Source of the DNA: Pseudoprimorskyibacter insulae
Lineage (GTDB): Bacteria > Pseudomonadota > Alphaproteobacteria > Rhodobacterales > Rhodobacteraceae
Length of the DNA stretch: 64,000 bases
NCBI RefSeq assembly: GCF_900302505.1
Contig: NZ_OMOJ01000003.1
Location: forward strand, 1 to 64,000
Direction: 5' to 3'
Each line of letters begins with the position of its first letter. The first letter of the stretch is position 1. Position numbers and translations under genes: made by a program. This document shows positions 1-64,000 of this stretch, one piece after another. The notes beneath the pieces were generated by a model that ran no database searches, had not been told where the DNA came from, and saw nothing but the letters and a program-made list of their open reading frames with translations.

Positions 1-262
1 GGGTGATGGCATCGCCGCGCGCCTCAATCTCATCGGCGATGGCGTTCAAAAACGCCGCCCGTTCCGCACGCGTGCTGTAGCCGTAGGACCAAAACGCCTC
101 CTCGGCCGCCTCACAGGCGCGGTTGACTAGATCGGTCGTGCCAACGCTAAACGCATGCGCCGGACCATGCGCCGGCTCCGAAGTGAACTTGGCCTCACCG
201 CCAACCCACTCCCCAGCAATCAGGTGGTTGCCGTGTGGCGTGAATGTTTTGTCGTCAAGCAT
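1..262 (-). CDS. Aldehyde dehydrogenase, N-terminal part (probably 2,5-dioxovalerate dehydrogenase)
   Basis: Only the first 87 codons lie in the window; the gene runs off the left edge. The product begins MLDDKTFTPHGNHLIAGEWV and continues with the aldehyde dehydrogenase N-terminal strand and helix pattern (AGEWV, then AAEEAFWSYGYSTRAERAAF). The ATG at 262 has AGGGAG six bases upstream. Next to sugar-acid dehydratases, the likely role is NAD(P)-dependent oxidation of 2-oxoglutarate semialdehyde to 2-oxoglutarate, the last step of a Weimberg-type route. That substrate is inferred from context, since the catalytic Cys and Glu lie outside the window. A palindrome at 369-378 lies 107 bases upstream. 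Confidence 0.75.
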   Translation of the reverse strand, partial: MLDDKTFTPHGNHLIAGEWVGGEAKFTSEPAHGPAHAFSVGTTDLVNRACEAAEEAFWSYGYSTRAERAAFLNAIADEIEARGDAIT

Positions 263-368
263 GAAATGCTCCCTTGCTTGGCACGCTGGGCGGTGACGGC
301 CGGGTGTTAACCATTCGGGCCAGATGCCGTGTCGAAATTTTGCCAAGCCGCGCGGACGCGACTCGGGA

Positions 369-378
369 TGGTATACCA
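369..378. promoter_or_regulatory. Putative GntR operator, palindrome TGGTATACCA
   Basis: A perfect 10-bp palindrome in the 155-base gap between the UxaA-like gene and the aldehyde dehydrogenase. It has the form TRRTATAYYA shared with sites at 9944-9953 and 13893-13902, and resembles the core of ExuR/UxuR-type GntR operators. It is inferred to be a target of the GntR/FCD regulator encoded at 10035. Confidence 0.5.
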
Positions 379-417
379 GATTTGACCGCCGCCAACACCC
401 GCCAACGGCATAGGTCC

Positions 418-1950
418 TTAGCCCGTCACACCGATGGGCCAAGGCGCAAATTCATCCTCGCCAAGACCCAGCATTTCGGATTTCGAAGGCTGGCCACTGG
501 CCACGGCAAGAATGCAATCAAAGATCTGCTGGCCAAGGTCTTCCAGCGTCATATCGCCATCGATCACCGTGCCGCAGTTGATATCCATATCGCCCTGCAT
601 TCGGGTGAACATCGGTGTATTGCTGGCCAGCTTGATCGTCGGCGCCGGGACTGAGCCAAAGCACGACCCGCGCCCTGTGGTGAAACAGATCAGGGTCGCA
701 CCGCCCGCAATTTGGCCGGTCGCGGCAACGGGGTCAAAGCCCGGTGTATCCATAATGACCAGCCCGCGTTCGCGCACAGGTTCGGCATATTTATAGACCG
801 CGTTGATCCCGGTAGCGCCGCCCTTTTTCGACCCGCCAAGCGCCTTTTCGATGACATTGGCCAGACCGCCGGCGTTGTTACCGGGGCCAACGCGGCCATT
901 CATCTGCACGTCTTTGCCCGCGTTATAGTCCAGCCACCAATTGATCCGGTCGATGAACTGGCGGCCCACGGCCTCAGATTTCGCGCGGGCGGTCAACGTG
1001 TGCTCTACCCCGTAAAGTTCTGGTGTTTCGGACAAAATCGCTGTTCCGCCGTGCCGGGTCAGAAGATCCATCGCACGGCCCAAACCGGGGTTTGCCGACA
1101 GACCAGAAAACCCATCAGACCCGCCGCATTGCAGGCCGACCATGATGTGTTCAGCGCTGGCCGGGGCGCGGGATGTCTTGTTCGCCTCTTCCAGCATTTC
1201 GCGAATGATGCGTTTGCCCTCATCCACTGCCGCAGCGGTGCCGCCAATGGTCTGCATGGTCAGGGTGCGCATCATTTTGCCGGTGGCCAAATGTTCGGCT
1301 GCCATGAAATCGGGGATGTTGTTTCGCTCGCACCCGAGCGAGACCACCAGCGCCCCGGCGGTGTTGGGGTGGCGAATGTAGCCCGACAAGGTCCGGCGCA
1401 GCAAATCCATCGGCTCGCCCGTCATCTCCATCCCGCAGCCTTGTTGGTGCACAAAGGCCACCACACCATCGACATTGGGATAGTCGGCCAGACGTTCTTC
1501 GTCGAAATACTGGCTGAGTTTGCGGGCCACGGTCGCGGCGCAGTTTACCGTGATGAAAATGCCAATAAAATTGCGGGTGCCCACCCGTCCATCGGCGCGG
1601 TGATACCCCATGAACTGGGCGCGTTGATTTTCGGGCAGCAGATCGGCAGGCACATAGTCCTGCGCAAAGCGATAGTCCTTTTGGAAATCGTCCATCAGCA
1701 CATTGTGGCTGTGCAGCCATGTGCCGGGTGCGATGTCTTCGCCCGCAAAACCGATGATCGTGTCGTATTTGCGAACGGGGTTGCCCTTGGCAATCGCCTC
1801 GGTCGCGATCTTGTGGCCCAGCGGGATGTCATGTCGCGCGATCAGCCCTGCGCCAACATCCGTGCCAGCCGCGATCTCAACCCGCGCGACAACCACATTG
1901 TCCCGGTCATCCAATCGAATGACCGGGGATTTTTCAGCGAGCTGAACCAT
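418..1950 (-). CDS. UxaA-family altronate/galactarate-type dehydratase
   Basis: A 510-residue protein with an N-terminal SAF-type domain (about residues 1-95) and the large dehydratase domain of the UxaA/GarD family (RVGTRNFIGIFITVNCAATV, GCGMEM, GLQCGGSDGFSGLSANPGLG). The family dehydrates aldonic or aldaric acids, often with Fe2+. The start at 1950 is chosen because it forms a TGATG overlap with the stop of the upstream gene; an ATG eight codons earlier would sit inside that gene. The two domains are fused as in E. coli UxaA, whereas some relatives encode them separately. The substrate cannot be read from sequence; context suggests a hexonate, hexarate or pentonate. Confidence 0.8.
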   Translation of the reverse strand: MVQLAEKSPVIRLDDRDNVVVARVEIAAGTDVGAGLIARHDIPLGHKIATEAIAKGNPVRKYDTIIGFAGEDIAPGTWLHSHNVLMDDFQKDYRFAQDYVPADLLPENQRAQFMGYHRADGRVGTRNFIGIFITVNCAATVARKLSQYFDEERLADYPNVDGVVAFVHQQGCGMEMTGEPMDLLRRTLSGYIRHPNTAGALVVSLGCERNNIPDFMAAEHLATGKMMRTLTMQTIGGTAAAVDEGKRIIREMLEEANKTSRAPASAEHIMVGLQCGGSDGFSGLSANPGLGRAMDLLTRHGGTAILSETPELYGVEHTLTARAKSEAVGRQFIDRINWWLDYNAGKDVQMNGRVGPGNNAGGLANVIEKALGGSKKGGATGINAVYKYAEPVRERGLVIMDTPGFDPVAATGQIAGGATLICFTTGRGSCFGSVPAPTIKLASNTPMFTRMQGDMDINCGTVIDGDMTLEDLGQQIFDCILAVASGQPSKSEMLGLGEDEFAPWPIGVTG

Positions 1951-2663
1951 CAGCGCCCCGTTTCTTTGCGCCAAGCGGCGAATTTCTCCAGGTTGTCTTC
2001 CTTGGTCGGGGGATAGAGGCCGATGATCGTTTCGCCGGCTTTGACCTGCGAGACAACGAAATCTTCGAAGGCGGTCATTTCCACGGCTTCGGCGGCCACT
2101 TCGTCGGCCAAATGCGCGGGAATGACGATCACGCTGTCATCATCGCCAACAATGATGTCGCCGGGGAACACAGCCGCATCACCACAGCCGATCGGCACGT
2201 TGATGTCGATAGCCTCGTGATGGGTCAGGTTCGTCGGGCTGGAGGGGCGGTTGTGATAGGCGGGCATGTCCAGTTCGGCAATGCGCATGGCATCGCGGAA
2301 CCCGCCATCGGTCACAACGCCTTCGCCGCCCCGCATCATCAGACGGGTGATCAGGATATCGCCAGCCGAGGCCGCGCGCGGGTCTTTGCGGCTGTCCATG
2401 ACAAACACCGAGCCCGCCGGGCATTCCTCAATCGCTTTGCGCTGCGGATGGTCGGGGTTGCGGAATTCGGCCAGTGTGTTGCGGTCTTCGCGGGCGGGCA
2501 TGTAGCGCAGGGTGAATGCGGGGCCGACCATGTTGCGGCCCTTCGCGGCCACCGGGTGCACGTCTTGGATCACCTGATTGCGCAGCCCGCGTTTATAGAG
2601 CGCGGTCGCCAGCGTTGCGACCGAAACAGTGCGAAGCTTTTCAATGGTTTCTGAGGCGGTCAT
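1950..2663 (-). CDS. RraA / HMG-aldolase-family protein
   Basis: A 237-residue member of the RraA-like (4-hydroxy-4-methyl-2-oxoglutarate aldolase) fold. It shows GGFRD, the conserved metal/substrate site, and the typical strand GDIIVGDDDSVIVIP. In catabolic clusters such proteins act as class II pyruvate aldolases or oxaloacetate decarboxylases rather than RNase E regulators. The sequence at the junction is TAAGTGATG: the ATG at 2663 has AAGGA seven bases upstream and is preferred over the GTG at 2666. It is translationally coupled to both neighbours. Its exact reaction here is unknown; cleavage of a 2-keto-3-deoxy acid is one possibility. Confidence 0.75.
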   Translation of the reverse strand: MTASETIEKLRTVSVATLATALYKRGLRNQVIQDVHPVAAKGRNMVGPAFTLRYMPAREDRNTLAEFRNPDHPQRKAIEECPAGSVFVMDSRKDPRAASAGDILITRLMMRGGEGVVTDGGFRDAMRIAELDMPAYHNRPSSPTNLTHHEAIDINVPIGCGDAAVFPGDIIVGDDDSVIVIPAHLADEVAAEAVEMTAFEDFVVSQVKAGETIIGLYPPTKEDNLEKFAAWRKETGR

Positions 2664-2666
2664 CAC

Positions 2667-3572
2667 TTAGTCCTTCAGCAGATCCGCCGCACGCAGGAAG
2701 TCGCGCAGACGGGTGGATTGGTCTTCGGTCAGCGGCCAGGCCGAGGGCGGACGGGTTGGACCGCAGTCTTGCCCCATCATCTGCAAGGCCGTTTTGACGC
2801 CGGTCACATTGGTGCCGCCCAATTCTTCGGCGCGGATGTCTTCGAACACCTTCATCTCGGCAATCAGATTGTCCGCAAGGACATAATCGCCTGCATCCAA
2901 CGCGGCATGGATCGCCACCGACCGTTCCGGCCAGACGTTGATCAGCCCCGATGTAAAGCCGCGTGCGCCCACGGCATAAAGCGGCGGCGCCCAGACTTCG
3001 GCCAGACCGCCGACCCAGATCACATCCTCGGGCGAGGCTTTGATCGCCGCGCTTAGGCGCATCGGGTTGGGCGTGGCCCATTTGACACCGGCCACACCTT
3101 CGATCGAACAGATTTTGCCGATCATATCGGTGCCAATGGCATCGTTGCGCAGATATAGGACCAGCGGCGTGCCCTGCCCGGCCTCGGCCACGCGGGCGAT
3201 GTAGTCATAAAGGCCACGCGGCGACATGAACGGATCTGGCGGCTGATGCACCATCAACCCTGCACAGCCCGCCTTGGCCGAGGCCCTTGCCAGCGCGCAG
3301 GCCTCATTGATCGACCGGCCAACGCCGCCAACGACCGGCACGCGGCCATCCACGATTTCGGTCACGGCATAGGCCATGCGTTCGGCCTCATCCGCGGTCA
3401 GGCCGTAATATTCGCCCGTGTTGCCATTTACCGTCAGAACATGGACGCCCGCATTTACGGCACGATCCACGATTGGGGTCAGGCGGGCGGTATCAAGCTG
3501 ATCCTCCGCATCAAAGGGGGTGACAAGAATACCGGAAATGCCGGTCAGGCTTTGGGCCAGTTCAAATCCCAT
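2667..3572 (-). CDS. DHDPS/NAL-family lyase or 2-keto-3-deoxy acid dehydratase
   Basis: A 301-residue TIM-barrel protein of the dihydrodipicolinate synthase / N-acetylneuraminate lyase family. It shows the N-terminal SGILVTPFD strand, a NGNTGEYYGL loop (GxxGE-type), the catalytic Tyr region VLYLRN and the Schiff-base Lys in GVKWATP. Members in sugar-acid clusters are 2-keto-3-deoxy-pentonate or 5-dehydro-4-deoxyglucarate dehydratases that yield 2-oxoglutarate semialdehyde, or retro-aldolases. The neighbouring aldehyde dehydrogenase favours the dehydratase role. The start has AGGA seven bases upstream and overlaps the preceding gene by 11 bases. It is not lysine-pathway DapA, judging by context. 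Confidence 0.8.
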   Translation of the reverse strand: MGFELAQSLTGISGILVTPFDAEDQLDTARLTPIVDRAVNAGVHVLTVNGNTGEYYGLTADEAERMAYAVTEIVDGRVPVVGGVGRSINEACALARASAKAGCAGLMVHQPPDPFMSPRGLYDYIARVAEAGQGTPLVLYLRNDAIGTDMIGKICSIEGVAGVKWATPNPMRLSAAIKASPEDVIWVGGLAEVWAPPLYAVGARGFTSGLINVWPERSVAIHAALDAGDYVLADNLIAEMKVFEDIRAEELGGTNVTGVKTALQMMGQDCGPTRPPSAWPLTEDQSTRLRDFLRAADLLKD

Positions 3573-4767
3573 GAGTGTTTCCTACGCTTACTGTGTTGCG
3601 CGTCCAATCGCGCCCTTGGCCGGTAATGCTCAGGCCCAGACCCGGACGATCCGGGACCGCCACGCGGCCATTTTCAATGTCCAAACGTTCGTTGAACAGC
3701 GGCTCAAGCATGTGGAAATGCTCAACCCAAGTCTCCTCTGGGTATGCCGCTGCCAGATGGATTTGCAGCTCCATCATCCAATGCGGCGCCAGATCCACGC
3801 GGCACGCCTCGGCCATTGCCATTACCTTGAGGAAGGGCGTCACACCTCCGATGCGCGGGGCATCGGTTTGGCAGATGTCGCAGCCGCCCTTGCGGATCAG
3901 GTCGAACGCCTCGGCGGTCGAGGTCAGCATCTCGCCCGTCGCAATCGGGGTGGCCAGATTGTCGGCCAACATGGCGTGGCCTTCGAAATCCAGCGCGTCC
4001 AGCGGCTCTTCGATGAAGCCAAGGCCCATGTCATCAACGATGCGCCCAAATTGCAGAGCATAGGCGCGGTCCCATTGCTGGTTGGCGTCGATCATCAGCG
4101 GGATATCGTCGGGCAGATGGCTGCGCATCGCATCGATGCGGCGCAGGTCGATCATGCCGTCGGGCTGGCCAACCTTCATCTTGATCCCGCCAATCCCCGA
4201 GGCAAGCGAGGTGTCAGCGGCTGCCTTCATCTCATCGACTGAGGCTTGCAGGTATTGGCCGTCCGAGTTGTAGATCCGCACCGTATCACGATGCGCGCCG
4301 AACAATTTCGCCAGCGGCAACCCTGCCCGTTTGGCCTTCATATCCCAAAGCGCGGTATCAAAGGCGGCAATCACCTGCGGCCCAAGACCACCACGGCCAA
4401 GCGAGTTGACCTGCCAGCGCAGCTTTTCCCAAAGGCGGTCAATGTCGTTGGGGTCTTCACCGATCAGCGCCGGCGCGATCTCAGCCGCCAGCGCGAATTG
4501 CGCCGCCCCCCCATTGCGCAGTGTATAGCCATAACCAAGGCCGGTTTGACCCGCCTCGCTGACGGCCTCGACCAGCAGAATATCGACCGAATCCAAGGGC
4601 TTCTGACGCCCTGTTAGAACCTTGGCGTCGGAAATGGCTTGCGGAAAGGGCACAAGGATATGGCTGACTTTCAGCCCGGCAATTGCATCTTGGCTGGCCT
4701 TACCACGGGCGGCACCGCCAAAAGCAGTGCGCGCCGCGATCCGGCGTCGTGACAAATCAAGCGGCAT
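3562..4767 (-). CDS. Enolase-superfamily sugar-acid dehydratase (mandelate racemase/muconate lactonizing type)
   Basis: A 401-residue protein with the MR/MLE capping domain (about 30-150) and barrel. Visible active-site parts are the KMKVG lysine motif (KxK type), the metal ligands in DANQQW, FIEEP and ATGE, and a late His in APHWMMELQIHL that can serve as acid. This pattern is closest in memory to L-talarate/galactarate dehydratases. The reaction would be loss of water from an acid sugar to give a 2-keto-3-deoxy acid. The start codon directly follows the stop of the IlvD/Edd gene (TAAATG). Having two further dehydratases of other families in the same operon suggests that several acid substrates funnel into one route. 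Confidence 0.8.
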   Translation of the reverse strand: MPLDLSRRRIAARTAFGGAARGKASQDAIAGLKVSHILVPFPQAISDAKVLTGRQKPLDSVDILLVEAVSEAGQTGLGYGYTLRNGGAAQFALAAEIAPALIGEDPNDIDRLWEKLRWQVNSLGRGGLGPQVIAAFDTALWDMKAKRAGLPLAKLFGAHRDTVRIYNSDGQYLQASVDEMKAAADTSLASGIGGIKMKVGQPDGMIDLRRIDAMRSHLPDDIPLMIDANQQWDRAYALQFGRIVDDMGLGFIEEPLDALDFEGHAMLADNLATPIATGEMLTSTAEAFDLIRKGGCDICQTDAPRIGGVTPFLKVMAMAEACRVDLAPHWMMELQIHLAAAYPEETWVEHFHMLEPLFNERLDIENGRVAVPDRPGLGLSITGQGRDWTRNTVSVGNTHGI

Positions 4768-6504
4768 TTAGTTGATCTCCGGCTCGGGCACGGGGGCGCC
4801 ATAATCCGTTGTGAGGAAATCGAAATCGCAGCCTTTGTCCGCCTGTTCGATATGTTTGCTGAACATGGCTCCATAGCCCCGTTCATAGCGCGGCTCTGGT
4901 GCGACCCATGCCTTGCGACGCTCGGCCAGATCTTCGTCTGACACTTCGACATTCAGCGTGCGGCTCGGGATATCCATCGCGATGATATCGCCGGTTTTCA
5001 CCAAGGCCAATGGCCCGCCCACATAGGCTTCGGGCGCGACGTGCAGCACGCATGCGCCATAGGACGTGCCGGACATACGCGCATCCGACAGGCGCACCAT
5101 ATCACGGTGTCCGTCTTTCAGCAGCGCCTGCGGCATCGGGATCATCCCCCATTCCGGCATCCCCGGCCCGCCCTGCGGCCCTGCATTGCGCAGGATCAGA
5201 ACGCTGTCGGGCGTCATTGGGTAGTCAGGATCGCTGATGATCTTTTTCATCTCGGCATAGGTGTCGGCCACGATGGCCGGGCCGCGATGCACCATGAACT
5301 TGGCATCCATCGCCGCCGGTTTGATCACCGCGCCATCAGGCGCAAGATTGCCGCGCAGCACAGCCAGCGATCCTTGGTGGTAGACCGGGTTCGACAAGGG
5401 CCGGATCACATCGTCATTGTAGTTCTGCGCGTCCGCGATGGTTTCGCCCAGCGTTTTGCCGGTCACCGTCACAACCGAGGTGTCCAGCTTGTCGCCCAAT
5501 TCCTTCATCAAGGCAGGCAGGCCGCCCGCATAGAAGAAATCCTCCATCAGGTATTCTTTGCCGGTGGGCCGGATATTGGCCAGAACCGGGATTTCGTGGC
5601 CGACCGCATCCAGATCATCCAGACCCCAGTCAATCCCGGCGCGGCGCGCCATGGCGATCAGGTGAATGATGGCATTGGTCGAACAGCCCGTCGCCATGGC
5701 AACGACTGTTGCGTTGCGGGTCGAGGCGGGCGTGATGATCTTGTCGGGTGTCAGGTCTTCCCAGACCATGTCGACGATGCGGCGACCGCACGCCTTGCTC
5801 ATGCGCTTGTGGCCCGCATCGGGCGCCGGGATCGACGACGCGCCCGGCAGCGTCAGTCCAAAGCCTTCGGCAATGCTCATCATTGTGCTGGCAGTGCCCA
5901 TGGTCATGCAGGTGCCATAGCTGCGGGCGATGCCGCCCTGAACACCATCCCATTGTTCTTTGCCAATCGTACCGGCGCGGCGTTCGTCCCAGTATTTCCA
6001 GACATCGGTGCCCGAGCCCAGCTTTGCCCCTGCATAGTTCCCGCGCAGCATCGCCCCGGCAGGCAGGAAGATGAACGGCACGCCAGCCGAAACCGCGCCC
6101 ATCACCAATGCGGGCGTGGATTTGTCACAGCCACCCAACAAAACGACACCGTCCACCGGATGGGCGCGAATGGTCTCTTCGACCTCCATCGCGCCCATGT
6201 TGCGGTACAGCATCGAGGTCGGCTTTAGAAATTGCTCCGAGAAGGAATGGACCGGCATTTCCACCGGCAGCCCCCCGGCCTGATAGACCCCTTGCTTCAC
6301 ATATTCCGCGCGGTCGCGCAGATGGTGGTGACAAGGTGACAGATCTGACCAGGTGTTGATGATTGCGATGACAGGTTTGCCTTCCCAGTCTTCGCTGTCC
6401 AGCCCCATCTGCATGGCCCGGCTGCGGTGGCCGAACGACCTTAGGTCGTCCGGCGCGAACCAACGTGCGGATCGCAGATCTTTGTATTCCTTCTTGGGTG
6501 CCAA
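4768..6504 (-). CDS. IlvD/Edd-family dehydratase, L-arabinonate dehydratase-like
   Basis: A 578-residue protein of the dihydroxyacid/phosphogluconate dehydratase family, the length typical of pentonate dehydratases. Three cysteines positioned like the [2Fe-2S] ligands are visible in SPCHHHLRD, LGGCDKSTPA and YGTCMTMGTA. The HHHLRDRAEYVKQG stretch is typical of the arabinonate/xylonate branch rather than IlvD. It would convert a pentonate to 2-keto-3-deoxypentonate. The start is a TTG at 6504 with GGAG seven bases upstream. The next in-frame ATG is about 30 codons in and would remove the conserved ARWFAPDDLRSFGHRSR block, so TTG is strongly supported. Confidence 0.85.
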   Translation of the reverse strand: MAPKKEYKDLRSARWFAPDDLRSFGHRSRAMQMGLDSEDWEGKPVIAIINTWSDLSPCHHHLRDRAEYVKQGVYQAGGLPVEMPVHSFSEQFLKPTSMLYRNMGAMEVEETIRAHPVDGVVLLGGCDKSTPALVMGAVSAGVPFIFLPAGAMLRGNYAGAKLGSGTDVWKYWDERRAGTIGKEQWDGVQGGIARSYGTCMTMGTASTMMSIAEGFGLTLPGASSIPAPDAGHKRMSKACGRRIVDMVWEDLTPDKIITPASTRNATVVAMATGCSTNAIIHLIAMARRAGIDWGLDDLDAVGHEIPVLANIRPTGKEYLMEDFFYAGGLPALMKELGDKLDTSVVTVTGKTLGETIADAQNYNDDVIRPLSNPVYHQGSLAVLRGNLAPDGAVIKPAAMDAKFMVHRGPAIVADTYAEMKKIISDPDYPMTPDSVLILRNAGPQGGPGMPEWGMIPMPQALLKDGHRDMVRLSDARMSGTSYGACVLHVAPEAYVGGPLALVKTGDIIAMDIPSRTLNVEVSDEDLAERRKAWVAPEPRYERGYGAMFSKHIEQADKGCDFDFLTTDYGAPVPEPEIN

Positions 6505-6516
6505 GACGTCTTCTCC

Positions 6517-6639
6517 TTACGAAATCGGCTGTGCAAAGGTGAACATGAGCCAGATCACAACCAGGGCCAAAGCAACGCCCCCGATCCAGGGCCAAGGCCC
6601 GTAGTGATCCATGTCTTTGCGACTATCGCGTCCAATCAT
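6517..6639 (-). CDS. 40-residue single-pass membrane protein between TRAP permease and dehydratase
   Basis: A short ORF in the 147-base gap between the fused TRAP permease and the IlvD/Edd gene. It begins MIGRDSRKDMDHYGPWPWIG and continues with one hydrophobic helix (GVALALVVIWLMFTFA), ending QPIS. The ATG at 6639 has a near-perfect GGAGG eight bases upstream, starting right after the permease stop codon (TAAGGAGG), and its own stop is 12 bases before the TTG of the next gene, so it fills the gap as a normal operon member. The polar N-terminus with one helix suggests a small subunit or stabiliser of the TRAP complex; this is inference. I do not recognise a named family. Confidence 0.75.
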   Translation of the reverse strand: MIGRDSRKDMDHYGPWPWIGGVALALVVIWLMFTFAQPIS

Positions 6640-6651
6640 TTGTTTACCTCC

Positions 6652-8727
6652 TTACCCAAGAATCTCAGGCAGCCACAGGGCGATTTGCGGGAACAGCATC
6701 ACAAGGCCAAGACCGATGATCTGCAACACGATGAACGGAAGAACGGCCAGAAAGATTTCCTGCAAGGTGACGTCCTTGGGCGCAACCGACTTCAGCCAGA
6801 AGCAAGCCGGGCCAAAGGGCGGCGACAGGAAATAAATCTGAATGTTCATCACGAACAGAATGCCGAACCAGATCTTGGCTTGGTCTTCTGTCAGGCCCAG
6901 TTCCGGGGCCAGGGTCATGACCACAGGGGCAAAGACCGGCACGGTGATCAGAACGATGGCGATCCATTCCATGAAGGTGCCCAGCACCATCAGGATCAAC
7001 ATCATCACAACCACGGTGCCCATGGCGCTCAGACCCAGATCGAGGAACAGCGAGCGCATGAACTCACCGCCGCCGACAAGGTTGAAGATGCCAACAAAGC
7101 TCACGGCGCCAAGGATCAGCCACAAGATTGTGCCGACAGTGGTCATCGTGCCCAGCAGGGCCGCCGAAATCACATTCCATTTGAACTGATTTCGAACGGC
7201 GGCCACAACCAGCGCGCCAATACAGCCCACAGCCGCGGCTTCGGTCACCGAGGCAACACCGCCATAGATCGACCCCATCACAGCGGCGATCAGTAGCACG
7301 CACAGGATCACGGCGATGATACGTTCGCGGCCCAGTTTCTGGTCTTCACCCGTCATGGCGGCCACCTCGGCGGCGGTCGGAGCCAGCGAATGGTCCAGGT
7401 TGACGCGGACCAGCACGTAACCGGCGTAGAACACCGCCAGCATGATGCCCGGAATGGCCCCTGCCATGAACAGATCGCCAATGCCAACCTCAGCCGACAG
7501 GCCGTAGACGATCATGATGATCGACGGCGGGATCAGCGTGGCCAAAGCGCCTGACGCACAGATCAGACCGATGGTCAGTTTGCGGTCATAGCCAAGGCGG
7601 AACATCTGCGGCAGGGCAACAAGGCCCAGCATCACGATCTCGCCGCCCATCACGCCCGACATGGCGGCCAGAATGACGGCCACAACGGTTGTTTGTACGG
7701 CCACACCGCCGCGCAGATTGCCTGCAAAGATGCTCATGGCGTCAAACAGGTCTTCTGCGATGCCCGCCCGTTCCAGGATCGATGCCATCAGTACGAAGAA
7801 CGGCACCGCCACAAGGCTATAGTGTTCCAGCAGGCCGACCGCGTTGGACGACACAAGGAACAGACCGCGCGGCCCGAAAAAGCCAATCGCCATAATGACC
7901 GAAACGATCAGCGTCACGACGCCCAGCGGCATGCCGGTCATCATCAGCGCGACCAGCAGCACCACCATAATCACCGAGATCGTGCCCAGATCCATCTTGC
8001 GCAGTTGCAGCGCCTTGGACGGGTCCAGCGATTTGCCGATATCCGTGATAAAGCCCGAGAAGGCCTTGGCGATCGACACATCCATCACATGGGCGAGGAA
8101 GGCCGACACGAAATAGACGACGAAATAGACCGCGACGATTTTAACCAGCGTTTTGGCCCATTTGGACGCCACATGCCGATGCAGGTTCACCGTCAGCTGC
8201 GCCAGATACATGAAGGCCCCCGTGACCATCACGCCCTTCATCATCATCGGCAGCGGCGAGTTGAAGGCCGAGCCCGATTTCTCAATCCGGCTGACCGAGT
8301 CATAAGCGCGGATCGGCGCATCCGTCAGAAGCATGTAAAGCGCAAAGATCCCGACGACCATGGCGAACAGTTCCAGCCACCATTTCTGCGTATCATTCGC
8401 CAAATCCTGAATTACCGTGATGGCGATATGGCGTTTCTTCATCGTGACATAGCCGGCCGACAGCATCCAAGCCGTGGCGCACATGACCATCACTGTTTCA
8501 AACGCCCAATAGGTTGGTGCGTTCAAAACATAGCGCGAAAAGACCTCGTACAGGGTTGCCAAGGCGGCAAACATGTACAGAACCGAAATGCCAATGCCTG
8601 ACACATGGCTGAAGTGGTCGACGATTGTATAATTCTCAATGCTGACGTCCTGCTCTTCGTGAAGCGGATCCTGTGCAGCGATTTCAATATCTGTGCTGTC
8701 GAGCTCTTGCTCAAACTGGCTGGCCAT
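6652..8727 (-). CDS. dctQM: Fused TRAP transporter permease (DctQ-DctM)
   Basis: A 691-residue inner-membrane protein joining the small DctQ subunit (about residues 35-195, with YVLNAPTYWAFETVMV) to the large DctM subunit (about 240-690, with TGMPLGVVTLIVSVIMAIGF, GALATLIPPSIIMIVYG and PPFGPACFWLKS). Together with the binding protein at 8837 it forms a Na+-driven tripartite importer for an organic or sugar acid. The ATG has AGGGG six bases upstream. The fusion through a linker helix is common in TRAP systems of marine alphaproteobacteria. Confidence 0.92.
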   Translation of the reverse strand: MASQFEQELDSTDIEIAAQDPLHEEQDVSIENYTIVDHFSHVSGIGISVLYMFAALATLYEVFSRYVLNAPTYWAFETVMVMCATAWMLSAGYVTMKKRHIAITVIQDLANDTQKWWLELFAMVVGIFALYMLLTDAPIRAYDSVSRIEKSGSAFNSPLPMMMKGVMVTGAFMYLAQLTVNLHRHVASKWAKTLVKIVAVYFVVYFVSAFLAHVMDVSIAKAFSGFITDIGKSLDPSKALQLRKMDLGTISVIMVVLLVALMMTGMPLGVVTLIVSVIMAIGFFGPRGLFLVSSNAVGLLEHYSLVAVPFFVLMASILERAGIAEDLFDAMSIFAGNLRGGVAVQTTVVAVILAAMSGVMGGEIVMLGLVALPQMFRLGYDRKLTIGLICASGALATLIPPSIIMIVYGLSAEVGIGDLFMAGAIPGIMLAVFYAGYVLVRVNLDHSLAPTAAEVAAMTGEDQKLGRERIIAVILCVLLIAAVMGSIYGGVASVTEAAAVGCIGALVVAAVRNQFKWNVISAALLGTMTTVGTILWLILGAVSFVGIFNLVGGGEFMRSLFLDLGLSAMGTVVVMMLILMVLGTFMEWIAIVLITVPVFAPVVMTLAPELGLTEDQAKIWFGILFVMNIQIYFLSPPFGPACFWLKSVAPKDVTLQEIFLAVLPFIVLQIIGLGLVMLFPQIALWLPEILG

Positions 8728-8791
8728 GGCGTGCCCCTGTTGGTCAGCACCGGATCAGGCGAACCTGTCCGGGTTTGTTGCTATATGAGAA

Positions 8792-8815
8792 GGGAGCGCC
8801 CTTTTGGGCGCTCCC
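8792..8815 (-). promoter_or_regulatory. Intercistronic stem-loop between dctP and dctQM
   Basis: A perfect 10-bp inverted repeat (GGGAGCGCCC / GGGCGCTCCC) with a four-base loop, 21 bases after the dctP stop. There is no T-run on the minus strand, so it is more likely an mRNA-stabilising or partial-attenuation hairpin that keeps binding protein in excess over permease than a full terminator. Confidence 0.75.
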
Positions 8816-8836
8816 AGTGTGGTCTACTCGGGGAGC

Positions 8837-9877
8837 TTAGAGCAGACCCGCTTCTTCCATGAACTTCACGTGTGCGTCGAAGACTTCTTTGGCCAGGTCG
8901 GAACCGGCAGCAAAGTCGTTCCAAGCTTCTTTGGCGATTTCGCGCAGCTTGTCGCGTTCGGCCTGCGGCCAATCGATGACGGTGATGTCGCCTGCGGCTT
9001 TGTCACGGGCCACCAGCTGACGGTCAAGACGGTCAAAGTACTGACGCAGACCGTTGTAGGCTGCCAGATACCAAGTCTCGAGCGCGGTCTTTTCTGCGTC
9101 GGTCAGCTCATCCCAAACGGATTCCGATACAGTGAACTGAAGGATCGGGGTTGAGTGGATGCCCGGGAAGATCGGGTATTTCGCGATCTTGTGCATGCCG
9201 TTGGCATCGTTGTTGGCATAGGCCGAGTTGTCGGCTGCGTCGATCACGCCTTTTTCCAGCGCGCCATAGGTTTCAGAACCGGACATCGACACCGGTGCCG
9301 CGCCTGCGCGCTTAAACACGTCGGCCGCCAGACCTTCGGGCGAACGGATCTTCAGGCCTGCCAGATCGGCAACGCCGTTGACCGGAACCTTGGACACGAA
9401 AGCTTCGCGCGCATAGGCACCACAGCCCACAACGTGAACGCCGGGGAAATGCGCATCGAACAGTTTTTGCAGCATTTCTTTGCCGCCGCCCTGTGCGCAG
9501 AACGCCTGAATCTGGTCGGCGCTGTCGTAGCCTGCAATCAGGTCACCCATCAGCGCAAAAGCAGGGTCGATGCCTGCGAAATAGTTGATCGAGGTCAGGT
9601 CACCATCGAGAATGCCAACGGCAATTGCCTCGGCGGTTTCACGGCGCGGAACGACCGCGTCCACCGGCAGCAGTTCCACTGCCAGCGAGCCGCCGGTCAT
9701 GGCTTCCAGCTTGGGGATCCATTCTTCGTTCAAATAGGCCAGCGACGCGTGGCTCGCGTTCGAGCTGGTCTGGATTTTCAAAGTGCGGTCGGCGGCATCT
9801 GCGGTGGTGGCAACGGCCCCCAACGCCAGAGCAAACGAGGCCGCGGCGGTCAAGTTGCGGACGATATTTTTGGTCAT
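8837..9877 (-). CDS. dctP: TRAP transporter periplasmic substrate-binding protein
   Basis: A 346-residue secreted protein. The ATG at 9877 has GGAGGA just upstream and gives a clean signal peptide (MTKNIVRNLTAAASFALALG, cleavage after about ADA at residue 28); a longer reading frame upstream lacks this. The mature part has DctP-family landmarks: the RREATEAIAVG-like helix (RRETAEAIAVG), the substrate-carboxylate Arg region GLKIRSPEG, and the NSAYANNDANGMHKIAKY segment. It delivers the acid to DctQM. It is divergent from the GntR gene, with an operator palindrome between them. Confidence 0.92.
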   Translation of the reverse strand: MTKNIVRNLTAAASFALALGAVATTADAADRTLKIQTSSNASHASLAYLNEEWIPKLEAMTGGSLAVELLPVDAVVPRRETAEAIAVGILDGDLTSINYFAGIDPAFALMGDLIAGYDSADQIQAFCAQGGGKEMLQKLFDAHFPGVHVVGCGAYAREAFVSKVPVNGVADLAGLKIRSPEGLAADVFKRAGAAPVSMSGSETYGALEKGVIDAADNSAYANNDANGMHKIAKYPIFPGIHSTPILQFTVSESVWDELTDAEKTALETWYLAAYNGLRQYFDRLDRQLVARDKAAGDITVIDWPQAERDKLREIAKEAWNDFAAGSDLAKEVFDAHVKFMEEAGLL

Positions 9878-9941
9878 GGTTTCCTCCCAAATAGAACCCT
9901 CTGCCCCCGTGCTCCTCCACACTGGTCATCAGGGTCGCCCA

Positions 9942-9955
9942 ACTAATATATTAGT
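9942..9955. promoter_or_regulatory. Putative GntR operator, palindrome ACTAATATATTAGT
   Basis: A perfect 14-bp palindrome in the 157-base space between divergent dctP and the GntR gene. On the minus strand it overlaps a possible -10 element (TATATT or TATTAG after TTGATT), which would place a bound repressor on the transporter promoter. It shares the TRRTATAYYA core with the sites at 369 and 13893. Confidence 0.65.
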
Positions 9956-10034
9956 GGTACAGTTTAATCAACTGGAGAGTCGCCAAATCGGGAAAACTTG
10001 GATAAAGCAGTGAAATCGTAAGGGGGATGAGCGC

Positions 10035-10757
10035 ATGACAGCGTCGCACAAGATGAATTTCGGGGGTCTCGGCCCGTCGATTTCGCCGGGGCACACCTCG
10101 GCGGCGCAACGCGTCTACGAGGATCTGCGCGAACGAATCGTAACGCTGGAACTGCCCCCTGAAACCACTCTGTCGCGCAGCGATCTGGCCCGCACCTATG
10201 GCGTTAGCCAAACGCCAATCCGCGAAGCGATGCAAAAACTGGAACAAGACGGGCTGATCCGCATCTACCCGCAGTCCCGCACCGAAGTGTCCAGAATCGA
10301 CGTCAAAGAACTGCGCGAGGCGCATTTCCTGCGCGTGGCGCTGGAATGCGAAGTGGTGCGCCGTCTGGCCGTGATGGAGGACCGGAGCGCCTTAGAACAG
10401 GCGCTGGCGATTTCCGAAATGCAAGTAGCGCTGCGCAACAAACCCGATCAGTTCCGCATGTTCAGCGATCTGGACAAAGCCATGCACCGCGTGCTGTTCG
10501 AAGCTGTGGGCATGCGCGCGCTCTATGAATTGCTGGCCCGCAAACTGGGGCATCTGGCGCGCTGCCAACGGCTCGAACTGCCGCGCAAGGGCAAGGTCGA
10601 CACCATTCTGGACCAGCACCGCGCGGTGATGGATGCGCTTGTCGCCCGCGATCCCGAGGCCGCGGTTGAGGCCATGCGCGTGCATGTGTCCGGCACGATC
10701 ACCCGGATTGAAAAGCTACAGCACGAATTCCCGGACTATTTCACCAATCAAAGCTGA
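10035..10757 (+). CDS. GntR-family transcriptional regulator, FCD subfamily
   Basis: A 240-residue regulator with an N-terminal winged helix (about 25-95; SRSDLARTYGVSQTPIREAM followed by LEQDGLIRIYPQSRTEV) and an all-helical FCD ligand domain (about 100-230) with the Asp/His metal-site pattern SDLDKAMHRVLF and later LDQHRAVMDAL and RVHVSG. Such proteins sense a sugar acid or keto acid and usually repress the adjacent catabolic genes. It is divergent from the TRAP operon, and three similar palindromes nearby are probable targets. Its last 10 bases overlap the end of the convergent membrane-protein gene. Confidence 0.88.
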   Translation: MTASHKMNFGGLGPSISPGHTSAAQRVYEDLRERIVTLELPPETTLSRSDLARTYGVSQTPIREAMQKLEQDGLIRIYPQSRTEVSRIDVKELREAHFLRVALECEVVRRLAVMEDRSALEQALAISEMQVALRNKPDQFRMFSDLDKAMHRVLFEAVGMRALYELLARKLGHLARCQRLELPRKGKVDTILDQHRAVMDALVARDPEAAVEAMRVHVSGTITRIEKLQHEFPDYFTNQS

Positions 10758-12160
10758 GTCAGCACCCAGAAGAACGGCACCATTGTTGCGACGGTCAAGG
10801 CGCTGAACCCAAGGTTCCAGCCCCATGTCAACCGCCGTGCCGGGATGTCGCCCACCTGCTGCGTCAGCAAGACCACCGTTGCAAAGGGCGATGCGGTCAT
10901 CGATAGCGACCAGCCGCAGGAAATGGCCAGCGCCAGCAAGGTCGGATCGGTCGGCAATTCCGGCAGGCCTGAAAAGAAGCTGCCAAAGAAGATGGCCAGC
11001 ATGATCGGGCTAAAGGCCAAAAGGCTCAGTAAGGTCAGGACGATCGGCAAGGCGCTTAGGATGATGAAATCCGGCACGTTGTTCATCCCCAGCATCGCCG
11101 CCAGTTCCGCGCTTGGCAGGATTTCAGCCCCGACACGGCCAACGAACCCGGATGCGGCCAAGGTCACACCCAACGGCGCGGATGACGGCAGATCATCCAG
11201 CAGGATTTCCCCAAACCGTTTGCGCGTGGTTGCCCGCCCCTCAGGCGACACCCCGTTCTGCACCACGATCCAGCCCACCAACATAGCAGGACAGGCCATA
11301 ATCAGCCCCGAAACCACGGTATCGCCTGTCAGCAATACGCCCACGGTGATCATTGCCATCAGCCAGCCGCAGGCCGCCAAAAACCGCAACAACGCCCCGA
11401 CCGGCAAAGGCGGCGGGACGATTTTGCGGGCGGCGCGCACCTTGCGGAACCGCAGCTTATCTTCCAGCGCGCCGACGACCATGATCATCACAAACAGCAC
11501 CCCGCCATAGGCGATCCAAAGCGAGCGATCTACGTTGGGAAGCATCTCCATCAGGGCCAGCGGCGCAACGGCGGTTGGCGACCAGATGACCGCCCATGCA
11601 AACCCGCGCAGCAAGGCGCTGACTTGCCGGCGTTCGCGGATCGGGTTCAGCGGATCGTTCGGCGTTGCCCGCTCAATGCCCTTTTGGATCAGCGGCACAA
11701 GAAAGCTGACCACACCGATATTGAACAGCACCGTCAGGATCGACGTCCCCGCATTCAACGCGTAATACCGACGCCCCTGCGGCTGACGGGTCAGATAGGC
11801 CCCAACCTCTCGCACCGAAGGCGATGTGGCGGCGGCCTCATGCAGCAGACCCAGCAGCAGGATGAAGGCCATCAGGAACGCGCCCTGCTCTAGCCCGCCA
11901 AGAATGCCAGCGGTCGTTGCCCGGCCAGACCAAAGCCCATAGCCGGTCAGCGCGGCGCAAACGACCAGCAGATAGACCTCTCGTGCGCCATATTGCCGGG
12001 CCGCCATCAGCGCCACGACGCCCATGATCGACCACGCCAAGTAATGCACGGCAGGCGTGGCCACCTGACGCGATACCAATTCGACCCCCATAATGGCGAT
12101 CAGCAGGAAGGCCATCGCAAAGCTATATCTGCCCCGAGGCAGCCGGGTTCGGTTTGGCAT
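10748..12160 (-). CDS. Multi-pass membrane protein, possible anion transporter
   Basis: A 470-residue hydrophobic protein with about 11-12 predicted membrane segments and a central charged loop (EDKLRFRKVRAARKIV). The pattern of two similar halves (LFNIGVVSFLVPLI; GLIMACPAMLVGWIVV; SCGWSLSMTASPFATVVLL) recalls the ion-transporter/CitMHS-type superfamily, but I cannot name the family. It lies downstream of the thiamine-enzyme gene on the same strand with a 45-base gap, so it may import or export the substrate or product of that enzyme. Confidence 0.6.
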   Translation of the reverse strand: MPNRTRLPRGRYSFAMAFLLIAIMGVELVSRQVATPAVHYLAWSIMGVVALMAARQYGAREVYLLVVCAALTGYGLWSGRATTAGILGGLEQGAFLMAFILLLGLLHEAAATSPSVREVGAYLTRQPQGRRYYALNAGTSILTVLFNIGVVSFLVPLIQKGIERATPNDPLNPIRERRQVSALLRGFAWAVIWSPTAVAPLALMEMLPNVDRSLWIAYGGVLFVMIMVVGALEDKLRFRKVRAARKIVPPPLPVGALLRFLAACGWLMAMITVGVLLTGDTVVSGLIMACPAMLVGWIVVQNGVSPEGRATTRKRFGEILLDDLPSSAPLGVTLAASGFVGRVGAEILPSAELAAMLGMNNVPDFIILSALPIVLTLLSLLAFSPIMLAIFFGSFFSGLPELPTDPTLLALAISCGWSLSMTASPFATVVLLTQQVGDIPARRLTWGWNLGFSALTVATMVPFFWVLTQL

Positions 12161-12205
12161 CGGTTCGCTTTCTGACTGCGCCCGGCTCGGGGCGCCCTGC
12201 CCGGC

Positions 12206-13873
12206 CTAGCGCCGGGCGTGCATTTGGGTGATCGTCGCCCGTGTTGAGATCTGTTCCGCCGTGGTGACCAGTTCGATCACCGCAGGCTTGCCCGAGGCAA
12301 GCGCCGCATCGAAGGCAGGTTCAAATTCATCCGTGGTGGTCACGCGTGCGCCGAATGCGCCCATCGCTTCGGCCATCGCGGCGAAATCGGGGTTTACCAA
12401 CGCAGTGCCGGAAATGCGGTTCGGGTGGTCGCGTTCTTGGTGCATACGGATCGTGCCATAGGTGCCGTTGTTGAACACCAGAACAATCGGGCAGCCCCCA
12501 TGCTGGACCGAGGTTGCAATTTCCTGACCAGACATCATGAACCCGCCATCGCCGACAAAGCTGATGACAGGGCGCGACGGATCTTCCATCGCGGCGCTGA
12601 CGGCGGCAGGCACCGAATAGCCCATAGCCCCGCAGGTCGACCCAATCAGGCGGCCGGGGCGTTCGAAGGCCAAAAACCGCTGTGCCCAACCGGTGTGGTT
12701 GCCCGCATCCAAGGTCACCACTGCCGAATTCGGCAGTTTGCGGCGCAAAATGGCCATCGCGGCCCCAAGATCCAACGCGCCTTCATAAGCGGGCGGGTCC
12801 ATATCGGCCTCTTGTTCGGTGCGGCAGGCGGCGGCCCAATTCATCCAGTCCGTGCCAAGCCCCCAAGAGGTCTTGGACAGTTCCTCGGCCAGACGGTCCA
12901 CCGATGCGACGATGCCCAATTCAGGCGTGTAGACGCGGCCAATTTCTTCGGCTTCGGGATAGACATGCACGATCCGTTGATCACCCGTCAGGCCGGGGTT
13001 GGTGTAGCTATCGTTGGAAATCTCGGACAGGCGTGTGCCCAGCAGCACCAGCAGGTCTGCCTCTTTCATCCGGGCCTTCAGCTTGGGGCCCGCCGAGGTG
13101 CCAAGCGCCCCGACATAGCTGGCCGAGGAGTTGGCAACCGTGTCCTGACGGCGGAACACCGCGACGGTTGGCAAATGGTTGGCTTCGGCAAAAGCGGTCA
13201 GCTGCGCGGCGGCGGCATCGCTCCAACGACCACCGATCACCAGCATCGGGCGTTCTGCGCTGGCCAGCGCATCTTTCAGCGCCTCAAGGTCGGCCCCAGA
13301 CGGCGCGGCGCAGGCGGGCTGATAACGTTTGGCGTCGGCAACTTTGACCACATCTGTCAGCATGTCTTCGGGCAGTGCCAACACAACAGGCCCCGGACGG
13401 CCCGAGGTTGCCACGCGGAAGGCCCGCGACAGGATTTCCGGGATACGCGCGGCATCGTCGATTTCATCGACCCATTTGGCCACCGTGCCGAACATCACGC
13501 GATAGTCGATTTCCTGAAAGGCTTCGCGCCCGCGCATCTCGCGGCCAATTTGGCCGACGAACAGGATCATCGGCGTGGAATCCTGCCGCGCGATATGCAC
13601 CCCGATCGAGGCATGGCAAGCCCCCGGCCCCCGTGTGACAAAGCAAATGCCCGGCTCTCCGGTCAATTTGCCATGGGCCTCGGCCATATTCGCGGCCCCG
13701 GCTTCGTGGCGGGCATTGACCAGTTCAATCTGATCGCCCGTGTCATGCATCGCGTCCAGCACCTCAAGATAGCTTTCGCCCGGTACGCAAAATGCACGGG
13801 TCACGCCGTGAACGATAAGCTGATCCACCAGAACCTGACCGCCAGTGCGATCCTTGAGAGCCGCTTTTGCCAC
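12206..13873 (-). CDS. Thiamine-diphosphate-dependent enzyme, acetolactate synthase-like
   Basis: A protein of about 555 residues with the three-domain ThDP fold: PYR domain with the catalytic Glu in NARHEAGAANMAEA, a central domain, and PP domain with the GDGGFMMSGQEI metal-diphosphate motif ending near NNGTYGTI. It is not obviously IlvB, because no regulatory subunit is present and it sits beside sugar-acid genes; a carboligase or decarboxylase of a keto acid is likely. An AGGAGG lies one base before the ATG at 13879, too close to use, but seven bases before the in-frame GTG at 13873, so GTG is taken as the start (an annotation pipeline may report 13879). A palindrome at 13893 lies just upstream. 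Confidence 0.8.
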   Translation of the reverse strand: MAKAALKDRTGGQVLVDQLIVHGVTRAFCVPGESYLEVLDAMHDTGDQIELVNARHEAGAANMAEAHGKLTGEPGICFVTRGPGACHASIGVHIARQDSTPMILFVGQIGREMRGREAFQEIDYRVMFGTVAKWVDEIDDAARIPEILSRAFRVATSGRPGPVVLALPEDMLTDVVKVADAKRYQPACAAPSGADLEALKDALASAERPMLVIGGRWSDAAAAQLTAFAEANHLPTVAVFRRQDTVANSSASYVGALGTSAGPKLKARMKEADLLVLLGTRLSEISNDSYTNPGLTGDQRIVHVYPEAEEIGRVYTPELGIVASVDRLAEELSKTSWGLGTDWMNWAAACRTEQEADMDPPAYEGALDLGAAMAILRRKLPNSAVVTLDAGNHTGWAQRFLAFERPGRLIGSTCGAMGYSVPAAVSAAMEDPSRPVISFVGDGGFMMSGQEIATSVQHGGCPIVLVFNNGTYGTIRMHQERDHPNRISGTALVNPDFAAMAEAMGAFGARVTTTDEFEPAFDAALASGKPAVIELVTTAEQISTRATITQMHARR

Positions 13874-13890
13874 GCGCATGCCTCCTTAGA

Positions 13891-13904
13891 ATTGATATAT
13901 CAGT
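13891..13904. promoter_or_regulatory. Putative GntR operator around TGATATATCA
   Basis: A perfect 10-bp palindrome at 13893-13902. The 14-base frame matches the 9942 palindrome at 11 of 14 positions when read on the minus strand. It lies about 20 bases before the thiamine-enzyme start and would block transcription or initiation when bound. Confidence 0.55.
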
Positions 13905-13950
13905 TGGTGGCGCATCTATCTCGCGGGGTCAAGCACCCTTGCCACGAACT

Positions 13951-13966
13951 CGGCACAAGACTTGCT
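13951..13966 (+). promoter_or_regulatory. Sigma-54 promoter of chemoreceptor gene
   Basis: CGGCACAAGACTTGCT matches the TGGCAC-N5-TTGC consensus, with GG and GC exactly 12 bases apart. It lies 86 bases before the ATG of the soluble chemoreceptor, which places that gene in the RpoN regulon like the flagellar genes further on. Confidence 0.75.
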
Positions 13967-14051
13967 ACACAATGCCCGAGACCACAACGCCGTTTCTAAA
14001 ACATCACTCAGACTGGTCGTTGATCTTCCCAGTCGCGCGAAAGGAACTGAA

Positions 14052-15479
14052 ATGAACATGATGCCGTTCAACGACGACCATCTGTCGAAAGATGAATTGG
14101 CGCAACGTCAACAAGCGATAAAGGACATTGCCTTGCGTATCGGCAACCTGTCCGTCGCGATTGTTGGCGTGTCCGGTGAGGTCAGCGATACGGCCGCACG
14201 GGTTGATCGGCAAGCCGAAATTTTCCGCAATGTCGGCGAACAGGCCAATCAAATCGCCGAGAAAAGCCAAACCGTTCTGCACGCCGCCGATAGCGCGGTT
14301 CAGGTGTCCGAAGATGCCCGAACCAATGTCACCCACACATCAGACCGTCTGACGGCGATGGTTGGCGATGTGGCCGACCTGATCGACCGCGTGTCGCAGC
14401 TATTTGACAAGCTGGAAGGCTTGGATTCGGCGCTCAAAAGCGTTTCGGCCGTGTCGCGCGAGGTTGAGAATATTTCGCGCAAAACCAATCTTCTGTCGCT
14501 GAATGCGTCAATTGAGGCAGCGCGCGCAGGCCCTCACGGACGCGGGTTCATGGTCGTGGCGCAAGAGGTCAAAGACCTGTCCACCATGACCGGCGATGCA
14601 ACGGCTGAAATTCAGGAAACCATTTCTGAGCTGTCGGTCGAACTGTCTGGCCTGATTGATATGGCCAAGGGCGCGGTAAATCTGGCTGGCGGCATCCGGT
14701 CGCAAACCGACGGGATCGGTACCGAGATCACCGCCATTCCTGAAACGCTGTCGGGCATCGCATCTGCGCAGCGCGACATTCTAAGCGCATCGTCCGAGAT
14801 CAACACATCCGTCGATGATGTCCGCGGCAATATAAATGATCTGCGGCGCGATGTGGAACAGTCATCCGAAAGCCTTGGTCTGGCGCAGGAAAAGATGGCC
14901 TCGATCACCGAGGATTCAGAAGCCATCACCAGTATGACCGCGCGTTTGGGCGTGGAAACGCCGGACACCAAGTATATCAGTGCCGTTCAGCAAGCCGCGG
15001 AGCAGGTGTCCGCCGAATTTGAGCGCGCCGTACAGTCGGGCCGCGTTAGCATGCACGATCTGTTCGACACCAATTACACGCCGATTGCTGGCACCAATCC
15101 TCAGCAGGTGATGGCACGGTTTACCGAGTTCACCGACGCAATCCTACCCGTCATTCAGGAACCGATGTTGGATCTGGCGGCGGATGTGGTGTTCTGTGCA
15201 GCGGTCAATGTCGATGGCTACCTGCCGACGCACAACCGCAAGTTCTCGATGCCACAAATGCCCAGCGATCCGGGCTGGAACGCATCCTACAGCCGCAACC
15301 GCCGGATCTTTAACGACCGCGTCGGACTGGCGGCAGGCAAAAGCAAGCGCCCCTTCCTGCTGCAAGCCTATCGCCGCGATATGGGCAACGGCACGTTCAT
15401 CCTGATGAAGGATGTCTCGGCCCCGATCGTGGTCAAAGGACGCCACTGGGGCGGTTTGCGCCTGGCCTACAAAGCATAA
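14052..15479 (+). CDS. Soluble chemoreceptor with N-terminal signalling domain
   Basis: A 475-residue cytoplasmic protein with no signal peptide or membrane helix. The coiled-coil MCP signalling hairpin occupies roughly residues 20-330, with its tip at about 140-175 ([20 protein letters not shown]). The C-terminal 130 residues form a separate domain ([48 protein letters not shown]-like end [13 protein letters not shown]) that looks like a sensory domain of the Cache/PAS kind. Order is therefore reversed compared with usual receptors. The ATG at 14052 follows AAGGA. A sigma-54 promoter lies upstream and a strong terminator follows. Confidence 0.85.
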
Positions 15480-15516
15480 CGGCGGGGGCGCATTGCCCCC
15501 ACCCTTTCAACCAAAG

Positions 15517-15549
15517 AAAAACCCGCCTTTCGGCGGGCTTTTCTTTTTG
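15517..15549. terminator. Bidirectional rho-independent terminator
   Basis: CCCGCC-TTTC-GGCGGG stem flanked by an A-rich stretch on the left and CTTTTCTTTTT on the right, so it can work in both directions. It sits between the chemoreceptor gene and the convergent Hpt-like gene. Confidence 0.9.
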
Positions 15550-15564
15550 TTGAGTGATGGTGAT

Positions 15565-15945
15565 TCAGAAAGGAAGATCGGGATGTTCCCATAAGGCTGA
15601 CAACGATGCCTGCCCGACCCGCACCAAACGTTCCAGCACTGAGGCCAGCGCTACGTCATCGGCGGTCTCAATCATTACGAATGTTTCATCTGCCACCTGA
15701 GCGAGCGATTTGAGCCCGACCAAGTTCGCAGCAATCTTAAGCGCCTTGCAATTCTGGCGAACCGCGCGCTTATCCGCGATGCTACCAAAGTTCTGGACAC
15801 GCGCCAGGCCAAGCGACAGCTCGTCAATGGCTTTGCAGATCACATCACTGGCACCGTGGGTGCCAAGATGGTTCTTTAGGTAGGCCATATGCTCACTATC
15901 GAGCAGAATTGCATCCTGTGCTGATGCTTGTGAAATGTTCTGCAC
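15565..15945 (-). CDS. Degenerate Hpt-like small protein
   Basis: A 126-residue helical protein. The segment RQNCKALKIAANLVGLKSLAQVADE aligns by eye with the Hpt signature (AHxLKGxAxxxGxxxLA), but the phospho-accepting His is replaced by Lys (CKALKIAAN). It could therefore be a non-phosphorylated docking or inhibitor protein for a kinase or receiver. The start is GTG at 15945 with GAGG eight bases upstream. It lies between a chemoreceptor gene and a hybrid kinase gene. The Hpt assignment is from motif shape only. Confidence 0.55.
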   Translation of the reverse strand: MQNISQASAQDAILLDSEHMAYLKNHLGTHGASDVICKAIDELSLGLARVQNFGSIADKRAVRQNCKALKIAANLVGLKSLAQVADETFVMIETADDVALASVLERLVRVGQASLSALWEHPDLPF

Positions 15946-16136
15946 TGTCGTTACCTCAACCTAATTCTCTTTATTAATCTACCTACATTCTACCGGTCAG
16001 CCAGCGCACTTTGGATTGTTCGAATTATCCAAGGATAGCGCCTTGAAGTCTTCATGAATATTCTTTGATTTTATTGGATATTTCCGGCCACGACAATATT
16101 CGGCCATATTCGTAGTTGCTGGAAAACAACAAATAT
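15946..16136. other. AT-rich intergenic region with repeated ATATTC
   Basis: A 191-base gap of clearly lower GC than its surroundings, between the starts/ends of two minus-strand genes. ATATTC or its close variants occur at least four times between about 16056 and 16139 (GAATATTC, CAATATTC, CCATATTC, AAATATTC). It probably holds the promoter of the Hpt-like gene; no coding sequence or terminator is evident. Confidence 0.5.
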
Positions 16137-18701
16137 TCAGATCGCAGAGCTAAGCCGTTTAAACTTGCCTTCAGCGTCCGTTAGTAGATCTTCAACTTCC
16201 GGAACCAATTCGTCAAGCATTGCTTTCCGTCCCTTTGACGCAGCCATTTCTGCCTCAGACAGAAAGTCGCTCAGATCAATCAACCCGACCATTCCCGTTG
16301 CGCCGACAGCGCGGTGAATTTCATCCACCGAATTGTCTGAAAGCTCGCGCATAGCGCTCAGGGCGCGGCGCACATCTTGGAACGCTTCGTTCAATAGCCG
16401 CAGGGCCGTTTCACTGCCCACAAGGTTGCACAATTCGGCAAAATCGGAATCGTCATCGCTCTCAGGCGCGGGTTCGGCCACCGATTGGCCATAGGCCGAC
16501 AAAGCGGCCTTAAGCTGGCCCATCTTCACCGGCTTATTGAGCACACCGTTCATACCGGATGCTTTCAGGCGCGCCGATTCATGCGCTTCGATCAAGGCCG
16601 TGACGCCGATGATAACCGACTTTTGGCAGGCGCCCTGTTCGCGGATAAGGCGGGTCGCTTCGCGGCCATTCATAACCGGCATCGACACATCCATTAGGAT
16701 AAAGTCATAGCACTGGTTTAAAGCCATCTCGACACCCTCTTTGCCGTCATGCGCAAGGTCTGGCGTAAACCCAAGACGGCGGACCATTTCGCTCAGAACG
16801 GTCAGGTTGACCTCGTTGTCGTCGACGATCAGCAAACGGCCGTTGTCTGGTACGACCAATTCGATTTCGTCGGTCGACGTGGCCTCTTTGCTGTCTTCCG
16901 GCACAGCGGGTTTCAGTGGGATATCAAACGAGAAACAGCTTCCTTCGCCGGGTGTGCTGTCTAGTGCCAGTTTGCCGCCCATCCGCTCAATCGCCAGTCG
17001 CGCAATCGGCAGGCCCAAACCTGTCCCGCTTTGGGCGGCAACTTCACTTGGGTTGACGGTTTCGAACTGCTCAAGCACGCGTTCCTGATCTTCGGGCGCA
17101 ATGCCTATGCCGGTGTCCCGCACCGCCACATAGAGCTGCACCGTGTTTGAATCGAGCGCGGCAAAGGTCAGCGAGATCGAAATTTCGCCGTTTTCGGTGA
17201 ATTTCACCGCATTGCCAGCAAGGTTGTAGATCGCCCGCGAAAAGGACGAAGGTCGCCCCATGAATTGGTCGCCAATCTGACTGCCCTGAATATCGACGCG
17301 CAACGTGTTGTGCCGTTCAGCAGCCAGCAGTTCCAATTCTTCCAGAATATCGGCAGCCACCTGTCCCGGCGCAAAGGGCGACGGCGGCTCTGAGGTTTCG
17401 CCAAGGCGCGTCAGTTCCAGAACGTCGTTGACCTGGCTAAGCGCGCGTTCGCTGCAATCTGCCGCCGTTTTCAGGAACTTGCGGTTCTTGTCGTCCAGTT
17501 GCTTGGAATCGATCAACTCCAACGATGCAATAAGACCATGCAGCGGGGTGCGCATTTCATGGCTCATAGTGGCCAGGAACATGCTCTTGGCGGCAGCGTG
17601 GCGCTGAGCGGCGGCAAGCGCCGAGCGCATGCGTTCTTCGGCACGGGCCTGTTCCGAGATATCCCGCACGAACCAGATCAGATTGGGCCGCCCGTCGGTG
17701 CCGATATCGGGCAACAACGCCACTTCGGCCGGGAATTCTTCGCCATTGGCGCGGCGGGCAGTGGCACGGGTCGGCGCATGGCCCGACAATTCACTGATCA
17801 GGTCGATCATGCGAATTTCGCCTGACTTTTCATCCACATTCGCCAGCGTCGTGATATCCAGCAATTCCTGACAGCGCGTGCCGGTCATAGCATGGCGGGT
17901 CAGGCCGAAAATCTCTTCGGCGCCGCCGTTGCAGAGGATCACCTCGCCATCCCGGTCGGTCACGATCACAGCCGACAAGGCCGATTGAAAGGCCTTGGCC
18001 AGCGTCTTTTCGGCCCGTTCCGTTTGCTGGGTCCGCGCCTCTAGATCCCGCCACAGGCTAACGGCCAGATAAAGCGATACGACCATCAACAGCAAAAGCA
18101 CCAGCGATTGCAGCATGAACCGGAACAGCAGCGCCCGTTCATCGGCACGCGCCGTTTCCTCCATCACGATGAAATGATGCAGCATATTGTTGCTGAGGCG
18201 TCGAACCTCGGGGCGCAGATCGGAAATCTGGCTGAGGAACGCGCCCATCTCAGCGATCGACGGGTCGAGCAAAATATCAATATGATCCGCAAGATCGTTG
18301 ATCTTGCCTTGCAGAGCCGCCAATTCAGTCAGCATTTCAGCGGGCACGCCCAAATGCAATTGCGCAGCATAAAGCACGTCGGCGCGGCTGAAGAAGATGT
18401 CAAACCGCACGCGCGCCCGGCGCCAGGCTTCCTCGGGCGCGGCGGCGTCCGTGGCCTTGGCGATCATCGCCTCATTCACCGCAACGCGCAGCGAAAGAAA
18501 ATCGACTTCGAGCTGAGCGACGGTCCAACCTTGGTTGTCGGTGTCAGCGGCGCGAACGGCATTCTGGCGTTCCTGAAAGCTAAACGCACTGGCAATGAGC
18601 GCCACGCAAGAGACCAAAAGCAGCCCAAGCAGAACCTGGGCTGTCAATCGCTTTGCAGAAAGCGTTAATCTGGAAACCTGTCGTGCAGGCACTCGCGCCA
18701 C
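16137..18701 (-). CDS. Hybrid sensor histidine kinase with receiver and Hpt domains
   Basis: An 854-residue inner-membrane kinase. Membrane helices are at about 22-42 and 195-216 with a periplasmic helical sensor between. A PAS domain follows (about 235-350), then HisKA with His381 in ATMSHEMRTPLH, an HATPase (NLAGNAVKF, DTGIGIAP, SGTGLGLPIA), a receiver with the phospho-Asp in FILMDVSMP, and a C-terminal Hpt with His about 796 (EIHRAVGATGMVG). All phosphorelay steps are thus in one protein. The start is GTG with no clear Shine-Dalgarno, seven bases after the stop of the secreted partner gene, so coupling is likely. The output partner may be the response regulator at 19442. Confidence 0.9.
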   Translation of the reverse strand: MARVPARQVSRLTLSAKRLTAQVLLGLLLVSCVALIASAFSFQERQNAVRAADTDNQGWTVAQLEVDFLSLRVAVNEAMIAKATDAAAPEEAWRRARVRFDIFFSRADVLYAAQLHLGVPAEMLTELAALQGKINDLADHIDILLDPSIAEMGAFLSQISDLRPEVRRLSNNMLHHFIVMEETARADERALLFRFMLQSLVLLLLMVVSLYLAVSLWRDLEARTQQTERAEKTLAKAFQSALSAVIVTDRDGEVILCNGGAEEIFGLTRHAMTGTRCQELLDITTLANVDEKSGEIRMIDLISELSGHAPTRATARRANGEEFPAEVALLPDIGTDGRPNLIWFVRDISEQARAEERMRSALAAAQRHAAAKSMFLATMSHEMRTPLHGLIASLELIDSKQLDDKNRKFLKTAADCSERALSQVNDVLELTRLGETSEPPSPFAPGQVAADILEELELLAAERHNTLRVDIQGSQIGDQFMGRPSSFSRAIYNLAGNAVKFTENGEISISLTFAALDSNTVQLYVAVRDTGIGIAPEDQERVLEQFETVNPSEVAAQSGTGLGLPIARLAIERMGGKLALDSTPGEGSCFSFDIPLKPAVPEDSKEATSTDEIELVVPDNGRLLIVDDNEVNLTVLSEMVRRLGFTPDLAHDGKEGVEMALNQCYDFILMDVSMPVMNGREATRLIREQGACQKSVIIGVTALIEAHESARLKASGMNGVLNKPVKMGQLKAALSAYGQSVAEPAPESDDDSDFAELCNLVGSETALRLLNEAFQDVRRALSAMRELSDNSVDEIHRAVGATGMVGLIDLSDFLSEAEMAASKGRKAMLDELVPEVEDLLTDAEGKFKRLSSAI

Positions 18702-18707
18702 CGATGA

Positions 18708-19196
18708 TTACTTATCCGACACTTCTATTTTCACAAGTTGCCAGATGCTGTAGGAAAAGACAGCTTCCGTACGATAGTTGGCGCTATCATCGTAGGGAAA
18801 CACAACCCAAAGGGGGCCCTTCTCTCTTACGCCATAGGGCTCGCCATCCTTGCGCAGTGCGACAATCGGGATGTTGCCTGCAATCGCGTCGCGCGGAACC
18901 TCGACCGTGTAGTCGTTCAGCGCCGTCATCAACAGGTCACCATCTGACGCCCCTGCCGCGGCTAGAATATCCTTCACCGACGGGCCCGAGAATTCGATCT
19001 CGCCCTCGGTCCATATCGTAGAAGTTGTAAAGCTTTGCTGCTCGATTGCCAGTAGATCGGCCTCGGAAAATTCGGCCCGAATCTCTTTGCTATTATCGAC
19101 GACTGTTAGCAGTACTTCCTGCGCTGTTGCGAAAGTCGCGACAAACATAACCGAAATGGTCGAAAGCACTGTCCAAAGGAAATTTTTGCGTTTCAT
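18708..19196 (-). CDS. Secreted protein with sulfite-oxidase-like (molybdopterin-binding) fold
   Basis: A 162-residue protein with a signal peptide (MKRKNFLWTVLSTISVMFVA, cleavage near TAQ). The mature part (SGPSVKDILAAAGASDGD, DYTVEVPRDAI, GPLWVVFPYD) resembles the short 'oxidoreductase molybdopterin-binding' proteins often encoded beside histidine kinases. No cofactor-binding Cys is present, so it is probably a sensory or ligand-binding relative rather than an enzyme. It is the first gene of a two-gene operon with the kinase and may bind the kinase's periplasmic sensor. AGGA precedes the ATG by seven bases. Confidence 0.65.
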   Translation of the reverse strand: MKRKNFLWTVLSTISVMFVATFATAQEVLLTVVDNSKEIRAEFSEADLLAIEQQSFTTSTIWTEGEIEFSGPSVKDILAAAGASDGDLLMTALNDYTVEVPRDAIAGNIPIVALRKDGEPYGVREKGPLWVVFPYDDSANYRTEAVFSYSIWQLVKIEVSDK

Positions 19197-19441
19197 TCAC
19201 ATGTCCTGTTTTACCACCCAAGGCCTAGCATACTCTCCCAGATGCTTTTTTCCTGATATCGAAAGATAGCTTAGACTATCAAAAACCAATACTGAAAATC
19301 GGTCGAGAATATCTCTGGTCAGCTTCAGGTGGAATGCTCCATACTACAGATGTGAGCGCACAGGATGGATGGATGTAGATTGCGGAAGAATTTTAGTGCT
19401 CTGACAACTAGTGCAAAACATAAACGGAATCGCTTCGAGCA
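19197..19441. other. Divergent intergenic region
   Basis: A 245-base, relatively AT-rich space between the divergent kinase operon and the response-regulator gene. It contains a short inverted repeat GATAG-CTTAGA-CTATC at 19265-19280 that could bind a regulator. No sigma-54 or sigma-28 core was found on either strand, and no small ORF with a ribosome site. Confidence 0.4.
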
Positions 19442-20110
19442 ATGACAAATGTAGACACAAAGCCTTCGAATGTCGAAGCAAACGCGCTTCAGGGTTCCCT
19501 GAACATCCTTATCGCAGACGACCATCGCTTGCTGGGCGAGGCCGTCGCCAACCTGCTCCGGGCCGGTGCAGGGTTTTATGTGAAAACCGCTGAAACCTAT
19601 GACGAGACTGTCAAAGCCATCAACAGTGACACGGTGTTTGACATTGTCCTTTTGGATTTGAAAATGCCGGGCATGGTCGGGCTCGACAGCGTAAAGGCGA
19701 TTGTCGAACGGTCATCCCCTGCCCGCGTGGTTCTGTTTACCGGCCAGATCGACCGGCACTTCCTGAACAGCGCGCTCGATATCGGGGTGCGTGGCTTGAT
19801 CCCCAAGACCATGCCGCTGCAATCGCTGACCAGTGTCATCCAACTGATCAACTCGGGTCAGGTGTTCGTTCCGATGCAGGAACTGAACGCCGCCGGCGAA
19901 AGCAGCGCAGGCACCGATGCAAAGCTGAGCGAGAAAGAACTGTTTGTTCTGCGTCTTGCGGCGGATGGCATGACCAACAAGGAAATCGCCCGCGACATGG
20001 GCGCGACCGAGGTGACGGTTAAAATGCACATGCGGTCGATCTGTAAGAAACTGGGTGCGCGCAATCGGGCGCATGCGGCCATCATCAGCCGCGAATTGGC
20101 CTTGTTCTGA
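19442..20110 (+). CDS. NarL/LuxR-family response regulator
   Basis: A 222-residue two-domain regulator: receiver at about 20-140 (acidic pair in IADDHR, phospho-Asp in IVLLDLKMPG, Thr in VLFTGQ, Lys in IPKTMP) and a C-terminal LuxR helix-turn-helix (LSEKELFVLRLAADGMTNKE and VTVKMHMRSICKKL). It activates or represses target promoters when phosphorylated. It is divergent from the hybrid kinase operon, which ends in an Hpt and so is a natural phosphodonor; this pairing is inferred. A strong terminator follows. Confidence 0.88.
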   Translation: MTNVDTKPSNVEANALQGSLNILIADDHRLLGEAVANLLRAGAGFYVKTAETYDETVKAINSDTVFDIVLLDLKMPGMVGLDSVKAIVERSSPARVVLFTGQIDRHFLNSALDIGVRGLIPKTMPLQSLTSVIQLINSGQVFVPMQELNAAGESSAGTDAKLSEKELFVLRLAADGMTNKEIARDMGATEVTVKMHMRSICKKLGARNRAHAAIISRELALF

Positions 20111-20131
20111 AGTCTCGAAACGTCCCTGCAG

Positions 20132-20157
20132 GGCCCGCATTGCGCGGGCCTTTTTTT
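20132..20157 (+). terminator. Rho-independent terminator after response regulator
   Basis: Seven-base-pair stem GGCCCGC / GCGGGCC with loop ATTGC followed by seven T residues, 22 bases past the stop codon. Confidence 0.92.
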
Positions 20158-20161
20158 ATCG

Positions 20162-20875
20162 TTATGCGGATTTCTTTTCGATCAGATCCCGCAGACGGAA
20201 AATCGCCGCCTTCTTGATCTGAGACACGCGGCCAGTGGTCACCTCGAGCACGGCGGCGATTTCGTAGACGTTCATTTCCTCGACATAGTATAGCTGAAGC
20301 ACCAGCGCCTCGCGCTCGGGCAGCTCTTCCAGCGCCTCGCGCAGCAGTCGCTTCATATCGTTCTGTTCAAGAAGGTCTTCTTGCGTGGGCGTGCGATCGC
20401 TGAACAGGATCGAATGATCGCTATAAACCTCATCAAGCGATTGAAGCTGGTTGACCTGAAACCGGGCCTCCCATTCCTTCAACTCGGGGACGGTCATTTC
20501 CAGTTCGGCGGCGATTTCTTCAGTCTCGGGCCTGCGCCCCAGCTTATGTTCCAGCGTCCGCTGCACCTTGGCCGCCTTCTGGCGCATGGTGATCGTGGCG
20601 CGGCACAGGTTGGAATTGCGCCGAAGCAGATCGACGATAGATCCACGAATGCGAATGGACGCGTAAGAGGCAAAGCTGACACCGTCGCGCACATTATAGC
20701 GCTGCGAGGCATCGACCAGCCCCAGATACCCTGCCTGAAGCAGGTCTTCGATCTCGGCGAATTTGCCAACGCGGCCTTGGAAATGCCAGGCGATGCGCTG
20801 CACCAGGTGCATATGCTCTTCCACCAGCTTTTCCGGTTTCAGTGCCTGCTGTTCGTATGATCGCGGGATCATCAT
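20162..20875 (-). CDS. fliA: Flagellar sigma factor sigma-28
   Basis: A 237-residue sigma factor of the FliA type. Region 2 shows EDLLQAGYLGLVDASQRY and the -10 recognition segment FASYASIRIRGSIVDLLR. Region 4 shows LEELPEREALVLQLYYVEEMNVYEIA with the helix-turn-helix TTGRVSQIKKAAIFRLR. It directs RNA polymerase to late flagellar promoters such as those proposed here for fliC, fliD and fliS, and is held by the FlgM encoded at 26871. Its ATG overlaps the flhF-like stop (ATGA), so it is the last gene of the flhA-flhF-fliA unit driven by the sigma-54 promoter at 24314. Confidence 0.93.
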   Translation of the reverse strand: MMIPRSYEQQALKPEKLVEEHMHLVQRIAWHFQGRVGKFAEIEDLLQAGYLGLVDASQRYNVRDGVSFASYASIRIRGSIVDLLRRNSNLCRATITMRQKAAKVQRTLEHKLGRRPETEEIAAELEMTVPELKEWEARFQVNQLQSLDEVYSDHSILFSDRTPTQEDLLEQNDMKRLLREALEELPEREALVLQLYYVEEMNVYEIAAVLEVTTGRVSQIKKAAIFRLRDLIEKKSA

Positions 20876-22101
20876 GCAAGACCTCCTTTACGTTCTGCCG
20901 CGCGCGCACGGGTCATCCCGGCGGGCTCGGGGCGTGTCTGGGCCTCTAGCCCGCCGACCATACGGTGGCGTCGAGATACCCATGCAAGGCGCAGGCCGAC
21001 ATCGGACAGCACCTCAAATTCTTCTGGATCAATCGGATCAAAAGCGTCGGCGGACAGAACCACCTGATCGGCCAGCCCGCGCCACGGCGCGGCAAGCCGT
21101 TCAATCGCGCGGCGGCGCAGACCAGCGGGCAGGACCAAGACAACCAAGGCGCCATCAGGGATCTGCTGGGCCGGGTCTGTCTGGCCGCTATCTGCACCGC
21201 GCCCCGAAATGATGGTGATCTGGCTGCCGTTTTCATCCGGGGTCGGGATGCGGCCATAAGGGGCGAACCGGCAATCCGCCGAAAGCAAAGCAGCCTTTTG
21301 GAACAGCAGCGCACCATCTGTGCGTGAATCGCTGCCCGTGAACACAAAACGCGGGCAATCAGAGCGACCAATTTCATCGCGCAGCAGCGCAAGTTGAAGC
21401 GCAACCAAAGACTTACCAGCCCCCGCAGGGCCAACCAAAACAACGTGCTGCGCCTGAAGCATCGGGGTTACGGGACGCTGCGGCTCATGCACCGGGGCTT
21501 CGGGCTCTGGTTGAATCTCCAGCTTGAAGATCCGGGCAAAGCCTGCGGGTTCCGCCTTGGGGGCCACATCCTCGGCGCGCAGGGCTTCGACCGGGAAAGG
21601 CGTGACGTCAGGGCCAATGATCGTATCTTCGGTAAGGCCAGACCCGGCGACGGGGCCGTCCTCATCCAGATCGTCGTCGAGAAACGGGTCTTCGAAGACC
21701 GGCTCGTTGTCGTTGATCTCAGGTTCGGGTTCGGCGACCGCCTTGGGCGCGACAACCGGCTGAGGTTTGAAGACTGGCTCGCGCTTGATGAACGGCTCAG
21801 CGCGCATGACAGGCTCAGGCTCGATCGGCTCATCCACGTCGATGTTGATCCGCGACGGTCGGGAAAAGATCGTCAGGCCCTTGGTGGCATCATCCACCGC
21901 TTTGGCCTCGGGCTTTGGGGCGATTTCTGGCGTGTGCCTTGCCGCCACCGGACCAATATCATTGTCGTCATCCGTGGCGGTGATTTCGAACATCCCACCT
22001 TGGGTTTCAGTCGAAAGGATCAGCGCATCCGGCCCCAATTCGCGCATGATGATGTTCATGGCTTCGGTGCTGTCTTTGGCGCGAACAGTCAGGCGTCCCA
22101 T
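20872..22101 (-). CDS. flhF: FlhF-like protein with degenerate GTPase
   Basis: A 409-residue protein. The first 45 residues (MGRLTVRAKDSTEAMNIIMR then ELGPDALILST) match the FlhF N-terminal B-domain start. A long Pro/Glu-rich linker (about 60-215) precedes an SRP-GTPase-like NG part with an intact P-loop (VGPAGAGKS). The other GTPase motifs look eroded: the DTAGR-type G3 appears as ISGRG and the TKLD-type G4 as SADAFD. FlhF sets flagellar position and number. The gene lies between flhA and fliA as expected. A pseudoenzyme that retains placement but not normal GTP hydrolysis is a reasonable reading. Confidence 0.75.
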   Translation of the reverse strand: MGRLTVRAKDSTEAMNIIMRELGPDALILSTETQGGMFEITATDDDNDIGPVAARHTPEIAPKPEAKAVDDATKGLTIFSRPSRINIDVDEPIEPEPVMRAEPFIKREPVFKPQPVVAPKAVAEPEPEINDNEPVFEDPFLDDDLDEDGPVAGSGLTEDTIIGPDVTPFPVEALRAEDVAPKAEPAGFARIFKLEIQPEPEAPVHEPQRPVTPMLQAQHVVLVGPAGAGKSLVALQLALLRDEIGRSDCPRFVFTGSDSRTDGALLFQKAALLSADCRFAPYGRIPTPDENGSQITIISGRGADSGQTDPAQQIPDGALVVLVLPAGLRRRAIERLAAPWRGLADQVVLSADAFDPIDPEEFEVLSDVGLRLAWVSRRHRMVGGLEAQTRPEPAGMTRARAAERKGGLA

Positions 22102-22114
22102 ATCAGCTCACTCC

Positions 22115-24250
22115 TCATTGTCCGCCCTGCGGCGGAAGTTGCGAGGCGCCCCCGAGCGTCCCGACGATTTCGATGCGGCGGTTTTCGGGCAGTTCCGAAA
22201 CCGCGATGACAATGGCGTCCGACCCATGCGCCCGTAGGAAGCCCGCAAAGGCGCGGCGCAGCGCGGCCGAGACCACAACAACCGCCTGACGTCCCTGCCC
22301 GGCCATGTCTTCGGACATGGTGGACAGCGCTTGCAGGATCTGCTGGGTCAGGCCCTGTTCGATCACCAGACCGACGCCTTGGGTGTTCGAGCGCAGCAGC
22401 AGCTCTTCAAGCTCGGGCACCAGCGTGATCAGCGGCAGTTCAGTGTTGATGGCGGCGATCTGTTGCAACAGCAGCGGCACCAAGGACGGGCGCAGGGCCT
22501 CAGCCATATCGCGGGGTTCCAGGTTGCGGCCTGCCAGTTCGGCCAGACCTTCCAGAATGGCCGGCAGGTCCGACACTGGGATACGGTCGGCCAGCAAATG
22601 GCGCATGACAGCCGTCAGCGTGTGCAGCGGCACCAGTTTCGGCACCACGGCATCCACCAGCGTCGGTGCGTGCTGCGACAGGCGTTCCAGCAGGTTTTGC
22701 ACGTCATCGGGGCCAAGCAGGCGCGATCCATGGGTGATCAGCAACTGGCTCAGATGCGTTGCGATCACCAGCGAGGGTTCGATCACGATATGATCGTCGG
22801 CCTCGGCCTCGGCGCGTTGATGCGGCAAGATCCAGATGGCATCCATGCCAAAGGACGGGTCTTTTACCTCAACCCCGCGCAGCTTGCGCGTGGACATACC
22901 ACCGGGCAGCGCCAGAACGCGGTCGGCATAGACGGTGTCTTCGGCCACAATCGCCTGCCCGACCTTGATCCGGTACTGGCTGGACTGAAGGCCCATTTCA
23001 TCGCGAATGCGCACGCCCGGCACCACAAAGCCCATGGCCTTGGACACGTCCTTGCGGATGCCGGTGATGCGGCTGACCAGATCGCCGCCTTCGGCCTCAT
23101 CGATCAGCGGGATCAGGCCAAGGCCAATCTGAATGGTGACCGGCGCGTAATCGGTGACATCCTCGGCGGTGATCACGCCGGAGTTTTCGTCGTCTTCCGT
23201 GGCCTGCGCCTGTGCGGCACGCAGGGCGTTGCGGGGGGCCGGTGCGCCACTTTGGGCCGCTTCCTCGCCCTCGCGGGCCTCGGCATTGCGGGTGACATAG
23301 GCAACCCCCGCTGCAATCACAGCAGCAATCAGGAACAGACCTGTCGGAATGCCCGGCACAAGGCCAAGGATCGCCAGAACCGCCGAAACCGGGATCCAGG
23401 CGCGGGAAATGCCGATCTGTTTGCCGATGTGACTGGCCATATCCAGATCAGACGAAACACGCGTCACGATGATCGCGGTGGCAATCGACAACAACAGCGA
23501 CGGGATCTGGGCCACCAGACCGTCACCAATCGACAGCAGAACATAGGTCTGGGCGGCTTGGCCAAAGCTGAGGGCGTGCTGGCTGGTGCCGATGATGATA
23601 CCGCCAAGGATGTTGGCCACGAGGATCAGGATACCGGCAATCGCGTCGCCCTTGACGAATTTCGATGCACCGTCCATCGCGCCGTAGAAATCGGCCTCTT
23701 GGCCCACTTCGGACCGGCGTGTGCGCGCCTCATCCGGGGTCAGGATTCCGGCGTTCAAATCGGCATCGATGGCCATTTGCTTGCCCGGCATCGCGTCCAA
23801 AGTGAAACGCGCCGACACTTCAGAGACACGGCCCGCACCCTTGGTGATCACGACCAGGTTGATGATCATCAGGATCGCAAAAACCACGATCCCCACAGCA
23901 AAGTTGCCGCCAATGACGAAAGAGCCGAACGCCTCGATCACCTGGCCCGCCGCACCCGCGCCGGTATGGCCTTCGGTCAGCACGATCCGGGTGGAGGCCA
24001 CGTTCAGCGCAAGGCGCAGCGTGGTGGCAATCAGAAGCAGTGTTGGAAAGCTGGAAAAGTCGAGCGGACGGTAGCTGTGCATTGCAACCATCAGAACAAG
24101 AAGAGACAGCAAGATATTGAACACAAAGAACATATCAAGTAGCGCAACCGGCAGCGGCAGAACCATCATGGCCACGACAGCCAGAATGCCCATCGGCAGC
24201 AAGGCGCTGCCCATCTGTTCGCCGCGGCTTTGTCCTGTTGCCGTGATCAT
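22115..24250 (-). CDS. flhA: Flagellar export gate protein FlhA
   Basis: A 711-residue protein of the FlhA/LcrD family: eight membrane helices in the first about 330 residues, with the conserved FHIPEP-region equivalent GRVSEVSARFTLDAMPGKQM and DADLNAG, then the large cytoplasmic domain that docks export chaperones. It forms the nonameric ring of the type III export gate and uses proton motive force. The frame stays open further upstream, but the ATG at 24250 gives the normal FlhA N-terminus and the upstream extension would cover the sigma-54 promoter. It is divergent from flgP. Confidence 0.95.
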   Translation of the reverse strand: MITATGQSRGEQMGSALLPMGILAVVAMMVLPLPVALLDMFFVFNILLSLLVLMVAMHSYRPLDFSSFPTLLLIATTLRLALNVASTRIVLTEGHTGAGAAGQVIEAFGSFVIGGNFAVGIVVFAILMIINLVVITKGAGRVSEVSARFTLDAMPGKQMAIDADLNAGILTPDEARTRRSEVGQEADFYGAMDGASKFVKGDAIAGILILVANILGGIIIGTSQHALSFGQAAQTYVLLSIGDGLVAQIPSLLLSIATAIIVTRVSSDLDMASHIGKQIGISRAWIPVSAVLAILGLVPGIPTGLFLIAAVIAAGVAYVTRNAEAREGEEAAQSGAPAPRNALRAAQAQATEDDENSGVITAEDVTDYAPVTIQIGLGLIPLIDEAEGGDLVSRITGIRKDVSKAMGFVVPGVRIRDEMGLQSSQYRIKVGQAIVAEDTVYADRVLALPGGMSTRKLRGVEVKDPSFGMDAIWILPHQRAEAEADDHIVIEPSLVIATHLSQLLITHGSRLLGPDDVQNLLERLSQHAPTLVDAVVPKLVPLHTLTAVMRHLLADRIPVSDLPAILEGLAELAGRNLEPRDMAEALRPSLVPLLLQQIAAINTELPLITLVPELEELLLRSNTQGVGLVIEQGLTQQILQALSTMSEDMAGQGRQAVVVVSAALRRAFAGFLRAHGSDAIVIAVSELPENRRIEIVGTLGGASQLPPQGGQ

Positions 24251-24313
24251 GCGTCCATTGTCCCTTCGGTGTCTGAGCGGTCCTGCCGCCCAACGATGTG
24301 TCGGGGAAAAAGC

Positions 24314-24329
24314 TGCAAGTCTCGTGCCA
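24314..24329 (-). promoter_or_regulatory. Sigma-54 promoter of flhA-flhF-fliA
   Basis: On the minus strand TGGCACGAGACTTGCA, a perfect match to the -24/-12 consensus, 64 bases before the flhA start. Confidence 0.9.
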
Positions 24330-24366
24330 GTCAGATTGCCCCTGACCGTCATGTTTTTGGCTGGTC

Positions 24367-24382
24367 TGGCATGGGGTTTGCA
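24367..24382 (+). promoter_or_regulatory. Sigma-54 promoter of flgP-flgT-flgA
   Basis: TGGCATGGGGTTTGCA, GG and GC 12 bases apart, 46 bases before the flgP start and back to back with the flhA promoter. One upstream activator site could serve both. Confidence 0.88.
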
Positions 24383-24427
24383 CAGAACGGGCCAATCGGA
24401 TCTTTCATCCATAGCCGCGAGGTTTAC

Positions 24428-24964
24428 ATGACACGTCTTCCACTCATCCGCGCAGGGGCCGGGCTTGCCATTGTCACGGCGCTTGGCGCTTGTATGTCAC
24501 AACAAGCGCAGCAGGCTTTGCCACCTGCCCCCACGCCCACCGCCAAGGCCGTCGCCCAGATCAAGGATGACGTGAACGCCATGCATGCCGACAGCGCTCT
24601 GCCGCCGGTTCTGGCCGCGCCGAAATACGTGCCGGTCGAACTCAAGGGGCTTGGGTTTTCACAGGTGTCCGCCCAACCGGGCAAAACACTGAACGAAAAG
24701 CGCCTGATGGCGATCCGCGCCGCCCGGCTTGAGGCGATGCGCGATCTGGTCGAACAGGTGCACGGCATTCATCTGACCGCCGACACGACGATCCGCGATG
24801 CGTCCGTCACCAATGACCACATTCGCGGCATCGTCGAAGGTGAATTGCGCGGCGCGCGGACCTTGCGCATCTCGCCCAAGGATGAGGACACCTTCACCGT
24901 CGAACTGGCGCTGGACGCCGACACTGTGCGCTACATTCTGCGTGCGGTGCGCATGGGGGTTTGA
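24428..24964 (+). CDS. flgP: Outer-membrane flagellar lipoprotein FlgP (LPP20 family)
   Basis: A 178-residue lipoprotein with lipobox LGAC at Cys22. The C-terminal half has the FlgP/LPP20 pattern KRLMAIRAARLEAMRDLVEQ followed by VHGIHL, and the SVTNDHIRGIVEGELRGA segment. FlgP forms an outer-membrane-associated disk around the flagellar L-ring in Vibrio, Campylobacter and Fla1-type systems, and is needed for assembly in R. sphaeroides. The ATG has GAGG five bases upstream. The operon continues with flgT and flgA. Confidence 0.88.
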   Translation: MTRLPLIRAGAGLAIVTALGACMSQQAQQALPPAPTPTAKAVAQIKDDVNAMHADSALPPVLAAPKYVPVELKGLGFSQVSAQPGKTLNEKRLMAIRAARLEAMRDLVEQVHGIHLTADTTIRDASVTNDHIRGIVEGELRGARTLRISPKDEDTFTVELALDADTVRYILRAVRMGV

Positions 24965-24967
24965 TCG

Positions 24968-26104
24968 ATGGAAGAACCCCGCTGGAAATCCGCGTTACGC
25001 CGCTTCTTGGCGATTTTGGCTTGGGCTGGCTGCATGACAATGGCGGTCTTTTCGACCCAGGCGCATTCTGCCACGCAAAAGCCCCTGTGGATTGTCGCCA
25101 GCGGGCATTCTTTCGTGTCCGGTCAAAACGACACCGACAGCGCCCGCCACCGCGCCTTGGCCGAGGCGCTGATTGCCGCCGGTCTGGCGGGCGGAACCGA
25201 ACTTGCGGGCTATAGCGCCATGGGGATGGGCCATATCACCGGCGATTTCCTGATCGCGCGGCCCACCGGAAAAATCCTGCGCTATGAAATCCGCTCGGCC
25301 AGGCTGGACCGAAGCCAATGGACGGTTGAAGTGCGGGCGCTGGTTGGACCGGCGCCCGATCTGGGCTGCGCCCCGCGCCGCACCTTGGTGCTGAGCGCCG
25401 AGCCTCCGCGGATCAATGTATCGCCGCAAGCCCCCGCATGGACGGAACAAATTGCCAGCGAGGCGGCGAAAGACCTATACGATATCATCCGCCGCCATCC
25501 CGCGTTTGAGCTGGAGCGCATTGCCACCAGTTTCGCGCCGTCCAATTCGCCCATTCGGGCGGACATGAGCTATTTGAATCTGACGCGCGGCACCGTTCGT
25601 TCGACGCCGGGCGATCATCTGTTCAGACCGGAATTCCGTGTAGATGCAATTGCTTCTGGAAGCGGCTACACCCTTCAGTTGACCGCCGATCTGAGCTTTA
25701 CCGAACCCTCGGGCCGCACCCTGCGCCGCAAGATCGTGCGCACCGCGCCGATGCCGCAAGGGTTGACGATGGATGCCACCCTAGGGCGTGGCCGCACTGC
25801 CGCAACCACGAAACTTACCAACAACTTACGCCGCGACATGAATGAAGCGCTTGACCTTGTGGCCTGTGAGCCGCCCCGCGCGCGCCTGACCCAGGATGGC
25901 CGCCGCCTGACGGTGCCAATTGGGCGCAAGCACGGGCTGCGCCAGACACATCTGGCCTTCATCGAGACCCGCGACAGCGCCTTTGATGTGCTTGAAATCG
26001 TTAACCTTCAGAACGGCACAGCCGAGCTGCGCCCGCTTGATCCCACCCGTCCGGTCCCGTCCTTCGCCGGAAAGACCGTTGAATTTCTGGAGGGTTTCCG
26101 GTGA
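24968..26104 (+). CDS. flgT: Flagellar H-ring protein FlgT-like
   Basis: A 378-residue exported protein (signal helix at about 12-35). The region after the signal (ASGHSFVSGQNDTDSARHRA, then LAEALIAAGLAGGTELAGYS) matches the FlgT N-terminal domain pattern of a small residue-rich strand followed by an AR-rich helix; middle and C-terminal domains are diverged. In Vibrio FlgT builds the H-ring around the basal body, and in R. sphaeroides a distant homologue is required for rotation and contacts MotB. The position between flgP and flgA supports the call. It overlaps flgA by four bases. Confidence 0.8.
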   Translation: MEEPRWKSALRRFLAILAWAGCMTMAVFSTQAHSATQKPLWIVASGHSFVSGQNDTDSARHRALAEALIAAGLAGGTELAGYSAMGMGHITGDFLIARPTGKILRYEIRSARLDRSQWTVEVRALVGPAPDLGCAPRRTLVLSAEPPRINVSPQAPAWTEQIASEAAKDLYDIIRRHPAFELERIATSFAPSNSPIRADMSYLNLTRGTVRSTPGDHLFRPEFRVDAIASGSGYTLQLTADLSFTEPSGRTLRRKIVRTAPMPQGLTMDATLGRGRTAATTKLTNNLRRDMNEALDLVACEPPRARLTQDGRRLTVPIGRKHGLRQTHLAFIETRDSAFDVLEIVNLQNGTAELRPLDPTRPVPSFAGKTVEFLEGFR

Positions 26105-26811
26105 AACCGCTGCGCCTATTGCTGATCTGCCTCGCGCTCGCGCCGCCGCAGATGGCGCTAGGCGCACCAGACCGCCTGACCGGCCCGCAGGTCCGCACGC
26201 TTGTGCAAAATGCCCTGACAGAACAGGGCTTGATGGGCGATATGACGATATCCGATCATCGCACATATCCCGGTTGCGACACCTCGCCAACCGTTCGCCC
26301 GCGCAATGCTGGATGGACAAGCGTCGAGCTGACATGTGCACGCCCAACCCCTTGGAAAAGGGTGATTTCTACAGGAATTTCGGGCCTGACCCCTCTAACA
26401 AATCGCACCGATCAGCCGTTAGAAAAAACAGTTCTGGTGTTAACGGAAAGCCTTGCAGGCGGCACAGTTCTTGAAGCTGGTCATCTGGGCTCAAAACCGG
26501 TGCATCGCATCCCATCGGATGCCCTGACCGGAGCGGCCGAAGACTATGTTGGCCGACGTCTGACAGCCAATCTTGCAGCGGGTCGCCCGTTGCTGGGGCG
26601 GCACCTGGAATTCGACTGGCTGGTGGGCCTGAATACGCCCGTGGCTATCGTACTGGAACTGAGTGGGATCAACGTGTTGTCGACCGGCATCGCAATGGAG
26701 AACGGGCAACGCGGGGATCTGATCAATGTGCAGAACAGCAGTTCCGGTCGGATCATACGCGCGACAGTAGATGGCGCAAATAAAGTGATCGTCCGGCCTA
26801 AAATGAACTGA
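26101..26811 (+). CDS. flgA: P-ring assembly chaperone FlgA
   Basis: A 236-residue periplasmic protein with a signal peptide (MKPLRLLLICLALAPPQMAL, cleavage near LGA). The C-terminal SAF-type domain shows VLTESLAGGTVLEAGHL, GRRLTANLAAGRPLLGRHL, and the final RGDLINVQNSSSGRIIRATV segment typical of FlgA. It helps FlgI polymerise into the P-ring. The start is GTG, overlapping the flgT stop as GTGA. Confidence 0.92.
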   Translation: MKPLRLLLICLALAPPQMALGAPDRLTGPQVRTLVQNALTEQGLMGDMTISDHRTYPGCDTSPTVRPRNAGWTSVELTCARPTPWKRVISTGISGLTPLTNRTDQPLEKTVLVLTESLAGGTVLEAGHLGSKPVHRIPSDALTGAAEDYVGRRLTANLAAGRPLLGRHLEFDWLVGLNTPVAIVLELSGINVLSTGIAMENGQRGDLINVQNSSSGRIIRATVDGANKVIVRPKMN

Positions 26812-26870
26812 CGAATTGCCGTTGTAAAACACACTTGGAGAATTTTAGGGACGAACACAGGAGAAAGACC

Positions 26871-27185
26871 ATGGTTGAGTCCATCAACACGTCCCTCGGC
26901 GCACGCGCCCGTTTGCAACGAATGCAGAACGACGGCGCGCAAAAGACGGGGGCAACATCTTCAGCACAGGCCGGTCAGGCCGCCGCTGTTGGCTCCGTGG
27001 ACAGTGTCCGGCTAAGCGAAGCCGGTGCGACCCCGGTCGGCGAGGCATTGGCTGCAAAAGGCCCGCCTTTCGATCTGGAACTGGTCGCGAAGATCAAGCA
27101 GGCCATCGAGGATGGCCGCTATCCGATCGACGCACAGCGTATTACTGATAGCCTGTTCGAAGGCTACCAAGACTTGATGCTCTGA
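26871..27185 (+). CDS. flgM: Anti-sigma-28 factor FlgM
   Basis: A 104-residue, largely unstructured protein with the FlgM C-terminal pattern DSVRLSEAG, then FDLELVAKIKQAIEDGRYPI and DAQRITDSLFE. It binds FliA until the hook is finished and is then exported. GGAG lies seven bases before the ATG. The 59-base gap after flgA contains no evident new promoter, so it is probably read from the flgP promoter. Confidence 0.93.
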   Translation: MVESINTSLGARARLQRMQNDGAQKTGATSSAQAGQAAAVGSVDSVRLSEAGATPVGEALAAKGPPFDLELVAKIKQAIEDGRYPIDAQRITDSLFEGYQDLML

Positions 27186-27207
27186 ACGAAAAAGGACCCG
27201 CTGGTTC

Positions 27208-27582
27208 ATGACATATCTTCCCTACCTTCACCTTGGCGCTGCCGCTGGTCTTGTCCTTGCGCTTGCAGTGATCGTCGCTCAGACGATTGCTCTGCGCAAA
27301 GCCGCAAAGGTGCAACCGCAACCGGCCCTCGGGGATGATGTGATCGACGCGATTGCAGACCGCGTGATGGGCAAGCTGATCAGCTCGCCCGAAGTGGGTC
27401 TGGCCGACTTCAAGGCCGACCTGTCGCGGATGCGCGCAGATCTGGATTGGTTCGTCGGGGACAAACTGATCGAACAGGCCATCGCCATGGCCAAACAGGG
27501 CGAGACCGAAACCGAGATCAGTCAGGCCACCGGCATAAGCCTTGACGAAGTGCACGCGATCCGGCGGATGCGTCGCCACTAA
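27208..27582 (+). CDS. DUF2802-like membrane-anchored protein
   Basis: A 124-residue protein with one N-terminal membrane helix (about 8-28), a charged helical middle and a short C-terminal helix-turn-helix-like end (IAMAKQGETETEISQATGIS then LDEVHAIRRM). The end resembles DUF2802 proteins found beside cheW and flagellar genes in gammaproteobacteria, whose role is not established. It is last in the flgP-flgT-flgA-flgM operon and in the place where flgN often lies, but it does not look like a FlgN chaperone because of the membrane helix. Confidence 0.6.
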   Translation: MTYLPYLHLGAAAGLVLALAVIVAQTIALRKAAKVQPQPALGDDVIDAIADRVMGKLISSPEVGLADFKADLSRMRADLDWFVGDKLIEQAIAMAKQGETETEISQATGISLDEVHAIRRMRRH

Positions 27583-27608
27583 TTGGCTTCACAGACCAAG
27601 ACCAAAAG

Positions 27609-27634
27609 GGCGCGATGCAGATCGCGCCTTTTTT
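27609..27634. terminator. Rho-independent terminator, usable in both directions
   Basis: Eight-base-pair stem GGCGCGAT / ATCGCGCC with loop GCAG, followed by TTTTTTG and preceded by AAAA. It separates the flgP operon from the convergent Sel1 gene. Confidence 0.9.
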
Positions 27635-27671
27635 GTTGTTTGCTTGTTGGATCTGTTACCCGGTTCTTCGC

Positions 27672-28301
27672 CTAATCGGGGCAACTGACCGGGCGCACAT
27701 CCGACGGCACGCGGCCGCACCATTCGACAAACCGCGCCTTGGCATCGGCCTGCGCTGCGGTGCGCTCTTCGGTCGTCAGCTCCATCGACATGCTGTCGCG
27801 CAAGGCCGCGCTATATTCCACGCCAAAGGCTGCCGCCACGCTGAACCACGCCATTGCGGCGGGCTTGTTCGCGGGTTCGGCCAGTTGCGCATGAACGCGG
27901 CCAATACCCATAAAACTATGCACTCGGCCCTTTTCGGCCTCGGTCGCCAGATCGCCCAGCAGACGGTTGACCACGCTTTCGCGTGCCTCGTCCGTCAGGC
28001 GGCGGTCAAGATAATCGGTTACGGGTATGGCACGTTTTTCACCGCCCAAACGGCCCCGCCATGCCCAATAGAAGGCCTCGGCATCGTCTTGGGGCGTGCC
28101 CTGCCCCTTGGCGTATAGAACGGCCAGATTGGTCTGCGCGCCAGCACTGCCAGCGCGCGCCAGATCATGAAACAAAACAACCGCCCGCGCGGAATCGCCG
28201 TTTCGCGCTGCGTTCAACGCGGCCTGAAACCCTTCTGCCGCAGCCAACGAGGTGCCGGCCACGCATGCGATTATTCCTGTTGCGCGGGCAATCCGTTTCA
28301 T
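27672..28301 (-). CDS. Secreted Sel1-repeat protein, possible MotX-like motor accessory
   Basis: A 209-residue exported protein (signal peptide about 1-22). Residues about 25-85 contain Sel1/TPR-like repeats (LARAGSAGAQTNLAVLYAKG, QGTPQDDAEAFYWAWRGRL), with a further helical repeat at AMAWFSVAAAFGVEY. Sel1-repeat periplasmic proteins include Vibrio MotX, which joins PomB to the basal-body T-ring. The genome's FlgT, FlgP and PomAB-like stator make a comparable role plausible, but this is inference. It overlaps the upstream gene by four bases and shares a sigma-28-like promoter. Confidence 0.65.
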   Translation of the reverse strand: MKRIARATGIIACVAGTSLAAAEGFQAALNAARNGDSARAVVLFHDLARAGSAGAQTNLAVLYAKGQGTPQDDAEAFYWAWRGRLGGEKRAIPVTDYLDRRLTDEARESVVNRLLGDLATEAEKGRVHSFMGIGRVHAQLAEPANKPAAMAWFSVAAAFGVEYSAALRDSMSMELTTEERTAAQADAKARFVEWCGRVPSDVRPVSCPD

Positions 28302-28732
28302 TTTCCTGCCATCATCACCAATTGTAGATACAGCAGCCGCCGACGGCGACCATCCAGCGTGCGTTCATAGACCACGACGCGTTGGCGTTCGCTGGCCGTG
28401 GTTTCGATCACGATGCTGATATTGTCGGGTAGGAACACATTGTGCCGCGCCAGAAGCTCTAGCGGGTCTTGCATCATCGCCGCGCTGAACGTCGGATCGA
28501 TCCAGCTTCGCGCCAAGGCGCGGCCAAGGATGTCCGGCAGGTGCTTGATGACCTTTTCCGTGTCCCGCAATGTCGTCCGGCGGCGCACGAGCCCCCAGTC
28601 GTCATGCAAATTCGTATCGTCGCCGCCGTCATATTCGGCGTTGCGTTCATATTCTGCGCGTCCTGCGCTGCTTCGTCGCTGTGTCAGCCGTTTTATAGCT
28701 GGAACAAGCGCTGTGCCGGCTCCGAAATTCAT
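28298..28732 (-). CDS. Nitrile-hydratase-leader-like (NHLP) domain protein of unknown function
   Basis: A 144-residue protein. The C-terminal 80 residues align by eye with the N-terminal domain of nitrile hydratase alpha and NHLP leader peptides: ARSWIDPTFSAAMMQDPLEL, then LARHNVFLPDNISIVIE, matching W-x-DP-x-F, DP, L, P and V-V-E positions. The nitrile hydratase Cys cluster is absent and no precursor core follows. The N-terminal third is basic and low in pattern. The ATG at 28732 follows GGGGAT; a GTG at 28747 is also in frame. It is first in an operon with the Sel1 protein, behind a sigma-28-like promoter, so a late flagellar role is likely although undefined. Confidence 0.6.
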   Translation of the reverse strand: MNFGAGTALVPAIKRLTQRRSSAGRAEYERNAEYDGGDDTNLHDDWGLVRRRTTLRDTEKVIKHLPDILGRALARSWIDPTFSAAMMQDPLELLARHNVFLPDNISIVIETTASERQRVVVYERTLDGRRRRLLYLQLVMMAGK

Positions 28733-28760
28733 GACCAAGATCCCCACTATCTGACCATAG

Positions 28761-28782
28761 AGCCCGGCGGGATTGCCGGGCT
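28761..28782. other. Stem-loop in leader of the 28298 operon
   Basis: Eight-base-pair inverted repeat AGCCCGGC / GCCGGGCT with a six-base loop. It lies between the sigma-28-like promoter and the start codon on the minus strand and has no T-run, so it would be a 5' leader hairpin. Confidence 0.5.
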
Positions 28783-28794
28783 TACACGGATATC

Positions 28795-28819
28795 AACGGC
28801 AGGAACGCTAATCGTTTTA
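28795..28819 (-). promoter_or_regulatory. Sigma-28-like promoter of the 28298-27672 operon
   Basis: On the minus strand TAAA-N15-GCCGTTGA, nearly the same as the fliS promoter at 30597-30621 (both TAAA-N16-CCGTTGAT). It resembles the FliA consensus TAAA-N15-GCCGATAA. Confidence 0.65.
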
Positions 28820-28897
28820 GACAAAACTCTCTTTGGATACGCTTTTTTCAACATTTGACAACGAGCAACCAAAGAGCCGTTGTCATACCCTTGGGAC

Positions 28898-29416
28898 ATG
28901 ACCTCTACTCCAGGATCCATGCGTCTCGGGATCGCAGCCATTCCAACCCTACTGCTCCCCGTGTTGTTCTCTCTGGGCGCATGGTATTCCTTGAAGATGC
29001 CAGTCGATGTGCTGGCCCCGCCAGAACCGGCGATCGAGGAGGAGGCTGTTCCCACCGAAGACGAAGCAGCGCCGCCCGTGGACACGCGGGTGTATCTGCC
29101 TGTCATCATCCCGTTGAAAGCCAGCCTGCCTGATTTCGGCGGCACCTTGATGGTGTCGATTGGGCTTGCCCTGCGCGGCGATGCCAGCAAAGCGCTGATC
29201 GACCAGCTTAAGGATAAGCCGGAACCGCTGATTTCACCTTTGGGGAATGTATTGCTGGATACGGCATCTACCGTTGACCCGGCCCAAGGCTGGAATGCCT
29301 TGCGCAAAGCCCTGCCCCAGGCGCTGATGGATGATCTGAACACCCGTGTTGCTGATTTGGACGACAGCGCCCCGATCCTCGAAGTTCTCATCATGGAGTT
29401 CCGTATCGGCGGATGA
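28898..29416 (+). CDS. FliL-like single-pass membrane protein
   Basis: About 172 residues: short cytoplasmic start, one membrane helix (AAIPTLLLPVLFSLGAWY), an acidic/proline-rich linker, and a periplasmic domain with the FliL-like pattern YLPVIIPLKASLPDFGGTLM, ISPLGNVLLD, ALRKALPQALMDDLN and final LEVLIMEFRIGG. FliL-type proteins ring the stator. A second, canonical FliL is encoded at 50507, so this would be a paralogue or a MotF-like rotation factor. The start is uncertain: TTG at 28880 and ATG at 28898 or 28919 are possible and none has a good ribosome site. Confidence 0.55.
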   Translation: MTSTPGSMRLGIAAIPTLLLPVLFSLGAWYSLKMPVDVLAPPEPAIEEEAVPTEDEAAPPVDTRVYLPVIIPLKASLPDFGGTLMVSIGLALRGDASKALIDQLKDKPEPLISPLGNVLLDTASTVDPAQGWNALRKALPQALMDDLNTRVADLDDSAPILEVLIMEFRIGG

Positions 29417-29420
29417 TAGC

Positions 29421-29436
29421 TGGCACAGGTCTTGCA
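29421..29436 (+). promoter_or_regulatory. Sigma-54 promoter of 52-residue ORF
   Basis: TGGCACAGGTCTTGCA, perfect -24 and -12 elements, beginning five bases after the FliL-like stop and 45 bases before the ATG at 29466. The only plus-strand gene downstream of it is that small ORF. Confidence 0.88.
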
Positions 29437-29465
29437 ACTATGTCTTCAACCAACCGGAGACGACC

Positions 29466-29624
29466 ATGCACCATCTAAGCACCATCGCCAATCGCCTGAT
29501 GCAGCGCCATGCCTCGCTTGAGGATGTCGCCGTGCAGACGGTGTATTTTGACGATGACGGTCAGGCCCATCCCGGCAAACCTACTTCGCTTGCCGCGTTT
29601 TTGCATCAGATGGTGCTGCATTAG
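29466..29624 (+). CDS. 52-residue histidine-rich protein driven by sigma-54
   Basis: A small ORF starting MHHLSTIANRLMQRHASLED and ending FLHQMVLH, with seven His residues, no membrane helix and a VQTVYFDDDGQ strand-like centre. GGAG lies six bases before the ATG and an excellent sigma-54 promoter lies 45 bases upstream. The following genes are on the other strand, and its last 44 bases overlap the end of the convergent gene at 29581. It appears to be a monocistronic member of the flagellar RpoN regulon. I do not recognise a family. Confidence 0.65.
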   Translation: MHHLSTIANRLMQRHASLEDVAVQTVYFDDDGQAHPGKPTSLAAFLHQMVLH

Positions 29625-29826
29625 ACCAGCGATAGATTGCCAGTCGCAACAAGAACACGGCAATCCCGGCCACCAAGATGGCCCAGCCGATCACTATAGG
29701 TGACGGCATAAGTCGGGCGATCTTCTGCACACCTTCTGGCTGCAAAAAGATCATTGCGATCAAAGGGATCGCAACCATCAGGAACCACCTGATGCGGGTG
29801 CATATTTGGCAACCCCGCCATCCCAT
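29581..29826 (-). CDS. Small two-helix membrane protein in the fliS operon
   Basis: An 81-residue protein with two predicted membrane helices (RWFLMVAIPLIAMIFLQP and SPIVIGWAILVAGIAVFLL) and a polar tail. Its ATG at 29826 forms a TGATG overlap with the stop of the preceding gene, which is good evidence that it is translated. Its end overlaps the convergent 52-residue ORF. Function unknown; probably motility-linked by operon membership. Confidence 0.6.
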   Translation of the reverse strand: MGWRGCQICTRIRWFLMVAIPLIAMIFLQPEGVQKIARLMPSPIVIGWAILVAGIAVFLLRLAIYRWSNAAPSDAKTRQAK

Positions 29827-30158
29827 CAGCCTTTACCTTTCCCTTTCCCCTTCGAATACGCCAGATAAACCCCGCGCTTGCGCTGCGTCTTTTGAACAGC
29901 CTCTTGGGTTTTCTGAAGAACGGCCGCCGCATTGCGAACGGACACAAGCGCGCGTTGCAGCGCTTCGACCCGGTCTTGCGGCGCGTCGCCAAACTGATCT
30001 TCACCGATCAGGGCAATTACAGCGTTGCGTATGGCATGATCCAGACGACTGACGTCTTCCAGACGCCCCTCATCCACGGCCCGAGCCAGCTCTTGGCAGA
30101 GACGTTCAAGGCGTTCTGTTGCGGCGGCTTCTGACATGAGTGCGATGCACAGGCTCAC
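29826..30158 (-). CDS. Small helical protein downstream of fliS, FliT-like candidate
   Basis: A 110-residue protein, nearly all helical (LERLCQELARAVDEGRLEDV, VEALQRALVSVRNAAAVLQK), ending in a basic GKGKGKG tail. The size and place directly after fliS fit FliT, the FliD chaperone, but sequence identity to FliT is not recognisable. The GTG at 30158 overlaps the fliS stop (GTGA); an ATG at 30137 is an alternative start. Confidence 0.55.
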   Translation of the reverse strand: MSLCIALMSEAAATERLERLCQELARAVDEGRLEDVSRLDHAIRNAVIALIGEDQFGDAPQDRVEALQRALVSVRNAAAVLQKTQEAVQKTQRKRGVYLAYSKGKGKGKG

Positions 30159-30553
30159 TTGCCCTGCCCCTTAACCTGCGGCCCGATCCCGCGCCACGCT
30201 TCCAGAATATCGGCGATGGAATCCCGCGCTTCGACCAGCAATGCGCTCTCGTCCTTGCGGATCGAGGCCAAAACCTGCTGGCGGGCGAATTCATACAGCT
30301 GCATCAGCAATTCGGCGATATCCGCGCCGCGCTCCATGTCCAGGCTGGACTGAAGGATGTAGATCGCGGTCAGCGCACGGCTGCTGTGTTCCTCGGGGGG
30401 AAGGCGGTCTTTGGCGCGGGCTGCGACCATCACGTCCAGCGACCGGTGCAGCTCGCGCAAAGTAACCGAAATGACCTCATGCGGGTCGTCGATCCGCGGG
30501 TGGCCGACAGCTTCGGCCTGGCGGTATCTGGAGCGAGCAAGCGATATCGTCAT
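30155..30553 (-). CDS. fliS: Flagellin export chaperone FliS
   Basis: A 132-residue helical protein with FliS hallmarks: the N-terminal RSRYRQAEAVG, and RALTAIYILQSSLDMERGAD followed by LLMQLYEFARQQVLASI and a final ADILEAWRGI. It binds the flagellin C-terminus in the cytoplasm and hands it to FlhA. The ATG at 30553 has GGAG seven bases upstream. A sigma-28-like promoter lies just upstream, matching the late class of fliS. Confidence 0.9.
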   Translation of the reverse strand: MTISLARSRYRQAEAVGHPRIDDPHEVISVTLRELHRSLDVMVAARAKDRLPPEEHSSRALTAIYILQSSLDMERGADIAELLMQLYEFARQQVLASIRKDESALLVEARDSIADILEAWRGIGPQVKGQGK

Positions 30554-30596
30554 AGCGGTTCTCCGGTCTGCATTGTGCATCGTTGTTACTTAGATC

Positions 30597-30621
30597 AACG
30601 GCAGAAGCGGAAAATCGTTTA
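30597..30621 (-). promoter_or_regulatory. Sigma-28-like promoter of fliS operon
   Basis: On the minus strand TAAA-N16-CCGTTGATC in the 95-base gap after cheA3, about 45 bases before the fliS ATG. Confidence 0.68.
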
Positions 30622-30648
30622 CCTTTCCAGTCGCTTACTCGCAGATTT

Positions 30649-33600
30649 TCAGGCCATTTTGGCCACGCGGCTGACCGATACAACCATGCCGACATCACCG
30701 CCCGACAAGATCGCGACACCGGTCATGCCGCGCACGCCAGACAGCGCACCGCGCAGCGGGCGCAGCAGCACAAGCTGCGGGCCCAGCAGCTCATCCACGG
30801 GGATGGCCACGCGTGAGTCATTGGTGCTGGCGATCACGAACAGGCTGGGCGAAGCATCGGCCACCCCATTGCGTTCGCGCGGCAGCGTTTGGATCGGCAC
30901 CAGATCGCCTTCGGACATACGCAGCATCCGGCGATTGCCCGCAGCGGTCACAGGAACGATGTCCTTGCCCTGATGGATACGCTGGATCGCCTCGATCGGG
31001 ACCACATAGCGAACCGAACCCACGCGCACGACCATGCCTTCCAGCACAACCATATGCAGCGGAATGCTGATGTGAATGCGCACGCCGCCATTGGGCACGG
31101 ACACTGCGCGGAACACGCCGCGACGGCTGGCCAGGCTTTTTGAGATCTCCTCAAGCGCCGGGGTCTTGGCAACCTGTCCACCATTGTCCGAGATTTCGAC
31201 ACGGACATGATCTTCTTCGCGGTCCACAACCACATGCATCTTGCTGGGCGCTGGATCGCATGTGATGCGCGATGCCAGAACGGTTTTCAGCATGCTGCGC
31301 AGTTCTTCGATCACGATCTGATCTAGGATCACCTCGCCGCCCGCAAAGGACACGCGGATCGACTTGCCCGCCTGACGCGCCTGGGTCGAGATAAAGGCCT
31401 CGAGCGGGCGCAGCAGCACTTCTGCCGGGCGCGACCGCATGGCGACGCTTTCCTCTTGCAGTTGGGCCATCTTGGAGTTGACCTGCGCACCGGCTTCCTT
31501 GACCTGACGCAGACGCGACAGATGGGCCTCAAAGGCTTCGCGCAGCACGCCTTTCACGCGCGGGTGCACTTCATCGATGCCAACCGCCCGCAGACGCTGC
31601 GACAGGTCGTGCATCAGGTCGAATTCCACCAGCTCATTCAGCGAATGGTCGATCATCGCCTGACCGGCCGAGATTTCGCCAATCGCTTCGATCATCTTGA
31701 GGTTCTCGACCCCAAGCATGCTGTTGGTCAGTTCGGACTGGCCGTCTTCGCCATGCTTGTCGTCCGAATCCTGGCCTTGCGTTTCGTCCTTGATGGTCAA
31801 TGCCATCGTCATTTCAAGGTTCTTGCCCGCTGGATCGAGGTTGGCCAGCTGTTCAACCACCTGATGTTCTTCCAAGGTGGTGGCGATCAGGAAGTCAAAG
31901 ATCGTCTCGTCATCACGGAAGATGGTGACGTTGGTGATCATCCGGGCGTGACCGGCGGTCAGCCATTGCAGGAACTTTTCAGCCAGCGCTTCATCGCGGT
32001 TCAGGTCGGCGCGGATGACGAAGAACTTCTTGCGTTCCTCGATACAGCTTTGCGCCGCTTTCACGCTGTCCGGCGACAGCACGCGATGGAATTCCTTGGG
32101 CAAGCCAAGACGCGCTTCGATGGACCGGGCCGTGACCAGACCGCTGGCCATGAAGGTCGCGTTCGATGCCTCTTCGAACAACTGTTCGATACGGGCGATG
32201 TCAGGCTCGTCGCCTTGATCCAGCGCGTCAAACACCAGATCCATGGTTTCGACAAAGCCGCGCGCCATCTGGATCAGGATCACGTCAGGGGCGACGTCAT
32301 CCATCCGGGTCCGCGCCACAAGGTCGATCAGCGCCATGGTTAGTTGGGCGGCTGTTTCGATGCGGAAATGTTCACACGCATAGTAGGCGCGGCGCATCAT
32401 CGCTTCGAAATCTGGATACCAGTTCTTGCCGGCCTCACGCCCGCTATGTTCCAGACCTGAACGCAGATCGGTCAGGGTGTCGTTGATATTGTCCGCACAC
32501 CAGGTGCGCAGACAGGACAGCGGCGTGACCATGTCTTCGGGCAGCGCCCGCGCAGGCAGAACCTGTTCAATCGCCGACAGTTCTTCGTAAAGCGTGACTT
32601 CGCCGTTCTTGAACGCCTTGGCTGTCCGGTGACGGTTTAGGTCATGCGCGGCTTCCATCACCCGCACATAGCCATGCGGCTCCACCAGATCCGAGATCTG
32701 CTTGGTCAGGCTCTTGATTTCCTCGGGGCTCGGGGCCTCGTCGGTGCCGATAAAGATGCCCTTGTGCGACAGGTCGGCAATGATGGCCATGACCTTGGTC
32801 AGCATCTCGCCGACATCGGCAACGGCATCGGGCTTTTTGACCTTGGCCGCGGCTTTGGGCTTGTCCGCCTTGGGCTTGGCTTTGGGCGCTTCGGCCTTGG
32901 GTTTCGGCGCAGGCGCTTCTGCCTTGGGCTTTGGCGCGGGCTCTGCGGCTTTTGCCTCTTCGACAGCATCTTGCTTGACCACGACAACGACATTGTCGTC
33001 CTCGTCGCCGTCACCAAAGAAATCGTCGAGGCTGTGGTCCTCTTCGTCCTCTTCGGTACCGGGCGCGGCGCCGCCATCGATATCACGGACCTTCAACGCA
33101 TCCAGCTTGGCCAGAACGCGTTCCAACACGTCGAACGCATCGTCCGAGCCTTTGGCGTTTTCCAGTTCCGCACCGGCTTCGGCCCATTCCATCAGCTTCA
33201 GCTGTTCGGCGGCATAGGCCAACGATCCGGCCTGTTTGAAGGCAAGATCCCCAACCGGCGCGCCAGCGGCGACCGCATCGCGCAGATCGGCAATCGCCGT
33301 TCCAGCCATGTCCGAGAAGATCTGGCGATAGACCGGATCTTCGATAAACAGGTTGATTTCTTCTTCGTCGCTATCGCCCTCGTCTTCCGCATCGGCGGTT
33401 TCGGGCTCGGCTTCGACTTCAGGTTCGGGTTCCGGCTCAGGCTCGGGTTCCGGCTCGGCCTCGGCCACCACCTCGGGGGCCTCTTCCTCGGCGTCTTCTT
33501 CAGGCTCGGCTTCGGCTGCATCGTCGTCGTCGAAGAAGTCGTCATCAAAGACATTCGGGTCCGTGCTATCCCCAAGCGAGGCCAGCGCGGCAGAAATATC

Positions 33601-34098
33601 GTCTAGGGCACCGCCACCGACGGGCGTGTCATCCTCAGGCGCTTCGGCAACCGCATCTTCCGCAGGCGCATCGGTGGCGCCTTCGGGGGCGGGTTCGCCC
33701 TTACATTTGGCGATCAATGCGCGAAGCTGGTCTTTCAGCGGCTCGAACGGCTCCGGGTCCAGATCGGCGCGGGTTTTCGCGGTCTGGTCCAGCATGTCCC
33801 GCAGCGTGTCGCCCACCAATAGCAACACATCGAGGATCTCTTCGTTCAGCGCGACGCCATCGTCGCGAACCAGTCCAATCAGATCTTCGGCAAGATGCGC
33901 CACGCCTTCCACGGCCGCCAGGCCAAGAACACGCGAATTGCCCTTGAACGTATGAACCGCGCGGAACAGAGCGCCGATCTTTGACGCTTCGTCGTCCGTT
34001 CCATCGCGCAGCACGTCGAGAAGCTCTTCCATGCTGTCCAGGGCTTGCGTGCCATCATCGGCATACAGTTCCCAGATTTCGTCCATTTCATTGGTCAT
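30649..34098 (-). CDS. cheA3: CheA3-type split chemotaxis kinase: phosphotransfer plus regulatory domain, no kinase core
   Basis: An 1149-residue protein. The P1 (Hpt) domain has the phospho-His at about residue 49 (FRAVHTFKGNSRVLGL). A very long insert of about 800 residues follows, with an acidic/proline-rich linker and further helical Hpt-like bundles. The end has a CheW-like P5 domain (VRYVVPIEAIQRIHQG, GPQLVLLRPLRGALSGVRG). Where an ATPase would be, only DNGGQV is left of the G1 box, and the N-box and GRGVGMDV box are missing. In R. sphaeroides CheA3 has this layout; it is phosphorylated by CheA4 and dephosphorylates CheY6. The ATG at 34098 follows GAGGAG. It is the last gene of the cheOp3-type operon. 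Confidence 0.88.
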   Translation of the reverse strand: MTNEMDEIWELYADDGTQALDSMEELLDVLRDGTDDEASKIGALFRAVHTFKGNSRVLGLAAVEGVAHLAEDLIGLVRDDGVALNEEILDVLLLVGDTLRDMLDQTAKTRADLDPEPFEPLKDQLRALIAKCKGEPAPEGATDAPAEDAVAEAPEDDTPVGGGALDDISAALASLGDSTDPNVFDDDFFDDDDAAEAEPEEDAEEEAPEVVAEAEPEPEPEPEPEPEVEAEPETADAEDEGDSDEEEINLFIEDPVYRQIFSDMAGTAIADLRDAVAAGAPVGDLAFKQAGSLAYAAEQLKLMEWAEAGAELENAKGSDDAFDVLERVLAKLDALKVRDIDGGAAPGTEEDEEDHSLDDFFGDGDEDDNVVVVVKQDAVEEAKAAEPAPKPKAEAPAPKPKAEAPKAKPKADKPKAAAKVKKPDAVADVGEMLTKVMAIIADLSHKGIFIGTDEAPSPEEIKSLTKQISDLVEPHGYVRVMEAAHDLNRHRTAKAFKNGEVTLYEELSAIEQVLPARALPEDMVTPLSCLRTWCADNINDTLTDLRSGLEHSGREAGKNWYPDFEAMMRRAYYACEHFRIETAAQLTMALIDLVARTRMDDVAPDVILIQMARGFVETMDLVFDALDQGDEPDIARIEQLFEEASNATFMASGLVTARSIEARLGLPKEFHRVLSPDSVKAAQSCIEERKKFFVIRADLNRDEALAEKFLQWLTAGHARMITNVTIFRDDETIFDFLIATTLEEHQVVEQLANLDPAGKNLEMTMALTIKDETQGQDSDDKHGEDGQSELTNSMLGVENLKMIEAIGEISAGQAMIDHSLNELVEFDLMHDLSQRLRAVGIDEVHPRVKGVLREAFEAHLSRLRQVKEAGAQVNSKMAQLQEESVAMRSRPAEVLLRPLEAFISTQARQAGKSIRVSFAGGEVILDQIVIEELRSMLKTVLASRITCDPAPSKMHVVVDREEDHVRVEISDNGGQVAKTPALEEISKSLASRRGVFRAVSVPNGGVRIHISIPLHMVVLEGMVVRVGSVRYVVPIEAIQRIHQGKDIVPVTAAGNRRMLRMSEGDLVPIQTLPRERNGVADASPSLFVIASTNDSRVAIPVDELLGPQLVLLRPLRGALSGVRGMTGVAILSGGDVGMVVSVSRVAKMA
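33350..33530. repeat. Acidic Glu-Pro low-complexity tract inside cheA3
   Basis: The coding strand encodes repeated EP/EE units (EPEEDAEEEAPEVV and EAEPEPEPEPEPEPEVEAEP). At DNA level this is an imperfect GGTTCGGGTTCCGGCTC-type tandem repeat, which could vary in length between strains. It forms a flexible linker after P1. Confidence 0.8.
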
Positions 34099-34144
34099 GG
34101 GATCAGAGCTCCTCAAGTCCGGTTTCGGGGAAAGATGACTGGCC

Positions 34145-34558
34145 TTAGGCCGCTTTGTTGGTCATCAGCGCGCGCATCACACGCGTCAGCTCATCCCCGG
34201 TCTTTTCTTCCAGATCGTGCGATACCGTACCCGACGGTTTGGCCACGACCCCATCTGCGCCCAGTTGGCGTGCCTTAGCTGCAAGAGGCGAGCCAGATAC
34301 CGTCACAGAGGACAACATGCAGATCTTTGCGCGCGTTTTCAGCTTGGCGTGGCGGAGGAATTCCAGCCCGTCCATCACCGGCATTTCGATATCCAGCAAA
34401 ATCAGATCCAGATCCGGGATTTCGGACAGTTTATCCAACGCTTCCTGACCGTTGGCCGCCTGTGCCACCATCTTGAAATCGGGCAGCGACGTCAGAAAGC
34501 TCGAGATGTACAGACGCATCATCGCAGCGTCATCGACGACCATAACTTTAAAAGACAT
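34145..34558 (-). CDS. cheY6: Chemotaxis response regulator CheY6-type
   Basis: A 137-residue single receiver: acidic pair in MVVDDAAMMR, phospho-Asp in LILLDIEMPVMDG, Ser/Thr in MLSSVTVSG, Lys in VAKPSG. An extra loop (GTVSHDLEEKTGDE) near the end is like CheB receivers and R. sphaeroides CheY6, the regulator that stops the Fla1 motor by binding FliM. It is flanked by tlpT and cheA3 as in cheOp3. It has a 73-base gap from tlpT. Confidence 0.88.
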   Translation of the reverse strand: MSFKVMVVDDAAMMRLYISSFLTSLPDFKMVAQAANGQEALDKLSEIPDLDLILLDIEMPVMDGLEFLRHAKLKTRAKICMLSSVTVSGSPLAAKARQLGADGVVAKPSGTVSHDLEEKTGDELTRVMRALMTNKAA

Positions 34559-34631
34559 GAACGTTACTCCAGTTCGTGTTTGCCTGCCGGAACGCCGCGC
34601 CGTTCATGCGGCGCTCCGAAGGATGCTTTGC

Positions 34632-36611
34632 TTAGAACGGGCCGTAGCCGCGTGCGTCCTGATCCACCGAAGGGCTGGACTTGGCCGGTTTTGCGCCGTT
34701 CTTCATTCCGCCCATCATGCGCTGCAACTGGGCCATCATTTCCGGCGTCAGCTGATCCGCGGTCATGAAGCTCTGGCCGCCGTCCGCCATGCGCTTCAGC
34801 TTGAAGCGTCGGATTTCTGCGGTCATCTGCTGCGCGGCCGAGTTCATCTGTGCCGATGTGGTGGCCAGTTCGTCCGCCTGCTGGCTGGTTGACAGCGTGG
34901 TCTTGGCGATATCGGCAATCGCTTGCGAGATCTGCGCCACACCGCGCGCCTGTTCTTCCGAGGCGCGGTCGATGTCTTCGACGATCGATTTCACCTGTTG
35001 GATCTCGGTCGTGATCTTGGTGAAGGCGTTGCTGGTCTCATCTGCGATGCGCACACCCGAATTTACCCGGTTCGATGCATCTTCGATCAGATCCGAGGTT
35101 TCGCGCGCCGCTTTGGCCGACCGGCCTGCGAGGTTGCGAACTTCCTGAGCCACAACCGCGAAGCCGCGTCCGTGCTGGCCTGCGCGCGCCGCTTCCACAG
35201 CGGCGTTGAGCGCCAGAAGGTTGGTCTGGAAGGCGATCTCGTCGATGACCTTGATGATCTTGGCGATATCCTGGCTAGAGGTCTTGATGCCATCCATCGC
35301 ACCGACCATTTCGCGCACCTTGCCCGCACCTTCGGAGGCAAATTCAACCGCGCTGCCGACATAGCGGCTGGCGTTCTGGGCGGCTTCGGCGTTTGCCTTG
35401 ACCTGCTGATCGGTTTCTTCTGCCGAGGCCGACACTTCATCCACTGAGGACGAGGCAATCTGCGAGTTCGCCGACAGCGACTGCGAAGCATTCGACATCT
35501 GATCGACCGTCTGGCCAACCTGATCGACCTGATCGCTGATGACCGAGAACGCGTTGTTCAGGCTGAGGAAGGCGCGTTCGAAGGATTCCACGATCTGCGC
35601 ATATTCGCCCGAGAATTTCTCGGTGTTGACGGTCACGTCCAGGTTCCCGTTCACGATCGAGTCCGACAGGCGCGTCACTTCCGACGTCACGCTGCGGAAG
35701 TTGGCGCGAACCTTGTTGATGATGTTGTTGAGGAAGATCTTTTTGCCGGGCAGTTGCGGCAGGTCGGCATCGAAGTTGCCATCGCCGAACTTTTCAACAA
35801 CCGCCATTGCGGCCTTCTTGGTGTCGATATGTGCTTGAACCATATCGTTGACCATGACCGCAGCGGCGCGCAGGTCTTCCAGTTTGAACGAACTTACGTC
35901 GATCATGACATCGATATCGCCGGCCTCATGCGCCATCGACATGATTTCCATTTGCTTCAGCAGCGTCTGGAACTGGGAGCTAACTACGTCATTCAGCTTT
36001 TGGGCATCGCGCTGTTCGGTGCCGTCTGCCAATTCGACGATCACAGCATCCATGTCGCCGTTTTCATCAAACAGCGGCGCGGCGGTGAAGGTCAGCATGA
36101 CTTCGGCAAAATCGATCACGCCGTTGTGCGGCTTGGCCATGTTGTCCAGGATGCGGCGCTGGTGCGACGGATCCTTGTGGAATACGTCGACGTTCTTGCC
36201 GATCAGGGTCTTGGCGCTGAACTGCGGCAGATCCTTGCGCAGACGCGGTTCCAGCGCGGTGAAGGCCGCAACCGCCGCGGGGTTGGCATAGCGGATGTAG
36301 TAATCCTTATCGGCGATCACGACAGGCGTTGTCATGACGTCGATCAGCGCCGTGGAGGCGAGGGTTTCCCACTTGTCTTTCTTTGAGTTCGAGGCAGTCA
36401 TATCCGTGATCCTTTGGTCGAGATCGGCCGCTTGTGCGGCTTCTGAGGTGCTTGTTGGCGTAGGGCGTTCAATCTGGCCCGGTTCAGGGGTGTCCGGTTT
36501 AGCCGGAGCGTTGTCAGTTGCGTCGGTCGCGTCTGCGTCGTCAGCTGGTTCTTTTTTGGCGCCGGATGCCGTCCGTCTGGTTGGCCGCCGGGGTGGCGTT
36601 TTTCGCGTCAT
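34632..36611 (-). CDS. tlpT: Cytoplasmic chemoreceptor TlpT-like
   Basis: A 659-residue receptor without membrane helices. The N-terminus is basic ([20 protein letters not shown]) followed by an acidic/proline linker, as in TlpT where this tail stimulates the ParA-like PpfA. A PAS domain lies at about 80-200, HAMP-like helices follow, and the MCP signalling hairpin shows [20 protein letters not shown] then [16 protein letters not shown] flexible tail ends DARGYGPF. It would form the polar or mid-cell cytoplasmic cluster with CheA3/CheA4 and CheW. Its ATG overlaps the ppfA stop (ATGA). Confidence 0.9.
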
Positions 36612-37345
36612 GGCCGGGTCCTCCTTCGGGTTGAACTTGCTTTCCGGCGGCCCGACAATCGCTCTGCCAAGGCCAGGTAGTCATATGCCCCCACGCTTTT
36701 CGGAGCATGGTTGAAGATCGTTGTTCCTTGCTCCGTTTCATCGGCCAATCTGACCGAGCTGCGGATGGGTACGGTCAGGACAATTTCATCTCCAAACCGT
36801 TCTCGTAGCCGGGCCCGCACTTCGCGATGCACGGCAAGGCGGCTGTTAAACCGCGTTAGCAAAATGCGCAGGCGATCCCAGCCGATCTCTACGCTTTGCA
36901 TGGTGCGCAGAAGGCGGTTGACCTCCTGCATTCCCAGAAAATCCGGCTCTAGCGGGCAAAGGATCAGATCCGCGCCGCGCATCACCGCCTCAATCCGGGG
37001 CGACCAACTGGGCGGGGCATCCAACAAAAGCCACTCACCACCCGAGGTCATCAGTCCGACACTGGCCGTGCGATCCTCTGCCGGTGCGGGGTTGCCCGGT
37101 ATCAGCGCAAGGCCAGGTTCTGTCTCAATATCCAGCGGGTTCCCTGGAACTCCTTCCAGCCAGGATTCGACATCCCAACCGCCGCTGTCGCCGTCATGCC
37201 CCAGTGCCCGTGTCAGATGCATCGCCGGGTCAAGATCGGCCACCGTGACGGAGCCAACCCCGCACCGCAGCAGTCCAGCGGCCACATTCATGACCGTGGT
37301 CGTCTTGCCGACGCCGCTTTTCTGATTGAACACAAGGACGCGCAT
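36608..37345 (-). CDS. ppfA: ParA-like chemoreceptor-cluster positioning ATPase PpfA
   Basis: A 245-residue ParA/MinD-type ATPase with a deviant Walker A ([17 protein letters not shown]; the usual KGGVGKT has Ser here), Walker A' ([14 protein letters not shown]) and Walker B ([10 protein letters not shown]). The C-terminal tail is highly basic ([14 protein letters not shown]), fitting nonspecific DNA binding. In R. sphaeroides the protein at this locus segregates the cytoplasmic chemosensory cluster to daughter cells by using the nucleoid. It lies between cheW and tlpT, three bases after the cheW stop. Confidence 0.88.
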
Positions 37346-37348
37346 ATC

Positions 37349-37870
37349 TTAGTCGACCTTGATCTTCGACAGATCCAGATCCGCGTTCGACAGCATCACC
37401 GGCACGTCAATCAGAATGGCCACGCGTTCATCGATACGGCCAAGGCCCTTGACGATGCTTGAGGCATTGCCGCCACCAAAGGCACCTGCCCGGTCGATGC
37501 GATCCGTCGGAATATCGACAACTTCGCTAACACGGTCCACAATCAGGCCTACCGGCGCGTCGTCCACTTCCAGAACGATCACAACAGTGCGGTCGTCATT
37601 GGGGCGTTCATCCATGCCAAAGCGCAGGCGCACATCCAAAAGCGGGATCACCTTGCCGCGCAGGTTGATGACGCCTTTAATGTATTTGGGCACGTCCGGC
37701 ACGCTCATGATGCGCTGCATGCCAACGATTTCGGTCACCATGGCGATGGCCACGGCGTAGAACTCTTCTCCGACCGCGAAGGTCAGGTACATATTGTCGA
37801 TGCTATCCGCATCCACACCGTGAAGATCAGCCAGATCCGTCGGTGTTTCGACTGCTTGAGGCTGGGTCAT
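37349..37870 (-). CDS. cheW: Chemotaxis coupling protein CheW
   Basis: A 173-residue CheW with a 30-residue N-terminal extension. Typical strands are visible: YLTFAVGEEFYAVAIAMVTE, PKYIKGVINLRGKVIPLLDV, and GLIVDRVSEVVDIP. It links receptor tips to CheA. The ATG overlaps the cheB stop by four bases. Confidence 0.93.
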   Translation of the reverse strand: MTQPQAVETPTDLADLHGVDADSIDNMYLTFAVGEEFYAVAIAMVTEIVGMQRIMSVPDVPKYIKGVINLRGKVIPLLDVRLRFGMDERPNDDRTVVIVLEVDDAPVGLIVDRVSEVVDIPTDRIDRAGAFGGGNASSIVKGLGRIDERVAILIDVPVMLSNADLDLSKIKVD

Positions 37871-38991
37871 TTCGTCAATCCTTTCAGGTGATAAGGGGCA
37901 GCGCTTGCCGTGTTGGACGGTAAACGCGATGCACGAGCCGTGCCGACTGAGCCCAATAGCTTGGCGGCCATGTCAAAAATCGGAACCTGTGCTTCCGAGG
38001 CACCGATTTCCCAAGCGGCCTTGGGCATGCCATAGACCGAACAGGACATCCGATCCTGCGAAAAGGTCCGACCGCCCGCGCGGCGGATCGCGCCCAGCCC
38101 TTCGGCCCCGTCACGGCCCATGCCGGTCAGAATGGCCGCGCTGCAACGAGGGGCGGCAAAGCGGGCGACCGACTGGAACAAGACATCCGCAGACGGGCGC
38201 GAATAGCAGACCTCGGCCCCTTCGATCAGCTGCACGGTGTGGTTGCCGGGGCTTCCAGCCAAGACCATATGTTTGCGGCCGCCCGGCGCGATCAGCGCCA
38301 AACCGGGCTGCACTTTGTCGCCGTCGCGGGCCTCGCGCACTTCGATGTGGCAATGGCTGCTGACACGGTCGGCAAAGGCGCGGGTCACCCCTTCGGGCAT
38401 GTGCTGAACAATCACCACACCCGGCGCATTGGCAGGCAGCAGGGGCAACAGAACGCTAAGCGCCTGAACACCGCCGGTCGATGAGGCAATGCCGATCAGC
38501 CAATCTTCGGGAAACTCGCCGGTCAGCGCGGGTTCGGGATGATCCAAGGCCCGGCTGGCACGGCGCACGCCGCGCGCGCGGTCACGGCGGGCGATAAAGA
38601 CCCGGCGCACAATGCTTTGCAAGCTGCGCCATGTGGAGGGGTCATCGGCCAGCACATCGCCCTTGGCCAGAACTTCATCCGCCCCGGTTTCCAGCGCTTC
38701 GATGGTGCGGCGCACACCGCGTTCCACCATGGCCGAGATCACGATGGTCGCGATCTTTTCGCGTGGCATGTAATCACGCAGCAGGCTCATACCGCCTTCG
38801 TCGGGCATATCCAGATCAAGCGTGATCAGATCGGGCTGGAGCTTTTGGATCAGGTGACGGGCTTCTTTGGCGTTTTGCGCCGCGCCAACCACCTTGATGT
38901 CCGAGGCCTGCGTCAGACCGCGGGTCAACACCCGCCGGAACATGGCGGAATCGTCGACGATCAGAACGCGGATGGGATGTCCGTTGGCCAT
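37867..38991 (-). CDS. cheB: Chemotaxis methylesterase CheB
   Basis: A 374-residue two-domain protein: receiver at about 5-125 (LIVDDSAMFRRVL, phospho-Asp in LITLDLDMPDEGG) and methylesterase at about 175-360 with the catalytic Ser in IASSTGGVQAL, His in VIVQHMPEGV and Asp in GMGRDGAEGL. It removes methyl groups from, and deamidates, receptors. The start overlaps the cheR stop (TAATG). Confidence 0.94.
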   Translation of the reverse strand: MANGHPIRVLIVDDSAMFRRVLTRGLTQASDIKVVGAAQNAKEARHLIQKLQPDLITLDLDMPDEGGMSLLRDYMPREKIATIVISAMVERGVRRTIEALETGADEVLAKGDVLADDPSTWRSLQSIVRRVFIARRDRARGVRRASRALDHPEPALTGEFPEDWLIGIASSTGGVQALSVLLPLLPANAPGVVIVQHMPEGVTRAFADRVSSHCHIEVREARDGDKVQPGLALIAPGGRKHMVLAGSPGNHTVQLIEGAEVCYSRPSADVLFQSVARFAAPRCSAAILTGMGRDGAEGLGAIRRAGGRTFSQDRMSCSVYGMPKAAWEIGASEAQVPIFDMAAKLLGSVGTARASRLPSNTASAAPYHLKGLTK

Positions 38992-39812
38992 TACTTGGCC
39001 CTCCGGTAGATACCGGTGGTCACAGGTTCCCAGCGCGATCCCAGATCACGGATGGATTCCGTCACCGAAGTCACCAGCCAGCCGCCCGGCTCGGTCACGT
39101 CATAGATGGCCTCAAGCGTCTTGGTCTGATCCGCTTTTTCGAAGTAATACAGAATATTACGGCAGAACACGACCTGGAACGGCTTGCTGAACGGATAGGG
39201 CTGCGCCATCAGGTTCATCCGGCGGAAGGTGCAGGTGCGGCGGATTTTTTCGATCACGCGAAACTGTTCGATGCCCGTGGGTTCAAAGTACCGGCGCAGC
39301 AGGTCCGGGTCGGTCTGGGCAAATTGGCGCTTGGGGAAAACGCCCATTTCGGCGCGCTCCACCACCGGACCACTGATATCGGTGCCAAGGATGTTCAGAC
39401 GCCCCAGCGCCTCAATTCCCAAGGTTTCGGCAAAAAGGATCGCGATGGAATAGGCCTCATCCCCGGTCGATGCCGCCGCGCTCCAGATCCGCACTTCGCG
39501 GCGGTTGCGCAGATCGTTCAGGATCATATCCTGAAAATTCCGCAGAACCTCGGGCTCGCGGAAGAAATAGGTATGGTTGGTCGAGGCCGCGTGCATCACT
39601 GCCAGCTGCACCTCTTCGATCTTTTCGTTCAGAATGCCCTGCGCAAGTTCGTTGAGGTTGGTATAGCCAAAGCCACGTGTCACCCGCGCAAGCCGCTGCC
39701 GCAGAACGGGCGATTTGTGTTCAGGGTAGGAAATCCCGCATCGAGAGCTGAGCCAATTGCGGATCAGCTCATAGGCCTGACGTTCGGCGGCGCTCACTTC
39801 CATGGTATTCAT
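38991..39812 (-). CDS. cheR: Chemoreceptor methyltransferase CheR
   Basis: A 273-residue SAM-dependent methyltransferase: N-terminal helical domain with VLRQRLARVTRGFGYTNLNE, the NHTYFFREP substrate segment, SAM-binding RIWSAAASTGDEAYSIAI, and VFCRNILYYF. It methylates receptor glutamates. The ATG overlaps the cheA4 stop by four bases. Confidence 0.94.
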   Translation of the reverse strand: MNTMEVSAAERQAYELIRNWLSSRCGISYPEHKSPVLRQRLARVTRGFGYTNLNELAQGILNEKIEEVQLAVMHAASTNHTYFFREPEVLRNFQDMILNDLRNRREVRIWSAAASTGDEAYSIAILFAETLGIEALGRLNILGTDISGPVVERAEMGVFPKRQFAQTDPDLLRRYFEPTGIEQFRVIEKIRRTCTFRRMNLMAQPYPFSKPFQVVFCRNILYYFEKADQTKTLEAIYDVTEPGGWLVTSVTESIRDLGSRWEPVTTGIYRRAK

Positions 39813-41023
39813 CGAGCGGACTCCAGTGCTAGCCGCTCACAATCGAGCACGATGGCCACCTCGCCCGACGGCAGCAGGGCACAGCCCCAACTGGCGCGGA
39901 CAGATGACAGCGCCCCGGTCAAAGGTTTCATGACCACCTGCTGGCGGTCCAAAACCTCATCCACGGGAACGGCAATCGCTCCATTGGCGGTATTGAAGAT
40001 GATTGCGACCATCTGCGACAAGGGCTTCAGCTCTTGGCGCATGCCGCGATAAAACCGTTCCAACCTGCAAACCGGCACAAACACACCGCGCAGTTTCAAC
40101 ATTTCGGTGTCATGATCGGCCGAGATGGACACCGTATCGCTACCACCCGGCTTGACGATTTCCTGGATATCATCGACCGGAACCGTGAACAGCTTTTCGC
40201 CAAGGCGAAGCAGGATGCTGTCCAGAAACGCCAGAGAGACCGGAATATGCAGCGACACAGCCGTGCCTTCGCCGGGGTTGGAGTCCACGGCGATACGACC
40301 GCGCAGGTCTTTCATGGTCTGGTTCAGAACGTCCATGCCAACGCCGCGACCCGACAGAGTGGTCACAGCTTCGGCAGTCGAAAAGCCCGGCTCGAAGATG
40401 ACCTTCCAGACCGCCGAGTTTTCGGGTTCTTCTTCGGGGCCAAACAGGCCCCGTTCGCGCGCTTTCTTCAGGATACGGTCGCGGTTCAGCCCGCGCCCGT
40501 CGTCGATCACCTGAATACGCACTTCACTGCCCACCTGTGCGGCGGCCAGCGTGATTTTGCCACTTTCCGACTTCCCTACGGCGACGCGATCAGCGGTTGT
40601 TGCCTCAAGGCCGTGGTCAGCGGCATTGCGAACAACATGCAGCAGCGGGTCATACAGACGGTCGGCCACCAGTTTGTCGATCGCGGTTTCATCGCCCTTG
40701 ATGACAAGTTCGATCTTCTTGCCGGTCTCACGCTCTAGTTCCCGGATCATACGCTTGAGCCGTCGGAACACCTCGCCTACGGGCACAAGTCGCAATTCGG
40801 TCGCCGCGTCTTGTACTTCGCGCACGATCATCGACAATCTATGTGCCGCAGCCTCGAACCCCATGAGGTCCAGATCCGCCAACTCTGGCGAATTGATGGT
40901 TTCACTGACGGACAGCGACAGCTCTCCGACCAGATCCATCAGTCGGCCAATCTTGTCGGAAGACACGCGAAGCAATGCTCCGCCTGTTGTCTTTTCCGAT
41001 GTTGTCTCGACTTCCGCCGCCAT
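39809..41023 (-). CDS. cheA4: CheA4-type split chemotaxis kinase lacking the phosphotransfer domain
   Basis: A 404-residue CheA that begins at the P3 dimer domain (LLRVSSDKIGRLMDLVGELS); P1 and P2 are absent. The P4 ATPase is intact: LLHVVRNAADHGLE (N-box), VIDDGRGLNRDRI (G1), FEPGFSTAE (F-box) and LSGRGVGMDVLNQ (G2). P5 follows (FTVPVDDIQEIVKP, QQVVMKPLTGALSSV). It has no substrate His of its own, so it must phosphorylate P1 of the CheA3-type partner encoded 5 kb downstream in the same operon, as R. sphaeroides CheA4 does. Confidence 0.92.
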   Translation of the reverse strand: MAAEVETTSEKTTGGALLRVSSDKIGRLMDLVGELSLSVSETINSPELADLDLMGFEAAAHRLSMIVREVQDAATELRLVPVGEVFRRLKRMIRELERETGKKIELVIKGDETAIDKLVADRLYDPLLHVVRNAADHGLEATTADRVAVGKSESGKITLAAAQVGSEVRIQVIDDGRGLNRDRILKKARERGLFGPEEEPENSAVWKVIFEPGFSTAEAVTTLSGRGVGMDVLNQTMKDLRGRIAVDSNPGEGTAVSLHIPVSLAFLDSILLRLGEKLFTVPVDDIQEIVKPGGSDTVSISADHDTEMLKLRGVFVPVCRLERFYRGMRQELKPLSQMVAIIFNTANGAIAVPVDEVLDRQQVVMKPLTGALSSVRASWGCALLPSGEVAIVLDCERLALESAR

Positions 41024-41094
41024 ACATACCGTTCCTTACGCCAGCCCGAACAGGTCCGGGGCGCATCTGTTAAGTTCTCAGGAATGCCCGATAG

Positions 41095-41133
41095 GGCCTT
41101 TCACCTGTTGGTATTTTTCCAACTGCAAAGGCC
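41095..41133 (-). promoter_or_regulatory. Nested stem-loop ahead of cheA4
   Basis: In the 122-base gap between the first operon gene and cheA4: outer stem GGCCTTT / AAAGGCC and inner stem GTTGG / CCAAC around TATTTTT. There is no T-run past the stem on the minus strand, so it may process or stabilise the mRNA and set relative levels of the first gene and the che genes. Confidence 0.6.
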
Positions 41134-41145
41134 GTGCCAGACGCA

Positions 41146-41454
41146 TTAGGCCGCGTCTTCGGTGTTGCCCTCGAAATTGAAGATGCAAACGCCGTCGAAG
41201 CCGGTTGACCGGAAAAGGAACGTCTTCTTCATGGTTTCGATGAACCCGCCGTGTTTTTTCTCAAAGTTTTTCAGGTCTGAGACAGCAGGGAAGAAGACAT
41301 TTACAGAAATGTCGCCTTCTTTGCCGATCAAAACCGTCAAACCCGAAAGTCGACATTCTGGGATTGCGTTGCCCAGGGTTTCGGTGACGAACGGCGCGGC
41401 GATCTGAGCCGCGTCGAGACTAGGGAATTTAAGATGATATGTTTTTGACAACAT
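41146..41454 (-). CDS. Small unknown protein at the head of the cheOp3-type operon
   Basis: A 102-residue soluble alpha/beta protein starting MLSKTYHLKFPSLDAAQIAA, with a VLIGKEGDISVNVFFPAVSD strand pair and a C-terminal FLFRSTGFDGVCIFNFEG segment. I recognise no family. The ATG at 41454 is preferred over a long upstream open frame because GCAGG lies just before it. Position suggests a chemotaxis accessory role. Confidence 0.55.
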   Translation of the reverse strand: MLSKTYHLKFPSLDAAQIAAPFVTETLGNAIPECRLSGLTVLIGKEGDISVNVFFPAVSDLKNFEKKHGGFIETMKKTFLFRSTGFDGVCIFNFEGNTEDAA

Positions 41455-41771
41455 GGAATGCCTGCCATTTTGCTTGATCCTGTGTTGCCAAACGGAACGA
41501 GGCGCAAAAATGTGAGGCACTAACCCAAAAGCGTGTTTTGTCTTTGGTTTACAATTTAACCTTTCGATATCCCATTGGGCGCAATCGGGGATATTTGCCG
41601 CCTTTAAGCACATCAAAGGCCAATAGATACGTCAAGATCCTGACGCCGTCCGGTTTTCCGACGGCCATTTGTCGGGTTTTCCGTCATGTTAGCGGGCAAA
41701 ATCCACCCCCATGGCAAAGCTCAGGCCAATTTTAGCCCGATAACCCGAAAAAAACGCCGTTTTCGATAAAA
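41455..41771. other. Divergent promoter region between che operon and fleT
   Basis: A 317-base stretch without a convincing gene. It holds the fleT sigma-54 promoter at its right end. On the minus strand a CCGTT at 41491-41495 with a poor CTCACA partner is a weak sigma-28 candidate for the che operon. The downstream half has AT-rich patches. Confidence 0.45.
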
Positions 41772-41787
41772 TGGCACGATCCCTGCT
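41772..41787 (+). promoter_or_regulatory. Sigma-54 promoter of fleT-fliE operon
   Basis: TGGCACGATCCCTGCT, GG and GC 12 bases apart, with the expected start about 24 bases before the chosen fleT ATG. An upstream ATG at 41800 would leave almost no leader. Confidence 0.85.
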
Positions 41788-41820
41788 TTCTAGATACCGA
41801 TGGAACAGCGGGACAAAATC

Positions 41821-42945
41821 ATGAACGATCTTCTTCTTATTGCCTCCGAACTGAACGCAGCCACCGGCCTTGTCGATCTTCTTTCGCGCCGCCGGGTTGC
41901 CGTCACCGAAGACGCCAAAGAAAAGGCCGCAGCCTTGGTTTGCAGCGCCGCGCATGAAACCTCGCTTGGGGGGCAGCGCGCCTTGGTTGAGCTGGCCCGC
42001 ACCGCCGGTGCCAAACAGATCCACGTGATCCACGAAAATGCCGACGCCTTCGCCGTCGAAGAAGAACTGGGCGGTCGTTTGCAGCGCATCCACCTGCCCC
42101 AGTCCGGCACCGCGGTTTTGTCGAACGGTCCCATGATGTTGCTGGCCGATCTGATTGCGTCGGCTCATGCCCCTATGGTGGCCGCAGATGCCGCGACCGG
42201 TGCCTTGATCGATATGGCCACCCGCGTTGCTGGCTTTGATGTGGGCGTCTTCATCAACGGCCCCTCGGGCAGCGGCAAAGAGGTTCTGGCCCGCACCATC
42301 CACGAAAAATCCCCCCGCGCTGGTAAGCCCTTCATCGCCATCAACTGCGCCGCCATTCCTGAAAACATGCTTGAATCGGTGCTGTTCGGCCATGAGAAAG
42401 GCGCCTTCACCGGCGCGACCACCGCAAACACCGGCATCATGCGCGCCGCCGATGGTGGCACCTTGCTGCTGGATGAAATCTCGGAAATGCCGCTGTCGCT
42501 TCAGGCCAAGCTGCTGCGCGTGCTTCAGGAACGCAAAGTGACCCCGCTGGGCACCCAGAAGGAAATCGAGGTTGATATCCGCGTGATCGCCACCTCGAAC
42601 CGCGACATGGAGATCGAGGTTCAGAAGGGCACCTTCCGCGAAGACCTGTACTACCGCCTGAACGTGTTCCCGCTGGAAACCACCGCGCTGGCTCAGCGCA
42701 GCGCCGATGTGCCGGTTCTGGCCCAAGCCATGCTGCGTCGTCACACCGGCCCCGGCCAGACCGTGCCGCTGCTGAGTGCGGACGCCTGCGCCATTCTGGC
42801 CAAGCACAGCTGGCCCGGCAACGTGCGTGAATTGGAAAACGTCATGCAGCGCGCGCTGGTGCTGTGCGACGGGCAATCCGTGCGTCCGCAAGACATCATG
42901 CTGAACGCCCGCACCGCGGCCCTGCGCCCGGTTCGCGCGGCCTGA
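41821..42945 (+). CDS. fleT: Sigma-54 activator FleT-like, lacking a DNA-binding domain
   Basis: A 374-residue bacterial enhancer-binding protein. The first about 120 residues are a diverged N-terminal domain. The AAA+ domain shows Walker [10 protein letters not shown], the sigma-54 contact loop KGAFTGA, Walker [14 protein letters not shown] and [13 protein letters not shown]. The protein stops about 30 residues after the AAA+ domain ([20 protein letters not shown]) with no Fis-type helix-turn-helix. In R. sphaeroides FleT has exactly this truncation and works with FleQ as a mixed complex. It heads the fliEFGHIJ operon; fleQ is not in the window. Confidence 0.9.
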
Positions 42946-42955
42946 GGAGGCAGCC

Positions 42956-43279
42956 ATGCTGGTATCCGGCCCATCCATTGTTCAAAGCGCGACCGCCGTC
43001 GGTCAGGCCAATCAGGTCAACCGCCCCGAACCGGCTGGCAAAGCGGACAAACCCAACGGTCCCAGCTTTGCCGAGCGCGTGGGCAATGCCGTCAATCAAG
43101 TCGCCGATCAGCAAAGCCAGGCCGCACAGGCCGCCAAGGATTTCGAAGTCGGCAAAACCAACGATATCGCCGCAGTGATGGTTGAACAGCAGGTCGCCTC
43201 GCTTGGGTTTCAGCTGACGTTGAACGTGCGGAACAAGGCGCTGAACGCCTATCGCGACATCATGAATATGCCGGTCTGA
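42956..43279 (+). CDS. fliE: Flagellar MS-ring/rod adapter FliE
   Basis: A 107-residue protein with the FliE pattern: FAERVGNAVNQVADQQSQAA in the middle and VMVEQQVASLGFQLTLNVRN then KALNAYRDIMNMPV at the end. It joins the MS-ring to the proximal rod. GGAGG lies six bases before the ATG. Confidence 0.94.
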   Translation: MLVSGPSIVQSATAVGQANQVNRPEPAGKADKPNGPSFAERVGNAVNQVADQQSQAAQAAKDFEVGKTNDIAAVMVEQQVASLGFQLTLNVRNKALNAYRDIMNMPV

Positions 43280-43313
43280 CCGGCGATAAGAACGAACAGG
43301 CAGGAACCAACTC

Positions 43314-45008
43314 ATGACCGATACGTCCGGGTCTTTGACAACGCAGAGCGGCACGCAGTCGCTGATTGCCCGCGCCCGTGGTGCCTTGTCCCAGCTGAAC
43401 GGCGTGGCCGAACAGCCCGCCATTCGCCGCGCCCTGCCCGCCGTGCTGATCGTTGGTGCCGCCGCTTTGGGCCTTCTGGCCTATTTGCTGCTGACCCCGC
43501 CGGACCGCGTTGGCCTGCAAACCGGCCTGCCCGAGGCGGAAAAGGGCCGCGCGCTTGAGGTGTTGGTTGCAGGCGGTTTCAACGCCCAGCTTGACCCGGC
43601 CACCGGCGGTCTGACCGTCAATTCCGATGAATATCACCGCGCCCGCATGGCGCTGGCGCTGGAAGGTCTGCCGCAGGGCACGCCCGATGGTCTGTCGACG
43701 ATCACCGATATGCCCATGGGCACCTCGCGCTCGGTCGAAGCGGCCCGTCTGCGCCGGATGCAGGAACTGGACCTTGCCCAGTCGATCGCCGAATTGCAGC
43801 CTGTCCGCAGCGCCCGCGTGCATTTGGCCCTGCCCGAACGGACCGCTTTTGTTCGTGACACCCAGCCGCCGCGCGCCTCGGTCTTTCTTCAGATCGCGCC
43901 GGGCATGGCGCTGACCGAAACACAAGTTCGCGCCGTGGTCAGCCTTGTGTCGACCGCCGTGCCGAACATGCCGCACGAAAACGTGTCGGTGGTCGATCAG
44001 ACCGGGCGTCTTTTGTCGAATGACAGCAATGACCCGCTGCAAGGTCAGACCGACCGCGAATTGCGCCACCAGTTGCAGCTTGAACGCCTCTACCGCGATC
44101 GCATCGTCTCGCTCGTGTCTCCCATCGTTGGCAGTGACAACGTCGCCGTCGAAGTGACGCTGGACATGGATTTCACCCGCTCTGAGGTCACGTCCGAAGA
44201 ATATAACCCCCGCGCCACCGCTGTTCGCAGCGAACAAGAGTCGATGGAGGAAAGCACCAGCCCGCAGGCGCGCGGCATTCCCGGCGCGGTGTCCAACACC
44301 CCCCCGAATGAGGCCGATCTGACCGCGGCTGGCCCAGCTGGCAACACGCAAGAACCGGCCAAAAGCAAATCCTCATCCACGACCCGCAACTACGAAGTCA
44401 GCCGCCGGGTGGAAACCACCACGCCGCAGACCGCGCAGATCAAGCGGGTGAATGCCGCGATCCTGCTGCGTGCGCCCAAGTCGGACGATCCCACCGCGCC
44501 CGCCACGCTGGACCCGACCCTAATGGAAGAGGTCGAGCGTCTGGCCAAAAGCGCCGTGGGCTTTGAAAACCAGCGCGGCGATATCGTCACCGTCAGCTCT
44601 ACCCCGTTCGTTGAAACCTTCAGCCTGCCCGAACCGGCATGGCACGAGGCCCAATGGCTGCCACAGGCGGGCCGCGTTCTGGCGCAGGTGGTGATCCTTG
44701 GGATCGTGATCCTTGGCGTGGTGCGCCCGCTGCTGGATCGTATGCTGCCCGCCGCCTCGTCGCCGGTCGATCATATGCCGATTGAGGTGGAAAGCTCGGA
44801 AACGGTTGAAGTGGCCAAGGGCGAAACCCTGCAAGCGCTGCGTGCCAGACTGCACGGTTCCGCCCCCGATGCAGACGATCTGAACGGCGCGATTTCCTAC
44901 GAAGAAAAGGTTGAACTTCTGCGCGCCATCGCTGGCGCGGAATCCGGCCGCATCGCCAATGTGTTCCAGGCGATGATCGCCCCGCCACAGGAAGAAGAAG
45001 ACGCATGA
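43314..45008 (+). CDS. fliF: Flagellar MS-ring protein FliF
   Basis: A 564-residue membrane protein with helices at about 40-60 and 450-470, periplasmic ring-building motifs between (PEAEKGRALEVLVAGGFNAQ; ARVHLALPERTAFVRDTQPP; SRRVETTTPQTAQIKRVNAA), and a short cytoplasmic end (YEEKVELLRAIAGAESGRIA) that binds FliG. It forms the base on which rotor and export gate assemble. Confidence 0.95.
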   Translation: MTDTSGSLTTQSGTQSLIARARGALSQLNGVAEQPAIRRALPAVLIVGAAALGLLAYLLLTPPDRVGLQTGLPEAEKGRALEVLVAGGFNAQLDPATGGLTVNSDEYHRARMALALEGLPQGTPDGLSTITDMPMGTSRSVEAARLRRMQELDLAQSIAELQPVRSARVHLALPERTAFVRDTQPPRASVFLQIAPGMALTETQVRAVVSLVSTAVPNMPHENVSVVDQTGRLLSNDSNDPLQGQTDRELRHQLQLERLYRDRIVSLVSPIVGSDNVAVEVTLDMDFTRSEVTSEEYNPRATAVRSEQESMEESTSPQARGIPGAVSNTPPNEADLTAAGPAGNTQEPAKSKSSSTTRNYEVSRRVETTTPQTAQIKRVNAAILLRAPKSDDPTAPATLDPTLMEEVERLAKSAVGFENQRGDIVTVSSTPFVETFSLPEPAWHEAQWLPQAGRVLAQVVILGIVILGVVRPLLDRMLPAASSPVDHMPIEVESSETVEVAKGETLQALRARLHGSAPDADDLNGAISYEEKVELLRAIAGAESGRIANVFQAMIAPPQEEEDA

Positions 45009-46036
45009 GCCCCGTTATGTCCAGAAAAGACCTGAGCTTTGAGCAACTGTCACCGGTTCAGCGGGCCGCCATCCTGATGATGCTGGTGGGTGAGGAAACC
45101 GCCGCCCACGTCCTCAAGGCCATGAGCCCGTCGGAGGTCGAAGAACTGGGAGCGGCGATGTACACCGTGCGCGGCGTCAGCCATGAAACCGTGGATGCGG
45201 TGCTGGACGAATTCTTCGACATGCTGCGCGACCAGACCGATATCGGCTATGGGGCCAATGCCTATGTGCGCAATGTTCTGAACAACGCGCTGGGGTCGTA
45301 CAAGGCGCAGTCGGTTCTGAGCCGCATCAAGCCCGCCAGTTCCGAACGCCCGATTGAGATTTTGGACTGGATGGATGCCCCCGCCATCGCGGAACTGATC
45401 TTGGACGAACACCCGCAGATCATCTCGCTCATTGTGGCCTCGCTTGATTTTTCGCAGGCCGCCGATGTGCTGAAGCTGCTGCCCGAAGACCTACAGCCCG
45501 AGATCGTGCAGCGCGTCGCCAACCTGACCACGGTTCAGCCCGAAGCCCTGCGCGAGCTTGAAGAAGTCATGCAGCGCAAGTTCAAGGCCAACACAACCCT
45601 GCGCGCCTCGCAGATTGGCGGCGTGAAGGCGGCGGCGAAGATCATGAACTTTACCCGCCAGAACATGGAGCAACGCATCCTCAAAGAGATCAAGAAAGAC
45701 GACAAGGATCTTATGGAAGCGCTGCAAGACAACATGTTTGTTTTCGAGAACCTGATCAAATCCGACGATCGCGCCTTGCAGACCCTGCTGCGCGGCATCG
45801 AACAGGAAATTCTGGTCATGGCCCTCAAGGGGGCGGATGGCGCGCTGCGCAGCAAGCTGCTGGGCTGTATGTCCACCCGCGCCGCCGCCAATATCATGGA
45901 CGAGATGGACTCGCTTGGCCCGGTGCGCCTGACAGCGGTTCAACAGGCCCAGAAAGAGGTCATCTCCGTGGCCCGCCGTCTGGCGGACGAAGGCACCATC
46001 ACGCTGGCCGGTCGCGGCGGCGAAAAGATGGTGTAA
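45005..46036 (+). CDS. fliG: Rotor switch protein FliG
   Basis: A 343-residue protein with N-terminal (LSPVQRAAILMMLVGEETAA), middle (DEHPQIISLIVASLDFSQAA; the EHPQ motif) and C-terminal torque domains (FENLIKSDDRALQTLLRGIE with charged torque helix, then KLLGCMSTRAAANIMDEMDS). It couples stator movement to rotor rotation. The ATG overlaps the fliF stop (ATGA). Confidence 0.96.
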   Translation: MSPVMSRKDLSFEQLSPVQRAAILMMLVGEETAAHVLKAMSPSEVEELGAAMYTVRGVSHETVDAVLDEFFDMLRDQTDIGYGANAYVRNVLNNALGSYKAQSVLSRIKPASSERPIEILDWMDAPAIAELILDEHPQIISLIVASLDFSQAADVLKLLPEDLQPEIVQRVANLTTVQPEALRELEEVMQRKFKANTTLRASQIGGVKAAAKIMNFTRQNMEQRILKEIKKDDKDLMEALQDNMFVFENLIKSDDRALQTLLRGIEQEILVMALKGADGALRSKLLGCMSTRAAANIMDEMDSLGPVRLTAVQQAQKEVISVARRLADEGTITLAGRGGEKMV

Positions 46037-46042
46037 CCGGGG

Positions 46043-46864
46043 ATGGCCGCGCAATCCGTTCAACCGCTGGATCGTGATGCGATCATGAAACTGGTGCAGG
46101 ATGCCGATGTATCCTTCCGGCGCCGGGCCGACCTACCCTTTGGTCAGACAGATGACGCGCCGGATTTCGTGGCCCGCCCGGCCAATGGTGCGCCTAGCGT
46201 CCAAGAGCCAACCACTGCGCCCGACCCCGCGCCCGCACCGCCCGTTGATGCCGAGACCGCACCCGAGCCTATGCCGGAAGCCGCCGCGCCTCAGGCCGAA
46301 GCCGAGGCATTCTCGCCCGCGCCGCCCCCCGAGGAAATCGATCTGGAGGCAATCCGCCTTGCCGGGATCGAAGAGGGGCGCGCCGCAATGCAGGCCGAAA
46401 TGGAGGCCGCGATTGAGGCCGCCCGCGCCGAAGGTCATGCCGCAGGCCGCACCGAGGCCGAAGAAAACCTGGCCGATGCCCGGTTGGCCTTTCTGTCCGC
46501 GATCAACGGCCTTCAGGCCCAAACCGATGACGTGATGGTCGGCCTTCGCGCCCAGTTGACCGATGCCGTTCAGCAATTGGCCGCGCAGCGTGCCGGGGCG
46601 GCGATCGACGCCATGCCACTGCAATTCCGCGTGCGGATCGACAATCTGGCCCGCAGCCTGTCGCATGCTGTAGGCGATACGCGCCTGCGCCTGCACCCCG
46701 AGGATCTGGCCGCGATCAAACCGCATCTGGATGGCAGCGACCTGCTGTCAGGCGCCCGCATCCGCCCCGATGACAGCCTGTCGCGCGGGGATATCGTTTT
46801 GCGCGTCGGGGACATCGCCATGGAGGACATCATGCGCCCGATCAAACCGGAGGCTAAGGCATGA
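46043..46864 (+). CDS. fliH: Export ATPase regulator FliH
   Basis: A 273-residue protein with a Pro/Ala-rich N-terminal half, a coiled coil (EGRAAMQAEMEAAIEAARAE with GxxxG-type spacing AEGHAAG) and a C-terminal FliI-binding end (LHPEDLAAIKPHL). Identified by its place between fliG and fliI and the coiled-coil layout; the primary sequence is diverged, as usual for FliH. Confidence 0.85.
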   Translation: MAAQSVQPLDRDAIMKLVQDADVSFRRRADLPFGQTDDAPDFVARPANGAPSVQEPTTAPDPAPAPPVDAETAPEPMPEAAAPQAEAEAFSPAPPPEEIDLEAIRLAGIEEGRAAMQAEMEAAIEAARAEGHAAGRTEAEENLADARLAFLSAINGLQAQTDDVMVGLRAQLTDAVQQLAAQRAGAAIDAMPLQFRVRIDNLARSLSHAVGDTRLRLHPEDLAAIKPHLDGSDLLSGARIRPDDSLSRGDIVLRVGDIAMEDIMRPIKPEAKA

Positions 46865-48192
46865 GCTTGCTATTGGACCGCCTGACCGCCGATCTGCCAC
46901 AAGCCGCCGCGCCTACGCCACGTATGACTGGGCAGGTGCTCCGTTATGATGGGCTGATCCTGGAATGCGCAGGCTTTCCGGCAAGCCCAGGCACGATCTG
47001 CGAAATTTCCACCGAAGACGGTCGCCCCGTACGCGGCGAGGTGGTGGGCTTTGCAGACGGGCGCAATCTGTTGTTTCTGGACCAACCGGGCGCGCGGATC
47101 ACCGTGGGCGCGACCGTCACGCGCTTGTCCGGCGGCCATGATATGCGCATCGGACCCGAGGTGTTGGGCCGCGTTTTGGACGCCGAAGGCGATCCACTCG
47201 ATACCCTGCCCGCGCCGCATAGCCCGGATCTGTGGCCCTTGGCGGGCCGGATGCAGAACCCGCTGGCCCGCCAGCCCGTGGATCAGGCGCTGGATGTGGG
47301 CGTGCGCATTCTGAATGCCGCCCTGACTGTGGGACGTGGTCAACGCGTTGGCATCATCGCCGGATCGGGCGTAGGTAAATCCGTTCTGATCGAGATGATG
47401 ACCCACAACACCGACGCCGACATCGTGGTGGTTGGCCTGATCGGCGAACGCGCCCGCGAGGTGGGCGCTTTTGTTGGCCAGATCATGCGCGGCAAGACCG
47501 CCGACAAAACCTGCGTGATTGCTGTGCCTGCCGACCGCTCGCCGCTGCTGCGCTTGCGGGCCGCGCATCGCGCCACCGCCGTGGCCGAATATTTCCGGGC
47601 GCAGGGCAAGCAGGTCATGTTGATCATGGACAGCCTGACCCGCGTCGCCCATGCCCGCCGCGAGGTTGGCCTTGCCCTTGGCGAACAGCCCACGGCCAAG
47701 GGCTATCCGCCGTCGGTCGTGTCGATGATCCCCAGCCTGATCGAACGCGCCGGCCCCGGCCTGCCCGGCGAAGGGTCAATCACCGCGTTTTACACCATCC
47801 TGGCCGATGGCGATGACACGACCAATGACCCGGTCGTCGACACCGCCCGCGCCATTCTGGACGGGCATTTCGTGCTGTCCCGATCGCAGGCGCAGATGGG
47901 CATCTATCCCGCTGTCGACCTGCCGCAATCGGTCAGCCGCGTGATGACCGACATCGTCACGCCCGAACATAACGCCGCCGCGACCAAGCTGCGCCGGATG
48001 ATTTCGCTCTATATGGAGAACCGCGACATGATGCTGATGGGTGCCTACAGCCCCGGCCAAGACGCGGAACTTGATGAGGCCGTCCGGCTTTGGCCGCAGA
48101 TCCTTGACCTGATCCGTCAGGGCAAATCCGAAAAATCCGATTTCAGAAGCAGTCGCAGTGACTTGCTTGCCCTATGTGGAGGCACCCTATGA
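46861..48192 (+). CDS. fliI: Flagellar export ATPase FliI
   Basis: A 443-residue F1-beta-like ATPase: Walker A IAGSGVGKSVLIE, GERAREVGAFV, Walker B VMLIMDSLTRVAHARREVGL with the arginine-rich stretch, and GEQPTAKGYPPSV. It unfolds and delivers export substrates at the base of the gate. It overlaps fliH and fliJ by four bases each. Confidence 0.96.
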   Translation: MSLLLDRLTADLPQAAAPTPRMTGQVLRYDGLILECAGFPASPGTICEISTEDGRPVRGEVVGFADGRNLLFLDQPGARITVGATVTRLSGGHDMRIGPEVLGRVLDAEGDPLDTLPAPHSPDLWPLAGRMQNPLARQPVDQALDVGVRILNAALTVGRGQRVGIIAGSGVGKSVLIEMMTHNTDADIVVVGLIGERAREVGAFVGQIMRGKTADKTCVIAVPADRSPLLRLRAAHRATAVAEYFRAQGKQVMLIMDSLTRVAHARREVGLALGEQPTAKGYPPSVVSMIPSLIERAGPGLPGEGSITAFYTILADGDDTTNDPVVDTARAILDGHFVLSRSQAQMGIYPAVDLPQSVSRVMTDIVTPEHNAAATKLRRMISLYMENRDMMLMGAYSPGQDAELDEAVRLWPQILDLIRQGKSEKSDFRSSRSDLLALCGGTL

Positions 48193-48602
48193 AGCGCAAA
48201 GCCCGTCTTTCTCAACTCATGGCCCTACAGGAAAAGAAGACCCGCGCCGAAATCGCGCGTCGCGTCAATACAGCGGCACAAGAACATGAAAAGACGGAGC
48301 AAACGCTGACGCATGTTCAGGCATTGCTGCGCGAAAAGGCCAATTCTCCGGGTCAGGTCATGACCGCGGCGGACCTGTCGGCGCAGCATTGGCTGGGCAC
48401 GGCGCTGGCCGGGCAGATGACAACGCTGAAAAACCGCAGCGAGGAGTCGCAGAAGCGGTTCAACGACCTGAAAGACCAACTGAACCTGCAATCGCAACGT
48501 GAACGGATCGTTGCAGAAAAAGCGCTTGAGGCCAAGCGTCAGGCCCGCGCCCATGCGCAGGCCATGGCGGATGAAGCCATGGCAGACCGCCCGCGCAAGT
48601 GA
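48189..48602 (+). CDS. fliJ: Export chaperone/central stalk FliJ
   Basis: A 137-residue coiled-coil protein (RLSQLMALQEKKTRAEIARR to ERIVAEKALEAKRQARAHAQ). It sits in the FliI hexamer like the gamma subunit of ATP synthase. The ATG at 48189 has GGAGG six bases upstream and overlaps the fliI stop (ATGA), so it is preferred over an ATG five codons earlier. Confidence 0.88.
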   Translation: MKRKARLSQLMALQEKKTRAEIARRVNTAAQEHEKTEQTLTHVQALLREKANSPGQVMTAADLSAQHWLGTALAGQMTTLKNRSEESQKRFNDLKDQLNLQSQRERIVAEKALEAKRQARAHAQAMADEAMADRPRK

Positions 48603-48605
48603 ACT

Positions 48606-48621
48606 TGGCACCGGGCTTGCA
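48606..48621 (+). promoter_or_regulatory. Sigma-54 promoter of fliK-fliLMN
   Basis: TGGCACCGGGCTTGCA, perfect -24/-12 match, four bases after the fliJ stop and 45 bases before the fliK ATG. Confidence 0.9.
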
Positions 48622-48665
48622 CCTGTTGACTGCGCACCGCGCCAATCCAAGACCAAGAGGACCTG

Positions 48666-50495
48666 ATGACCAACGCCTTGTCGCTCGATCTTCCGAAGCC
48701 GGGACAGACGGCCAAGCCTGAGGGCAATCCGCTAATGGCGGGTGCTGCGCTACAGGTGCAGACTGCCGAAGGTGCGCCGAAGGGCAAGCCTCTGCCCGCC
48801 AATTTTGCCGATGTGATGATGGCTTTGCCGCAGGGCATGACCTCGGGATCAGCCTTGGGGGTTGCTACTGGTACTGGAGAGGCCGCCACGGCTGATGCCC
48901 CGACCCTAGACCCCGCCTTGGCCATTGCTTTGCCCGGCGATCAGGCTGCATCCGCCGACGACACCACGCGCCAGTTGGCGGCGATGGGCTTGCCGACCGC
49001 AGGCATTGTTGAACCGAAAGCACCTGTGGAGGGCGCTGTTGTTGCCGCACCTGTTGTGACCGAGTCGAAGGCGCCCTTGCCTGCCTCGGCCCGCCATCCA
49101 AAATTGACCCCTGTCATACAGACCGCCAGCAAGCCTAATGGCGAGGCCGTGAAAACCGCTGTGCAGGCCGTAGCGCCTGAAGCGGTCGCCCCGGAAGAGG
49201 TCAAGCCTGACAGCGCCGAGATAATCCCGGTCGCTGCCCCAGTTGTCGCCGATACGCCTGCGCAGAAGAATGAAGAGGTGACCATTGGCGCACCGGCGCT
49301 CAAAGGCGCTGCTGACGCCGTTGCCGCGCCCGTCAAAGCGGCCACGCAGGACGCCGCGCCCAAAGGTGAAACCACGGCATCGCCGCAGATAAAGCCTGAG
49401 CAGGCCGCAGCAAACACCAGTACAGCCCCGGCCGCGAAACCCGTGAGCCATGCGCCCGAACAGGCCAATGCAGACACCGCACCCGTTGCGGACAGCCTGG
49501 ACACTCCAAACGCGGCCCCTGACCAGCCCAAGACCACGCAGAAAGCTGCGGAGGCCGCAATGCAGGTCCAAGCCGCGCCGCAGGCTCAGGCTCAGGCCAA
49601 AGCCGTTCAGCAAGCCGACCAACCCGCAGCGGTGGCAGCGCAGGCCGATGCGGCCAAACCCGCAGGAGATGGCGCCAAGCCACGCGGCACCCAGCGCCGC
49701 GGCGAAAGCACAGTAACCACCGCCAACCTCGAGGCACCCAAAGCGACCAACGCGGCCCCGCAGGCCACCCAAACCGCCGCACGCGCCGCGGCACCCGCGC
49801 CTGACAGCACGGTATTGGCCGAGGCCCCAGCATCGGACACGCCCCAGACCTATGACGCAGCTTCCCCGCGCGTCATCGCCAGCAAGCCAAGCGATGCGAT
49901 GGGCGTCGCCCAAGATGACTTAACGCCCGAACTGATTGTTCGCGCCGACCCCGAGACCCCGGCGAAGGCCGGGACGCTGCCGGAGACCGCTTCGGCCTCG
50001 TCGCCAGTCGCTTCGCCCTCCGTGACAGCTGTGGCGGGCAACAACGCGGCCCCGGCGCAGTCTTCGGCAGCACCTTCGCTGCCGATGACCGAAAGCAGCT
50101 GGCCGGAAACTCTTGTCGAACAGATCGAAGCCATGAGCTTTGGCGAAGGCGATCAGGTAGAAATCGTTCTGTCGCCGGAACGGCTTGGTAAGCTGCGCAT
50201 TCAAATGGAATTGCGCGACGGGGCCGCGACGGTTCAGATCATCACCGACAACCCCGAAGCCGCGCGCCTGTTCAACGACCAGCAAGGCCGCCTGTCTGAA
50301 ATGCTTCAGAAAGCCGGGCTTGATCTGGCAGGTCATCAGGCCGGCACCGGGTCTGGCCAGCGCGGCGAACGCGGCGATGGCACGCAGGACCGCGGCCCGT
50401 TGGGCAACCGCATGGCCGCCGATGATGCCGCGACGGAGCAACCGACCCAGCCGCGCAGGCCCCGCACTTCGAACCGCATTGATGTAGTCGCCTGA
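48666..50495 (+). CDS. fliK: Hook-length control protein FliK
   Basis: A 609-residue secreted ruler protein. About 470 residues are Ala/Pro/Glu-rich low complexity. The conserved C-terminal switch domain is at about 475-580 (VEQIEAMSFGEGDQVEIVLS, PERLGKLRIQMELRDGAATV, QIITDNPEAARLF). It measures hook length and flips FlhB from rod/hook to filament export. Length of the repeat-like middle is expected to set hook length. Confidence 0.9.
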   Translation: MTNALSLDLPKPGQTAKPEGNPLMAGAALQVQTAEGAPKGKPLPANFADVMMALPQGMTSGSALGVATGTGEAATADAPTLDPALAIALPGDQAASADDTTRQLAAMGLPTAGIVEPKAPVEGAVVAAPVVTESKAPLPASARHPKLTPVIQTASKPNGEAVKTAVQAVAPEAVAPEEVKPDSAEIIPVAAPVVADTPAQKNEEVTIGAPALKGAADAVAAPVKAATQDAAPKGETTASPQIKPEQAAANTSTAPAAKPVSHAPEQANADTAPVADSLDTPNAAPDQPKTTQKAAEAAMQVQAAPQAQAQAKAVQQADQPAAVAAQADAAKPAGDGAKPRGTQRRGESTVTTANLEAPKATNAAPQATQTAARAAAPAPDSTVLAEAPASDTPQTYDAASPRVIASKPSDAMGVAQDDLTPELIVRADPETPAKAGTLPETASASSPVASPSVTAVAGNNAAPAQSSAAPSLPMTESSWPETLVEQIEAMSFGEGDQVEIVLSPERLGKLRIQMELRDGAATVQIITDNPEAARLFNDQQGRLSEMLQKAGLDLAGHQAGTGSGQRGERGDGTQDRGPLGNRMAADDAATEQPTQPRRPRTSNRIDVVA

Positions 50496-50506
50496 GGACA
50501 GAGCAG

Positions 50507-51085
50507 ATGGCCGACAAGACCGATATAGACGAGCCCCAAAAGAAAAAGGGCGGATTGATTAAGAAGATCCTGATGTTCATCTTCGGGATCGCCCTTCTGG
50601 GCGGTGGCTTTTACGGCGGGATTTTCTATTCCGGTCAACAAATGTCGCCCAGCGAAGAGGTGCTGAAGCTCATTGAGCAGGACAAGGCCGATGCAGATGC
50701 CGAAGCCGAGGCCGCCGCTGAGGCAGAGCCGAGCAAAGTGGCAAAGGACATCCCGGAAACGCCGATGTTCACCACCAGCTACTATGAGTTCCCCGATCCG
50801 CTGACCACCAATCTGGCGGGGTCGACACGGTTTATTCAGCTCGGTGTGGGCCTGTCCACGCAATATGATGAATCGATCATCACCAATGTCGAAACCCATG
50901 CCATGGCCATCCGGTCGGATATGCTGGCTGTCATCAGCGGCTTTTCCGAAGCCGAAGTGACCGGCAAGGAAGGGCGTGACCGCCTGTCTGAGGCCCTCAA
51001 AAACGCGGTGAACGATCGCCTCGTTTCGCTCGAAGGCTTTGGTGGAATCGAAGATGTGTTCTTCCCCAGCTTCGTAATGCAATAA
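50507..51085 (+). CDS. fliL: Stator-associated protein FliL
   Basis: A 192-residue single-pass protein: basic start (PKKKGGLIKKI), membrane helix about 22-42, acidic linker, and periplasmic domain with YYEFPDPLTTNLAGSTRFIQ, LGVGLSTQYDE and GRDRLSEALKNAVNDRLVSL. It forms a ring around MotB and is required for swimming in R. sphaeroides. Confidence 0.92.
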   Translation: MADKTDIDEPQKKKGGLIKKILMFIFGIALLGGGFYGGIFYSGQQMSPSEEVLKLIEQDKADADAEAEAAAEAEPSKVAKDIPETPMFTTSYYEFPDPLTTNLAGSTRFIQLGVGLSTQYDESIITNVETHAMAIRSDMLAVISGFSEAEVTGKEGRDRLSEALKNAVNDRLVSLEGFGGIEDVFFPSFVMQ

Positions 51086-51102
51086 GGCCCTCGGGATCGA
51101 TC

Positions 51103-52086
51103 ATGGCAAGCCCAAGCAAACTCTCCAGCAACGAAGTCGCAGCCCTCGTCGATGGTCTAAAGAACCTCGACGCAGGTGAAGGCGGCGACGGATCCCATAT
51201 CCGGCCATATAAGTTTGGCACGGACAACCGGTCGATCCTGGGCGATTACTATGGCCTGCGGATGATCAACGAACGGTTTTGCCGTCTGGCCCGGTCTGTG
51301 TTCCTGCCGTTCTTGCGGATGCATCCTCGGATTTCCAGCTTTCCGCCTGAGGTGAAGACCTTTGACCACTATTGCGACGAGCTGGAAAACTTCGTCTCGC
51401 TGACCACCAGCAAGATCGACGAATTGCGCGGGTCGCAAATGATCGTGCTGGCGCCGAACTTCGTGTCCCTGCTTACGGATGCCTATTACGGCGGGGCGAT
51501 CCAGAACCTGCCGACACGGCGCACCGAATTCACCGCCACCGAAACCCGCGTGATTGAGATTGTCACCAACGGGCTGAACAAGGCGCTGGAAATGGCGTGG
51601 CGGGATCTGACGCATCTGACGTTTCAGGCCACCAACCACGAAGAGAACCTGCAATTCGCCACCTTCGTCGAAAGTTCAGAGCTGGTGGTGAATTGTTCGT
51701 TCATCATCCAGTTGCCCGACACCGACCCGGCCAACCTTGATATCCTTTACCCGCTGCAAACGCTGAAACCGCTGGCTGCGCAGCTTCGGTCGCGGATGCA
51801 GTCGGATCTGGTCGATGACGATATCACCTGGCGTCAGCGGCTGGAACGTGCGGTGATGAATGTCCCGCTGGAAATCACCGCCCGCTTGGCCGACCCGACC
51901 GTCAATCTGGCGCAGCTGAACGGGCTGAAGCCCGGCAAGCTGGTGACCTGCGATCTGAAACCCAATCCAACCATGCTTGTCGAAGGCAGCCCGATGTTCG
52001 CGGCTGATCTGGGCGAGGTCGGCGGGCGCTCTGCCCTGTCGATCACCCGCCGCATCAAGACGCCCCAACCCGGAGAGGACCAATGA
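51103..52086 (+). CDS. fliM: Rotor switch protein FliM
   Basis: A 327-residue C-ring protein. The N-terminal CheY-binding segment is short (KLSSNEVAALVDGLK); the middle CheC-like domain has FKTFDHYCDEL-like FDHYCDELENFVSLT and VLAPNFVSLLTDAYYGG; the C-terminal part is a SpoA domain (MNVPLEITARLADPTVNLAQ). The family's usual NxGG-type loop appears as YYGG. It receives CheY-P signals. It overlaps fliN by four bases. Confidence 0.92.
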   Translation: MASPSKLSSNEVAALVDGLKNLDAGEGGDGSHIRPYKFGTDNRSILGDYYGLRMINERFCRLARSVFLPFLRMHPRISSFPPEVKTFDHYCDELENFVSLTTSKIDELRGSQMIVLAPNFVSLLTDAYYGGAIQNLPTRRTEFTATETRVIEIVTNGLNKALEMAWRDLTHLTFQATNHEENLQFATFVESSELVVNCSFIIQLPDTDPANLDILYPLQTLKPLAAQLRSRMQSDLVDDDITWRQRLERAVMNVPLEITARLADPTVNLAQLNGLKPGKLVTCDLKPNPTMLVEGSPMFAADLGEVGGRSALSITRRIKTPQPGEDQ

Positions 52087-52397
52087 GCGATACCGATCAG
52101 GATACCGACACCGCCGCCCCCGAGGCAGAGGCCGCCGCCCCCGGCCCCTTGGGGATGCTGGCCAATATCAAAGTGCGCATGACGGTCGAAGTGGGCCGCA
52201 CGCAGATCACTATTCAGGAACTTCTGAAACTGTCCGAAGGGTCGGTTGTGGAACTGGACCGGATGGCGGGCGATCCGCTGGATATTCTGGTCAACGGCAC
52301 CCCCATCGCCAAGGGCGAGGTCGTGGTTGTCGGCGAAAAATTCGGCATCCGATTTGGCGATATCGTCGATCCCAAGGAACGCATGGACTCTGTCTAA
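52083..52397 (+). CDS. fliN: Rotor switch protein FliN
   Basis: A 104-residue SpoA-domain protein: IKVRMTVEVGRTQITIQELL, KLSEGSVVELDRMAGDPLDI, LVNGTPIAKGEVVVVGEKFG. It forms the lower C-ring and docks FliH. It is last in the fliKLMN unit. Confidence 0.95.
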   Translation: MSDTDQDTDTAAPEAEAAAPGPLGMLANIKVRMTVEVGRTQITIQELLKLSEGSVVELDRMAGDPLDILVNGTPIAKGEVVVVGEKFGIRFGDIVDPKERMDSV

Positions 52398-52425
52398 CAG
52401 AAGAAAACGCAAGGCTGCATTCAAC

Positions 52426-52441
52426 CGGCATGAAACTTGCC
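52426..52441 (+). promoter_or_regulatory. Sigma-54 promoter of fliOPQR-flhB
   Basis: CGGCATGAAACTTGCC, GG and GC 12 bases apart, in the 78-base gap after fliN and 35 bases before the fliO TTG. Confidence 0.82.
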
Positions 52442-52475
52442 CCTTCTGTGGTGTATCCGCAGAAGGAGCTTGCCG

Positions 52476-52745
52476 TTGGAAACCCTGTCCCCAGATCGTC
52501 TGATCATCGTCCTGTTGTTTCTGGGCGCGCTTCTGGCGCTGCGCTATTACGTGACGCGCAACCGCGATGTCCTGTCCAAAAAGATTAGCGGCGACCGCCG
52601 TTTGAAACTGTGTGAAGCGTTGCCGATCAATGGCGGGCGTGTCTACCTGCTTGAGGCAGACGGCGAACGCCTGTGCGTGGTTGCAGGCGGCAAAGGCGCA
52701 CCGACCGTGGTCCAGCTTGGCACCGCGCAGGAGGTGCAGTCATGA
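52476..52745 (+). CDS. fliO: Export apparatus protein FliO
   Basis: An 89-residue protein with one N-terminal membrane helix (RLIIVLLFLGALLALRYYV) and a small cytoplasmic beta domain (RRLKLCEALPINGGRVYLLE). It assists FliP pentamer assembly. The start is TTG with AAGGAG seven bases upstream; an earlier in-frame TTG lies inside the -12 element of the sigma-54 promoter and cannot be used. Confidence 0.85.
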   Translation: METLSPDRLIIVLLFLGALLALRYYVTRNRDVLSKKISGDRRLKLCEALPINGGRVYLLEADGERLCVVAGGKGAPTVVQLGTAQEVQS

Positions 52746-53491
52746 TCCGCATTGGTATCGCCCTTACTGCGCTGATTTTGCTGCCCTCGACCGGCTTTGC
52801 CGCAGGTGAAGGCATGCCGGTTCTGAGCCTGACCGAACAAGAGGGCGGCGCGACCTATTCGCTATCGCTTCAGATCGTGGCGCTGATGACGGCGCTAACG
52901 GTGCTGCCGTCGATCGTTCTGGGCGCCAGTGCCTTTACCCGGATCATCATCGTTCTGTCGATCCTGCGCCAAGCCATGGGCACACAGCAAACCCCGCCCA
53001 ATCAGGTGCTGGTCGCCATGGCGCTTTTCCTGAGTTTCTTCGTCATGCAGCCGGTGCTGACCACGCTGTATGACGATGCGCTGGCCCCCTATCTTGACGG
53101 ACGGCTAGCCGCGGAACCGGCCATTGCGGCGGTCAAAGATATCATGTCGGGCTTTATGCTGGGCAATACGCGCCAGAACGATCTGCTGATGTTTGCCGAT
53201 CTGGCAGGCGATGGCCCCTATGCCGACGATGAGGCCGTGCCGATGTCGGTGCTGCTGCCCGCCTATATCACGTCCGAGTTGAAGACCGCGTTTCAGATCG
53301 GGTTTCTGCTGTTCCTGCCTTTTTTGGTGATCGACATGGTGATCGCCTCGATCCTGATGGCGCTGGGCATGATGATGCTGTCACCGGTGCTGGTGTCCCT
53401 GCCCTTCAAGCTGCTGCTGTTCGTGCTGGTCGATGGCTGGGCGCTGACCATGGGCTCGCTTGCCTCTAGCTTTATCTCGGTCGGAGGCTGA
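52742..53491 (+). CDS. fliP: Export gate protein FliP
   Basis: A 249-residue protein with a cleaved signal peptide (about 1-20) and four membrane helices. Signatures: ASAFTRIIIVLSILRQAMGT, PPNQVLVAMALFLSFFVMQP, PAYITSELKTAFQIGFLLFL and SPVLVSLPFKLLLFVLVDGW. Five copies with FliQ and FliR make the export channel. ATGA overlap with fliO. Confidence 0.96.
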   Translation: MIRIGIALTALILLPSTGFAAGEGMPVLSLTEQEGGATYSLSLQIVALMTALTVLPSIVLGASAFTRIIIVLSILRQAMGTQQTPPNQVLVAMALFLSFFVMQPVLTTLYDDALAPYLDGRLAAEPAIAAVKDIMSGFMLGNTRQNDLLMFADLAGDGPYADDEAVPMSVLLPAYITSELKTAFQIGFLLFLPFLVIDMVIASILMALGMMMLSPVLVSLPFKLLLFVLVDGWALTMGSLASSFISVGG

Positions 53492-53492
53492 C

Positions 53493-53759
53493 ATGGATTT
53501 CGACGGCAATATCGAACATCTGCGTATCGCCTATTGGAACATCCTTCTGACCGCAGGTCCGGTTCTGGGCGTGGCTTTGGCGGTGGGTTTGGCGCTTGGC
53601 ATCCTTCAGGCGGCCACCTCGATCAACGAAAACACCCTTAGCTTTGTGCCGAAACTGGCCGTGGTTCTGATGACCATGGCGCTGGCCTCGGGGTTCATGC
53701 TGTCCACGATGAGCGATTATTTCGCCTTCGTCTTCGAAACCATCGCAACGATCCGGTAG
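53493..53759 (+). CDS. fliQ: Export gate protein FliQ
   Basis: An 88-residue protein with two membrane helices and the FliQ pattern GILQAATSINENTLSFVPKL. The ATG at 53493 has GGAGG five bases upstream and directly follows the fliP stop. Confidence 0.94.
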   Translation: MDFDGNIEHLRIAYWNILLTAGPVLGVALAVGLALGILQAATSINENTLSFVPKLAVVLMTMALASGFMLSTMSDYFAFVFETIATIR

Positions 53760-53762
53760 GCC

Positions 53763-54584
53763 ATGGAGCTGACGACAGATACCCTTGCAGGCATTCCCGG
53801 TTTGCAGCTTTCGGCCATTATCGGCATGGCGCTGCAATTCCTGTTTGCCATGCTGCGGGTCGGCGCTTTTGTCGTCTCGGCCCCGCTGTTTTCGGCGCGG
53901 TTCATTCCGTTGCAAGTACGGATCATTCTGGCGGTGTTCCTGACGATCCCCGTCATGGGCTTTGCGCAGGTGCCACCGCCCGAAACGCTGGCGACGCTGA
54001 CCGCTGTGCCGTGGATGATCCGTGAATTGGTGATCGGGCTGGCCGCCGGGCTGGTGCTGCAAATCCTGTTTTCATGCGCGGTGATGGCGGGTGAGCTGGT
54101 AGCCTCGACCGCCGGGCTTGGGTTTGCCGCGCAAATGGACCCGGCAACCGGCACGCAAACGCCCGTGGTCGGCCAGATCTTTTCGCTGTTCCTGCTGGCG
54201 ACCTTCGTGGCCGAGGATGGCCACTTGGCCGCGCTGCGCATTGTCATCGACAGTTATGCGCTGATCCCAATTGGCCAGCCCATCCACATGGGCGCGCTGA
54301 TCGAGGCCGGGTCCGAGGCGACCCGCGCCATGTATCTATTCGCCGTTCAACTGATGTTCCCGGTGGTGTCGGTGCTGCTGATCGTCAACGTCACGATTGG
54401 CATCATCACCCGGTCGGCCCCGCAGATGAACCTGTTTTCCTTCGGTTTTCCCCTGACGCTGAGCATCACCCTGATCCAGCTATACCTGACCGCGCCTTCG
54501 CTTGGCCCGGCGATTTCGACGAAAATCGAGTCCGCGCTGAATGCGCTGGCCATCATGACGGAGGCCGCGGCTTATGGCGGATGA
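53763..54584 (+). CDS. fliR: Export gate protein FliR
   Basis: A 273-residue protein with about six membrane helices: FAMLRVGAFVVSAPLFSARF, the ELVIGLAAGLVLQILFS helix, GFAAQMDPATGTQTPVV, and MLFPVVSVLLIVNVTIG-like QLMFPVVSVLLIVN then ITRSAPQMNLFSFGFPL. It caps the FliP ring. It overlaps flhB by 11 bases. Confidence 0.95.
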   Translation: MELTTDTLAGIPGLQLSAIIGMALQFLFAMLRVGAFVVSAPLFSARFIPLQVRIILAVFLTIPVMGFAQVPPPETLATLTAVPWMIRELVIGLAAGLVLQILFSCAVMAGELVASTAGLGFAAQMDPATGTQTPVVGQIFSLFLLATFVAEDGHLAALRIVIDSYALIPIGQPIHMGALIEAGSEATRAMYLFAVQLMFPVVSVLLIVNVTIGIITRSAPQMNLFSFGFPLTLSITLIQLYLTAPSLGPAISTKIESALNALAIMTEAAAYGG

Positions 54585-55716
54585 CGGTCAGGAAAAGACA
54601 GAAGAGCCAACACCGAAAAAGAAAGAACAGGCCCGCGAGGACGGCAAGCTTATCACGTCCAAGGAAATGTTCGTCTTTACCTCGATTGCGGCGGCAACTC
54701 TGGGCATCTTGATCGCCACGCAACTTTTGCCGGGGCTGACCGGCAAATGGGCGCGGGGGTTTGTCATCGAACATCCCTCAAAGCTGGATGATCTGATGTT
54801 AGAACGGTTGGGCAGCGCAATCCTCTGGGTGCTGATGTCGGGCATTATTGTCGGCATTCCGTTGATGGGGGTCACGGTGCTGACGCAGGCGGGCATGGGC
54901 GGGCTGAACTTTGCCCCCAAGGCGCTGGGGTTCAAGTTCAACAAGCTGGACCCGCTAAAAGGCATGAAGCGCATGGTGTCGCTGAAGTCGCTGGTGGAAC
55001 TGGCCAAGGCGGTGTTGAAGGTGGTCTTCCTGATTGGGTCGGCCATTTTCGTGGTCATCCCATCCCTGCCCGCCATCGACCGCATGGCCAGCATGTCGCC
55101 CGGCGACGGGGCCGCGCTTTTGGGCACAACGACGCTACAAGTTCTATCGGCGATGACCATTGCGTTGGGGGTGATCGGTGCACTTGATCTGGTGTGGCAG
55201 ATCCACACCATGCTGAAAGACCTGCGCATGTCCAAGCAAGAGATCAAGGAAGAGTTCAAGGAGTCCGAAGGCTCGCCCGAACTCAAAGGTCAGATCCGCC
55301 GCAAACAGAACGAAGCGGCCATGCGTGCCAAACAGCGTGCCGCCTTGCCCAATGTCGACCAAGCCACGGCCATTGTGACCAACCCGACCCATTTCGCCGT
55401 CGCATTGCGCTATGTGCCGGAAGAACAATCCGCGCCGGTGATCCTGGCCATGGGGCGTGGCGGGATGGCCCAGCAGGTCATTGAGCGCGGCAAAAAAGCC
55501 AAGGTAACGATCGTGCGCGTGCCGCCTTTGGCACGGGCCTTGTATTACACCGGTGGGATCGGCTCGGAAATCTCGGTTCAGCTCTATTCGGCTGTTGCCA
55601 CGCTATTGGCCCATGTCTGGCGCATCGAACACGGACAACCGACCGATCTGCCGGACATCGATCTGCCCCCGGAACTGCAACTGGACGAAAACGGACGTCC
55701 TCAATCAAGGAAATGA
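54574..55716 (+). CDS. flhB: Export specificity switch protein FlhB
   Basis: A 380-residue protein: N-terminal KTEEPTPKKKEQAREDG, four membrane helices, and cytoplasmic domain with the self-cleaving NPTH motif (AIVTNPTHFAVALRY). After cleavage the export machine changes from hook to filament substrates under FliK control. Confidence 0.96.
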   Translation: MADDGQEKTEEPTPKKKEQAREDGKLITSKEMFVFTSIAAATLGILIATQLLPGLTGKWARGFVIEHPSKLDDLMLERLGSAILWVLMSGIIVGIPLMGVTVLTQAGMGGLNFAPKALGFKFNKLDPLKGMKRMVSLKSLVELAKAVLKVVFLIGSAIFVVIPSLPAIDRMASMSPGDGAALLGTTTLQVLSAMTIALGVIGALDLVWQIHTMLKDLRMSKQEIKEEFKESEGSPELKGQIRRKQNEAAMRAKQRAALPNVDQATAIVTNPTHFAVALRYVPEEQSAPVILAMGRGGMAQQVIERGKKAKVTIVRVPPLARALYYTGGIGSEISVQLYSAVATLLAHVWRIEHGQPTDLPDIDLPPELQLDENGRPQSRK

Positions 55717-55925
55717 CCATGCTAAGACAGTCGCGTCAAAAACACAGCAGCGTCGGCGAGATGATCTCGACGATCTGTTTTGCCGGTGTCTCGCTTTGGT
55801 TGCTGTCTGCCGCAGCCGAAGCCCCAATGCCCAAGGCCGTGGTCCTTGGGGTGTGTTCGGTGTTTTGTATGGCGGCCGCGGCGCGGTTCTTGATCGCCCG
55901 CGCCGTCAATCGGTTTTTGAAATAG
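55713..55925 (+). CDS. Small two-helix membrane protein after flhB
   Basis: A 70-residue protein with two hydrophobic helices (ISTICFAGVSLWLLSAA and AVVLGVCSVFCMAAAARFLI) and a basic end. The start overlaps the flhB stop (ATGA), so it is translationally coupled to the export-gate operon. No family recognised. It ends three bases before a convergent gene. Confidence 0.6.
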   Translation: MTMLRQSRQKHSSVGEMISTICFAGVSLWLLSAAAEAPMPKAVVLGVCSVFCMAAAARFLIARAVNRFLK

Positions 55926-55927
55926 GC

Positions 55928-56509
55928 CTACATCATCGGCAGAACAGTGACACCTGTCGCAATGCGGCAGGCCCAATGGTCGATGTGCTGGGCGAAGTAT
56001 TCACGGATTTCCGGGTGGGATGCCGCCAAGGCACGGATCACCCGGTCTTTGGGGGAAGCGGGCGGATTGGACTGTTCGATCAGCATCCACGGCTCTCCGT
56101 CCACGCGGATTTCGGTGCCGGTGTCCGATACGATCCGCGCCGACCAATAGGTGCCCAGCGTGTCAAAACGCACTTCTTCGTTCAGGTTGTAATCGCCCGA
56201 GATGCGCACAGCATGTGTGTTCAGGAACCGGTCCAGAACGCGCCCGTCGCGCATCAGAATATCCGCGCCAATCCGGGTCCAGCCATCGGCGACCGACCGG
56301 TTCAAACGGATCCATCCAGACCGGCCACTGATCGAAAACGCCAAAGTCGGCGGGGTTTCATCCGGATCATCGACCTTTTCATAGGCAATCTCGAAGGATG
56401 CACCGCCCAGCTTCAGACAAGCGAACGGGGCTTCGGCCTGACAGCGTTCACGCTCTTGCAGCAAGGTCGCTTGGGCGTCGGTTACATGCGCATCGGTCAT
56501 ACGGATCAT
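55928..56509 (-). CDS. Uncharacterised protein between flhB and the motility genes
   Basis: A 193-residue soluble protein with a beta-rich middle (LAFSISGRSGWIRLNRSVAD, GTEIRVDGEPWMLIE) and a His/Trp/Cys-containing end (QHIDHWACRIATGVTVL). No signal peptide and no recognised domain. It is alone on the minus strand within a plus-strand motility block, and no good ribosome site precedes the ATG, so the start may be wrong by a few codons. Confidence 0.5.
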   Translation of the reverse strand: MIRMTDAHVTDAQATLLQERERCQAEAPFACLKLGGASFEIAYEKVDDPDETPPTLAFSISGRSGWIRLNRSVADGWTRIGADILMRDGRVLDRFLNTHAVRISGDYNLNEEVRFDTLGTYWSARIVSDTGTEIRVDGEPWMLIEQSNPPASPKDRVIRALAASHPEIREYFAQHIDHWACRIATGVTVLPMM

Positions 56510-56607
56510 GGGGTCGCTTTCTGGATGAATTGGCAGTCCCTTTGCTGAACGGCAAATCCGCGCCGAAACTTAGGCCTTGGCGCAAACATTCCGGCAAGAT
56601 CCGGGAC

Positions 56608-56623
56608 TGGCACAAAAAATGCA
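56608..56623 (+). promoter_or_regulatory. Sigma-54 promoter of the 56670 gene pair
   Basis: TGGCACAAAAAATGCA, GG and GC 12 bases apart with one mismatch in the -12 box, 47 bases before the ATG. Confidence 0.78.
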
Positions 56624-56669
56624 CAGACAGGACAAATCCCGATCAAGACGATCCCTCAAGGAGCGAACC

Positions 56670-57404
56670 ATGACCGAAACCAGCCAAGAGTTGCAGGACG
56701 GTATCCGCCTGGCGCTGGAAGCGGCAGAAGCCGCAAACGACGCCGCCGCGGAAGTCGATAAGATGACCACCGCAACCGAACGCGCAGCCCATCGGATCGA
56801 TACGTTTGGCTCAAAGATGCGGCCCTTGATGATTGGCACGCTTGCCGGGTCTGTGGTGGTGATCGGGCTGGCCAGCCTTGTCTATTTCCGCACGCTTAGC
56901 GAAATGCGCACCGCCACCGCTACCCAGCTTGAGGCGTTGACCATGTTCGCCTCGCGCGTGGAAGGTTTGGATCAGTCGCTGACCAATGCCGAGGCCCTGC
57001 TGGCCGAGATCAAGGCAGTGAAGGCCGGACAGGACGAACATTTCGCCGCGCTTCAGACGCGTCTGGATGGCATGGGCCTAAACCTGGTCGAAGAGGCCAA
57101 TTCCTATTCCGAAGCGGCTGATACGCTCAAATCCCAGATTGAGGCGACCGTAATGCAAGCCGTGGATGAGGGCAGCCAGAAAACCCAAGATGCTTTCACA
57201 GCGGGCCTGTCTGATCTGCAACTAGCGATGACGCGCCTTTTGGCCGATGCGGTTACCGCCGCGCCCGCCGCCGCGCCTGCCCCGTCGTCTAAGCCAGCGG
57301 CCAAGACCGCCACGCCGGTCAAACCCAAGACCGTGGCCGTTCCGAAAAAACCTACGGCAAAGGCCCGGCCTGCGCCGCGCCCGAACCCGTTTTCCTACCC
57401 CTAA
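56670..57404 (+). CDS. Single-pass coiled-coil protein of the RpoN motility regulon
   Basis: A 244-residue protein: cytoplasmic coiled coil (LEAAEAANDAAAEVDKMTTA), one membrane helix about 52-74 (LMIGTLAGSVVVIGLASLVY), a long periplasmic coiled coil, and an Ala/Pro/Lys-rich end (PAPSSKPAAKTATPVKPKTV). Such topology recalls motor accessory proteins like R. sphaeroides MotF, but I cannot confirm the match. GGAG lies seven bases before the ATG at 56670 and a sigma-54 promoter is upstream. Confidence 0.6.
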   Translation: MTETSQELQDGIRLALEAAEAANDAAAEVDKMTTATERAAHRIDTFGSKMRPLMIGTLAGSVVVIGLASLVYFRTLSEMRTATATQLEALTMFASRVEGLDQSLTNAEALLAEIKAVKAGQDEHFAALQTRLDGMGLNLVEEANSYSEAADTLKSQIEATVMQAVDEGSQKTQDAFTAGLSDLQLAMTRLLADAVTAAPAAAPAPSSKPAAKTATPVKPKTVAVPKKPTAKARPAPRPNPFSYP

Positions 57405-57416
57405 TCGGGGGCGCAT

Positions 57417-58115
57417 ATGTCGGACCAACAGGCCGCGAAACTCTGCACCTATAAGCTGGGCAGCCCGTCCCCCCAAGCCGCTGATTGCGGCCTGAAATCC
57501 GGTGATCTGCTGATTGCCGTGAACGGGCAGCCCTTTGACAACGAAGGCCCCAGCCCGGATGAGCGGCTGCGCGGCACACGCGGCGCGGCCTTGCTGACCT
57601 ATCTGCGCGGTGACGACAAGCGGATGGTTCTGACGCGCGCCACGGCGCTGGGGTCGGTCACGCCCGGCCCCGCGCCGTCTGAGGCCGATAGCGAATCCGC
57701 CCGCCTGAACCCCGCCGTCTATCGTAACTGGCAGGTGATGGCCCATGACGATGGCACCTATGACATCCACACAGCTGAACCGTCGCTTCTGGCGCTGGTG
57801 CTGGCGCCTGTCTGGCTGATCCAGACGCGGCTATGGGTGCCTTTGGCGCTATGGGCGGGGATCTCGATCGCAGTTGTTCCCACCGGTTTGACCGGCGTTA
57901 TCATGGTGCAATTGGCTATGGCTTTGTATTTCTGGCAGGCGGCCCCTGCCCTGTTCCGCACCGACCGGCGCGGCCAATCCATGCATCTGGTCGGCATTTT
58001 TGCCGAACGCAATGAGGCCGCGCTGCATCGGCGGCTCTCGGCTATGGATTCCAAGTTCAGATATGTTTTCGCCCCCGCGAATAGCGAGGGCGATAAACCG
58101 TCGGAACCCGTTTGA
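57417..58115 (+). CDS. PDZ-like domain and membrane-helix protein
   Basis: A 232-residue protein. The start resembles a PDZ carboxylate-binding loop (ADCGLKSGDLLIAVNGQPFD), and the C-terminal half has two or three hydrophobic segments (LLALVLAPVWLIQTRLWVPL; IAVVPTGLTGVIMVQLAMAL) then FWQAAPALFRTDRRGQSMHL, like DUF2628-type proteins. There is no signal peptide, so the PDZ-like part would be cytoplasmic. It lies 12 bases after the previous gene and shares its sigma-54 promoter. Role unknown. Confidence 0.5.
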   Translation: MSDQQAAKLCTYKLGSPSPQAADCGLKSGDLLIAVNGQPFDNEGPSPDERLRGTRGAALLTYLRGDDKRMVLTRATALGSVTPGPAPSEADSESARLNPAVYRNWQVMAHDDGTYDIHTAEPSLLALVLAPVWLIQTRLWVPLALWAGISIAVVPTGLTGVIMVQLAMALYFWQAAPALFRTDRRGQSMHLVGIFAERNEAALHRRLSAMDSKFRYVFAPANSEGDKPSEPV

Positions 58116-58122
58116 TCCCGGA

Positions 58123-59448
58123 TTAGCTGCTGGCCAGTTTCGCCTGACGCTTGCGCTGGAAACTGGACGGGATCTTCAGCATATCGCGATACTTGGCGAC
58201 GGTGCGGCGGGCCAGATGCGTGCCTTCATCCGAGATGATCTGCGCAAGGGCATCATCCGACAGCGGCTTTTTGGGGTCTTCATCGCGCACCAGTTGCTGA
58301 ATGCGGTGACGAACCGAAGCCGAGGATGCTGCGCCTTCGCCATCGGTGCTGAGCGCCGTGGTGAAGAAGTTCTTCAGGCTAAAGGTACCCTGCGGCGTAA
58401 CAATCAGCATCCCGGTGGTGATACGGCTGACGGTGCTTTCATGCACGCCGATTGCCTCGGCCACGTCCTTGAGGGTCATCGGTTCAATCCGCGACGGTCC
58501 GTGTTCCAGGAATTCGGCCTGACGGCGCACGATCTCGGCGCCAACAGACAAGGTCGTGTGATTGCGATGCTCAACCGCGCGGCGCAGCCAGCGGGCCACG
58601 CTCAGACGTTCGCCCACATATTCACCGGCCGAACGGTCGCGGCGCACGTCTTGTGCCTTGGTTTCATCCACCTTGACCGACGGCAGGGTCGAGCGGTTCA
58701 GATCCACGCGCCAGCCATCATCGCCGCGGGTGACAATCAGATCGGGTTCGCGCTGGGTCAGCTCGCCATGGTCGAAGTCTGCGCCCGGCTTGGGGTTCAG
58801 GCTGCGCAGCGATTTCAGGCAGTCTTTCAGTTCGTCCATGGTGCATTTGCACACCCGGCACAGACCGGCCAGATCGGCGGCGGCCAGCTTGGGCAAGTTT
58901 TCCAGCAGAGCCGCGAACAGGGGCGTCATGAGCCCGCGATCTTCGGCTTGAATGGCCAGACATTCGGCCAGCGACCGGGCAAACAGCCCCGCCGGTTCGA
59001 CCTGCTGCACCAGATGCAGCATTTCTTCGGCTTCTTCGCTGGACATCACACACCGCATTGCGATGGCTTCCAGCGGCTCACCCAGCCAGCCATTCGGCTC
59101 AAGCGCCTCAAGGAATTGTTCGGCAACCATGCGATCCCGCGGGTTGGTGAACATCACGTCAAACTGCCCCGAGACGTGTGTATAAAGGGAAGGCGCAGGC
59201 GCTTCGGCGCGGTCGCTGATATAGTCGAAATCGCTGGCAGCGCCGCGCGACATCGGCAGGCCAAGATCCCGGTGCTGGGCTGTTTCGCCACCGGCGACAT
59301 CCACAAACGGGTTTTCTTCGGCTTCGCTTTCAAGATAGGCGCGCAGGTCGAGGTTGCTCAGTTGCAGAAGGCAGATTGCCTGTTGCAGCTGCGCGGTCAT
59401 GACCATCGACTGACGCTGAGATAAGTTCTGTGAAACGTGCAAGTTCAT
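58123..59448 (-). CDS. rpoN: RNA polymerase sigma-54 factor of the flagellar cluster
   Basis: A 441-residue sigma-54. Region I is Gln/Leu-rich (QRQSMVMTAQLQQAICLLQL), the core-binding region follows, the -12-binding helix-turn-helix is MTLKDVAEAIGVHESTVSRI, and the RpoN box is ARRTVAKYRDML near the end. R. sphaeroides has a dedicated RpoN2 in the Fla1 cluster that is specific for flagellar promoters, and the location here supports the same. The ATG at 59448 has GGAGG seven bases upstream. Confidence 0.93.
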   Translation of the reverse strand: MNLHVSQNLSQRQSMVMTAQLQQAICLLQLSNLDLRAYLESEAEENPFVDVAGGETAQHRDLGLPMSRGAASDFDYISDRAEAPAPSLYTHVSGQFDVMFTNPRDRMVAEQFLEALEPNGWLGEPLEAIAMRCVMSSEEAEEMLHLVQQVEPAGLFARSLAECLAIQAEDRGLMTPLFAALLENLPKLAAADLAGLCRVCKCTMDELKDCLKSLRSLNPKPGADFDHGELTQREPDLIVTRGDDGWRVDLNRSTLPSVKVDETKAQDVRRDRSAGEYVGERLSVARWLRRAVEHRNHTTLSVGAEIVRRQAEFLEHGPSRIEPMTLKDVAEAIGVHESTVSRITTGMLIVTPQGTFSLKNFFTTALSTDGEGAASSASVRHRIQQLVRDEDPKKPLSDDALAQIISDEGTHLARRTVAKYRDMLKIPSSFQRKRQAKLASS

Positions 59449-59578
59449 GTCGGTTCCTCCGTGACACGGACACCATCGAACACGTTTTAGCACTGGGTAA
59501 AGATCGGGGATTTGACGCTTGGGCCGTCAAGGAAACGTCACCCATGCCAATTTAATAAGCATTTGTTTCAAAACAGCA

Positions 59579-59607
59579 AAAGCGGCCCGGTCAAGCCGAG
59601 CCGCTTT
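59579..59607 (-). terminator. Terminator after fliC
   Basis: Eight-base-pair stem AAAGCGGC / GCCGCTTT followed on the minus strand by TTTTGCTGTTTTG, 19 bases past the fliC stop. Confidence 0.75.
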
Positions 59608-59625
59608 AAGGGTGTCAAATTTCCG

Positions 59626-61092
59626 TCAGCCGCGGAGCAGCGACAGGACGTTTTGCGACGACGCGTTGGCCTGAGCAAGCATCGAAGTGGCGGCTTGCGA
59701 CAGGATCTTACCGCGTGCCATTTCCGACGATTCTTTGGCAAAGTCTGCGTCCATCACCTGGCCACGTGCGGCCTCTACGTTCACGGTGATGTTCGTCAGG
59801 TTCGAGATCGTGCTGTCAAGACGGTTGGATACGGCACCCAGATCAGAACGCGACTGGTTAATCTTGTTCAGGGCCACATCGATGGTCTTGACGGCGTTGG
59901 AGGCTCCATCAGCTGTTGTCAGGTCGATCTCTGCAACGGTGTCAAGATCGCTCGTGTTAGAGGTCGTTTCCAAAAAGTTTGTATCTGCGGTGCCGCCACC
60001 GCCAACCGAGAAGGCTTTCATCGAAGTCATCTCAACCTGACCAACTGAAGTTGCGTCCTGGTTGGCCGCCGACAGGGTCTCTACGTCGGCTGCAGCATCT
60101 TCGGTTTTGTCCTTGTTCAGCGTGGTCATGTCCATCGTGACCGCGTTCCCCGAGGTGTCCTCGTAGTTCGTGATCGAGATGTCATTGCCCTGCTTGTCGG
60201 TCAGGATGATTTCGGCATCGGTGTCGCCCATTTTCGCGGTCACACCGGTCTGACCGGTTTTGTTGTTGATCGCGTCGCGCAGACCTTTCAGGTCGCTTGC
60301 GTCGGTCACGGCAACGGTGCCGATCTGAACGTCGTTGATTTCGATCTTCACGTTGCCGACGCCCGATACGTTGTCCAGCTTGGCGGTGGTCACGGCGGTT
60401 GCTTCAACACCGGTGGTTGCCGACACTTTGTTCACTTCAGAGGCCAGATCCTTGGCGGACATGCCTGCGGTGGTCGTGATTTCCGCCGAACCTGTGTGGC
60501 CGGTGATGGCGACGGTTTCTGCGGCGGCGCGGCCGTTGTCGCCTGCTGCTGCGTTGATCGCAACCTGAGTCGACAATTTGTGTGCGCCAATGTCGTTGGT
60601 GTGGACCGAGTCAACGTTGATGTCGATGGTCTGGCCCGAGTCCGCGCCGATCTGGAATTGCTTGCCGCTGTAGGAGCCGTCCAGGATCTTCATACCGTTG
60701 AAGGTGGTGTCGGTCGAAACGCGGTTGATTTCAGTGATCAGTGCCTGACCTTCCGAAGTGATGTTCCCGCGGTCGCCGGCTGTGTTCGTGTCGTTCGACG
60801 ATTGAACGGCAAGTTCACGCAGACGCTGCAGCATGTTCGAAACTTCGACATGCGCGCCTTCAGTGGTGTCCAGCAAGTTCTTGCCGTCGTTGGCGTTCCG
60901 AACCGCTTGGTTCAGGCCCATAATCTGCGAGGTCATTTTTTCGGCGATGGCCATACCGGCCGAGTCGTCTTTTGCAGCGTTGATGCGCTTACCCGACGAC
61001 AGACGCTCCATGGAGACGCCCATCTCTTCGTTGACGCGCATAAGGTTAGCTTGTGCGTTGATGGCACCGATGTTCGTGTTGATTGCAGTCAT
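59626..61092 (-). CDS. fliC: Flagellin
   Basis: A 488-residue flagellin with the conserved D0/D1 N-terminus (MTAINTNIGAINAQANLMRV, GLNQAVRNANDG, VSNMLQRLRELAVQ) and C-terminus (LGAVSNRLDSTISNLTNITV, EMARGKILSQAATSMLAQAN, VLSLLRG). The middle, about residues 180-400, is a Thr/Asp/Ala-rich variable domain. The ATG at 61092 has GGAG eight bases upstream; the open frame continues upstream but only this start gives a flagellin N-terminus. It is exported with FliS and polymerises into the filament. Confidence 0.96.
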   Translation of the reverse strand: MTAINTNIGAINAQANLMRVNEEMGVSMERLSSGKRINAAKDDSAGMAIAEKMTSQIMGLNQAVRNANDGKNLLDTTEGAHVEVSNMLQRLRELAVQSSNDTNTAGDRGNITSEGQALITEINRVSTDTTFNGMKILDGSYSGKQFQIGADSGQTIDINVDSVHTNDIGAHKLSTQVAINAAAGDNGRAAAETVAITGHTGSAEITTTAGMSAKDLASEVNKVSATTGVEATAVTTAKLDNVSGVGNVKIEINDVQIGTVAVTDASDLKGLRDAINNKTGQTGVTAKMGDTDAEIILTDKQGNDISITNYEDTSGNAVTMDMTTLNKDKTEDAAADVETLSAANQDATSVGQVEMTSMKAFSVGGGGTADTNFLETTSNTSDLDTVAEIDLTTADGASNAVKTIDVALNKINQSRSDLGAVSNRLDSTISNLTNITVNVEAARGQVMDADFAKESSEMARGKILSQAATSMLAQANASSQNVLSLLRG

Positions 61093-61168
61093 TGGATCAT
61101 CTCCAGTGGTGGTTGGGTGCGCCGGGCAGTGGGGGTCGTGTCTTGGCTGCCGAGCGCTTGGATCATGC

Positions 61169-61192
61169 AACGGTGTCTTGGGAAAATGTTTA
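61169..61192 (-). promoter_or_regulatory. Sigma-28-like promoter of fliC
   Basis: On the minus strand TAAA-N15-CCGTTGCA. The left part CTAAACATT is identical to that of the fliD promoter. It leaves a leader of about 70 bases. Confidence 0.65.
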
Positions 61193-61304
61193 GAACTTCT
61201 GGCGATGCGGCCTGAAAATTGCATACAAGCACCTGAATTTATTACAGAAACTTTTTTGCGAAATTTGCCTCTCATTCGCGCTTTTCCCGCCAAGCCCACG
61301 ATTT

Positions 61305-61320
61305 TGGTATGAAACTTGCC
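61305..61320 (+). promoter_or_regulatory. Sigma-54 promoter of motAB
   Basis: TGGTATGAAACTTGCC, GG and GC 12 bases apart, 41 bases before the motA ATG; its right half is the same as in the fliO promoter (ATGAAACTTGCC). Confidence 0.85.
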
Positions 61321-61360
61321 CTTATAAGCGCGTGAGTTTCATCCTTTTCGGAGACCTTTC

Positions 61361-62125
61361 ATGGATATCGCAACACTGATCGGGTTCCTTGGTGCCATCG
61401 GCATGATCATCGGGGCCATGATCTCGGCCGGGGGCCTGGGGCCGTTCATTGACGTCCCGTCAATCCTGATCGTGTTTGGCGGCGCGTTCTTTGCCGTCAT
61501 GTATACCGCGCCCATGGGCGTGTTTCTTGGAAGCTTTGGCGCAATGGCCAAGGCCTTCATGCCCAAAGCCCCTAAGATGGACCTGCTGATCGAAACGATG
61601 GTCGAGCTGTCGAACATCGCGCGTAAAGACGGGATGATGGCGCTGGAAGGCAAAGACGTGCCTGACAAGTTTCTGGGCAAAGGTCTGCAAATGCTGATCG
61701 ACGGGGCTGACGAACAGAAAATGGCCAAAGCCATGAACATGGAGATCGATGCCATGAAGGCCCGGCACGCGGGCAATCAGGGCGTCATCAAGGCTTGGGT
61801 CGATATTGCCCCTGCGATGGGCATGATCGGCACGCTGATCGGTCTGGTGCAGATGCTTGGCAACATGGCCGACCCCAAGGCGATCGGCCCCGCCATGGCT
61901 GTGGCCCTTTTGACAACCCTATATGGGGCGTTCATCGCCAACGTGTTGTTCGGGCCGATGAACACCAAGCTGGAAGGCTATACCGCCGACGAGGTTGTGT
62001 ATCGCGAAATGGTCATCGAGGGTCTGCGCGGCATCGCCAAGGGTGAATCTGGCCGCAACGTTCAGGACAATATGGTGGCGATCTTGCCGCCCAAGGCTCA
62101 GGCCAAACTTCTGGAAGCGGCATAA
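61361..62125 (+). CDS. motA: Stator protein MotA (PomA-like)
   Basis: A 254-residue protein with four membrane helices. Conserved features: FLGAIGMIIGAMISAGGLGP, DVPSILIVFGGAFFAVMY, charged cytoplasmic loop, PAMGMIGTLIGLVQMLGNM and GPAMAVALLTTLYGAFIAN. It more closely resembles the PomA branch than E. coli MotA. It forms the ion channel and pushes on FliG. Confidence 0.93.
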   Translation: MDIATLIGFLGAIGMIIGAMISAGGLGPFIDVPSILIVFGGAFFAVMYTAPMGVFLGSFGAMAKAFMPKAPKMDLLIETMVELSNIARKDGMMALEGKDVPDKFLGKGLQMLIDGADEQKMAKAMNMEIDAMKARHAGNQGVIKAWVDIAPAMGMIGTLIGLVQMLGNMADPKAIGPAMAVALLTTLYGAFIANVLFGPMNTKLEGYTADEVVYREMVIEGLRGIAKGESGRNVQDNMVAILPPKAQAKLLEAA

Positions 62126-62137
62126 GGACCAAGACCC

Positions 62138-63247
62138 ATGGCAAAGGCGCCGATCCCCCTGCCCCTTCCCATTCCCGAAGAGGAAAAGAAGGAAGACTGC
62201 CCCAAGTGCCCCCCGGTGGGTGCACCCGCATGGATGGCAACCTTTGCCGACATGGCAACGCTGCTGATGGCGTTCTTCGTTCTGATCCTGTCTTTCGCCG
62301 AATTCAACCAGCCGAAATTCAAAATGGTCGCGGGAAGCCTGAAGAATTCCTTCGGGGTGCAGCGGCAAATTCCGGTGATGGAACAGCCCAAAGGCACGAC
62401 GATGATGAACCTCAGCTTCAGCCCATCGCCGCAGCCATCGCTGAGCCAGGAAATGCGCCAACAGACCACCGATACCGAAAAGCGCGAAATCGACACCAAG
62501 GAATCCAAGACCGCCACCGACGACACCGGCAAAGGTCAGGCCGGCGAAAACAAAGCCGAAGCCCAGGCCGATGTCGAGGCCAAGGTCGAAGATGGCCGCA
62601 TGGCGATGAACGTCAATGCCGAGGGCGCAGACCCCGAGCAGTTGCAACAGCAGATGAAAGAGGTGGCGGAAAAGGTCGAACAGATGGCCCAGCAAACCGG
62701 ACAATCCCCGGCTGAGGTCATGCTTGAAGCGCTAAAGGAAATGGCCGCGCAAGATCAGGACGGCACCGGGCAATCCTCGGGCGAAGGATCCGCCCAGCGA
62801 GAGGCGGCATTGGCCGAAGCCAAGTTGCGCGTTTCGCTACGTCAAGAAGTGTCCGAAGGTCTGGTCACCATCGAACAGAAAGAAGACCGCGTTCTTGTAA
62901 CGGTCGGCGCAGGTGGGGCCTTCCCGTCTGGCACCGCCGATCTGACCGGCGAAGCGCGCGATATCATGGCGCGGCTTGCCTTCTCGGCGATGAGCGACGC
63001 CAGCAAGATCGAAGTCACCGGCCACACCGACAATGTCCCGCTTGGGGCTGGATCGCAGTTCGGCGACAACTGGGGCCTTGCCGCTGCGCGTTCATCCAGC
63101 GTGGTGCGTGAATTGGCAGCGTCCAACTTGATCGACCCGGATCGTCTGACGGCCATAGGCAAAGGCGAAAGCGCGCCCATCGCCAGCAACGACACACCCG
63201 AAGGACGCGCCGAAAACCGCCGGATCGAGATCGAAATCGTCTATTGA
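62138..63247 (+). CDS. motB: Stator protein MotB (PomB-like)
   Basis: A 369-residue protein with one membrane helix carrying the ion-binding Asp38 (WMATFADMATLLMAFFVLIL), preceded by a PomB-like CPKCPPVGAP. A Gln/Ala-rich linker follows, then an OmpA-like peptidoglycan-binding domain (IEVTGHTDNVPLGAGSQFGD, NWGLAAARSSSVVREL, GRAENRRIEIEIVY). It anchors the stator to the wall. The two N-terminal Cys are unusual for H+-type MotB but found in PomB. Confidence 0.93.
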   Translation: MAKAPIPLPLPIPEEEKKEDCPKCPPVGAPAWMATFADMATLLMAFFVLILSFAEFNQPKFKMVAGSLKNSFGVQRQIPVMEQPKGTTMMNLSFSPSPQPSLSQEMRQQTTDTEKREIDTKESKTATDDTGKGQAGENKAEAQADVEAKVEDGRMAMNVNAEGADPEQLQQQMKEVAEKVEQMAQQTGQSPAEVMLEALKEMAAQDQDGTGQSSGEGSAQREAALAEAKLRVSLRQEVSEGLVTIEQKEDRVLVTVGAGGAFPSGTADLTGEARDIMARLAFSAMSDASKIEVTGHTDNVPLGAGSQFGDNWGLAAARSSSVVRELAASNLIDPDRLTAIGKGESAPIASNDTPEGRAENRRIEIEIVY

Positions 63248-63259
63248 TTGCGATCTGGC

Positions 63260-63287
63260 TAAACATTCTCGCACGGTGCCGTTTAAG
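63260..63287 (+). promoter_or_regulatory. Sigma-28-like promoter of fliD
   Basis: TAAA-N15-CCGTTTAA in the 57-base gap after motB. The CTAAACATT left part matches the fliC promoter. Confidence 0.65.
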
Positions 63288-63304
63288 GGCTCAAGGAGTG
63301 CATT

Positions 63305-64000
63305 ATGGCAGTCGATATTCTAAGTTCGCTGAACACTGGTGGGACCGGGATCAACCTTGCTGATCTCGCCTCTGACCTTACGAACGCGGAATTCGCGCCA
63401 AAGCGCAACATCATCAACAACCGGATCGACAAGGCAGAAGTCTCGATTTCTGGTCTGGATCGGTTGCGCGGCCAGCTCGATGAGCTTTCGGGAACGATGG
63501 CCAATCTGTCGTCCTACGAAACCATGTCGGCCACGACGGATGATCCGGCGGTCTCGGTTCTGCTGACCGATCCCAAGAAGGCGCCGACCATCCCCAGTTC
63601 GGTCGAAGTGATCCAGACTGCCAAGACCCAAGTTTTGGAATTTGCCGGGTTCACATCTGCCGATCAGGAATTGGGCGGCGGGCCTTTGACGATTAATTTC
63701 GGCGAATGGGCCGGTGATCCGCCGGTGTTCACCGAAAACCCCGATCTGCCGGGCAAGACGGTCACCTTTCAGGCCGGGTCTACCCTTGCCGATATGGCCG
63801 AAGCGCTGAACATGATCGATGGTGTGACCGCCCGCGTGCTGGACGTGGGCGACGGGACGTTTTCGCTTGGCGTAATCTCGGAAACCGGCACGAAACAGGC
63901 TTTGCGCTTTACCGCCGGACCCGGTGCCGATCCGGGCATTGCGCAGTTAGATTTTTCCGCCGACCCGACCCCCTTTCAAGTGCGCGGTGCGTCAGATGCG
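63305..64000 (+). CDS. fliD: Filament cap protein FliD, N-terminal part
   Basis: The first 232 codons of a gene cut by the right edge. The start MAVDILSSLNTGGTGINLAD and the coiled region ISGLDRLRGQLDELSGTMAN with SSYETMSATTDDPAVSV fit the FliD (HAP2) N-terminus. AAGGAG lies six bases before the ATG. FliD caps the growing filament and helps flagellin fold. Confidence 0.88.
   Translation, partial: MAVDILSSLNTGGTGINLADLASDLTNAEFAPKRNIINNRIDKAEVSISGLDRLRGQLDELSGTMANLSSYETMSATTDDPAVSVLLTDPKKAPTIPSSVEVIQTAKTQVLEFAGFTSADQELGGGPLTINFGEWAGDPPVFTENPDLPGKTVTFQAGSTLADMAEALNMIDGVTARVLDVGDGTFSLGVISETGTKQALRFTAGPGADPGIAQLDFSADPTPFQVRGASDA

Follow-up and report, generated by a model that had tools for sequence, protein, structure and literature searches.

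In Vibrio, the flagellum combines an H-ring with a T-ring of MotX and MotY; MotX is a small exported Sel1 protein of the late sigma-28 class, and the class IV genes of V. cholerae include motX together with stator genes (PMC6504787). The Fla1 flagellum of Rhodobacter sphaeroides, a model of one-way, stop-start rotation, has a motor with an H-ring and without a known T-ring. Given that motX and motY are reported to be missing from Fla1 although the H-ring is present (PMC7277832), the position of MotX/MotY is vacant in this flagellum. In R. sphaeroides MotA and MotB belong to class III, FlgT has been proposed to have taken over the role of MotX/MotY, and the plug of MotB is already a target of MotF and FliL (PMC7277832). 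The gene pair described below is conserved and has not been studied; found with this flagellum in Rhodobacteraceae, in SAR116 and in further groups, it fills an evident gap. In the literature covered by our search, outside which lie the MotF and FlgT papers of J. Bacteriol., nothing was found on NHLP or Sel1 proteins in this flagellum, and the two proteins described here are probably unrecognised flagellar components.

One of the two proteins resembles the NHLP leaders of proteusins and the alpha subunit of nitrile hydratase, whereas the other consists of Sel1 repeats. RiPP precursors are recognised by a Gly-Gly site that is followed by a variable core (Haft et al. 2010, PMC2887384), and NHLP leaders are bound by modifying enzymes via folded protein-protein docking surfaces (PMC12455567).

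The gene pair and its flagellar surroundings

The window (the whole stretch of 64,000 nucleotides that was analysed; all coordinates refer to its forward strand) contains an extensive cluster of flagellar and chemotaxis genes such as is known from R. sphaeroides Fla1. The cluster includes FliA (20162-20875), FlgP (24428-24964), a FlgT-like protein (24968-26104) and FliS (30155-30553), along with FlhF, FlhA, FlgA, FlgM, a DUF2802 protein, CheA, FliE-FlhB, RpoN, FliC and a PomA-like MotA with MotB; some of these names rest on the reading of translations. Located here is an NHLP/nitrile-hydratase-alpha-like protein of 144 amino acids (28298..28732, minus strand), recognised from its ORF, a family profile and an AlphaFold2 model, and next to it an exported Sel1-repeat protein of 209 amino acids (27672..28301, minus strand), recognised from its ORF, profile and structure model. 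The NHLP-like ORF as listed has a GTG start at 28747, giving 149 amino acids, but translation more probably begins with the ATG at 28732, since this codon is preceded by GGGGA at a distance of 8 nucleotides and the NHLP-like relative in locus L010 begins in the same alignment column. The two genes share the four bases ATGA (28298..28301, minus strand), and this overlap presumably couples their translation. The earlier note on this DNA had described the pair with its four-base overlap, and both ORFs and the ATGA are indeed there. The same overlap recurs in 50 of the 80 related loci and the promoter box discussed below in 40 of 78 (0.5 expected), and therefore ORFs, overlap and box are not a product of chance.

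A scan of genome contigs with the single sequence gave no match, whereas an alignment-based scan succeeded: searching GTDB genomes with a six-member profile yielded 174 related stretches, of which 80 loci were kept. They represent many Rhodobacteraceae (among them Roseovarius, Marivita, Donghicola, Thalassococcus, Tabrizicola and Cereibacter) as well as SAR116/Puniceispirillum, the PS1 clade and MAGs of Rhodobiaceae. A relative of the Sel1 gene is matched downstream and in the same direction in 77 of the 80 NHLP-like loci; a stricter automatic ORF test recognises the Sel1 partner in 66 loci, 50 of which have the four-base overlap. Where a locus is long enough to tell, it nearly always lies among the genes for FlgP, FlgT, FlgA, FlgM, FlhA and FliA, for FlgB-J, for MotAB or for RpoN. 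The flanks correspond to FlgM-FlgA-FlgT-FlgP-FlhA-FliA in most loci, to FlgB-FlgJ in some and to MotAB elsewhere, and in SAR116 and the PS1 clade a divergent FlgF/G-type gene is found in the flank. As the flanking flagellar genes vary, the pair stays together through a changing neighbourhood, nearly always within a flagellar cluster, and the expected conservation near flagellar genes, which are of the Fla1 type, has been borne out. Weak matches, for example L014 and L015, were rejected as instances of this pair, having neither a Sel1 partner nor flagellar genes nearby.

Two loci, L039 and L072, carry the NHLP-like gene downstream of a FliL-like gene on the same strand and without an adjoining Sel1 gene, the place of which is taken by the frame of a kinase-like membrane protein (downstream of 10297). 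Elsewhere in these two genomes, Sel1 searches gave weak generic matches only. A second, diverged NHLP-like gene in genome G362 (L146 9542-9934, plus strand) is located directly 3' of a flagellin gene, and it too is without a Sel1 gene. The two genomes that have no Sel1 neighbour and the extra copy beside flagellin mean that the NHLP-like protein does not have to depend on Sel1 for its action; taken together, these three cases speak for a function of its own, perhaps in export or in building the filament.

The late-class promoter and the type of flagellum

Upstream of the NHLP-like gene lies a putative sigma-28 (FliA)-type promoter, TAAA-N15-GCCGTTGA (28793..28819, minus strand), recognised by its consensus score and by its footprint in 40 of 78 loci. 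The box of the window, CTAAAACGATTAGCGTTCCTGCCGTTGA (28820-28793), fits the FliA promoter according to the consensus score and has the form CTAAA-N15-GCCGTT(GA) on the minus strand (28819-28793). When the footprint pattern TAA[ACG]-N15-[GA][CTA]CGTT was sought up to 150 bases upstream of the NHLP-like gene, the 40 occurrences compared with an expectation of 0.53, as calculated from the remaining sequence of these loci. In these loci the same box precedes fliS in 32 of 40 cases, flgM in 20 of 30 and flgP in 1 of 55, and it was found before none of the other flagellar genes tested; in the window it also stands ahead of flgM (26799) and fliS (30621). The exact form of the box is missing in many SAR116 and PS1 loci, and the fliC gene of the window has a related box with a 14-base spacer, which falls outside the 15-base pattern. 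This phylogenetic footprinting, drawn from sequence rather than transcripts, supports a FliA-dependent, late flagellar class for the NHLP-like/Sel1 pair. The late class had been proposed before, and it agrees with a box that is common to fliS and flgM and present before virtually none of the early genes. Late timing alone, however, does not indicate the motor, because fliS, flgM and the filament genes have the same promoter class.

Between the promoter and the NHLP-like gene, at the very start of the expected transcript, there is a perfect 8-bp inverted repeat, AGCCCGGC...GCCGGGCT (28761-28782, minus strand), which is without a T run. Further sigma-28-type boxes of the window are located at 56572 (minus strand), about 60 bases ahead of an uncharacterised gene (55928-56509), and at 13997 (plus strand), ahead of a gene that starts at 14052; the genes behind these two boxes are candidates for other late genes.

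Co-occurrence was analysed within the family to which the window belongs, with one genome for each genus and 149 genomes in all. Eight genomes have strong NHLP matches, and eight have strong matches to the PomA-type MotA of the window; 7 genomes have both, 1 has NHLP alone, 1 has MotA alone and 140 have neither (Fisher p 2.3e-10, uncorrected for phylogeny). FlgT is found in the same genomes of this sample as the NHLP-like gene. G030, the genome with MotA alone, has a Sel1 relative beside FlgB-E about 140 bases from the contig end, and therefore the NHLP-like gene would fall off the contig; in the NHLP-only genome (G496), the NHLP-like gene is at a contig end and the assembly is 81% complete. 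Many other genomes of the family have weak MotA matches only and are without the pair, which is consistent with these matches representing the other, CtrA-controlled flagellum. A sparse sample of 398 genomes across the phylum gave, beyond the window's own genome, one weak NHLP match only. A second, distant MotA-like frame (292 amino acids) is present in the genome of the window (G000 contig 16, 2135-2380) and suggests that the organism may also have a CtrA-type flagellum.

The flagellum that the pair accompanies is the horizontally acquired, FlgP/FlgT-bearing type (Fla1 of Cereibacter/Rhodobacter sphaeroides). Flagellar clusters of the fla2 type are often plasmid-borne. Names differ between authors: in PMC12363192 the C. 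sphaeroides cluster is the fla3 reference and fla1 is the archetypal, CtrA-type cluster, and the Fla1 of Camarena and colleagues appears to be the fla3 type in that naming.

Relationships of the two proteins

The single NHLP-like protein scores 19.8 bits against TIGR03793, below the curated cut-off of 50.9; at the level of the family, 68 of 71 members match this model at E<=0.01 (best 2.7e-8), and the family profile matches the nitrile hydratase alpha subunit 1v29 at E 8.2e-8 and the solved NHLP leader 8tb1 at E 5.1e-7. The AlphaFold2 model, which is confident at residues ~53-137 (block means 89-96) and disordered in the N-terminal third, consists of three helices followed by three strands. 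Foldseek gave no significant match for this model, and the top three rows of VIA-align include two proteusin precursors, the best-ranked 8tb1 (Z 4.8, rmsd 3.5, 67 aligned) and 9cjx (Z 4.5, rmsd 3.5, 74 aligned); these low values (Z under 8 is weak alone) carry weight only because the sequence agrees. Family profile and predicted fold together support a placement of the protein with NHLP leaders and nitrile hydratase alpha. The earlier note had claimed an NHLP-like domain that has neither a catalytic Cys cluster nor a core, and the structural comparison has left this likeness standing.

The protein of the window contains no Cys, the metal-binding motif CxxCSC is absent, and the alignment with 1v29 stops just ahead of this metal claw. 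What it has in common with nitrile hydratase alpha (TIGR01323, PF02979) is the ancestral domain as far as the strand that precedes the claw, but CxxCSC is missing and no beta-subunit gene was recognised near the NHLP-like gene. The proteusin NHLP leader (TIGR03793; 8tb1, 9cjx) has a homologous helix-helix-beta domain with the motif AWxDxxF...DPxxxLxxxxxxLPxxxxI, and the metal site is missing there as well. In contrast to that leader, the NHLP-like protein has no Gly-Gly cleavage site and no variable core after the domain; it ends instead in a near-invariant strand, LYLQLVMMAG[KR], which is a conserved part of the domain, and its gene has a flagellar context and predicted sigma-28 control. The protein is without a classical signal peptide, and 5 of 80 members lie above a simple hydrophobicity limit. 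Considering that NHLP leaders dock through protein surfaces, a role as a docking domain would be the natural expectation for the NHLP-like protein.

The N-terminus of the Sel1 protein is signal-peptide-like, as it is in 63 of 66 relatives according to a simple heuristic. The structure model is a ten-helix solenoid (pLDDT 94) that, when superposed on Sel1 repeats from unrelated proteins, fits to 1.2 A over ~80 residues, and the family profile matches a solved Sel1 protein at E 2.9e-43; the Sel1 Pfam score of the single protein, 28.5, is just below the cut-off of 30.7. Two Cys are located near the C-terminus, and a Cys pair is present in 40 of 66 relatives. Thus an exported Sel1 partner, as proposed earlier, agrees with both the N-terminus and the solenoid model, whereas the likeness to MotX that was proposed along with it has turned out to be that of any Sel1 protein. 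The MotX model NF047621 gives 13.3 bits against a cut-off of 330, and in the protein of the window the match is confined to a single Sel1 unit in a shifted register (protein 35-83, model 126-174). Among 53 Sel1 members, 13 match the MotX model, the best at 2.4e-6 and far under the cut-off. Many other Sel1 proteins rank above the solved MotX chains, which match the Sel1 family profile at E 0.005-0.008, and the MotX chain 8z5n has Foldseek rank 28 (E 0.2) and is absent from the best 50 of VIA-align, a low structural rank that excludes nothing. None of ten genomes has a MotX match above the cut-off, and MotY_N gave no match in ten pair-bearing genomes, a search made without a positive control. 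Because solved MotX ranks below many Sel1 proteins and the model matches are far under the cut-off, the protein is, judged by sequence comparison, a generic Sel1 protein outside the MotX family. The differences from Vibrio MotX/MotY include the absence of family-level similarity and of a MotY match, and the corresponding flagellum of R. sphaeroides is reported to be H+-driven.

Possible role of the pair

In our view it is very probable that the two genes constitute a late module dedicated to the flagellum. Whether it acts at the motor or stator, as in the earlier note's proposal of a motor accessory module, is an evenly balanced question; a stator role is nevertheless the best single guess, because it combines late FliA control, a periplasmic Sel1 protein, the association with FlgP/FlgT and the reported absence of MotX/MotY from R. 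sphaeroides Fla1. Once the hook is complete, FliA would make the NHLP-like and Sel1 proteins together with the filament genes. The periplasmic Sel1 solenoid would then bind the stator or the H-ring and help to recruit or activate MotA/MotB, as MotX/MotY do in Vibrio, and the NHLP-like protein would offer a folded docking surface for proteins where the motor or the export gate faces the cytoplasm. The FlgT/MotF/FliL assembly could include the Sel1 protein as one more member; that this protein works like MotX is suggested by analogy and is only tentatively put forward. The weakest step is the link of the NHLP-like protein, apparently cytoplasmic, to the exported Sel1 protein: since the two are seemingly in different compartments, a direct contact between them is conjectural.

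The promoter that the pair has in common with fliS and flgM, the distance of 1.5-2 kb to fliS in the window and in many relatives, and the extra NHLP-like copy that follows flagellin in G362 without a Sel1 gene could also belong to a pair that serves filament formation; in that case the NHLP-like protein would dock flagellin or other late export substrates in the cytoplasm, and the Sel1 protein would assist in the periplasm. However, FliS is already there as the dedicated flagellin chaperone, a chaperone would need no periplasmic Sel1 partner and most loci do not adjoin fliC, so that a filament role seems rather unlikely. It is improbable that the Sel1 protein is an ExoR- or SflA-like periplasmic sensor or inhibitor that signals what state the flagellum is in, its output in the cytoplasm being the NHLP-like protein. 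Although 20 of 53 Sel1 members match the ExoR model weakly and one of the higher-ranking structural matches is the Vibrio SflA periplasmic domain (Z 10.3, rmsd 3.0, 104 residues), this likeness is that of any Sel1/TPR protein, and no dedicated kinase or transmembrane partner is conserved beside the pair, the kinase-like frame being confined to L039 and L072.

A true, diverged MotX orthologue would account for the 13 members that match the MotX model, for sigma-28 control and for the similar length (209 and 211 amino acids), but with scores far under 330 bits, a match of one Sel1 unit out of register and MotX structures that rank under unrelated Sel1 proteins, such orthology is very improbable. 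Homology to NHLP leaders is what speaks for a RiPP precursor that is modified and exported. Against this stand the near-invariant LYLQLVMMAGK/R end in place of a Gly-Gly site and variable core, and neighbours of which the recognised ones are flagellar, with no maturation gene recognised among them; lacking metal cluster, Gly-Gly site and core, the NHLP-like protein is therefore not a RiPP precursor in our judgement, and the contrary is hardly credible. A late-class accessory module of the FlgP/FlgT flagellum thus remains the best explanation, and with the stator role included we give it about even chances. The more far-reaching proposal is that alphaproteobacteria of marine and freshwater habitats have turned the nitrile-hydratase-alpha/NHLP fold into a dedicated part of the flagellar motor, with the Sel1 protein replacing the missing MotX/MotY T-ring in the recruitment or activation of the stator; this is possible, but we hold it to be more doubtful than probable. 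If true, the NHLP fold is used beyond enzyme catalysis and RiPP biosynthesis.

As an accessory module, the pair can be compared with the rotation accessory proteins of the same bacterial group, namely MotF, FlgT and FliL of R. sphaeroides Fla1 and MotK/MotE of Fla2. As described, however, neither MotF, a 24-kDa membrane protein, nor MotK has NHLP or Sel1 character. MotK/MotE (PMC10954123) were rejected as identities of the pair, considering that they belong to Fla2 and that MotK is a large AMIN-domain protein.

A divergent FliL-like membrane protein is encoded beside the pair at 28880-29416 (plus strand); it has no Pfam match itself, and its relatives match FliL weakly (E 0.06-0.23). The gene adjoins the pair in many Rhodobacteraceae and has the same orientation as the NHLP-like gene in L039 and L072, and its product may be a third member of the module. 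MotF was rejected as its identity, because the described size and membrane segment of MotF (24 kDa, residues 54-74) differ. The FliL-like gene is followed on its 3' side by a conserved ORF of 52 amino acids (29466-29624, plus strand), which belongs to no known family; a weak relative is present in L011, and an ORF of 53 amino acids is found at a similar place in L010.

Follow-up and report, generated by a model that had tools for sequence, protein, structure and literature searches.

The flagellum named Fla1 in Cereibacter sphaeroides is encoded by a gene cluster of the fla3 type, thought to have been horizontally acquired (PMC12363192), and experimental work established that its genes are driven by RpoN2 with FleQ and FleQ/FleT (PMC7277832, PMC11999139). 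Several hypothetical genes of this organism, RSP_6086-RSP_6090, were reported in the UdsC paper to be co-regulated with its motility genes (PMC9779115), and one of them may, by position, be the orthologue of the small gene analyzed here. This gene lies in a 64,000-nucleotide stretch of Pseudoprimorskyibacter insulae, hereafter the window, which holds a large cluster of genes for flagella and chemotaxis, among them flhA, fliA, flgM, fliS, fliK, fliL, flhB, motA, motB, cheA and cheB. An independently promoted protein-coding gene found in this cluster, its coding part located within positions 29421-29624, belongs to the same flagellum that is named Fla1 in C. sphaeroides. The relevant features are the following:

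28919-29416, plus strand: upstream neighbor, a FliL-fold periplasmic protein with a single transmembrane (TM) segment (best AlphaFold2 match 6AHQ, FliL, E 4.8e-4)
29421-29436, plus strand: sigma-54 promoter of the -24/-12 type, TGGCACAGGTCTTGCA, recognized by pattern match and by its conserved place in 43/47 homologues
29456-29459, plus strand: Shine-Dalgarno-like GGAG upstream of the ATG at 29466
29466-29624, plus strand: small flagellar gene of 52 codons (stop 29622-29624), MHHLSTIANRLMQRHASLEDVAVQTVYFDDDGQAHPGKPTSLAAFLHQMVLH, with a conserved frame and purifying selection among homologues
29581-29826, minus strand: convergent gene that closes the fliS operon at its 3' end; its 81-aa product carries an N-terminal CxxC motif and probable TM segments
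29826-30158, minus strand: FliT-like small protein of the fliS operon, assigned by position and conservation, with no Pfam match
30155-30580, minus strand: fliS (Pfam PF02561, E 4.9e-14)
41800-42945, plus strand: FleT-like sigma-54 activator with an AAA domain and no C-terminal DNA-binding domain, the candidate activator
58123-59493, minus strand: rpoN of the flagellar cluster (RpoN2-like), the candidate sigma factor

The gene order around the small gene is that of the C. sphaeroides Fla1 cluster, as read in a locus (L029) that we take to be from strain 2.4.1. Among the homologue loci the FliL-like gene and the small gene run in one direction and are met by the genes for the TM protein, the FliT-like protein, FliS and CheA running in the other. 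Since C. sphaeroides, which serves as a model of this flagellum, has its own small gene, located at 9980-10168 of L029, the role of the gene is directly testable there. The sigma-54 (RpoN2/FleQ-FleT) class III genes of Fla1 share with it the promoter type, the cluster type and the cluster-encoded rpoN and FleT-like activator devoid of a DNA-binding domain; in contrast to them, the promoter in the window precedes a single tiny gene and not a structural operon, and its dependence on FleQ/FleT is putative. MotF of C. sphaeroides is likewise a lineage-restricted accessory gene of this flagellum, but it is a 24-kDa membrane protein encoded beside flhB, whereas the small protein lacks TM segments. 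MotF is also different from the FliL-fold neighbor: we considered the latter as a candidate MotF and rejected it, as in L029 this neighbor sits in the stretch from flhF/flhA/FlgM to fliS and MotF (RSP_0067) comes after flhB (RSP_0066) in locus-tag order. In the window, the gene at 56577-57404 (plus strand), without a Pfam or NCBIfam match, is likely the true MotF by its position after flhB.

The initial annotation had described a perfect -24/-12 element and a good ribosome site serving only this tiny gene, and all three points held. The promoter matches TGGCAC-N5-TTGCW perfectly (here TGGCAC-N5-TTGCA), GGAG lies ahead of the ATG, which is 31 nt past the GC of the -12 element, and transcription is predicted to start at about 29447. 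Since the next gene downstream on the plus strand comes only at about 41.8 kb, the promoter serves the 52-codon ORF only. Sites with at most one mismatch number 11 in the window against 3.3 expected, a count reached by no shuffle, and across all 4.0 Mb of the genome there are six copies of the exact TGGCAC-N5-TTGCA (one of a reversed control pattern), each of the six on contig C14 at 24-79 kb, which is the flagellar region. A site with at least 9 of 11 matches, no more than 110 nt from the start codon, precedes 43 of the 47 distinct homologues (91%; shuffles, 0.8%), usually with 31-40 nt between the -12 element and the start codon. The GG and TGC are invariant across these sites, and the base 3' of the GC is an A in 36 and a T in seven. 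The promoter belongs to the small gene, since its own site is retained in loci where the FliL-like neighbor is inverted (L028/L112, L082) and a comparable site precedes the FliL-like gene at just 21 of 53 loci. Likewise, the site is still present where the small gene stands apart from that neighbor (L138, L140-L142); the promoter remains with the small ORF where neighbors are inverted, moved or absent.

Single-sequence searches with the ORF of the window returned no match in relatives, and a profile was required. Homologues were first seen as small ORFs adjoining the first matches of the FliL-like neighbor, with V-E-x-V-x-x-D-x-x-G as their common core, and the set was enlarged with profiles and with a scan of named genomes using another conserved neighbor, yielding 47 distinct homologues of 45-71 residues. 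Homologues occur in about 50 genomes of Rhodobacteraceae and three of a second alphaproteobacterial family, and the small gene and its own promoter are preserved together in dozens of relatives, both marine and photosynthetic bacteria; additional copies lie elsewhere in genomes whose FliL-like neighbor has moved. In the second family the surroundings were read in two of the three genomes, and in both the homologue adjoins rpoN within a flagellar cluster; a -24/-12-like site is present; the third genome is presumably Ca. Puniceispirillum marinum. Beyond the Alphaproteobacteria, 349 genomes of the phylum gave no credible homologue, the remaining matches being weak. Two shorter versions, of 44 and 39 residues, stand behind sigma-54 sites at L169 (3351, minus strand) and L170 (4168, plus strand), and were detected by promoter more than by profile. 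The small gene appears dispensable in some lineages, since at least one genome (L099/G785) keeps the FliL-like neighbor with no small gene detected and about ten genomes bearing FliS/FlhA have neither; the small gene is thus either accessory and not core, or has diverged beyond detection in these ten.

The sequence of the small protein evolves fast, and purifying selection is seen among its homologues. In most close pairs of homologues, on which this test was made as the window copy has no close relative found, dN/dS (Nei-Gojobori) is about 0.05-0.4; the pair L029/L100 is an exception (0.78), and L025/L069 departs from the pattern in that all five changes are replacements and none is silent. 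The initial annotation had proposed a stand-alone small protein, to be checked by conservation of its frame: the frame is kept in dozens of genomes, and together with promoter conservation and purifying selection this strongly supports the proposal. At the level of sequence comparison, the small ORF is thus established as an independent, protein-coding flagellar gene with its own flagellar-type sigma-54 promoter. The product had also been called His-rich, which is true of the window copy (6 of 52 residues) and fails as a family trait (median 1.7%); histidines being private to this copy, we rejected them as a functional feature.

An AlphaFold2 model built with 41 homologues displays a beta-hairpin and a C-terminal helix, with a core at residues 21-50 (pLDDT about 95) and a poorly defined N-terminus. 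The product is predicted to be small, soluble and cytoplasmic, with a conserved hairpin and helix behind an N-terminus that varies and is probably flexible. No match was found in Pfam, NCBIfam, PHROG or PDB sequences, and fold searches among solved and viral structures revealed no analogue; a resemblance to the hairpin of WYL domains (two weak matches, L038 and L043) was judged due to chance. FliS, FliT, FlgN and FlbD/SwrD are likewise small and belong to the flagellar regulon, and the small protein is probably cytoplasmic. However, it matches no Pfam family of the FliS/FliT/FlgN export chaperones, FlbD/SwrD or CsrA, and a hairpin and helix are predicted in place of the helical bundle of the chaperones.

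Taking these observations together, we hypothesize, with a probability of roughly 0.6, that this is a sigma-54-regulon gene for a small accessory, adaptor or checkpoint protein of the Fla1-type flagellum. The analogy with C. sphaeroides strongly suggests class III-like control by RpoN with FleQ/FleT: the cluster-encoded RpoN and the FleQ/FleT activator pair would transcribe the small gene at mid-hierarchy, and synthesis of the protein would keep pace with that of the hook-basal body. Most likely it would act by binding another flagellar protein in late flagellar assembly or motor activation, whether as an accessory, as an adaptor or as a checkpoint factor. More broadly, the protein would be a small cytoplasmic factor, either accessory or regulatory, of the flagellum that C. 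sphaeroides has as Fla1, contributing to late assembly, to activation of the motor or to feedback.

One alternative, possible albeit unlikely, is that the small protein is a motor or stator accessory acting with the FliL-like neighbor or with the CxxC-TM protein. In fact, the genes are adjacent in most genomes, and the small and FliL-like genes mostly co-occur (about 48 genomes with both, one and one with a single gene, about ten with neither; Fisher p about 1e-9), in a hand-made table whose genomes are not phylogenetically independent and in which the association is confounded by adjacency and shared ancestry. Nevertheless, the small gene is found without the FliL-like neighbor in L071/G283, G780 and G784, and probably also in the second family, where the profile matches resemble canonical FliL; moreover, hardly any of the FliL-like protein is cytoplasmic. 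Somewhat less probable is a feedback role, in which the protein would bind a regulator (FleQ/FleT, RpoN or a different one) and thereby adjust the sigma-54 flagellar cascade, comparable to the FleN/FlhG anti-activators of other systems. Such a factor would fit with a sigma-54 promoter reserved for a single small soluble protein, with the position of the gene beside rpoN in the second family and, within the window, with an FlhF-like gene (20872-22101, minus strand) that directly abuts fliA with no flhG in between, but neither sequence nor fold connects the small protein with any regulator, and its neighbors are mostly structural or chaperone genes. The narrower proposal of a feedback switch of the FleQ/FleT-RpoN2 hierarchy, setting flagellar number or an assembly checkpoint in place of a FleN/FlhG-type regulator, is more doubtful still.

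The initial annotation also suggested an RNA of dual function, or an antisense RNA, directed at the end of the fliS operon that converges on the small gene; this is very improbable. The overlap that inspired it is real, as the 3' end of the small gene covers exactly 44 nt of the convergent ORF; however, the stop-to-stop distance ranges from -65 to +81 nt among homologues, so that an antisense role of the overlap is not conserved, and some homologues adjoin rpoN with no fliS-operon end nearby. Folding energies match those of shuffles (mean z -0.06 for 47 homologues; -0.91 for the window copy), leaving neither a conserved target overlap nor a conserved RNA structure, no credible Rfam match was found, and the frame is under coding selection. 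Based on dN/dS, the lack of excess RNA structure and the non-conserved overlap, the product is a protein. A chance ORF behind a promoter serving no gene, or a leftover frame, would suit a short, fast-evolving sequence without a known domain, but is refuted by the frame, promoter and spacing common to dozens of genomes and held under purifying selection.

The small protein, unnamed in the family libraries and undescribed in the literature that we searched, represents a new family, ordinary in kind, of lineage-restricted accessory proteins for the flagellum; the family so defined consists of small proteins and goes with a single flagellum type. Standard profile libraries miss it because it spans only about 40-70 residues and diverges rapidly, despite its well-conserved promoter. 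If a checkpoint or motor role proves true, a missing part would be filled in the well-studied, incomplete parts list of the flagellum.

Several other genes of the cluster deserve mention. The gene at 28919-29416 adds a further FliL-fold protein to the canonical FliL (50507-51085) and is limited to part of this flagellum type; Pfam FliL is matched by 14 of its 44 homologues. The 81-aa CxxC-TM protein has no family match above cut-off and is conserved in many relatives. The FlhF-like protein matches the FlhF model over its N-terminus only (E 5.8e-8, far below cut-off), and has a P-loop without an SRP54 GTPase match in Pfam. Finally, the gene at 28298-28747 (minus strand) encodes an undescribed 149-aa flagellar-cluster protein with a near-invariant RRLLYLQLVMMAGK end, whose C-terminal half weakly resembles, below cut-offs, nitrile hydratase alpha and NHLP leaders, and whose relatives occupy 70 loci, nearly all labelled Rhodobacteraceae or its genera.
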